The notes below the pieces were generated by a model that searched no databases, had not been told where the DNA came from, and saw only the letters and a list, made by a program, of their open reading frames with translations. Below are positions 1 to 23,548 of a stretch of 23,548 bases of DNA, one piece after another. The stretch's first letter is position 1. Each line of letters begins with the position of its first letter. Made by a program: the position numbers and the translations under genes. Source of the stretch: a virus; the IMG/VR virus record IMGVR_UViG_3300043772_002267, positions 1-23,548 of that record; one strand, written 5' to 3'.

Positions 1-335
1 ATGTTTCCAGTGTTGATGTCTGTGAGTGTAAATGTGTCAGCATCTACTCTGGTAATGCTGTAGTTCCCATCGGTGGCAGCACCGCCAGTACCAGCGGCAA
101 AGTGAATGCCTACAATGTTTCCGGTAGCAAGGCCGTGAGCTGTTTTGGATATTGTTACTGTGGTTCCAGAGCGACCGTATGTAACGCTTGAAGTTACTGG
201 GGCTGAGGTTGAATCAAACAAAACCAAGGTTCCACTACCACCAAAAAAAGAAACGCCTTTAACGCGGTTTCTTCCAAGAACAAAAAAACCACTTTGGTTT
301 AGATGCGCTTGTTTTACATCAGTTTGCATGCCCAT
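1..335 (-). CDS. Phage structural protein, 5' part only (cut by the window edge)
   Basis: The start is an ATG at 335 with a good ribosome site (AGGAG at 342-346, six bases upstream), and the frame stays open to base 1, giving 111 residues. The N-terminal 35 residues look like a virion protein start. Residues of about 50-110 (GLATGNIVGIHFAAGTGG and following) resemble the short repeat domain that databases often label as an E1 FCCH-like domain, which is frequent in phage tail and capsid proteins. It is the most downstream gene visible of the minus-strand structural block, about 40 bases after the 378-911 gene. It is probably a virion (tail or head-decoration) protein; the exact role is unknown because the C-terminus is missing. 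Confidence 0.75.
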   Translation of the reverse strand, partial: MGMQTDVKQAHLNQSGFFVLGRNRVKGVSFFGGSGTLVLFDSTSAPVTSSVTYGRSGTTVTISKTAHGLATGNIVGIHFAAGTGGAATDGNYSITRVDADTFTLTDINTGN

Positions 336-377
336 ATCAATCTCCTGTAAAGCAGGGGCCGAAGCCCCCTGAGTTGA

Positions 378-911
378 TTAAGCGTCAGCAAAGGGAGTGA
401 CAACAGAGCCAGAGGCCAACAACACACCGGTGACCATGTACTTGTTGGCAGCCAACACAGTCACAGTAACGGTAGAGCCAGCAATACCGCCAGTGGTCGA
501 GCCGTCCAAGTTGATGACATCGTTGGTTGCGCCGGGAGCAAAAGCCGTCACTGCGCCAGAGCTGTCGGTGTCAACCATGATCATGGAGCCAACAAATTTG
601 TCAGTGCCGTCGGTCTTGATAGCCACGGCAGTGGCAGCAGTCTCAATGACAAACGTGTAGCTGGTGCCCACATTGTTAGAGGTGCTGGGGTCTTGGCCGG
701 GGCCAGAGGTCACAGGGTTGGCTGTGGCATTGATGGTAGGCAGCGTGATAACCAGCGTAGCGTCATTGGTACGAATGGTCTTGCCAGCGTACGAAGCCAC
801 ATCCAGAGTAACGGTGTTGGTGCCGTTAGCCAGATTCACGATAGAAGCGGGACCTTGGGTGATGAAGCCAGCCAGCGAACGGACTGGGCCTTGGAAAGTA
901 GTCAATGCCAT
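378..911 (-). CDS. Putative virion or head-decoration protein
   Basis: A 177-residue protein rich in Thr, Val, Ala and Gly with alternating beta-type segments and almost no Cys or Trp, typical of a small capsid-surface or head-fibre protein. It lies directly downstream of the major capsid gene, but behind the terminator at 1015-1037 and an unusual inverted-repeat leader (933-989), so it may be transcribed or translated separately from the capsid gene. The start ATG at 911 has GAGGAA in the bases just upstream. No catalytic motif is visible. I cannot assign it to a named family; the structural role is inferred from position and composition. Confidence 0.65.
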   Translation of the reverse strand: MALTTFQGPVRSLAGFITQGPASIVNLANGTNTVTLDVASYAGKTIRTNDATLVITLPTINATANPVTSGPGQDPSTSNNVGTSYTFVIETAATAVAIKTDGTDKFVGSMIMVDTDSSGAVTAFAPGATNDVINLDGSTTGGIAGSTVTVTVLAANKYMVTGVLLASGSVVTPFADA

Positions 912-932
912 GATGATTCCTCATGCGGTTGA

Positions 933-989
933 GGTATATCTGTCTGCATGAAGTCGGCCCGGAGCCGTCAGATATACCGGAAAGTCCGG
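933..989 (-). promoter_or_regulatory. Inverted-repeat leader before the 378-911 gene
   Basis: A perfect 10-base inverted repeat, GGTATATCTG at 933-942 and CAGATATACC at 969-978, encloses 26 bases that themselves contain CGGC/GCCG pairing. Right next to it CCGGA-AAG-TCCGG (977-989) forms another perfect stem. On the minus strand a weak promoter-like pair (TTGTTT, 17 bases, TATATC) overlaps the block. It could be a leader hairpin, an operator or an RNA-processing site controlling the gene at 378-911. The structure is directly visible; the function is inference. Confidence 0.45.
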
Positions 990-1014
990 GTTTAAACAAA
1001 TATACAGCAAAAGA

Positions 1015-1037
1015 AAAGGCCCCACAAGGGGGCCTTT
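1015..1037 (-). terminator. Rho-independent terminator after the major capsid gene
   Basis: AAAGGCCCC (1015-1023) pairs with GGGGCCTTT (1029-1037) across a five-base loop. On the minus strand the stem is followed by a T-rich run (TTTTCTTTT overlapping the stem end). It lies about 20 bases after the stop codon of the major capsid gene, the expected place for a terminator or attenuator that sets capsid mRNA levels against downstream genes. Confidence 0.75.
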
Positions 1038-1055
1038 CCAAATAACCCCGAAGGA

Positions 1056-1964
1056 TTAAGCGCCGGGTGAGCCGAACACGCCCAGTGGGTCAGAGACGCC
1101 GAACGAATAACGCTCACGAGCCTTATAACGTACGTTGCCGGTGTCAAAATCCCCGTCCATGGAATTCGCCAATGGTGAACGAACGAAGTGTTTCAGGCCG
1201 TTAGGCACATCAGTCAACAGGAACCAAGCGTTGGTGTCAGTCAAGAAGTTGTTGACTGTGTAACCACCGGGGATGGAGCCGTTGTTCTTGATGGCGTTGA
1301 TATCGTTGTCAGCGGTGCCGACGCGGAGTTCAGTTTCCAGCAAGCGAGTTGCAACGAATTGCAACGATGGAGGAACCACCAGCTTCTTTGGCTTGGCTGC
1401 AATCAGCAGGCCGCGTTCGTCTGTCCAAGCTGCGATCTGAATGACGGCGTTTTCCAACGAAGTCTCGTTCAGGTCGGCTGCTGTGGCAGGGCGGTTGCTG
1501 TTGACGCCACCGGAGACCAGAGGGTGAGCTGTCGAGAACAGGGTCACGCCGTCGCCGTAAGTTACGCCAGCGGTGAAACCAGTGTTCAGGATGGCTGCTG
1601 CCTTGACCTGCTTGGTGTAAGCCATACCACGAGCCAGAGCTTTGGTGTAGCGGCTGGACAACGAGTCATACAAGTTGTCTTCCACAGCTTCTTCAGTGAT
1701 GGAGAAGCCCAAAGCGATGGTTTCGTGAGTGTAGCGAGCGGTGAAGGCTTCCTGAGCGTTGTCATAAGCGATGGCAGCGCCTTCGTTCTTGACAGGAGCG
1801 GCAGAGAAGCCAGACAGCTTAACTTCCTCTTCAAAGCTACGCTCCGAAGTTTCGGTCTCGTAGATTTCCTTGTGCTGCTCGCCGTACTTAGCGTACTCAA
1901 GGCCGAACAAAGCGTTCAAGCCGGGGAGCAGTTCTTTCAGCAGTTGTGCGCGTGAAATAGCCAT
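1056..1964 (-). CDS. Major capsid protein (HK97 fold, Mu gpT-like)
   Basis: A 302-residue protein that matches the Mu gpT-like group of HK97-fold major head subunits as I recall it. It has an N-terminal helix (RAQLLKELLPGLNALFGLEY, residues 5-24), then KYGEQHKEIYETETSERSFEE, the AxFSATxHP-like stretch LFSTAHPLVSGG, the segment KPKKLVVPPSLQFVATRLLE, and a C-terminus with KHFVRSPL and YKARERYSFG. The start ATG at 1964 follows TAAGGAG at good spacing. It sits downstream of scaffold and portal, as usual for a head block, and is followed by a terminator. No fused protease or separate prohead protease is visible nearby. Its N-terminal helix reappears at the C-terminus of the early protein at 22318-22587. 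Confidence 0.9.
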   Translation of the reverse strand: MAISRAQLLKELLPGLNALFGLEYAKYGEQHKEIYETETSERSFEEEVKLSGFSAAPVKNEGAAIAYDNAQEAFTARYTHETIALGFSITEEAVEDNLYDSLSSRYTKALARGMAYTKQVKAAAILNTGFTAGVTYGDGVTLFSTAHPLVSGGVNSNRPATAADLNETSLENAVIQIAAWTDERGLLIAAKPKKLVVPPSLQFVATRLLETELRVGTADNDINAIKNNGSIPGGYTVNNFLTDTNAWFLLTDVPNGLKHFVRSPLANSMDGDFDTGNVRYKARERYSFGVSDPLGVFGSPGA

Positions 1965-1974
1965 GGTTTACTCC

Positions 1975-2571
1975 TTAGACACCAGTGGTGTTGTTGTACT
2001 GGTGTGTGTTGATTTTCACCAACAGCTCGGTGTATGTGTCAGCAGCGGTAGCTGTTTCTGGCACAACGTCGATCACACGGATTGGAATGGTGGCAGTAGT
2101 GCCAGCGCCAGTCAAAGTGACGGCGAAGGCAGAATTACCGGTGGTGGTGTTACCAGCGTTCAGGACGAGCGCAAGGTTCGAGCCAACAACAGTACGGCCA
2201 GCGGTGCCCATAGTAGTGCCCGAGGTCACGACAGCAACCTTAAACAAAGCCATTGGGTCATCGACAACGTAGGCGTAAGCCAAGTTGCTAGCGGTAGATG
2301 CCAGAGCTGGAATGAACTGACCTTGAACGGTTTGACCGTTCGAGTTCACGTACTGACCACCCATGCAAACGCCAACGATGTCGCCGGAGTTGGTTGTAGT
2401 GGATTTGACCAGATAGCCATCGCTGTTGATTACAACGGTATCGCCATCGAAAATGGCGGTGCCGAAGCCAGCAGCTACGGGAATCTGACGGAATGCACCT
2501 GCGTACGGCATACCATCAATACGATTGATGGGTTGCAAGCCGTAGGGTGCCGAAACGGTGGGGTAAGCCAT
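1975..2571 (-). CDS. Conserved phage virion-associated protein upstream of the capsid gene
   Basis: A 198-residue protein beginning MAYPTVSAPYGLQPINRIDG. I chose the ATG at 2571 because GGAG lies seven bases before it and the open frame further upstream overlaps the neighbouring gene. The protein is beta-rich with many Gly, Thr and Val residues (for example GQFIPALASTASNLAYAYVVDDP) and no cysteine-rich or enzymatic motif except a lone GVCMGG. Similar proteins are commonly found next to major capsid genes in uncultured freshwater phages, where they are thought to be head-decoration or minor capsid proteins. It is separated from the capsid gene by only ten bases, which suggests co-transcription and stoichiometric expression. 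Function is inferred from position. Confidence 0.7.
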   Translation of the reverse strand: MAYPTVSAPYGLQPINRIDGMPYAGAFRQIPVAAGFGTAIFDGDTVVINSDGYLVKSTTTNSGDIVGVCMGGQYVNSNGQTVQGQFIPALASTASNLAYAYVVDDPMALFKVAVVTSGTTMGTAGRTVVGSNLALVLNAGNTTTGNSAFAVTLTGAGTTATIPIRVIDVVPETATAADTYTELLVKINTHQYNNTTGV

Positions 2572-2590
2572 GTTTGGACTCCAAAAAAAG

Positions 2591-3052
2591 TTAAGTGCCT
2601 TTGCCGAAAGTAACCTTCGTGCTCCGCTCTTTATAAAGCGGCATACGAGGATCATTTTCACGCATGAAAGTGTTGTCCACTGATTCCATCTGCGATTCAG
2701 CTTGTTGGCCGTAATACGCATTACGTTGATCAACGAACTCCACAGGTGTTTTGCAAAGTAACAGGCCACCAACTTCAATGCTGTCTGGAAAGCGATTTTG
2801 AGAGCTACCAAACAAACGCACTTCAGGGTGATCCGATGCTTTTACGGGTTCCCATCCCTCTGTCATTTTTGAGGCGTAATTCGTGGCGTCGTCTTTTCCT
2901 TGAACTGCAATACGAATCCAGCGAAACGCATAACCGGGTTCAGGCTTCGGATCAGGCAGAAGCTGTGGTGGCATCCATTTTGTTGGACGCTTGGTTAATT
3001 CGCGGGTATCAAGTTCGCGATCAAGGCGAGATTTTGCTTCACTCATTTTCAT
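2591..3052 (-). CDS. Conserved phage protein of the head block, unknown function
   Basis: A 153-residue protein with a charged N-terminus, a Pro-rich segment (WMPPQLLPDPKPEPGY) and a folded-looking core (FRWIRIAVQGKDDATNYASK, then EGWEPVKASDHPEVRLF). It overlaps the scaffold stop by four bases (ATGA). Two starts are possible. The ATG at 3052 has its AGGA only about two bases upstream, while the second ATG (residue 3, at 3046) has the same AGGA at about seven bases and is the better ribosome fit. Related proteins sit between scaffold and capsid genes in other podovirus-like phages as I recall, but I know of no proven role. Confidence 0.7.
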   Translation of the reverse strand: MKMSEAKSRLDRELDTRELTKRPTKWMPPQLLPDPKPEPGYAFRWIRIAVQGKDDATNYASKMTEGWEPVKASDHPEVRLFGSSQNRFPDSIEVGGLLLCKTPVEFVDQRNAYYGQQAESQMESVDNTFMRENDPRMPLYKERSTKVTFGKGT

Positions 3053-4005
3053 TTCCTCATTTCTTCAGCAACCTTACGAGCATAGAGTTCCAAAGGAACA
3101 CCAAGCCGCTTAGCGAGATTCACCTGTGTCTGCGTCAGCACGATCTTTTTAGGCGCTGTGCTACGGGTTGCAGGTGCAACGTTTGATTTTGCAGGTCGTG
3201 AAGTTGGCGCATCCACGTTTTTTTCAGATTCAAACGACTCTGGAAAAACCTGACGAAGACGACCGTTAAGTCGCTCGTAGTATTCATCTGACTTGGGGTT
3301 GACTCCAGAGTTAATCAGCTTTGTGTGCAGCCCTAAGGCGAAGCTGGTCATCTCTTCATCTTTTCCAAACCACTGATTTTTTTGTTGCCACTCTTGAGCC
3401 TTGTAGTCGGGCGCAGGAGTATCAACAAAATTGGTTCTTGAATCTGGTTCAGTTTGTACATCAATTTTTTGTTGCTGTAAAGCGGGTGACTTAATATTGT
3501 TCACACGCTCGGCACGCATTGCAGCAGTAGTCAGATTAGCCTGAGCCTCAGTCATTGCGTCAGAATCGCCAGATTCGTATGCTTCCTTGTACTTGGCCTT
3601 GGCTTTTTCAAGATCGTTTGCAGCAAGTCGCTTGTAACTGTCCAAGACGGCAGCTTGGTTCTGCCCCAAAGAGCCCTTGAGCTTCTTGTTCTCTTCGACA
3701 ATTGTTTGGGCTATCCGTAAAGCCTCTTCACGTTCGCGGTAAGCCGCCTCTTTGGCCCGGCGCTCCTCGTGATAGCCCTTTGTAAAGTGCTTAATACGTT
3801 GCTGCACGCTAGCGTCGTACTTCGCCAGCTCGTCGTCGGCAAATTCCTTTGGAGGCTCTGCCATTGGCTTGCGACCACGGTCTTCAATAGGTGTGTCATC
3901 GACGATTTCAATCTCGTCTTTGTCATCTATTTCCGCATTTACTTTGCTTTCGACTTCCGCTTTTTCATCAGGGAACTCAAACTCAACTTTTTCAATTTCA
4001 GCCAT
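3049..4005 (-). CDS. Capsid scaffolding protein
   Basis: A 318-residue, highly charged, cysteine-free protein. The first 65 residues are very acidic (EFEFPDEKAEVESKV and following). Residues of about 75-170 are predicted helical and coiled (KGYHEERRAKEAAYREREEA, ENKKLKGSLGQ). A Pro/Ser/Ala linker follows, and the end is a compact basic helix (LTQTQVNLAKRLGVPLELY). That arrangement, with the C-terminal basic helix that contacts the capsid protein, is typical of phage scaffolds, and the position between portal and capsid genes is the usual one. The start ATG at 4005 has GGAG seven bases upstream. No protease motif is present, so it is probably recycled or degraded by other means. Confidence 0.8.
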   Translation of the reverse strand: MAEIEKVEFEFPDEKAEVESKVNAEIDDKDEIEIVDDTPIEDRGRKPMAEPPKEFADDELAKYDASVQQRIKHFTKGYHEERRAKEAAYREREEALRIAQTIVEENKKLKGSLGQNQAAVLDSYKRLAANDLEKAKAKYKEAYESGDSDAMTEAQANLTTAAMRAERVNNIKSPALQQQKIDVQTEPDSRTNFVDTPAPDYKAQEWQQKNQWFGKDEEMTSFALGLHTKLINSGVNPKSDEYYERLNGRLRQVFPESFESEKNVDAPTSRPAKSNVAPATRSTAPKKIVLTQTQVNLAKRLGVPLELYARKVAEEMRK

Positions 4006-4014
4006 GATTTCTCC

Positions 4015-4419
4015 TTATACGCGTTGAATGCCTCTGGGGTCCTCAACCACAGCCTCGACAGAATCGTCGTTGATGATTCGCCACTCAGTGCCGTGAATCT
4101 TCATACGTGTACCGCTATTGGGGCGCACGATTACAAAATCACCGACTTCGCAGCTTGGTCCGCTTGGAAAGCGTTTTTCGTCCTTGAACGCATCAGGCCC
4201 AATCTTCGCCACGAACAATACGGGTGACAACAGCTCTTCATACTGCATTGTCTGACTGGCTTTTAGCAAGCCGCCCTCGTATTCCTCTTTGGCTTCTGGG
4301 AGCATGCACAGAAGGTGATAGGTTTTCGGGTGTGGAATCTGCTTGGCCTTGTCCTCAACGGGCTTGTTAAGTAGGCCGGACAGGTCAACCGCCTGAACAT
4401 TAAAGTCATTCATCGTCAT
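4015..4419 (-). CDS. GroES-like co-chaperonin
   Basis: A 134-residue protein whose residues of about 32-128 follow the Cpn10/GroES pattern. It shows YHLLCMLPEAKEEYEGGLL (residues 34-52), where EGGLL matches the GroEL-binding mobile loop (GGIVL in E. coli). SPVLFVAKIGPDAF follows at residues 65-78, equivalent to the GEVLAVGxG strand, then CEVGDFVIVRP (90-100), equivalent to VKVGDIVIF, and TEWRIINDDSVEAVVE (111-126), equivalent to the terminal EVLIMSESDILAIVE. The gene lies between portal and scaffold, so it probably helps host GroEL fold capsid protein, as T4 gp31 does. The start overlaps the upstream gene; ATG codons at 4419 and 4413 are both possible. It is longer than host GroES because of about 30 extra N-terminal residues. 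Confidence 0.8.
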   Translation of the reverse strand: MTMNDFNVQAVDLSGLLNKPVEDKAKQIPHPKTYHLLCMLPEAKEEYEGGLLKASQTMQYEELLSPVLFVAKIGPDAFKDEKRFPSGPSCEVGDFVIVRPNSGTRMKIHGTEWRIINDDSVEAVVEDPRGIQRV

Positions 4420-4603
4420 CGTCTTTCAGTTTACGCAGAAGGTCGTTTATTTCGCGCTGTGCGGTCAACAGACCTCGGATAACGCCGCACAGGTTTTGGT
4501 ATTCGGCGTAGTCTTTAGCTATGCCGTCTGCCAAATTCTCGATGATGATTTTTTTTTCATTCTCAATTTTTTTAAGAGCTAGCTCAAGGGCGTGGTCGTT
4601 CAT
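4406..4603 (-). CDS. Small coiled-coil protein between portal and co-chaperonin
   Basis: A 65-residue, almost wholly helical protein with heptad-like spacing (LELALKKIENEKKIIIENLA) and an acidic tail (DDDDE). Its start overlaps the portal stop by four bases and its stop lies inside the start of the GroES-like gene, so the three are translationally coupled. Short coiled-coil proteins adjacent to portal genes occur in many phages, but no function is established that I can name. It has no Cys-rich motif apart from one Cys and no membrane segment. Confidence 0.65.
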   Translation of the reverse strand: MNDHALELALKKIENEKKIIIENLADGIAKDYAEYQNLCGVIRGLLTAQREINDLLRKLKDDDDE

Positions 4604-7098
4604 TTATTACCTCCACTTGTTGGCGGTTTGCTTGCAGCCTGCACCATTTTGAGCTGCATATTCATGGCCGCTTCCCGTTGTTTCTGAGTCATCTTCTGAT
4701 CAAACTCTTGCTGACGCTGAGCCATTTCTTGCTCGTGAACTTGCCTGTCCATATTCATCTCTTGCTGCATTCTCGCTGCGGCCATCTCTGGGTTTTCGCC
4801 TTGGCGGCTTGCCATTTCTTGCGCTTTGAGTTGGAGCTCTTGCTGCTTGATAGCCAAGTCTCCTTGCACCTTCTGAGCTTTGGTCTGAGCATCCTGCATT
4901 TTGATCTGCAACTCTTGTTGTTGCATTTGAACGATTGGGTCTTGAGCTTGCTGTTGAGCTTGAGCCTGTTGAGCTTGCTGCATGTTCTGCTGCATGAGCT
5001 GCGTAGACGCCTGCGCTACCAAGCGTGACAACTGCACCTCTACATCTTCCGGCAATTTTTCATCTGGAGCAGGAAGTGGTACGCCCATTTGCTCTTCAAT
5101 CTTCTTGCGGTACAAGAACGCCAAGTGCTCGGCAATGTGAGCTTGGGCTGCTGCGTTCATCTGCTGCGCCATCGGGTTCTGGCCTATTTGCTGAGCAATC
5201 ATCGGGTCTTGCAAGAACGACGTATGCGCAGCGATGTGTGCATCGTGATCTTGATAGATGAACGCCTTGACCGGTGTGCCACGGAGCAAAGACATGTTCT
5301 CGCTGATCGGATCGCGAGGCTTTTGATCTTCAGTTACTGGCACTAGCTTCTCGGCATTCTTGATGCCAAGCACCTCGATCATTTGACGGTGCAACTGAGG
5401 CAGGTCATAAATCTGTGGAGCTTGCGCGGCCAACTGAATTACAGCTTGGTACTGCATGATCCGCTGAGCCATCGTTGAGCTATTGGGATCACTCACCGGA
5501 ATGACTTCAACCAGATCGTAGTCGGCTTGTTTAGCACGCTTGTCCCCATATTGAGGGTCGTACTCGTATTCAGTCGGAGCGTAGTCTCGAATGATTGCTT
5601 TAAGGAGTTTGAACTCCTGCTTCATGGAGTAATGCACGCGAGCCTGCACCGCACTCATGGTCTTGAGTTGGCGCTCAAGCAGGGCCAGTGTTGTGCCCAC
5701 AGGTGAGTTTGCGCTCATATCGCTGATCTTCATGTCAGCAATCGAACCAAGTCGGCGACCTTCTTCTGTGATGCGGTCAAGCAAAACAGCCAAAACTTGT
5801 GATGGCTCTTTGTATGGCAGCGGCATGATGTTGTCACGCACAGAGCCAGATGGAACATCTACATCGCGCCACTCACCGGGAGCAATTGGAGTGTCATCTC
5901 CTTTGATGCGAAGACCGCGAGACTTCAGGCCACCGGGCAAGTTGCTCAAAGTTCCTGCGTCTACCAACTGGCGGATCAATGATGTACCTGCGCGAGCATA
6001 ACCACCGATCAGGTGGATGTAGCCGAAGCCATAAGCACCGAAGCCGGGCACGTAGTCGTACTGAACAAAGTGGTCACGCTTGAGCTTGAGAGGATCGTCC
6101 TCTTTGTAGTTGCGGTAGATCGACAGAATCTTATCTGTGCCCTTGTCGATTGTGATGATGTAGGGCAGCGCAATACCGTCTTTGTCTTCAAAGCCCGGCA
6201 AGTCGTAGTCAATCTGGATCTCACAGAACTGATAGCGATCATCGTCCGTAACAGAGTAGCCCTGCTCATCAGCTTTTTTCTTTTCCACATCGGTGTGTGT
6301 CTGCGTTGGCTCGCCCAACTCAACGTCTCGATAAAAGCCCGCCACCTGCAGCTTCTTTACGTCGTTCTCGGTCTTGCGCATGATGTGCGTCACACGCTCA
6401 GCGGTACGCGCACCAGACGAACCGTAAGGGATGATTACATCTTCAGCCGGTATAAAAACCGAAGTCTGGCGTCCCAAGCTAGGATCGTAGTAGACCTTCT
6501 TAAAAGCAGAGCCAATCAGACCTAAGTTGAACAGCATTCGCTCATGCTCTGGCCGATACTCAGGCATCTCCTCAGTCAGCCGATAGTTCATGTCGTCCTT
6601 GACGCGACTGGCTGCTTCTTCTTTCATCTTGTCAATTGCGCCAATGATCTGCGTTTTGACTGGACCCTGAGCCGGGAACGTTTCAATGATGGTTTCCGAC
6701 TGAAAACGAACTGCAGCTTCAGTAAGTAACGTAGAGAATACGCCGCAAGCGCCATCCCATGGTTCGGTGCGCTCTTCGTACTTCATGCCTAGAACTTCTA
6801 GGCCCTTAACGTACATATCCGTCCAGTCCTTGCGTGAAGAAATGTCGGCCTCAACAAGCCCCATGATGTCAGAGCCTATTTTTCCCAGTTCACTGTCGTC
6901 AATGAACTCGGCCAAGTTGTCATCAAACGCAGCACCGCTGGTATCTTCCTCTGGCATAAGGTCAATCTCAAGCCCGTCGATGCCAATTTTGACGCCCTCG
7001 GGGTCCTCAATCTCAATTTCAATTACGCCCGGTTCCCCCACTTCGTCCAGACCTTGAGGTGCTGCGTACAAAGATTTGTCCATCATGCTTGTTGCCAT
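4600..7098 (-). CDS. Portal protein (P22 gp1-like)
   Basis: An 832-residue portal, the dodecameric gate at the capsid vertex through which DNA is packaged and ejected. Recognisable P22-type features are RKDWTDMYVKGLEVLGMKYE near residue 90, the stem and wing region around residues 150-480 (EHERMLFNLGLIGSAFKKVY, PAEDVIIPYGSSGA, GFGAYGFGYIHLIGGYARA) and SPVGTTLALLERQLK in the crown-facing part. The last 180 residues are a long Gln/Met/Ala-rich helix (QQAQQAQAQQQAQDP and following), like the barrel extension of P22-type portals, here ending in a Pro/Gly tail. The length is slightly above P22 gp1. The start ATG at 7098 is only nine bases after the stop of the stranded terL tail (7108-7239), with a weak AAGG ribosome site. 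Confidence 0.9.
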   Translation of the reverse strand: MATSMMDKSLYAAPQGLDEVGEPGVIEIEIEDPEGVKIGIDGLEIDLMPEEDTSGAAFDDNLAEFIDDSELGKIGSDIMGLVEADISSRKDWTDMYVKGLEVLGMKYEERTEPWDGACGVFSTLLTEAAVRFQSETIIETFPAQGPVKTQIIGAIDKMKEEAASRVKDDMNYRLTEEMPEYRPEHERMLFNLGLIGSAFKKVYYDPSLGRQTSVFIPAEDVIIPYGSSGARTAERVTHIMRKTENDVKKLQVAGFYRDVELGEPTQTHTDVEKKKADEQGYSVTDDDRYQFCEIQIDYDLPGFEDKDGIALPYIITIDKGTDKILSIYRNYKEDDPLKLKRDHFVQYDYVPGFGAYGFGYIHLIGGYARAGTSLIRQLVDAGTLSNLPGGLKSRGLRIKGDDTPIAPGEWRDVDVPSGSVRDNIMPLPYKEPSQVLAVLLDRITEEGRRLGSIADMKISDMSANSPVGTTLALLERQLKTMSAVQARVHYSMKQEFKLLKAIIRDYAPTEYEYDPQYGDKRAKQADYDLVEVIPVSDPNSSTMAQRIMQYQAVIQLAAQAPQIYDLPQLHRQMIEVLGIKNAEKLVPVTEDQKPRDPISENMSLLRGTPVKAFIYQDHDAHIAAHTSFLQDPMIAQQIGQNPMAQQMNAAAQAHIAEHLAFLYRKKIEEQMGVPLPAPDEKLPEDVEVQLSRLVAQASTQLMQQNMQQAQQAQAQQQAQDPIVQMQQQELQIKMQDAQTKAQKVQGDLAIKQQELQLKAQEMASRQGENPEMAAARMQQEMNMDRQVHEQEMAQRQQEFDQKMTQKQREAAMNMQLKMVQAASKPPTSGGNK

Positions 7099-7107
7099 AT
7101 AAATGCC

Positions 7108-7239
7108 TTAATAGAAAGCGGCTTTGCGCCGAAAGGACTGAGGTTCGTCCTGTGTGTCGGATTCTAGTCTCAAGAACCCACCTTGTCGAAATCTGGTGAT
7201 AGCCATCACGGCCGTGTCAGCCAAGTCGTCGTGGCTCAT
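7108..7239 (-). pseudogene. Stranded second copy of the terL 3' end (43 codons)
   Basis: The minus-strand frame MSHDDLADTAVM...RRKAAFY repeats the last 42 residues of the large terminase (7893-8018) with 38 of 42 residues identical, including the HDDLAD motif that supplies the third metal-binding Asp of the terminase nuclease. At DNA level I count about 43 differences in 126 bases, nearly all synonymous, so the two copies diverged long ago under protein-level selection. The remnant has an ATG overlapping the HNH stop (ATGA), so a 43-residue peptide could be made by coupling. It sits nine bases before the portal start, the likely original terL-portal spacing, so it is probably the resident tail left behind when the cassette at 7236-8018 arrived. 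Confidence 0.85.
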
Positions 7240-7853
7240 TTTTCTTCTTGCCCGCTGAGCCAGCAAAAAACAGCATAAATTTCAGCTCTGTTTGCGTTCG
7301 ACTTTATGGTGTTTGCCTTAAAGCTGATTACAGCAACATTGCCCTGAACATAGCCAAGCGACGGGTTAATTCTGTCAAGGCTGGCGCTGTTTGGCACTTG
7401 TCTTGTTGTTCCACCATAACTCAAATCAACACCAAACACAGGGCACACATCCAAAGCTAGGGCGTAAACGTAGTCGTTGGTTAGATCGAAATCAAGTCCC
7501 TTGTACTTCGCCCTTGTCCTTGCGCCACCTACGGCACTTACAACCCACGCCCATTTTGGATTGCGCTGCTTCCATTTGTCTTTTGCCGACTTTGCTTTCT
7601 CGCTGGAGTTCCAGTTTGTGTTTTTCCGAAGGACAACGCCGGGACTTCTTTCTTTTCCGGGCCTGTAGTCAGAAGAGCATTGCATACACTTTCCGCTTGA
7701 AGTTGTGCGGTATGAGTTGTGACCATGTTTACATGGCTTCGTCAAATAAATTGAATTCCCCAACTGTCGCGCCTCCTCCCTTGATTTTGGAAGGGAGGCA
7801 ACAAATTCTGCATCCTGCATTTTTTCGGCTATTCGTCTTGGTCCAGATTGCAT
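7236..7853 (-). CDS. Free-standing His-Me finger (HNH / endonuclease VII-type) homing endonuclease
   Basis: A 205-residue protein. Residues 41-59 form a zinc motif C41-x3-H45-x10-C56-x2-C59 inside KPCKHGHNSYR...GKCMQC. Residues of about 135-185 carry the nuclease signature CPVFGVDL...SASLDRINPSLGYVQGNVAVI with Asp160, Asn172 and a terminal AN-x2-K, typical of phage recombination-endonuclease VII-like HNH proteins. The start ATG at 7853 follows AAAAGGAG at six bases. It lies between two copies of the terL C-terminus and overlaps the remnant start by four bases, the arrangement expected of an intronless homing endonuclease that targets the conserved 3' end of terL. Its zinc module is shared with the endonuclease at 20719-21366. 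Confidence 0.85.
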   Translation of the reverse strand: MQSGPRRIAEKMQDAEFVASLPKSREEARQLGNSIYLTKPCKHGHNSYRTTSSGKCMQCSSDYRPGKERSPGVVLRKNTNWNSSEKAKSAKDKWKQRNPKWAWVVSAVGGARTRAKYKGLDFDLTNDYVYALALDVCPVFGVDLSYGGTTRQVPNSASLDRINPSLGYVQGNVAVISFKANTIKSNANRAEIYAVFCWLSGQEEK

Positions 7854-8018
7854 GATGATCTCCTTTTTTCAATTATATCATCATGTCGGTCAATAGAAAG
7901 CAGCTTTGCGCCTAAATGAGAGGGGCTCATCTTGCTGATCCGTATCCAACCTAAGAAATCCGCCCTGCCTAAAACGAGTTATTGCCATGACCGCTGTATC
8001 CGCTAAATCGTCATGCGA
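7236..8018 (-). mobile_element. Probable homing cassette: HNH gene plus imported terL tail
   Basis: This span covers the HNH gene and the terL-tail copy now attached to terL. The two terL-tail copies bracket the endonuclease like imperfect direct repeats of about 126 bases (7111-7236 and 7893-8018). The last stretch of both copies (CGCAAAGC, one variable base, GCTTTCTAT) is nearly identical and is a plausible recombination or recognition site. Invasion that supplies a replacement 3' end would keep terL functional. The boundaries are approximate; which copy is resident is inferred from the tight spacing of the other copy to the portal gene. Confidence 0.55.
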
Positions 8019-9416
8019 GGCGTTAGGGAAAGCAGCCATCTGGTCGATCAACTCTCTGGCCCAACGGGTATCAGGTGCCCACACCTTGCCGCCTTGGAAG
8101 ATGGCCGACACCGTATTCATCCGCGCAATCTTGTCGTTCGACTGCTGACGAGTACCCCGGCTTGGTGTGTAGCCGATTACAAAAATACCATCCATCTGGT
8201 TCAACTCTTGGATCAGCGAAGCACCTGCGGCCTTGGCTTCAACAATGCACTCATCAGGCTCCCACTCAAGATAGTGCGTCCGCGCTTTTTCCTTGAGTTC
8301 TGGAAACTCCATCCTTTTTTGAAAGGCATCCAGCAAGATGATGTTCGGATTGTTCGGGTCTTCATCCAAATAGAACACACCCCAAGTGGTACAGGCAGAG
8401 TAGTCCGATCGCTCGTTTTTTGTAAACGCCGTGTCCCATGCTTGGATGATGAACTCGCAACGGGGTGGGTCTTCTTTCTCCCACACCCTCCACCAGTCCC
8501 GCTTAACAATCGCACCCTCTTCACCTGTCGGCTGCTGCTGGTACTGAGCATTCCACTTGGCCGGAGCCAATTCTTCCTTCAGCGCCTCAAGCAACTCAAG
8601 CGACCAGAACTCAGGCCATAAGGGATTTCCGCTCGGCAAGATGGCCGGGAACTCAATTACCCTCCACTCATCCGACTTATTCCGCTCTCCAGCTTCTTTC
8701 AGAACTCGGCCAATGAGGTCGTTCTCACTCCAGCGGGTCGCAATGATGATGATCGCTCCACCCGGCTGAAGACGCTGACGTGGGCCAGAGGTGTACCACT
8801 CGTACGCCTTGTCATATATAGAGGGGTCATGCGCCGCTAGAGTCGCCTCTCCTTCAGTATGGGGGTCGTCGATGATCACCAGATCAGCACCACGGCCAGT
8901 CATCGTGCCGCCCACACCAATAGCGAAGTACTCGCCCACCTCGTTCACAGCCCAGCGGCCAGCAGACTTCGAGTCCTGCCGAATCTTTGTGTTCGGAAAC
9001 ACCTCGTGATACTGCTCACTCATTACGAGGTTACGGACCTTCCGGCCAAAACCTACAGCCAACTCACCCGTGTTCGACGCCTGCATCACCTTCTTGTCAG
9101 GAAACTTCCCAAGGAACCAAGCCGGTAACATATAAGAACCAAACTCAGACTTCGTGTGCCGTGGAGGCATAGAGATCGCCAGCCGCTTTAACTTCCCGGA
9201 GGCAATGTCCTCGAACGCCTTAGCCACGACCGCATGATGTCTTCCGTGAATAAACCCCGGCCACATCTTTTTAACAAAGGCCATGAAAGACGACTGACAC
9301 TTCTCCCTCTCCAGCGCAGCCTTGTACTCGGCCACCTGCTCCAAGAGCTTCTCTTGCTCATGCACAGGCAACTGCGCAACCAACGCCTCCAAATCCTGCG
9401 GCTTTTCGTTTTTCAC
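7890..9416 (-). CDS. terL: Terminase large subunit
   Basis: A 508-residue packaging motor with both domains intact. The ATPase part has the Walker A-like PPRHTKSE (84-91), Walker B LVIIDDP (179-185) and the coupling motif IATRW (about 225-229). The RNase H-like nuclease part has WDTAF (Asp328), ECIVEAKAAG (Glu393) and SHDDLADTAV (Asp469, Asp470, Asp473). Together with the small terminase and portal it packages phage DNA into proheads. The start at 9416 overlaps the stop of the winged-helix gene by four bases. The last 42 codons appear again, diverged, at 7108-7239. The gene is complete, so the nearby endonuclease does not interrupt it. Confidence 0.92.
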   Translation of the reverse strand: MKNEKPQDLEALVAQLPVHEQEKLLEQVAEYKAALEREKCQSSFMAFVKKMWPGFIHGRHHAVVAKAFEDIASGKLKRLAISMPPRHTKSEFGSYMLPAWFLGKFPDKKVMQASNTGELAVGFGRKVRNLVMSEQYHEVFPNTKIRQDSKSAGRWAVNEVGEYFAIGVGGTMTGRGADLVIIDDPHTEGEATLAAHDPSIYDKAYEWYTSGPRQRLQPGGAIIIIATRWSENDLIGRVLKEAGERNKSDEWRVIEFPAILPSGNPLWPEFWSLELLEALKEELAPAKWNAQYQQQPTGEEGAIVKRDWWRVWEKEDPPRCEFIIQAWDTAFTKNERSDYSACTTWGVFYLDEDPNNPNIILLDAFQKRMEFPELKEKARTHYLEWEPDECIVEAKAAGASLIQELNQMDGIFVIGYTPSRGTRQQSNDKIARMNTVSAIFQGGKVWAPDTRWARELIDQMAAFPNASHDDLADTAVMAITRFRQGGFLRLDTDQQDEPLSFRRKAAFY

Positions 9417-9769
9417 TCAAGTTCCTTCAAGTTCCTATAGTTCACCCACGCCGGACGTATCGTCCTACCAACCCCATCCATCTTCTTCACCACCCCCAAC
9501 GCCACCAACCTGTCCACAATCTTCTTCGTAGAACCCAATCCCATCTTCCCCCTCACATACGCTATGTCCCGTATCGTCGGCGAGAACCCATACCTCTTCC
9601 ACCACTCATCTATCGCAATAAACACCTCTTTTTGCGCCGGACTCATATCAGCCTCCATACACTCCTGCCACGTAGGATCACTACGCCGAATCTTCATGTC
9701 CCTGTGGATAACTTTTTTTACGCAACCTCCACGCTTTGATTGCCGCGTTGTTTTATTACTATCTTTCAT
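9413..9769 (-). CDS. LexA-type winged-helix DNA-binding protein between terS and terL
   Basis: A 118-residue protein whose residues of about 42-107 fit the LexA N-terminal DNA-binding domain: MSPAQKEVFIAIDEWWKRYG, then FSPTIRDIA (LexA: MPPTRAEIA), a recognition-helix region GSTKKIVDRLVALGVV and a wing ending GRTIRP. The LexA latch and peptidase domain is absent, so it should not self-cleave. The N-terminal 40 residues are basic. The ATG at 9769 has no clear ribosome site; ATG at 9697 is an alternative and would leave the 9720-9738 repeat and the DnaA-box-like sequence outside the gene. Its stop overlaps the terL start. It could be a late regulator or a DNA-recognition helper of the terminase. 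Confidence 0.65.
   Translation of the reverse strand: MKDSNKTTRQSKRGGCVKKVIHRDMKIRRSDPTWQECMEADMSPAQKEVFIAIDEWWKRYGFSPTIRDIAYVRGKMGLGSTKKIVDRLVALGVVKKMDGVGRTIRPAWVNYRNLKELE
9720..9738. repeat. 19-base repeat, copy 1 (partner at 19458-19476)
   Basis: ACGCAACCTCCACGCTTTG occurs here and, in the same plus-strand orientation, at 19458-19476. The match extends to 24 bases with one mismatch (A or G, then TTGC). Here it lies inside or just upstream of the minus-strand winged-helix gene; there it lies in the 5' untranslated region of a plus-strand gene. The two transcripts would therefore carry complementary sequences. Immediately left of this copy are a T run (9713-9719) and TGTGGATAA (9703-9711). 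Confidence 0.7.
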
Positions 9770-9846
9770 TTTAAGTTACACCACAAGTACCTGTTTATTT
9801 TTCCACTTGAGCTGCCTATTTTTTAAGCAACTACCCCCCCCGGGGG

Positions 9847-10650
9847 TCATGTTTTAGCCGATGACGGGGGGGTCTCCCATATAGAGTGGGGTGGGGTCTC
9901 GCCGTCAGGATTTTCGGGGTCGATGTCCTCAGAGAGGGAAGAAGACGGAGATTGTTTGTGTGGAATAGTATGTATAGAGCCAAGGGACTCCTCGCTGTCA
10001 GTTTTGGGGGTCGGGGTGCGGTGGGGGTCGGCTTCGCCCGGTTTTGCGTCCGGAGGCCCGTCAGGTTTTGAGGTTGTCAGCTCAGCCAGTAGCGAGTCAG
10101 CGTCTCGGTCAATCGCTGTCACATCCTGCGCGTCGGCATTGCTTAACTGTTTGAGCTGCGCCATGATCGCGGCGCGTGCATCTTCACTGCTTGTAATGGT
10201 GCGCACTTCCTTGCGTTCCGTGTAGAGCCCCACCTCAGTTATCTGGCCAGCAACCTTCGCGGCCTGCACTCTGACAGCAGGTGGAGTGTCCGGGTCGATG
10301 ATGGTTTGCACCAGTGACTGGATGATGAGGGACCGCAAACCCGCCGGGGTTCTATATGTTTCCGCATCAATAGCGGCCTTATAGGCTTCTATTTCCTGCG
10401 CGATATCAGGCCTGGCCTTCAGTTTGTATGCCGCATCCCCTTGGATTTTTGGGCTGGCCTTCGTGCTGTACGCTTTACGGTATGCAGCCGCACCCGTTGA
10501 ACCCTTCGCTACTTCAAGGGCGAACGTACGTTGTTTCGGTGTTAACTCCCTTGTAACTCCCTTACCTAAGATATGAGAGACGGGGACAGAATCGAGGCTT
10601 TCCCTTAACTGGGCGCGGGTTAGCTTACTAGGTGTCTTATGTTCTTTCAT
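9847..10650 (-). CDS. terS: Terminase small subunit
   Basis: A 267-residue protein. Residues of about 35-90 carry the small-terminase helix-turn-helix pattern ELTPKQRTFALEVAKGST, GAAAYRKAYSTKASPKIQ and AYKLKARPDIAQEIEAY, which recognises packaging-site DNA. A predicted helical oligomerisation region follows (about 90-190), and the last 75 residues are low-complexity Pro/Ser/Asp/Thr and probably disordered, longer than in most small terminases. The ATG at 10650 lacks a clear ribosome site. An in-frame GTG at 10740 with a G-run upstream would add 30 residues that look less protein-like, so I prefer 10650. It is the first gene of the minus-strand packaging block. A four-base overlap (ATGA) at its stop opens only a 24-codon frame. 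Confidence 0.82.
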   Translation of the reverse strand: MKEHKTPSKLTRAQLRESLDSVPVSHILGKGVTRELTPKQRTFALEVAKGSTGAAAYRKAYSTKASPKIQGDAAYKLKARPDIAQEIEAYKAAIDAETYRTPAGLRSLIIQSLVQTIIDPDTPPAVRVQAAKVAGQITEVGLYTERKEVRTITSSEDARAAIMAQLKQLSNADAQDVTAIDRDADSLLAELTTSKPDGPPDAKPGEADPHRTPTPKTDSEESLGSIHTIPHKQSPSSSLSEDIDPENPDGETPPHSIWETPPSSAKT

Positions 10651-11048
10651 AGGGGAGATGCTAGAGGAACAGCGGGAGGACTGCAACCGCTTCGCTTTAA
10701 ACGCCCCCGCGACACGCTCCCAGGTCAACCGCGGCCACACGATCGGCGCACCCCCTGGACGCCTTCACGCCACCGGCAAGACTGTAAGGTTCTGTAAGAA
10801 ACGCGCTACCAGGGAGCAAAGCACCCCCTTAGCTAATCACCCAATACAGCAGCACTACAGAGGGAAGAAGCAGAGCCGAACCGCTTCGCTCATAGCCAAA
10901 ACCAATCAGCCGACCGACCAATTGAAAACCCCGGTTCACAACAACAGAGCCGACCGATAAAAACAAATCATTAGACCGACCGTTGACAAGTCCCGACAAT
11001 ACTCAACAGGCAGAAACGCCGACAACCTAACAGACAGGAACCCACACC
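10651..11048. promoter_or_regulatory. Divergent gene-free region between the packaging block and the small-gene block
   Basis: About 400 bases with no convincing gene. Three copies of a GCCGACCGA-like word lie at 10908-10917, 10948-10957 and 10973-10982, and may be operators or iteron-like sites. A 12-base direct repeat AACCGCTTCGCT lies at 10685-10696 and 10879-10890. A candidate plus-strand promoter is TTCACA (10935-10940), 17 bases, TAAAAA (10958-10963). A perfect TTGACA at 10983 has no good partner at 17 bases. Both flanking blocks start here, so regulation of both is expected; the exact signals are uncertain. Confidence 0.4.
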
Positions 11049-11279
11049 ATGCAATCACTGCCCACACCAGTACCGACCGCAGACCTGAACGCCTTATTAG
11101 ATGCGCTGGCCCTGATGCCAAGCGCCAAGGTAAACCGCCACCCCGACATCATCACAGTGACCGCCACCCGCAAGGCAACAGGCGAGACCGTGAAAGTGTT
11201 GAGCGCTGCAACTCATGACGGCCAACACTGGCACGTCATGACAGTCCCCGGACTTATCACCGCCAAGGCTAACGCCTAA
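11049..11279 (+). CDS. Small phage protein, unknown function
   Basis: A 76-residue protein, first of the rightward small-gene block. The start ATG at 11049 has AGGA about nine bases upstream. The N-terminal half is helical and hydrophobic (ADLNALLDALALMPSAK) and is followed by a two- or three-strand segment (DIITVTATRKATGETVKVLS and WHVMTVPGLITAKANA). No cysteines, membrane segment or known motif are visible. GC-rich, C-biased codon use is shared with the next dozen genes and differs from the replication operon. Confidence 0.65.
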   Translation: MQSLPTPVPTADLNALLDALALMPSAKVNRHPDIITVTATRKATGETVKVLSAATHDGQHWHVMTVPGLITAKANA

Positions 11280-11326
11280 AACAAAACCCGCCCGCCTAAC
11301 CAGCGGGCACAACAGGAACCCACCAC

Positions 11327-11470
11327 ATGACCACACTTAAAACCACCATTGCCGCGATTCTCATGCTCGCAGCACTGGCAGCAGCGAACTACTCCCGCCC
11401 GTATGACTGCACGACAGACAGCGAATGTGAAGCAGAAGAGGCCGCCCGCTGCTGGATTCTTTGCCAATAA
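11327..11470 (+). CDS. Tiny exported Cys-rich protein
   Basis: A 47-residue protein starting at ATG 11327 behind AGGA. Residues 1-20 (MTTLKTTIAAILMLAALAAA) form a signal peptide or membrane anchor. The mature part is about 26 residues with four cysteines (YDCTTDSECEAEEAARCWIL, then C), a pattern I recall from very small periplasmic-looking proteins of betaproteobacterial phages. Two disulphides would be possible after export. The role could be envelope modification, superinfection exclusion or lysis control, but nothing in the sequence decides this. Confidence 0.65.
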   Translation: MTTLKTTIAAILMLAALAAANYSRPYDCTTDSECEAEEAARCWILCQ

Positions 11471-11487
11471 CCCCTAAGGAGAAAACC

Positions 11488-11706
11488 ATGATCACCAGCA
11501 CAGACCACGCAGGCCGAGCCTGCACCCTCACCCACAACGGCCACCCGGTAAACGCCGGGGAAATCCTTGAAGACTTCCGGGGAGACCAGTACCGCGTGAC
11601 CGGAGGCCAAGCCCCACACAAGGCCAGCAGCAGCGGAAAGATTTACACGGACGCCGGGAATTATTACCCCACCGTTTTCGGATGCAAATGGACCCCCAGC
11701 AACTAA
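11488..11706 (+). CDS. Small conserved phage protein, unknown function
   Basis: A 72-residue protein. The ATG at 11488 is chosen because AGGAG lies six bases upstream. The sequence has a compact beta-rich look: DHAGRACTLTHNGHPVNAGE, a DFRGDQYRVTGGQAPHKASS core, and a C-terminal YYPTVFGCKWTPSN. This family, with the DFRG and GGxAPHKxSS motifs, recurs in phages and integrative elements of betaproteobacteria as I remember it. Its function is not known to me. It resembles small SH3-like barrel proteins, but that is only an impression. Confidence 0.65.
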   Translation: MITSTDHAGRACTLTHNGHPVNAGEILEDFRGDQYRVTGGQAPHKASSSGKIYTDAGNYYPTVFGCKWTPSN

Positions 11707-11729
11707 ACCACCCACAGGAGAAACACACC

Positions 11730-12116
11730 ATGAAACCCCAAGACCTCGCCACACTCGCAGCCGCCGCCCTGATGCCCGCCCGCTACAACGACCACGGAGA
11801 GCCAGCACAGCCCGCAATAGTCACCGCAGCCGCAGCAATCGCCGCCAAGGTGGACGAGCTGGGCACACTGCACGCCGCCATGGCCGACATGAAACGCAAG
11901 GCCGACAAAATCCGCACCGAGTTAGAAAACGCCGGACTTGCAGACATAGAAGGCCAGCTTTACCGCGTCAACTTCGCCCAATGCGCAGGCAAAACCCTAA
12001 CCGACTGGCAAGCCATAGCCAAGCGCCTAAAGGCCAGCCCCCAAATAATCCGCGCCTATACCAAGACGGGCGAAGCATCCACCCGCATGACCGTTAAAGC
12101 ACGCCAGACACACTAA
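11730..12116 (+). CDS. Conserved phage protein, helical N-terminus and small beta domain
   Basis: A 128-residue protein starting at ATG 11730 with AGGAG nine bases upstream. Residues 1-50 are Ala-rich helices, residues of about 50-75 a short coiled coil (HAAMADMKRKADKIRTELEN), and residues 75-128 hold a small domain with IEGQLYRVNFAQCAGKTLTD and KASPQIIRAYTKTGEASTR. The last domain matches a recurrent phage pattern (a Tyr-Arg strand, then a helix ending SPQxI) that I know only as a protein of unknown function. It may bind nucleic acid, but no motif proves this. Confidence 0.6.
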   Translation: MKPQDLATLAAAALMPARYNDHGEPAQPAIVTAAAAIAAKVDELGTLHAAMADMKRKADKIRTELENAGLADIEGQLYRVNFAQCAGKTLTDWQAIAKRLKASPQIIRAYTKTGEASTRMTVKARQTH

Positions 12117-12127
12117 AGGGGCAAAGC

Positions 12128-12319
12128 ATGAACCGATTCACCATGAACCCAGCCACACCGCACCCCGACAGCGACAGCGACCCCGCGCCCATGCCACTAG
12201 CCGAGGCCATAGCTTTTGCCCTTCGGATTCTCAAAGACCCGACCGCTACCCAATGGCAGCGCCAAAAAGCAGCGGATGAGCTGCAATACAGCCACGACAC
12301 ACAGGAGCCCACACCATGA
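12128..12319 (+). CDS. Small hypothetical protein
   Basis: A 63-residue protein with an Asp/Pro-rich N-terminus (PHPDSDSDPAPMPLAEA) and one amphipathic helix (AIAFALRILKDPTATQWQRQ) ending in an acidic helix. It follows the previous gene by about ten bases and overlaps the next by four (ATGA), so it is translated with the Cys-rich protein that follows. No known motif. Confidence 0.55.
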   Translation: MNRFTMNPATPHPDSDSDPAPMPLAEAIAFALRILKDPTATQWQRQKAADELQYSHDTQEPTP

Positions 12320-12993
12320 AATACCACTTTATCCAGAGCAGCAAGAACAGCAAGACCGGCCCGATCCCGCAGACATACACCAGCCGCGAATCCTGCCCCC
12401 CATCCTGCCCACAGTACCGCGCCGCATGTTATGCCGAGGATTTTTACACTCGCCTGACATGGGACAAGGTGCCATCCCGAGGGACTGACCTTGACGGGCT
12501 TTTGAAGGCAATAAACCGACTGCCGAAGGGTCAATTATGGCGACACAATGTAGCGGGTGACCTACCGGGTGAAGGGGAAACAATCGACCCCTACGCACTG
12601 GGCCAGATTGTGAAGGCCAACCGAGGCCGCGCCGGGTTTACCTACACGCACAAGCACAGCGCCGAGGCCATTAAATGGGCCAAGCACGCCACAGACTGGG
12701 GTTTTACCGTGAATCTCAGCGCCGACGATGTAGGCCACGCCGACCGACTCGCCGCCCATGGTCTTCCAGTGGCCGTAATTGTCCCGATGGACACGCCAAA
12801 GCACAGCACCACACCCGAAGGGCGCCCCGTCCTAGTTTGCCCCGCACAAACGACCGAATACATGACTTGTGCGCTTTGTGCATTGTGCCAACGCGCCGAC
12901 CGCCGCCAGATCATAGGGTTTCGCGCCCACGGATCCAAGGCCAAGCAGGCAGACCGCACCGCCCGCCGAGTCATCCCAATCGCCGCAGCCTGA
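12316..12993 (+). CDS. Cys-rich DUF7227-like phage protein, possible metal or Fe-S enzyme
   Basis: A 225-residue protein with two cysteine groups, C27-x3-C31-x6-C38 (ESCPPSCPQYRAACYAE) and C175, C185, C188, C191 (VLVCPAQ...TCALCALCQ). Between them lie conserved blocks LWRHNVAGDLPG (74-85), RAGFTYTHK (105-113), GFTVNLSADD (129-138) and PVAVIVPMDT (151-160). As I recall, these blocks define a phage family labelled DUF7227. The alternation of short strands ending in polar residues with helices recalls a TIM-barrel or radical-SAM-like fold and distantly the phage Gp37/Gp68 family, but the radical-SAM CxxxCxxC is not present in standard form. The start overlaps the previous stop by four bases. Confidence 0.75.
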   Translation: MKYHFIQSSKNSKTGPIPQTYTSRESCPPSCPQYRAACYAEDFYTRLTWDKVPSRGTDLDGLLKAINRLPKGQLWRHNVAGDLPGEGETIDPYALGQIVKANRGRAGFTYTHKHSAEAIKWAKHATDWGFTVNLSADDVGHADRLAAHGLPVAVIVPMDTPKHSTTPEGRPVLVCPAQTTEYMTCALCALCQRADRRQIIGFRAHGSKAKQADRTARRVIPIAAA

Positions 12994-13004
12994 CAGCGCC
13001 AGCG

Positions 13005-13043
13005 CCTGCACCGTGACAGGGTGCAGGAGCGGGAATTGTCCCG
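13005..13043 (+). promoter_or_regulatory. Two tandem perfect hairpins between small genes
   Basis: CCTGCACC (13005-13012) pairs perfectly with GGTGCAGG (13020-13027), followed at once by CGGGA-ATTG-TCCCG (13030-13043). No T tract follows, so this is not a standard terminator. It may stabilise mRNA ends, act as a processing site, or bind a protein. CGGGAATTGTCC recurs at 13143-13154 inside the next gene. Confidence 0.45.
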
Positions 13044-13061
13044 ACTACAGGAGCCGACATC

Positions 13062-13223
13062 ATGGACGACCAGCAGCCAAACCACGCCAGCACGCCGGGC
13101 GAAATTGTCGATTATTACGACAGCCATTTAAATCTGACCCTTCGGGAATTGTCCAACATGACCGGGCGATCAATTCCATATTTGAAGGCCCTAATCATGC
13201 ACCCCGAAAAGGTCAAAGCATGA
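13062..13223 (+). CDS. Small helix-turn-helix-like phage protein
   Basis: A 53-residue protein starting at ATG 13062, with AGGAG upstream. Residues 13-53 read GEIVDYYDSHLNLTLRELSN then MTGRSIPYLKALIM, a helix, turn and helix resembling a small DNA-binding domain in which LTLRELSNMTGRSIPYLKAL would be the helix-turn-helix. Such TLRELxxMTGRS proteins occur widely in phages and integrative elements. It could be a small repressor or recombination accessory factor. It overlaps the next gene by four bases. Confidence 0.6.
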   Translation: MDDQQPNHASTPGEIVDYYDSHLNLTLRELSNMTGRSIPYLKALIMHPEKVKA

Positions 13224-13393
13224 AACGATGCCAGAACGCCGAACCCGGCACGTACGGCCACGAATGCAGCAAGCCCGCCCAATGGACAGCCACCAACAAA
13301 CAAGGCCACAGCGCCGCATTTTGCGACCAGTGCAAGCAACACGGCCACGAGGCCCGCACCTATTCCCAATGGACCAAGGAGCCCCAGCAATGA
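13220..13393 (+). CDS. Small zinc-ribbon-like protein
   Basis: A 57-residue basic protein with four cysteines and several histidines placed as a zinc ribbon: MKRCQN (C4), HECSKPAQW (C16), FCDQCKQHGH (C36, C39). The ATG at 13220 overlaps the previous stop (ATGA) and its own stop overlaps the next start. Zinc-binding mini-proteins of this size in phages may bind DNA, RNA or host enzymes; none of these can be chosen from the sequence. Confidence 0.6.
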   Translation: MKRCQNAEPGTYGHECSKPAQWTATNKQGHSAAFCDQCKQHGHEARTYSQWTKEPQQ

Positions 13394-13572
13394 CACACAC
13401 CGAAGCCGCATATATTACAGCGGGCGCACGCTATGAACGCGCCAAAGGCCCCGCACAAGTGGCCGCAGCATCTCAGGCAATCCGGGTTTTGCTGGAGGCA
13501 GAGAAGCCCCACGACCAAACCGAGGCCCGCTATCTAATCGAACGAGGCAGGCAAGAGGCCCGGACAGCATGA
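13390..13572 (+). CDS. Small helical hypothetical protein
   Basis: A 60-residue all-helical protein (TEAAYITAGARYERAKGPAQ, then AAASQAIRVLLEAEK). It overlaps both neighbours by four bases. The pattern of an aromatic residue plus GAR followed by an Ala-rich helix is similar to the protein at 13760-13939 (AYMLGARATSPQAMTEAMRL), so the two may be distant paralogues. No function is known to me. Confidence 0.55.
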   Translation: MTHTEAAYITAGARYERAKGPAQVAAASQAIRVLLEAEKPHDQTEARYLIERGRQEARTA

Positions 13573-13691
13573 CGCCGTGGCCTTTTCCCCCGCCCGGTGG
13601 CCCGATACCGTGGACACCGGAGCAGGTGCGAGACTACCAGCGCCAGCAGGAGGAGGAGGCCAAAAAAGCCGCCCCGCCCGCCCCGTGGTGA
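13569..13691 (+). CDS. Tiny Pro-rich protein
   Basis: A 40-residue open frame, MTPWPFPPPGGPIPWTPEQV then a short charged helix (RDYQRQQEEEAKKA) and a Pro/Trp end. It is kept because it starts in an ATGA overlap with the previous gene, as do its neighbours, and because Pro/Trp-rich mini-proteins of this kind recur in such phage clusters. No known function. Confidence 0.45.
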   Translation: MTPWPFPPPGGPIPWTPEQVRDYQRQQEEEAKKAAPPAPW

Positions 13692-13759
13692 ACTCGCAAA
13701 TGACCCCCGGCCCCGTCAGGCCGTCGCTAACTTTATTCCAGCCTCAGAGAAAAAATCCG

Positions 13760-13939
13760 ATGCCGAACCAAAACCACCCACTGACACGCGCCTACATGCT
13801 TGGCGCACGAGCCACCAGCCCCCAAGCCATGACCGAGGCCATGCGCCTAATCGCTGCTTGCGAGGGAGCTGCCGACCAACTGACCATTGACCAGTGCAAA
13901 CTGGCCGCTGAAGTTTTATTGGAAAGGAAAGCGCCATGA
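13760..13939 (+). CDS. Small helical hypothetical protein
   Basis: A 59-residue protein, MPNQNHPLTRAYMLGARATS and following, with an Ala/Leu-rich helical core and one pair of Cys residues far apart. An in-frame ATG at 13700 is possible but adds a Pro-rich stretch without a better ribosome site. The 68 bases before it hold GGCC...GGCC complementary runs but no gene. It is related in pattern to 13390-13572 and overlaps the next gene by four bases. Confidence 0.55.
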   Translation: MPNQNHPLTRAYMLGARATSPQAMTEAMRLIAACEGAADQLTIDQCKLAAEVLLERKAP

Positions 13940-14058
13940 GATACACCGGCCCCGCAAAACCCATCCCTACGCACACCGAACTTATTAGCGACAAGGCCGA
14001 GCGCGTGATCTTTCTGCTGCTGGCTGTCGTGGCCGCAGTGTTTTTGTATCTGGATTGA
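13936..14058 (+). CDS. Single-pass small membrane protein
   Basis: A 40-residue protein with a polar N-terminus (RYTGPAKPIPTHTELISDKAE) and one C-terminal membrane helix (VIFLLLAVVAAVFLYLD). The start overlaps the previous stop by four bases. It could sit in the inner membrane with its N-terminus in the cytoplasm. It is too short and lacks charges typical of a holin, so its role is open. Confidence 0.55.
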   Translation: MRYTGPAKPIPTHTELISDKAERVIFLLLAVVAAVFLYLD

Positions 14059-14060
14059 TC

Positions 14061-14252
14061 ATGCCCACATACCGCATGACCATCGACAGAACCGTGCGCT
14101 TTCAGCTCGACGTAGAGGCTCCCGACCGCCTCGAAGCCCTGCGCATGGTGAACGACAAGGCTTTGATGTACGATGACAGAGATTTAAAGGAAACCCGTGT
14201 TATTGCCATCAAAGAACTCGAAGAAGTCCCTGTTCTCCATCCATTTGATTGA
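14061..14252 (+). CDS. Small hypothetical protein
   Basis: A 63-residue protein (MPTYRMTIDRTVRFQLDVEA then DRLEALRMVNDKALMYDDRD) with a beta-strand, helix, beta-strand pattern. The ATG at 14061 follows the previous stop by two bases. The fold recalls tiny phage proteins that begin with a strand of the form YRVxxERxxxFxLxVEA. No function can be assigned. Confidence 0.55.
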   Translation: MPTYRMTIDRTVRFQLDVEAPDRLEALRMVNDKALMYDDRDLKETRVIAIKELEEVPVLHPFD

Positions 14253-14415
14253 GGGAGAGGATGGCCGGGTGTCTGCTATCGCGGAGATGGTAGGCACCGG
14301 CCCGAACGCCATCGACATCGGCTTTGAAATCATGCAGAAGCTCGAACTGGCCTCACTGGATCACCCGGAGAGGCTGTCAGTTCAACCACTGTCGTACTGT
14401 AAGAACTACCAGTAG
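14197..14415 (+). CDS. Small hypothetical protein with a probable GTG start inside the previous gene
   Basis: A 72-residue frame that looks coding from about residue 14 on (FSIHLIEGEDGRVSAIAEMV, then GPNAIDIGFEIMQKLELAS). No ATG exists before this core. The GTG at 14197 has AAAGGA six bases upstream and would overlap the previous gene by 56 bases; TTG at 14245 is an alternative without a ribosome site. It is the last gene before the terminator at 14450. Similar short phage proteins with an EDGxVSA motif exist as I recall, function unknown. Confidence 0.5.
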   Translation: MLLPSKNSKKSLFSIHLIEGEDGRVSAIAEMVGTGPNAIDIGFEIMQKLELASLDHPERLSVQPLSYCKNYQ

Positions 14416-14449
14416 CGGAGATGCTGCCGGGGTGATTGCGAGAGAGATG

Positions 14450-14474
14450 GCCCGCCTAAGTTGCGGGCTTTTTT
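14450..14474 (+). terminator. Rho-independent terminator of the 11-14.4 kb block
   Basis: GCCCGC (14450-14455) pairs with GCGGGC (14463-14468) across a seven-base loop and is followed by TTTTTTA. It ends the rightward small-gene block and overlaps the stop of the converging winged-helix gene. Read on the other strand there is no T tract, so it acts in the plus direction. Confidence 0.85.
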
Positions 14475-14814
14475 ATTGCCACAAGCTCACGCCACCAACA
14501 AACGTACTCTTCACCGCACGGGCCTTCTGTCTCTGCAACTTCCTCATGTAGCTCTTGCGGCTTCTCTGCTCTTGCGTGGTTGCGCGGATCGGCTTGGCAT
14601 CCTCACCATCCCCCATTGAGTACACCTTGAGCCTGTTGCGGCCATCACTCTCTCCCGTGTAGCCGATGACGTAGATCATTTTGTGGGCCTTCATCTCGTT
14701 GAGGATGCGCCCGACAGACTTGGGGTTTGAGGCTGTCTTGTCGGCCAGATCGTAGCGAGTGGCCGGGCCTTTGAGTAGCTCAGCGAACACGGCTACGGTT
14801 TTTTTCATTGTCAT
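14473..14814 (-). CDS. Winged-helix DNA-binding protein, last gene of the replication operon
   Basis: A 113-residue protein starting at ATG 14814 with AAGGAG five to six bases upstream and a four-base overlap with the primase stop. Residues of about 8-60 form a winged-helix domain: FAELLKGPATRYDLADKTAS, NPKSVGRILNEMKAHKMIYV and a wing with GYTGESDGRNRLKVY. The C-terminal 50 residues are strongly basic (RSRKSYMRKLQRQKARAVK), suited to DNA binding. It could be a transcription regulator or a replication accessory factor. Confidence 0.65.
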   Translation of the reverse strand: MTMKKTVAVFAELLKGPATRYDLADKTASNPKSVGRILNEMKAHKMIYVIGYTGESDGRNRLKVYSMGDGEDAKPIRATTQEQRSRKSYMRKLQRQKARAVKSTFVGGVSLWQ

Positions 14815-15638
14815 GCCTTCTCCTTGCGAAACATTTTGTCCAGTGCCTGCGAGCACTTGAATAGACTGGTTGATTGATGCAGGTCGTTAAAGTCACCGAG
14901 CGCTTCGCTCATGAAATACGGCCAACCGATAGCCTCTGCGGTGTTCTGCCCCGTTCTTGAGAGGTCGTTGTCTGCCACAACAAAACCATTCGGCAGAGTG
15001 GCCGCAACCTTCTTCATGTTGCCGGCACTGAAGCAAGCGTAGAGGGTGTAGCGCCGCTTCAATGCCTTCATGGCCGCACGAATTGAAAGCGCCGTGGCGT
15101 AGCCCTCACACAGGATGTTCGGCCCCTTGTTGTCAAAGCAGAAGTAAGCGCCAGACGTGCGCTGACCGAACAAGAACTTCTTCTCTCCATCCTCCCTGAT
15201 GATCTGACAGCCGACAAGCTGATGGCCTACGCGCATAGGGATGACAAGCAGCAGGCCGTCATCGGTCTTCCACACGTTGGCTTGTTCATCGGCAAATCCT
15301 TTGCGCTCGAGGTAGGGGTGGTAGCCGATCTGGCACTGGTTCAGGATGGATGCAGCCTTGCGAGCGGCCTCTTGCTGCTTCTCACGAATGTCTCGCGCAG
15401 CAGCCTCGACAGCCTTGCGTGCCTTGTTGGGGTCGATGGCTGAGTCACTGTCTGAATGCCAAACTGAAATTTCTGTCTCGGTGGCGTGGTTCTGCACGAA
15501 GGCATGGTCACCCATGAACTTCACAGCCCCATTGCGATGGTGCCGCTTGTCCTCCGTGGGGTAGCGCTTCCACACGCCGATGGGCGGCTCGCGGTCGATG
15601 ATCACGCCGTGCAGGCGGCAGAAGTCAAGGAAGTGCAT
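14811..15638 (-). CDS. Toprim-domain DNA primase
   Basis: A 275-residue protein. The ATG at 15638 is chosen because GGAGG lies seven bases upstream. Residues of about 1-60 contain a small domain (WKRYPTEDKRHHRNGAVKF) like the zinc-less N-terminus of plasmid and P4-type primases, residues 70-100 a coiled helix, and residues of about 125-250 the Toprim fold with CEGYATALS (177-185, Glu178), a central strand YACFSAGN, ADND (222-225) and a terminal GDFNDLH (248-254). It would make RNA primers at the fork together with the helicase upstream. No helicase domain is fused to it, and no zinc finger is present in the protein itself. The small Cys protein at 15625-15813 might supply one in trans. Confidence 0.8.
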   Translation of the reverse strand: MHFLDFCRLHGVIIDREPPIGVWKRYPTEDKRHHRNGAVKFMGDHAFVQNHATETEISVWHSDSDSAIDPNKARKAVEAAARDIREKQQEAARKAASILNQCQIGYHPYLERKGFADEQANVWKTDDGLLLVIPMRVGHQLVGCQIIREDGEKKFLFGQRTSGAYFCFDNKGPNILCEGYATALSIRAAMKALKRRYTLYACFSAGNMKKVAATLPNGFVVADNDLSRTGQNTAEAIGWPYFMSEALGDFNDLHQSTSLFKCSQALDKMFRKEKA

Positions 15639-15813
15639 CTGGCATCCTCCACTTGCAGCCGACACAACCCTGATCCTTGCGGCCTAGCTCGGTCTTGGTG
15701 TACTGGCAGTCCATTGCCATCCTGAACTCGATGTAGACGCTGATCCTTCTTTCGAGAGGCTTGGGTTGGAAGAACTGTTTGTAGGGTCTTCTGTTGTGAC
15801 AACCGTAGCTCAT
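15625..15813 (-). CDS. Small Cys-rich protein between helicase and primase
   Basis: A 62-residue protein (MSYGCHNRRPYKQFFQPKPL at the start). The C-terminal half, CQYTKTELGRKDQGCVGCKW, has three cysteines and may bind zinc together with Cys5 or His6. The start ATG overlaps the helicase stop (ATGA) and the stop overlaps the primase start by 14 bases, so all three should be made together. Position suggests a replication accessory role, perhaps a separate zinc-binding subunit of the primase; this is inference. Confidence 0.6.
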   Translation of the reverse strand: MSYGCHNRRPYKQFFQPKPLERRISVYIEFRMAMDCQYTKTELGRKDQGCVGCKWRMPDALP

Positions 15814-17282
15814 TTCTTCCCCTTTCCTTTGAGGTAACGAATCAGAGCGGCCTTCACCGCCTTGTCAAACTCTATGCTTGGGGCTTTCGGCGTTTCCGCC
15901 AGACCCTTGGGCCAGACGCCGTAGCGGTCTTTGTACGTGTGGGCTGCTCTGCCTGTGCTCCATCCGTGGTACTTGACCATGTATTGGCACATGCTGTACC
16001 AGTCTTGCTTGCTTTCCCGAGAGGCCGCTGCTTTGAGCTCCTCCATTTCTCCCGGTACTGACTCCACCATGCTGCGCTTCTCGCGGGTGTAACCGCAGTG
16101 AATGCAAGTGTCCGACCCGCCAGCCCACAGGTGGCCGCACTTGGGGCACTTGGCTGCTTCTTTCTCCTTGTCGGTCTTTTCCTTCTTGGCTTTCTCTTTG
16201 CCGTCATCCAGCTCATGCACGCCGTTGTTGTAAATCTCTTCCCAGTCTTCTTGGAATCGGATGTAGTTGCCCGCATGGTCCAGCCACACCGCGAACTCCT
16301 TGTCCGGGTAGCCGCGCATCACGCGCCCCATCTGCTGGACATGAGATGACAACGACTTGCTGAATGGCCGGGCGCTCACGCCGATCATCACGTCAGGCAC
16401 ATCAAAGCCCTTGGTCAAGATGTCAGTGGCGATCAGGCCGTGAATCTCTGTGTCGGGCTTGCTGAAGTCTTCGATAACGTCTCGCTTGAAGTCATCCTCG
16501 TCCTTGTAGGAGATGCTGATGAAGTTGTAGCCCTGCTCCGCGAACTTCTTGGACAGGTCGGCGCCGTGCTCCACGCCAGAGCAGAAGATGATGGTCTTGC
16601 GAGGGCGACCGAATATCTCGTGCGTCTTCTTGATCCACTCGGACACGATGTCGCCAGTGATCTGCATGCCGCGCTTCGTTGACTCAGCCTGACTCCACTC
16701 GCCGGCCACCTTCTTGGCTCCGGTCATGTCGATCTCTTTAGCCACGAACACGCGCAGTGGGCACAGCACCTTCTGGTCCACCAGCTCCTTTGTTGTGACC
16801 GTGCTGACCACGCTCTCGTACACGTTACCCAGACCCTTGGTGAAGGGTGATGCACTCAGGCCAATGACCTTGATGTCTGGATTGTTCTTGATGAACTCGA
16901 TGGTCTGTCTCCGCATCGCGTGCGCCTCGTCAACGATCATCAGCGTCAAGCCGGGGAACGAACCGCGCTTCTCCAGCGTCTGAGCGCTGCACACTTGGAT
17001 GTTCTCGTATGGCCTGTAGCGCCAGTGGCCCGACTGAAGCACGCCGTGGTCGATCTTGTACTTCTCAAGGCGCTGGCTTGTCTGGTCGCACAAGATGATA
17101 CGGTCCAGAATCATTGCTGCTCTGTTGCCCTTTTTGTTGGTGGCCTCGAGCAAGGCGATTGCCATCTCAGTTTTTCCGCCACCAGTCGGCGAATAAAGCA
17201 TCTGCGCTTTGTAACCGGCAGCGAAGCCTCGCCTTAAACCATCCAAGGTATCGAGCTGATACCCTCGTAATTGCAAACTCAT
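15810..17282 (-). CDS. SF2 DEAH-box DNA helicase with a zinc ribbon
   Basis: A 490-residue helicase starting at ATG 17282 (GGAG seven bases upstream). The motifs are RGYQLDTLDGLRRG (Q-like), Walker A SPTGGGKT (31-38), Walker B/DEAH VDEAHAM (117-123), SAS (143-145), TDILTKGFDVPDV (286-298) and motif VI QQMGRVMR (316-323). After the helicase core come a charged Lys/Glu linker and a zinc ribbon CPKCGHLW...CIHCGY (C379, C382, C393, C396), then a helical tail. It resembles the phage DEAD/DEAH helicases related to type III restriction subunits and is probably the replicative or origin-opening helicase working with the primase. The TTGG-AGAAA-CCAA hairpin just before the start partly covers its ribosome site. 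Confidence 0.88.
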   Translation of the reverse strand: MSLQLRGYQLDTLDGLRRGFAAGYKAQMLYSPTGGGKTEMAIALLEATNKKGNRAAMILDRIILCDQTSQRLEKYKIDHGVLQSGHWRYRPYENIQVCSAQTLEKRGSFPGLTLMIVDEAHAMRRQTIEFIKNNPDIKVIGLSASPFTKGLGNVYESVVSTVTTKELVDQKVLCPLRVFVAKEIDMTGAKKVAGEWSQAESTKRGMQITGDIVSEWIKKTHEIFGRPRKTIIFCSGVEHGADLSKKFAEQGYNFISISYKDEDDFKRDVIEDFSKPDTEIHGLIATDILTKGFDVPDVMIGVSARPFSKSLSSHVQQMGRVMRGYPDKEFAVWLDHAGNYIRFQEDWEEIYNNGVHELDDGKEKAKKEKTDKEKEAAKCPKCGHLWAGGSDTCIHCGYTREKRSMVESVPGEMEELKAAASRESKQDWYSMCQYMVKYHGWSTGRAAHTYKDRYGVWPKGLAETPKAPSIEFDKAVKAALIRYLKGKGKK

Positions 17283-17332
17283 TTGGTTTCTCCAACTGCC
17301 AGCACACATGCCCGCTGGCTTGGGCAGTCTAT

Positions 17333-17767
17333 TTACTTGAGCGCTCCGGCAATCTTGTCCAGCTTGCCAGCCCTCTCAAGCTCCGCCAGCGTTTGCATCG
17401 CTGTTGCTGCTCTCTCAAGGAGGCTGACGTAGCGCTCCAGATTGCTGAAGTTGGCTGTCTTCTCAACTTTCGCCAAACCAGAGGCTAGATCATCCGCAGC
17501 CTTCCTCACATCTCCAGAACACTTCTTTGCGATGTTAGATAGGTGGGTGGATTTTTCTTGGTACCTGTCGCTTGCCGTCATGAGCGCCTTCTCGGCCTCG
17601 TTCAATACTCGCGTTGCGTTGTTGAAATCTACTGACATGTTTTTTGCTCCTCTTGTTAAAAAAGTTCCTGATGGGTCTTCTATTTCTGCTGCAATACTGT
17701 TAATCACGGATTTGGCCGTAAACATTGGTCCGTTTTTTCCTTGGCCGACCATATGGATGCCGCTCAT
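17333..17767 (-). CDS. Helical replication-operon protein, unknown function
   Basis: A 144-residue protein, ATG at 17767 with AAGGAG five bases upstream and a four-base overlap with the ParB-like gene. Residues of about 45-125 are predicted long helices with heptad tendency (NNATRVLNEAEKALMTASDR, then LASGLAKVEKTANFSNLERY). One Cys, no known motif. A 50-base gap with an imperfect hairpin (GCCAGC/GCTGGC) separates it from the helicase gene. It may bind the ParB-like protein or DNA, but nothing proves it. Confidence 0.6.
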   Translation of the reverse strand: MSGIHMVGQGKNGPMFTAKSVINSIAAEIEDPSGTFLTRGAKNMSVDFNNATRVLNEAEKALMTASDRYQEKSTHLSNIAKKCSGDVRKAADDLASGLAKVEKTANFSNLERYVSLLERAATAMQTLAELERAGKLDKIAGALK

Positions 17768-18594
17768 GCTTGCTCCTTCTTGAGTTGACGCTGCATCGAC
17801 AGCACTTGCTTCTTGAGTTGGCTGTTCTCTGACTGGTACTGATCCCGGCTTTGCTTGACCGCCGCCAGTTCGATCTTGGTGATGCGCAACTCCTCGCGCA
17901 GCTCGCTGATGAGGTCTGTGGCCGCTTGCTTTTCTTCAGGTGTGCCCTCCATGGCCGCAACTGCTACACGCGCCTTCAGTTCTTCGTTCTCAGCCAGCAG
18001 CATGTCGATGGCTTCTTGGTTCTGATCATCCTGTGCTGTTTGCTCTGGCTTGATCTCAGGGCCTTTCAGATCAGGCTCTTTCGGTGCGCGGCCCGGTGCC
18101 TTCTTCTTCTCCATCATCTTGCCGCTTGGTGATGTGTACTTCACCGTGTCGCCAGTGTCTTTGCCAACACCCTTGCGCAAGTCAGATACAAATGTGGGTG
18201 ACACATGGCAGTGCTTGGCGATCTGTCCGTTGCCCATACCCTCCCACTCGAAGTCATCCAGTAGCGTCATCACAGCCTTGCGCTTGTCAGCGTAGGTGCG
18301 CCGCATACCGTGGGAAGTGTTCACCCCTGTCGAGTGGAATACGGCATCTCTCAAGGTGCCCTGCACCACGTTGCACAGGATGGATACCTTCTCAGCACGC
18401 TTGTGCGCAAAAAGGCGGTGATAGCCGTCCGTCAGGTAGTAGTTGATGCCGTCAAAGTAAACCAGCACAGGGGGAAAGTCTGCACCTTCAAGGATGGCCT
18501 CGGCGTACTCTGAAACCGTGGTTTCGTTGATCTCTGTTCGGGACTGTAAGCGCTCGTCCATCACGAGAGCGCCAATGTTCATTACCTTGTTCAT
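17764..18594 (-). CDS. ParB-like nuclease-domain protein with helix-turn-helix and coiled coil
   Basis: A 276-residue protein; ATG at 18594 chosen for AAGGA six bases upstream and the ATGA overlap with the 18591-18740 gene. Residues 15-100 hold the ParB/sulfiredoxin-like domain: INETTVSEYAEAI, PPVLVYFDG, and the key DGYHR (56-60). Residues 122-141 are a helix-turn-helix (NGQIAKHCHVSPTFVSDLRK) similar to that of ParB and phage chromosome-associated proteins. A Lys/Pro linker follows and the last 80 residues form a coiled coil (ITKIELAAVKQSRDQYQSEN). Such proteins in phages may act as CTP- or nucleotide-dependent DNA-binding regulators, or as partition or replication-initiation factors. In this operon an initiator role is attractive but unproven. 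Confidence 0.82.
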   Translation of the reverse strand: MNKVMNIGALVMDERLQSRTEINETTVSEYAEAILEGADFPPVLVYFDGINYYLTDGYHRLFAHKRAEKVSILCNVVQGTLRDAVFHSTGVNTSHGMRRTYADKRKAVMTLLDDFEWEGMGNGQIAKHCHVSPTFVSDLRKGVGKDTGDTVKYTSPSGKMMEKKKAPGRAPKEPDLKGPEIKPEQTAQDDQNQEAIDMLLAENEELKARVAVAAMEGTPEEKQAATDLISELREELRITKIELAAVKQSRDQYQSENSQLKKQVLSMQRQLKKEQA

Positions 18595-18740
18595 TTTTTG
18601 TCCTTCATAGTCCACCCCAAAAGAAACCAGCGCCAGTAGGTCTGGATGTTGATGTTGTCGTACTTCTGGCCGTCCCACTCGGGCTTGCCTTTGCCCTTAG
18701 CCATAAGCATGGCCTCGAACTTTTCTCGCGCTTCGTTCAT
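18591..18740 (-). CDS. Small protein of the replication operon
   Basis: A 49-residue protein (MNEAREKFEAMLMAKGKGKP, then NINIQTYWRWFLLGW). It has an ideal ribosome site (AAGGAG, five bases) and four-base overlaps at both ends. It resembles the short phage EAR-x-FE...W family, related in pattern to Eaa-type proteins of lambdoid phages. No function is known to me; the C-terminal Trp-rich helix may be an interaction surface. Confidence 0.6.
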   Translation of the reverse strand: MNEAREKFEAMLMAKGKGKPEWDGQKYDNINIQTYWRWFLLGWTMKDKK

Positions 18741-18913
18741 TTCTTCTCCTTGTAAATCTGCATGTGTGCAGGTATCGGGTCATACATGGTTCGACCCTTG
18801 GTTGCTGACTGCGAGCGGCGCAAGGTCTCGTCCTTTGCCATGATGCTGGGCTTGCCCTTCCAGTCCCATACGCTGCTCGTTTTCTTGATCACTTCTTTCG
18901 CTTGTTCTCTCAT
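18737..18913 (-). CDS. Small basic protein of the replication operon
   Basis: A 58-residue basic protein (MREQAKEVIKKTSSVWDWKG, then PSIMAKDETLRRSQSATKGR). ATG at 18913 with AGGAG five bases upstream; the stop overlaps the next start (ATGA). It has 13 Lys/Arg residues and no Cys. It could bind nucleic acid. Translation coupling with the ParB-like gene suggests a shared function. Confidence 0.6.
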   Translation of the reverse strand: MREQAKEVIKKTSSVWDWKGKPSIMAKDETLRRSQSATKGRTMYDPIPAHMQIYKEKK

Positions 18914-18921
18914 CTCTTCTC

Positions 18922-19380
18922 CTATAAAAACTTGATCTTGGGTGACTTGCTTTTGATCATGTCCGTTACCCGCTTGATGTGGCTTTCGTACACACTGCGC
19001 GATACCGCTGTTCGCTGAAGCTCGTGGTACTCGATGATGTCCTGAAAGCTCTGAAGGCCGGGGCCAGTGCTACCCATCTTGCCGATCCGCCTCCACCTGT
19101 CGTGCGCGTCGATCAGGTGCATCTCTGCAATCTTCACATGCACCATGACCTCGGGGCCAATGTTCGCAGCGGCCATGCTCTCAGCGAGTTGCACCACGGC
19201 GTTGATGTTGTTCCAGTCGCTTGGCTTGGCGGCTCCAGTTCTGAACGCCTCCAAGCTGCCGTTCTCCTTCTTCCTCAAAATGTCCAAGCTCTCCTCGTCA
19301 GTGATGCTGGCTCCCACAATGGCGTGAGTGATCGGATTAATGGTCGTATCCCATATTTTTCGTCGTGTTTGTTTGCGCAT
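18922..19380 (-). CDS. Conserved phage protein, first gene of the replication operon, probably leaderless
   Basis: A 152-residue protein. The family, as I recall it from betaproteobacterial phages and prophages, has the motifs RRKIWDTTINPITHAIVGAS, EAFRTGAAKPSDWN, GIGPE/NIGPE, HDRWRRIGKMGSTGPGLQSF and EYHELQRTAVSRSVYE; function unknown. The ATG at 19380 has no ribosome site, but the minus-strand -10 box TAACAT (19387-19392) ends six bases before it, so the transcript probably starts at or next to the ATG. The protein is helical with a conserved C-terminal SRSVYE segment, and may be an early regulator because it opens the operon. Confidence 0.75.
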   Translation of the reverse strand: MRKQTRRKIWDTTINPITHAIVGASITDEESLDILRKKENGSLEAFRTGAAKPSDWNNINAVVQLAESMAAANIGPEVMVHVKIAEMHLIDAHDRWRRIGKMGSTGPGLQSFQDIIEYHELQRTAVSRSVYESHIKRVTDMIKSKSPKIKFL

Positions 19381-19386
19381 GGGCGG

Positions 19387-19415
19387 ATGTTACATCAATG
19401 TGCAATTCTTTGCAA
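19387..19415 (-). promoter_or_regulatory. Minus-strand promoter of the replication operon
   Basis: On the minus strand TTGCAA (19415-19410), a 17-base spacer and TAACAT (19392-19387) form a sigma70-type promoter. The predicted start of transcription falls near 19380, the A of the first ATG, implying a leaderless message. The -35 lies inside the dyad at 19409-19429. Confidence 0.65.
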
Positions 19416-19429
19416 TAAAATGTTGCAAA
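19409..19429. promoter_or_regulatory. Dyad operator shared by two divergent promoters
   Basis: TTTGCAA (19409-19415), seven bases, TTGCAAA (19423-19429) is a perfect inverted repeat centred between the divergent promoters. Each half contains one -35 hexamer, so a dimeric regulator bound here would block or activate both directions at once. A related half-site, TGTGCAATT, occurs at 19399-19407. The regulator is not identified; the winged-helix proteins at 9413-9769 and 14473-14814 and the small helix-turn-helix protein at 13062-13223 are candidates. Confidence 0.6.
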
Positions 19430-19451
19430 TTATTTTTAACTGTACTAAACT
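19423..19451 (+). promoter_or_regulatory. Plus-strand promoter of the 19.5-23 kb operon
   Basis: TTGCAA (19423-19428), a 17-base spacer and TAAACT (19446-19451) form a sigma70-type promoter. Transcription would start about 40 bases before the ATG at 19498, giving a leader that contains the hairpin at 19460-19481. Confidence 0.6.
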
Positions 19452-19457
19452 GCACAC

Positions 19458-19481
19458 ACGCAACCTCCACGCTTTGGTTGC
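19458..19481 (+). repeat. 19-base repeat, copy 2, folded into a 5' leader hairpin
   Basis: This is the second copy of the 9720-9738 repeat (19458-19476). Here GCAACC (19460-19465) pairs with GGTTGC (19476-19481) around the loop TCCACGCTTT, just before the ribosome site AGGAG (19488-19492). The transcript of the minus-strand gene at 9.7 kb would be complementary to the loop and one arm, so a trans-antisense contact or a common protein site is possible. Confidence 0.6.
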
Positions 19482-19497
19482 GCTAACAGGAGAACAC

Positions 19498-19824
19498 ATG
19501 AAAAAACTTTTGATCGTTACCGCGCTGTTGTGCGGCGCTGCCCATGCGCAGCAGAGCTCCATCATGTACACGGGGCAAGACCTTTATGTGCGGATGACGA
19601 GTTCACCCAATTTGGTGAACGGATATATCGCAGGGGTAGCGGATGCGCATTCCGGCATAACAATTTGCATTCCTCCGGGGCGGGTGACATTGGGACAGAT
19701 GTTTGACATGGTTAAGCAGACGCTGGAGCGAGTACCATCAGAGCGGCATTTGTCTGCTGACATTTATGTACAGGCTTCATTGGAGAACCGTTGGCCGTGC
19801 GCAAAGAAAGGAAGTGGGGTATGA
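19498..19824 (+). CDS. Secreted Rap1a/Tai-like protein
   Basis: A 108-residue protein with a clear signal peptide (MKKLLIVTALLCGAAHA, cleavage after about residue 17). The mature part fits the Rap1a/Tai immunity fold: VNGYIAGVADAHSG (40-53), ITICIPPGRVTLGQ with Cys57, a helix MVKQTLERVP (71-80), and ADIYVQASLENRWPC ending in Cys101; the two cysteines would form the conserved disulphide. In Serratia and Salmonella this family neutralises type VI secretion amidase toxins in the periplasm. In a phage it may protect the infected host from competitors or interact with cell-wall enzymes. It is the first gene of the rightward operon, with a perfect AGGAG site; the longer open frame upstream is a shadow. 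Confidence 0.75.
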   Translation: MKKLLIVTALLCGAAHAQQSSIMYTGQDLYVRMTSSPNLVNGYIAGVADAHSGITICIPPGRVTLGQMFDMVKQTLERVPSERHLSADIYVQASLENRWPCAKKGSGV

Positions 19825-20036
19825 GCTACATCGAATACATCAAGTCCCTGTTCGCGCCGCCGAGCGCAGAGACACTTGCGTTGCGTGAGCTTGAAGAAAG
19901 CCGCCGTGAACTGCTGAAGTCCCAAGCGCATCAAGAGTACACAGCCAAGATGGTTGAGTACCACCAAGGCAAGATTGTTCGCTTGAGCAAGTATCTTAAA
20001 GCGTCCATGAAAGAACAAGACAAGGAGACAACATGA
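19821..20036 (+). CDS. Small coiled-coil phage protein
   Basis: A 71-residue protein (MSYIEYIKSLFAPPSAETLA, then LRELEESRRELLKSQAHQEY). ATG at 19821 overlaps the previous stop (ATGA). After a short N-terminal hydrophobic segment it is one long charged helix. This pattern, RLFARPSAE-x-LALRELEEA..., is a recurrent phage family as I recall, function unknown. The N-terminal IEYIKSLFAPP could associate with a membrane. Confidence 0.65.
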   Translation: MSYIEYIKSLFAPPSAETLALRELEESRRELLKSQAHQEYTAKMVEYHQGKIVRLSKYLKASMKEQDKETT

Positions 20037-20722
20037 CCAAAGACGAAGCTCTCGACTTGGCGCTGGAGGCGTTGGAAAGCGTATTGGCAAACCATAACGG
20101 AGCGCCTGTTCTGCCTTGGATTGAAGCAAGAGATGCCATCAAGCAAGCCCGTGCCCTCGACAAGAAGGCAGAGAACACAATGATCTACAGAACCTTTGAG
20201 CAATGGAAGAGTGGCAATGTGCTGGAGCATGGCGTTCCCCGCACCGAGCATTACAGCGAAGACCAACTCGATCTGGTGGAGATGGGCTGGAACTATGGCT
20301 ACGATGCTGGCCGCGCAGTGGAGCAAGCCCTTGACAAGAAGGCAGAGAACGCCAGAGAGTTGGGGCTGGACTATGAGCCTGCTGAATGGCTGACCGGATG
20401 TCCTGAGTGCGGAATGGACAGCGGCTGTGATTGCGACAGCGGCACATGGAACCCACCCGCAGCACCTGTGCAAAAGCCTGTGTGGATTCGACCCGATGAA
20501 TTGCAGAAGGCCCAAAAAGCACCGTTCTTGTGCCGAGTAGAGCCGCATAAGCGTGACGATTTTGTTCCTCTCTACACCACCCCACCCGCAGCACAGCGGC
20601 AATGGGTTGGGCTGACGGATGAGGAGATTGAAAAAGCCTGTGTTCCGCTTGGTGCGGCAATGCTGTCTTTTACAGAAGTCGCCCGAGCCATCGAAGCCAA
20701 GCTGCGCGAGAAAAATACATGA
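20033..20722 (+). CDS. Mosaic early phage protein with an internal repeat and Cys cluster
   Basis: A 229-residue protein with a modular make-up. Module 1 (1-48) is MTKDEALDLALEALESVLAN...ALDKKAEN. Module 2 (49-106) contains YSEDQLDLVEMGWNYGYDAG and again ends ALDKKAEN. A Cys-rich linker follows (C123, C126, C132, C134), then PVWIRPDELQKAQKAPFLCR (149-168), then VPLYTTPPAAQ and a last module WVGLTDEEIEKACV...ARAIEAKLREKN. Each piece is familiar as a separate short phage protein or ending, so the gene looks assembled by recombination at the repeated DKKAEN and PPAAQ seams. ATG has AAGGAG five bases upstream; the stop overlaps the HNH start. Function unknown. Confidence 0.7.
   Translation: MTKDEALDLALEALESVLANHNGAPVLPWIEARDAIKQARALDKKAENTMIYRTFEQWKSGNVLEHGVPRTEHYSEDQLDLVEMGWNYGYDAGRAVEQALDKKAENARELGLDYEPAEWLTGCPECGMDSGCDCDSGTWNPPAAPVQKPVWIRPDELQKAQKAPFLCRVEPHKRDDFVPLYTTPPAAQRQWVGLTDEEIEKACVPLGAAMLSFTEVARAIEAKLREKNT
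20153..20176 (+). repeat. Internal direct repeat in the mosaic gene (partner 20327-20350)
   Basis: The 24 bases encoding ALDKKAEN recur at 20327-20350 with very few changes (GACAAGAAGGCAGAGAAC is identical in both). It marks the end of each of the first two modules and is a plausible recombination seam. Confidence 0.7.
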
Positions 20723-21366
20723 TTGCAACAACAAGAAAAGACGCCCTTGCTTCTGGGGTTGTTCGTTACTTTACTGGCAAGCCTTGCAAAAACGGTCACA
20801 TTGACGAAAGAACAGCGATCAAAGGTATGTGCTGCCAGTGCCAAAGAGAAACAGCCGCATTGCGCTGGCGTTCTGGTTTAAGCTGGGTTCAACAAGACAA
20901 GTCGAGAGCAACAGAGGCTGTTCGTAAATGGACTGCAAACCATGCGGCACAGAAGTCCAAGAAAAATCAAGACTGGCGCAAAAGCAATCGCTCGGAAGTT
21001 AATGCTCATGCCGCAAAAAGAAGGGCCGCCAAAATTCAGCGAACTCCGCTGTGGGCAGACAAGGAGCAGATCGGTATGTGGTACAGCGTGGCTGAAGTTT
21101 TGAGTCGTGGCGGAGTTGAGTTTCACGTTGACCATATTGTCCCATTGCAAGGGAAAGAGGTGTGCGGCTTTCATTCGCACGACAATTTACAAGTGCTTCC
21201 ATGGTTTGAAAACCTGCGTAAAAGCGCCAAACTCAAGGAGAAGAACGCCGCAGCACAGCCAGCCGTGCCCGATGCCATACACCACACCGACCTGAGTGAG
21301 CATCCCCAGTACATCGAAGGCTGGAACGATTGCAGGGCAGAGATGTTGAAAGGAATGAAGCCATGA
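20719..21366 (+). CDS. HNH endonuclease fused to the tail of another phage protein
   Basis: A 215-residue protein. Residues 1-50 carry the zinc motif C23-x3-H27-x10-C38-x2-C41 in YFTGKPCKNGHIDER...CCQC. Residues of about 50-110 are basic helices for DNA contact. Residues 133-170 are an HNH domain (VEFHVDHIVPL with Asp138-His139, then GFHSHDNLQVLPWFENLRKS with Asn156 and Asn165). The last 37 residues (AQPAVPDAIHHTDLSEHPQY, IEGWNDCRAEMLKGMKP) are not nuclease-like and match the common end of early phage proteins that follow a PPAAQ linker. A homing endonuclease seems to have landed in a resident gene and kept its reading frame. Start overlaps the upstream stop (ATGA). Confidence 0.85.
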   Translation: MIATTRKDALASGVVRYFTGKPCKNGHIDERTAIKGMCCQCQRETAALRWRSGLSWVQQDKSRATEAVRKWTANHAAQKSKKNQDWRKSNRSEVNAHAAKRRAAKIQRTPLWADKEQIGMWYSVAEVLSRGGVEFHVDHIVPLQGKEVCGFHSHDNLQVLPWFENLRKSAKLKEKNAAAQPAVPDAIHHTDLSEHPQYIEGWNDCRAEMLKGMKP

Positions 21367-21668
21367 GAGACACGATAGACATGGCCCGTGAGGCAGGCTT
21401 CAATTTGAATTTCCGAATTACAGGTAGCAACGAAGCTCTTGACCGCCTTGTTGAGTATGTCCGTGCTGATACGCTTGCCAACATCGACCCGTCTAAATTT
21501 ATGTCCTATCAGGAGGCGTTTGAAGCGGGGCGGCTGGCTGAGCGTGAGGCATGTGCAAAGGTGTGCGAAGAAGTGCTGGAGCAGTACAGAGGAACAAGTA
21601 TGGGAAAACACGCAGAACTTGTTGGTGACGACTGCGCCGCCGCCATCCGAGCAAGGGGGAACACATGA
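21363..21668 (+). CDS. Small early phage protein
   Basis: A 101-residue protein (MRDTIDMAREAGFNLNFRIT, then EALDRLVEYVRADTLANIDP). It has the familiar ending pattern EREACAKVCEEV...DDCAAAIRARGN seen in many mosaic phage proteins with two Cys pairs. ATG at 21363 overlaps the HNH stop (ATGA). Helical throughout; function unknown to me. Confidence 0.65.
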   Translation: MRDTIDMAREAGFNLNFRITGSNEALDRLVEYVRADTLANIDPSKFMSYQEAFEAGRLAEREACAKVCEEVLEQYRGTSMGKHAELVGDDCAAAIRARGNT

Positions 21669-21757
21669 CTGAATGCCAACACCGCTGGGAACCCGTTGAA
21701 AGCCAGCCCATTTACAAATGCGCCCGGTGTGGCGCTTTTATGAGGATCATCAAATGA
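21665..21757 (+). CDS. Zinc-knuckle micro-protein (30 residues)
   Basis: MTECQHRWEPVESQPIYKCA then RCGAFMRIIK. Cys4, His6, Cys19 and Cys22 make a likely zinc site (C-x-H...C-x2-C). It overlaps both neighbours by four bases. Micro-proteins of this kind recur in phage early operons. Confidence 0.6.
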   Translation: MTECQHRWEPVESQPIYKCARCGAFMRIIK

Positions 21758-21909
21758 CCAAAGAAGACGCCCTGAAAACCATGATGCTGCTGTCTGCTCT
21801 GGAGAGTTGGGCATTCAGCACGAAGAACCTGCTGCCCGATTACCTGCATGAAGACCTGAGCCTTGCAATGGAAAAGCTGGAGAAGATTGTCTTGGGGAAG
21901 CAAGCATGA
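21754..21909 (+). CDS. Small helical protein
   Basis: A 51-residue helical protein (MTKEDALKTMMLLSALESWA, then TKNLLPDYLHEDLSLAMEKL). It begins with the same MTKEDAL/MTKDEAL word as the mosaic gene at 20033 and may be a shortened relative of its first module. ATG at 21754 has AGGA seven bases upstream and overlaps the previous stop. Confidence 0.6.
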   Translation: MTKEDALKTMMLLSALESWAFSTKNLLPDYLHEDLSLAMEKLEKIVLGKQA

Positions 21910-22136
21910 GATACGAACAAGCCAAGCCTCTGGTCGAGACGCTGATGAACTTGGCCGTCCTGTACCACGGCGCACCATCCATGCTCAGGCACAAGCTGTA
22001 CGAAGCGCTGGATGAGTACCTGCCCGACTTGGATGAGGGATGCCGTGAGCGCGGCTGCATCGCGGTCGATCACCTCAAGGACAACCTTGACAACATGAGC
22101 AGCGCCAACAAGCGCCCACTCAAGGAGTACCCATGA
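21906..22136 (+). CDS. Small helical hypothetical protein
   Basis: A 76-residue protein (MRYEQAKPLVETLMNLAVLY, then LRHKLYEALDEYLPDLDEGC). Two Cys residues in GCRERGC. It overlaps both neighbours by four bases. No known motif. Confidence 0.6.
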   Translation: MRYEQAKPLVETLMNLAVLYHGAPSMLRHKLYEALDEYLPDLDEGCRERGCIAVDHLKDNLDNMSSANKRPLKEYP

Positions 22137-22321
22137 AGAAAGACATCAAGGCATGGGCCATCAAGATCAGGGGCCGCAGTTTTTACCAAGGCACGGACGG
22201 CAACCCGTTTCTTTACAAGACTCTCCCCGCTGCGTCAGTCGTGGCCCTGAGAATAGAGGACTGGCAATCCATCAAAGCTCAACCAGTCCGCGTCAAAGTA
22301 CGCATAGAGGAGATCGTATGA
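22133..22321 (+). CDS. Small beta-rich hypothetical protein
   Basis: A 62-residue protein (MKKDIKAWAIKIRGRSFYQG, then AASVVALRIEDWQSIKAQPV) with a strand, helix, strand layout. Ribosome site AAGGAG, overlaps at both ends. The motif AWAIK(I/L)RGRxF and the ending RVKVRIEE are seen in other phage mini-proteins as I recall; function unknown. Confidence 0.6.
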   Translation: MKKDIKAWAIKIRGRSFYQGTDGNPFLYKTLPAASVVALRIEDWQSIKAQPVRVKVRIEEIV

Positions 22322-22587
22322 CCGAAGAAGAACTGAAGGCCAAGATGCTGTCTTTTATTGCGCAGCAGGACAACACATACAACGACGAGTGGTACTGCAC
22401 TGCGCATGAAATGTACTCCGGCATCATGAGACAGTTTGCCGCACATGCTGGCTTCGAGCTTCTTGTGCCGCCCAAGGCAGCAGAGCCACCCAAAGTTGGC
22501 CGAGCAGAGATGCTGCAAGCGTTGCTGCCGGAGATTCAGAAAATGTTTGGAACCGAATACGCCAAATACACCAAGGAGAAATCATGA
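22318..22587 (+). CDS. Early protein ending in a copy of the major-capsid N-arm
   Basis: An 89-residue protein, ATG at 22318 with GAGGAG five bases upstream. Residues 1-50 are a small helical domain (LKAKMLSFIAQQDNTYNDEW, YCTAHEMYSGIMRQFAAHAG), followed by a Pro/Lys linker (51-60). Residues 62-84 (RAEMLQALLPEIQKMFGTEY then AKY) match residues 5-27 of the major capsid protein at 1056-1964 (RAQLLKELLPGLNALFGLEY then AKY) at 13 of 23 positions, with further conservative Met/Leu/Ile swaps. The gene is early and on the opposite strand from the head block. A capsid-targeting tag, an assembly regulator or a decoy against incoming or competing capsids are possible; none is proven. Confidence 0.75.
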   Translation: MTEEELKAKMLSFIAQQDNTYNDEWYCTAHEMYSGIMRQFAAHAGFELLVPPKAAEPPKVGRAEMLQALLPEIQKMFGTEYAKYTKEKS

Positions 22588-22775
22588 TCAACGTATACCC
22601 AACCCGCATCGAGGCCGTAGACGAGGATCAGAACGTCCTGTTCGTGCTCAGCACAGAAGACGCGCAGTGCTGCACCATGCACGTCAGGTCACCCATCGCA
22701 CTGAGTAATGCCAACCTAGAGCAAGTACTGACCGCTGTACGCTCTGGAGTGAAGATGCTTGGACTGGAGGACTGA
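22584..22775 (+). CDS. Small hypothetical protein
   Basis: A 63-residue protein (MINVYPTRIEAVDEDQNVLF, then MHVRSPIALSNANLEQVLTA) with two adjacent Cys residues. Ribosome site AAGGAG, start overlapping the previous stop. Beta-rich N-terminus and helical C-terminus. No known function. Confidence 0.6.
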   Translation: MINVYPTRIEAVDEDQNVLFVLSTEDAQCCTMHVRSPIALSNANLEQVLTAVRSGVKMLGLED

Positions 22776-22776
22776 G

Positions 22777-23004
22777 ATGAGCGACAACCTCGGAACCATG
22801 TTCAATCCCAAAACCCAAGCTCTTCACTCGCGCACCGAAGAAGTCCGCGCAAAAAAAGCATGGACCGGAAAAGCTAAAACTTGCTGGCAATGTCAAAAAG
22901 ACAAGTCACCTGTTGGTGGTCATATAAAAGCCTTGCCGGGTTTCTTTAAGTTCGTATGTAAAGATTGCTGCGAAACGAATGCAAAGAAGAGGCTGGAGGA
23001 CTGA
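22777..23004 (+). CDS. Zinc-ribbon early phage protein
   Basis: A 75-residue protein (MSDNLGTMFNPKTQALHSRT, then TCWQCQKDKSPVGGHIKALP and FKFVCKDCCETNAKK). CWQC and CKDCC form a two-part zinc ribbon. ATG at 22777 has GGAGG six bases upstream and comes two bases after the previous stop. The N-terminal MFNPKTxALHSRTEEVRxKKAWTG is a family signature I recall from several betaproteobacterial phages. Last gene before the terminator. It may bind nucleic acid or a polymerase subunit. Confidence 0.65.
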   Translation: MSDNLGTMFNPKTQALHSRTEEVRAKKAWTGKAKTCWQCQKDKSPVGGHIKALPGFFKFVCKDCCETNAKKRLED

Positions 23005-23020
23005 GCCGCTACGCTCCGAG

Positions 23021-23046
23021 AAGCCCGCCACAGTGCGGGTTTTTTT
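23021..23046 (+). terminator. Rho-independent terminator of the 19.5-23 kb operon
   Basis: CCCGC (23024-23028) pairs with GCGGG (23035-23039), extended by flanking AAG/TTT pairing, followed by seven T residues. It ends the rightward early operon 20 bases after its last stop. Confidence 0.85.
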
Positions 23047-23548
23047 ACGCCCAAAAAATGGACGCGCCATAGGTCGAGCCGCCACCAGATGACCCCGTGT
23101 TCTCTACACAGGAACCTAGTAGCTCTCCACCGCGAAGCTGCTGCCTCGGGCCAAGTTCGGTTCGGTGGCAATAGTCCGCCACGTTCAGCCGTATGCTCTT
23201 TCCATCTGGGTAGTGTTTTTAAGGTACACCCCGGCTCCTCAGCCTTACCCCTCACGTCTTACGTGCTTGACCCAGTTTCCTCACCGCCTCGCATAATTTG
23301 CGGCATCCCCCCGGCTCGACTAAAAGGGGGCCAGCTCACGATAACTGGTTCGGTGTTCCCTTCCGCGCCACCCATGCAGGTGCTTGCTATCGTGCGGAGT
23401 ACGGAAGTCGAGGAACTGCTTAAAGATGGTGGCCGGGGCTGAGAATCCCGGCATCCCCCGCTTCGGAAAACAGGGGTCAACTACTAGAACACCGGGATGC
23501 CGTTAAGGGTCTTGCCAACGCAGAGCGCCGAACATCCGAGTGTCTTTT
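23047..23548. ncRNA. About 500 bases without a convincing gene, rich in hairpins: candidate structured RNA
   Basis: All three minus-strand frames are closed by stops in 23215-23290, and the longest plus frame (23089-23442) has no ribosome site and is strongly Pro/Ser-rich. The stretch holds many perfect short stems. Examples are GTGGC/GCCAC (23165-23169/23178-23182), CACGT-CTT-ACGTG (23253-23265), CGCA-TAATT-TGCG (23290-23302), CCCCC/GGGGG (23308-23312/23326-23330), CCAG/CTGG (23331-23334/23345-23348), GCCGGG/CCCGGC (23432-23437/23447-23452) and the longer-range CGGCATCCC/GGGATGCCG (23450-23502). A large ornate phage RNA (GOLLD- or ROOL-type are known examples) is one reading. An alternative is the 3' end of a convergent late gene: the minus frame from 23216 to 23045 ends GGGSTYGASIFWA. 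The right part is cut by the window. Confidence 0.35.

Follow-up and report, generated by a model that had tools for sequence, protein, structure and literature searches.

The minus strand at the right-hand end of a viral DNA of 23,548 nucleotides (the whole stretch analysed, called the window below) almost certainly carries a conserved structured RNA. This element, named RNA2, is a structured non-coding RNA of about 337 nt located at 23068..23404, identified from its homologues, from a model match and from covariation, with putative transcript ends. To judge by the alignments, RNA2 is a member of a real, conserved, phage-borne family of structured RNAs, new to Rfam. An earlier note on the same DNA had considered an origin, a packaging region and a large structured phage RNA as readings of the terminal bases. 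The last of these is supported by compensatory changes in relatives, pseudoknots included, and is now narrowed by the strand and the extent (about 23068-23404), which are new, the remaining window end being a truncated hairpin module. Overall, the best explanation is probably that of a minus-strand non-coding RNA of about 337 nt acting as a folded RNA in the window phage.

The end of the window

The window is a virus record of the linear class in IMG/VR and includes genes for terminase, portal, capsid, helicase and primase. On the plus strand, the early operon ends with an intrinsic terminator recognized by its sequence (CCCGC-CACAGT-GCGGG, T7; 23024..23046), which stands tail to tail with RNA2 and outside it, and which precedes the RNA2 region in relatives too; the terminator scan did not report it. 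Three frames are open at the window end, of 117 aa (plus, 23089-23442), 73 aa (minus, 23259-23480) and 111 aa (minus, 22920-23255), and none of them matches Pfam at E<=1. Of 91 homologous elements in relatives, none has more than half of its length covered by a composition-scored gene, the calls being those of a crude home-made caller. Thus, the earlier statement that no real gene follows the early-operon terminator is upheld, and the one-frame gene without covariation that would have contradicted a structured region is not seen in relatives, which display compensatory pairing instead.

The earlier note had also described perfect short stems as unusually frequent, and this does not survive comparison with shuffles. 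Indeed, perfect stems within 80 nt number 15 versus 9.8 for 6 bp (P 0.14) and 5 versus 2.5 for 7 bp (P 0.17), and the short-stem count is equalled or exceeded in 12 of 92 windows taken along the contig. Long-range complementary pairs do exceed expectation, with 23 versus 8.5 for 7 bp (P 0.002) and 7 versus 2.2 for 8 bp (P 0.024). The folding energy of the 502 bases is ordinary (z 0.03 on the plus strand, -1.27 on the minus strand), as is that of RNA2 alone (z -1.15), single-sequence folding of the 502 bases on the minus strand and of RNA2 alone being no better than that of shuffles. Taken alone, the stem statistics and the folding energy of the window end prove nothing; the proof of structure lies in covariation among relatives, not in stem density.

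The motif CGGCATCCCC occurs at 23301 and 23449, and GGGATGCCG at 23494-23502 and also at 22037. The first coordinate given earlier for the recurring motif was thus right, and the second, 23450, was one base off. The pairing proposed for the second copy is found as a hairpin of CGGCAUCCC (23494-23502) with GGGAUGCCG (23449-23457). As far as seen, the recurrence of CGGCATCCCC is no functional repeat, because the first copy (23301-23310) lies in RNA2 helices and the second in this separate upstream hairpin. The latter (23449..23502, minus) belongs to a module located upstream of RNA2 and running off the window end, and long-stem modules resembling it precede RNA2 in relatives.

Architecture of RNA2

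The putative 5' end of RNA2 is placed at 23404 (CCGUACUCC) and its 3' box CUAUG at 23072-23068. The 5'-domain model matches 23350-23404 on the minus strand with 69.2 bits (E 1e-19), the window being a seed of that model. In the 5' domain (23359..23404), a helix 23401-23403 x 23391-23393 is accompanied by a crossing helix 23395-23398 x 23362-23365 and by an inner hairpin 23379-23382 x 23369-23372 with the loop UGCAUG, all three predicted from covariation in 27 sequences, so that the domain has the form of a small pseudoknot.

The body begins with a predicted hairpin of CCCCC (23326-23330) with GGGGG (23307-23311), in which all cells of the subclass alignment are paired and two pairs show two-sided changes. 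The loop of this hairpin, GUCGAGCCG (23312-23320), would form a long-range pseudoknot of nine pairs with the 3' strand CGGCUCGAC (23073-23081); all cells are paired in the alignment of classes D and E described below, four pairs show two-sided changes, and the class E counterparts of this pairing are AGGAAGCCG/CGGCUUCCU or AGAGAGCCG/CGGCUCUCU. Then follows the P3 hairpin (23300-23305 x 23282-23287), with all cells paired and two-sided changes in four pairs. Its loop UAUGC (23291-23295) would pair with GCAUA (23192-23196) in a second pseudoknot, again with all cells paired and two pairs changing on both sides; the topology of this P3-loop pseudoknot is significant in the common class under the tree-based null. 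The P4 domain (23206..23275) is closed by CUGGGU (23270-23275) with ACCCAG (23206-23211) and encloses two hairpins (23233-23244, and 23226-23230 x 23212-23216), these helices corresponding to helices 5-8 of the D/E alignment. At the opposite end, a weak hairpin, AUGG-CGCGU-CCAU followed by six U (23053..23070), is a guess as the RNA2 3' end drawn from sequence only, and it is absent from the terminator scan. The promoter and terminator scan of the minus strand over 22900-23548 found none, and that of L105, the nearest relative, gave no minus-strand promoter.

Distribution among viral genomes

At least 80 related contigs were retrieved by a terminase search. When 34 records, 32 of them obtained via the terminase and two via a small early protein, were searched at the DNA level, the same terminator was found, and parts of the region behind it are present in some of those records. 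On the minus strand, the relatives share a common element in which a short 5' domain leads into a variable body, the 3' end standing just before the early-operon terminator. A 5'-domain model (R1), built from 38 sequences including the window, detects 11 of 35 relative records at E below 1e-6 and three further ones at E 0.003-0.05, many records being short fragments; it misses G014, which carries the other hairpin type. Searches by DNA pattern yielded 20 viral stretches with the window-type 5' domain, at least 120 with the other type and 113 with the common-class 3' end, these sets partly overlapping. Four DNA patterns brought together 221 viral loci, one locus from a final subclass scan included, and 197 of these match RNA2 5'-domain or body profiles, profile seeds included. 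The final scan for homologues of the window subclass returned 16 stretches, of which 11 were known, four were unrelated by eye and one was new (L363, where CUAUUG replaces CUAUG). Across the family, the size of RNA2 ranges from about 240 to 340 nt.

By blastn, the only named phage records carrying RNA2 are MW202484.1 and MW202674.1, two uncultured genomes from one spring, the match in MW202674.1 being 63% covered at 69.9%; the window's own region gives only short matches against named phage records. Hypothetical proteins are annotated over the RNA2 match in both records, and one of them, UOF77725.1 (MW202484.1 33533-33892, L254:8080-8439), is probably a false gene. In bacterial genome contigs, the 18-mer CGTCAGGGCGCGTTAGCT has two exact matches, with the rest of the RNA absent and no model match at either locus, which shows absence from these contigs for a 5'-domain type other than the window's. 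A plasmid search gave no match to the window region. Unusual arrangements were observed as well. Tandem 5' domains about 70 nt apart occur at L159:2105-2229 and in L167, only two of the 197 loci having a second 5'-domain match, and a minimal copy at L227:3401-3465 lacks the body, its 5' domain being nearly fused to the 3' end ATCCACCCTTGGGGAACCTATG.

Covariation in the common class and in the window's subclass

Covariation was assessed with a home-made tree-based null in which the tree and the number of changes in each column are preserved (40 replicates), like R-scape in spirit but not R-scape itself. For the common class, alignment A2 retained 47 of 125 element records, 67 passing the motif filters and 48 falling below 95% identity, with L151 left out as truncated. 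In the MAFFT alignment of these copies, pairability exceeds 85% for 34 of the 90 highest-ranking covarying column pairs, versus 9% overall. The proposed structure has 37 pairs in eight helices, three of them pseudoknot helices that would join the P3 loop to the segment after P4, the P4-loop GGUGR to the 3' YCACC, and the P4-loop CAAG to the 3' CUUG. It pairs 98.0% of 1733 cells, with two-sided changes in 28 of 37 pairs and 378 two-sided cells versus 110.5 in shuffles and 39-61 in slid versions, the latter pairing 27-46% of cells with two-sided changes in 10-16 pairs. Under the tree-based null, 13 of 30,135 column pairs reach E<0.05 and 12 of them fall within the proposed structure, including three in the P3-loop pseudoknot. 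The remaining one (176, 182), a G-C/C-G pair, had been omitted from that structure. None of the pairs of the GGUGR/YCACC and CAAG/CUUG helices is significant individually, and their basis is one and two two-sided pairs, respectively. At columns 28-41 of the common class, GU pairing is found in 38 of 43 cells.

The 5' domains were aligned separately. Of the 41 located, 38 form alignment A3, with L142, L152 and L138 excluded for their other inner hairpin, and 27 of these rows form A4, from which common-type rows, L292 and L313 are excluded. In these 27 window-type domains, window included, 99.7% of cells are paired and 8 of 11 pairs show two-sided changes. Under the tree-based null, 6 of the 11 pairs are significant, and six of the eight significant column pairs lie in the structure and two outside. 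The window, one of the 27 rows, has the covarying crossing helices of the family's 5' domain, and it also possesses the P3-loop pseudoknot and the long-range pairing from a loop to the 3' end.

The body of RNA2 in the window belongs to class D (six sequences), which is homologous to class E (seven sequences). In the alignment of these 13 sequences (A1), 97.1% of 518 cells are paired and 21 of 45 pairs show two-sided changes, and the two-sided cells number 102, compared with 37.8 for shuffles and 6-15 for slid versions. The slid versions pair 37-49% of cells with two-sided changes in 2-5 pairs, and this control favours the D/E structure because the structure was read from that same alignment. 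Under the tree-based null, one of the 45 pairs is significant alone (119-124, in a local hairpin), and it is the single significant pair, within the structure; the sample consists of two clades with an effective number of 7.4 and few independent events. The measure of further pair types showed no excess over shuffles in A1 (182 of 500). The D/E 3' box is not an independent observation, because class D/E ends were trimmed at ATG. Altogether, covariation in these alignments supports the predicted RNA2 fold. The wiring of the 3' end differs by class, the partner loop lying in P4 in the common class and in an early hairpin in the window class. One copy, L138, bears a class D body on the other type of 5' domain, and 5' domains and bodies are therefore exchanged by recombination.

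Comparison with known RNA families

In Rfam 15, the window has no match at gathering score, GOLLD and ROOL included, and a search of 22980-23548 at E<=10 gives nothing except NEAT1_1 (E 4). The earlier note had suggested GOLLD and ROOL as models to check, and neither matches the window or the relatives, of which 30 loci were searched at E<=1 and L141 at E<=10. Group I and II introns and known ribozymes are likewise without match in the window and in the relative loci searched. Besides NEAT1_1 and one match to anti-hemB described below, the sub-threshold matches are, at L113/L164, AaHKsRNA82 (E 0.12) and Trp_leader (E 0.22), then sca_ncR21 (E 0.89), MIR1861 (E 0.29) and five further ones in L141 (E 0.5-8). 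Those to NEAT1_1 and AaHKsRNA82 are regarded as chance matches caused by a GC hairpin and its U-run. No tRNA is found in the window, and tRNA genes occur in three of 45 loci scanned.

GOLLD and ROOL form homo-oligomeric RNA cages. GOLLD is a large pseudoknotted RNA of phages and prophages with a conserved 3' region and a variable other end, many copies exceeding 800 nt, ROOL is an RNA of phages and prophages with several pseudoknots, and both are usually found near tRNA islands (PMC12286853). RNA2 resembles GOLLD as a large pseudoknotted phage RNA with one conserved and one variable end, but it is only about 240-340 nt long and its common part is the 5' domain rather than the 3' region. It shares with ROOL its phage origin and several pseudoknots, whereas it has half the length of ROOL or less and tRNA islands are not nearby as a rule. 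RNA2 thus belongs among the large structured phage RNAs and is neither GOLLD nor ROOL by the Rfam test. The put element of HK022 is described as about 70 nt with two stem-loops, located upstream of the terminators that are suppressed and requiring no phage protein (PMC9378689). RNA2 is also a phage RNA element near early-operon terminators, but it is 3-5 times longer and pseudoknotted, and in many loci its place is immediately after a terminator; it reaches about 337 nt with pseudoknots, and 62 of 115 elements follow a T-run with hairpin arm. Neither GGGCGCGUUAGC nor GGGCGCGTTAGC matched any paper in the literature searched, and a description elsewhere is possible.

Genomic context

Upstream of RNA2, 78 of 115 relatives have a run of at least five T at a distance of no more than about 80 nt, and a matching hairpin arm accompanies 62 of these 78 T-runs versus 49 of 409 control T-runs. 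By eye, this hairpin appears to terminate a small RNA whose sequence is itself conserved and often starts with CCGTTGNCG, and RNA2 therefore seems to be reached by read-through. A loose promoter pattern is found upstream of RNA2 in 47 of 115 relatives, a figure that has no control and hence is not counted as evidence. Further observations concern this upstream region. In many loci, a conserved small RNA, the second one beside RNA2, stands just before it and consists of a CCGUUGNCG hairpin and a long terminator hairpin, for instance GCCGUUUAC..GUAAACGGCUUUUUU (L141:150-385, L206:7560-7750, L139, L137); the window ends short of this small RNA. An extra long-stem hairpin module of varying sequence, such as GTTTAAAGATGATG..CATCATCTTTAAAC, stands between the small-RNA terminator and RNA2 in some phages (L106, L108, L269, L271, L349), and a cut copy of it is present at 23410-23548 of the window. 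About 310 nt upstream of RNA2, L137:1750-1820 (minus) gives a sub-threshold Rfam match to anti-hemB (29.6 bits for a cut-off of 49.5, E 0.0061).

Downstream of RNA2, 91 relatives show a same-strand scored gene in 76 cases, a convergent gene in five and none on the locus in 10. Four of the five convergent relatives (L119, L124, L128, L138) are of the window's class. In the window and in G032, G031, G003, G024/G009 and G014, only the early-operon terminator follows RNA2, while G008/G004 have a minus-strand gene between the two. The downstream genes vary and include a YbcO nuclease gene, a replication-initiation gene, very long ORFs and a recurring gene of 280-281 aa, read as a capsid gene, which is separated from RNA2 by a promoter resembling TTGACA/TATAAT (by eye).

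Start codons at the end of RNA2

In 76 common-class 3' ends located via the 5' domain, the terminal codon is ATG in 57, GTG in 10 and neither in nine. Among copies followed by a same-strand gene, 61 of 67 carry AUG or GUG at this point, versus 2 of 11 among those facing a convergent gene (Fisher P 1.3e-6, uncorrected for kinship); without L127 and L236, which are likely false anchors, the counts become 61 of 66 and 2 of 10. The YbcO nuclease gene starts exactly at the RNA2 3' codon in four loci, with a Pfam match from residue 2 or 10, and two of these (L140, L203) have no Shine-Dalgarno recognisable by eye. In other loci, it is the replication-initiation gene that starts at this codon. The idea that the codon marks a short coding gene was discarded, since 33 of 67 frames have at most six codons and 13 at least 72, and 9 of 76 ends lack ATG or GTG.

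Translational riboswitches and viral IRES elements have pseudoknots closing right before a start codon. The leader-type copies of RNA2 share this arrangement, but RNA2 has no ligand-associated gene class and most convergent copies keep the fold and lose the start codon. Thus, RNA2 touches translation in some phages, yet the fold survives without it. A more specific proposal, in which RNA2 would be a phage translation-start element of IRES-like type whose last helix sets the start codon a few bases further on and which recruits ribosomes with little or no help from a Shine-Dalgarno, is rather doubtful, and the AUG kept in five convergent class D copies speaks against the start-codon reading. 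If it were true, RNA2 of the window lineage would be a ribosome-binding RNA without message, and the tie between fold and start codon, if causal, would be new for bacteria.

Possible roles of RNA2

In the window phage, an independent function of RNA2 is slightly favoured over that of a leader. RNA2 would be transcribed leftwards from beyond the window end, as suggested by the small RNA and terminator found just upstream in relatives, and the transcript would end at or near the U-run 23053-23058, against the early-operon terminator. Since RNA2 has no gene behind it either in the window or in several near relatives, it is taken as acting in its own right there, and during infection this folded RNA could act in trans or within an RNA-protein or RNA-only particle.

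A cis-acting leader of the next operon (riboswitch-like, attenuation or antitermination), of which the window copy would be displaced or decaying, is a possible but not a probable alternative. The same-strand gene downstream in 76 of 91 relatives fits a leader better, as do the frequent terminator-like T-runs upstream (78 of 115, with a hairpin arm at 62 of 78 versus 49 of 409 controls) and the start-codon contrast (61 of 67 versus 2 of 11). However, a leader role can hardly explain RNA2 in the window and several near relatives (G032, G031, G003, G024/G009, G014), where the fold is kept despite no gene before the terminator, and it is further weakened by the diversity of downstream genes and by the promoter seen by eye ahead of the 280-281-aa gene. 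Compact nested pseudoknots, sharply conserved ends and the position of RNA2 between terminator and start codon in many loci would also suit a self-processing RNA, ribozyme- or intron-like, cleaving or splicing at its ends. Such an RNA is nevertheless improbable, given that no Rfam ribozyme or intron family matches and that no empty site with precise insertion was noticed in an unsystematic search.

The non-coding operon boundary and the swapped 5' domains on like bodies (L138 versus the window), which imply recombination here, could be expected of a DNA element such as an origin, a packaging site or a recombination site. This is very unlikely, because the conserved pairs include G-U and therefore point to an RNA of one strand, and the genome position varies among relatives; the origin and packaging readings of the earlier note are not supported, on the same grounds, conservation tracking RNA pairing. 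As for a protein-coding gene hidden in the 117-aa plus frame or the 111-aa minus frame, both are open in the window, but the absence of a family match, the lack of a scored gene over more than half of any of the 91 elements, and the compensatory pairing and many length changes found in relatives rather than a kept frame leave it next to no credit.

Antisense pairing with 16S rRNA was considered and rejected. Ten nt of the common 5' domain are complementary to E. coli 16S 860-869 (P 0.0375) and nine nt of the window type to 887-895 (P 0.13), both complementarities falling within 60 nt in 0 of 400 null cases; the 5' domains fetched by the 3' motif alter these strands with compensation, hence the rejection.

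Large ornate phage RNAs such as GOLLD and ROOL, abundant and elaborate, are a puzzle to which RNA2 would add a further, unrelated family. Its assets are a well-resolved fold, a size of 240-340 nt easy to handle in vitro and to solve, and hundreds of natural variants, while natural contrasts (leader versus tail-to-tail type, two swapped 5' domains) make its function testable.

Elsewhere in the window, the terminase has its C-terminal peptide repeated on the far side of an ORF of 205 aa (7108-7266 and 7236-7853, minus), which resembles by eye an endonuclease VII-like ORF at 20719-21366. This arrangement has the look of a homing endonuclease that inserted itself and thereby duplicated the tail of the terminase.
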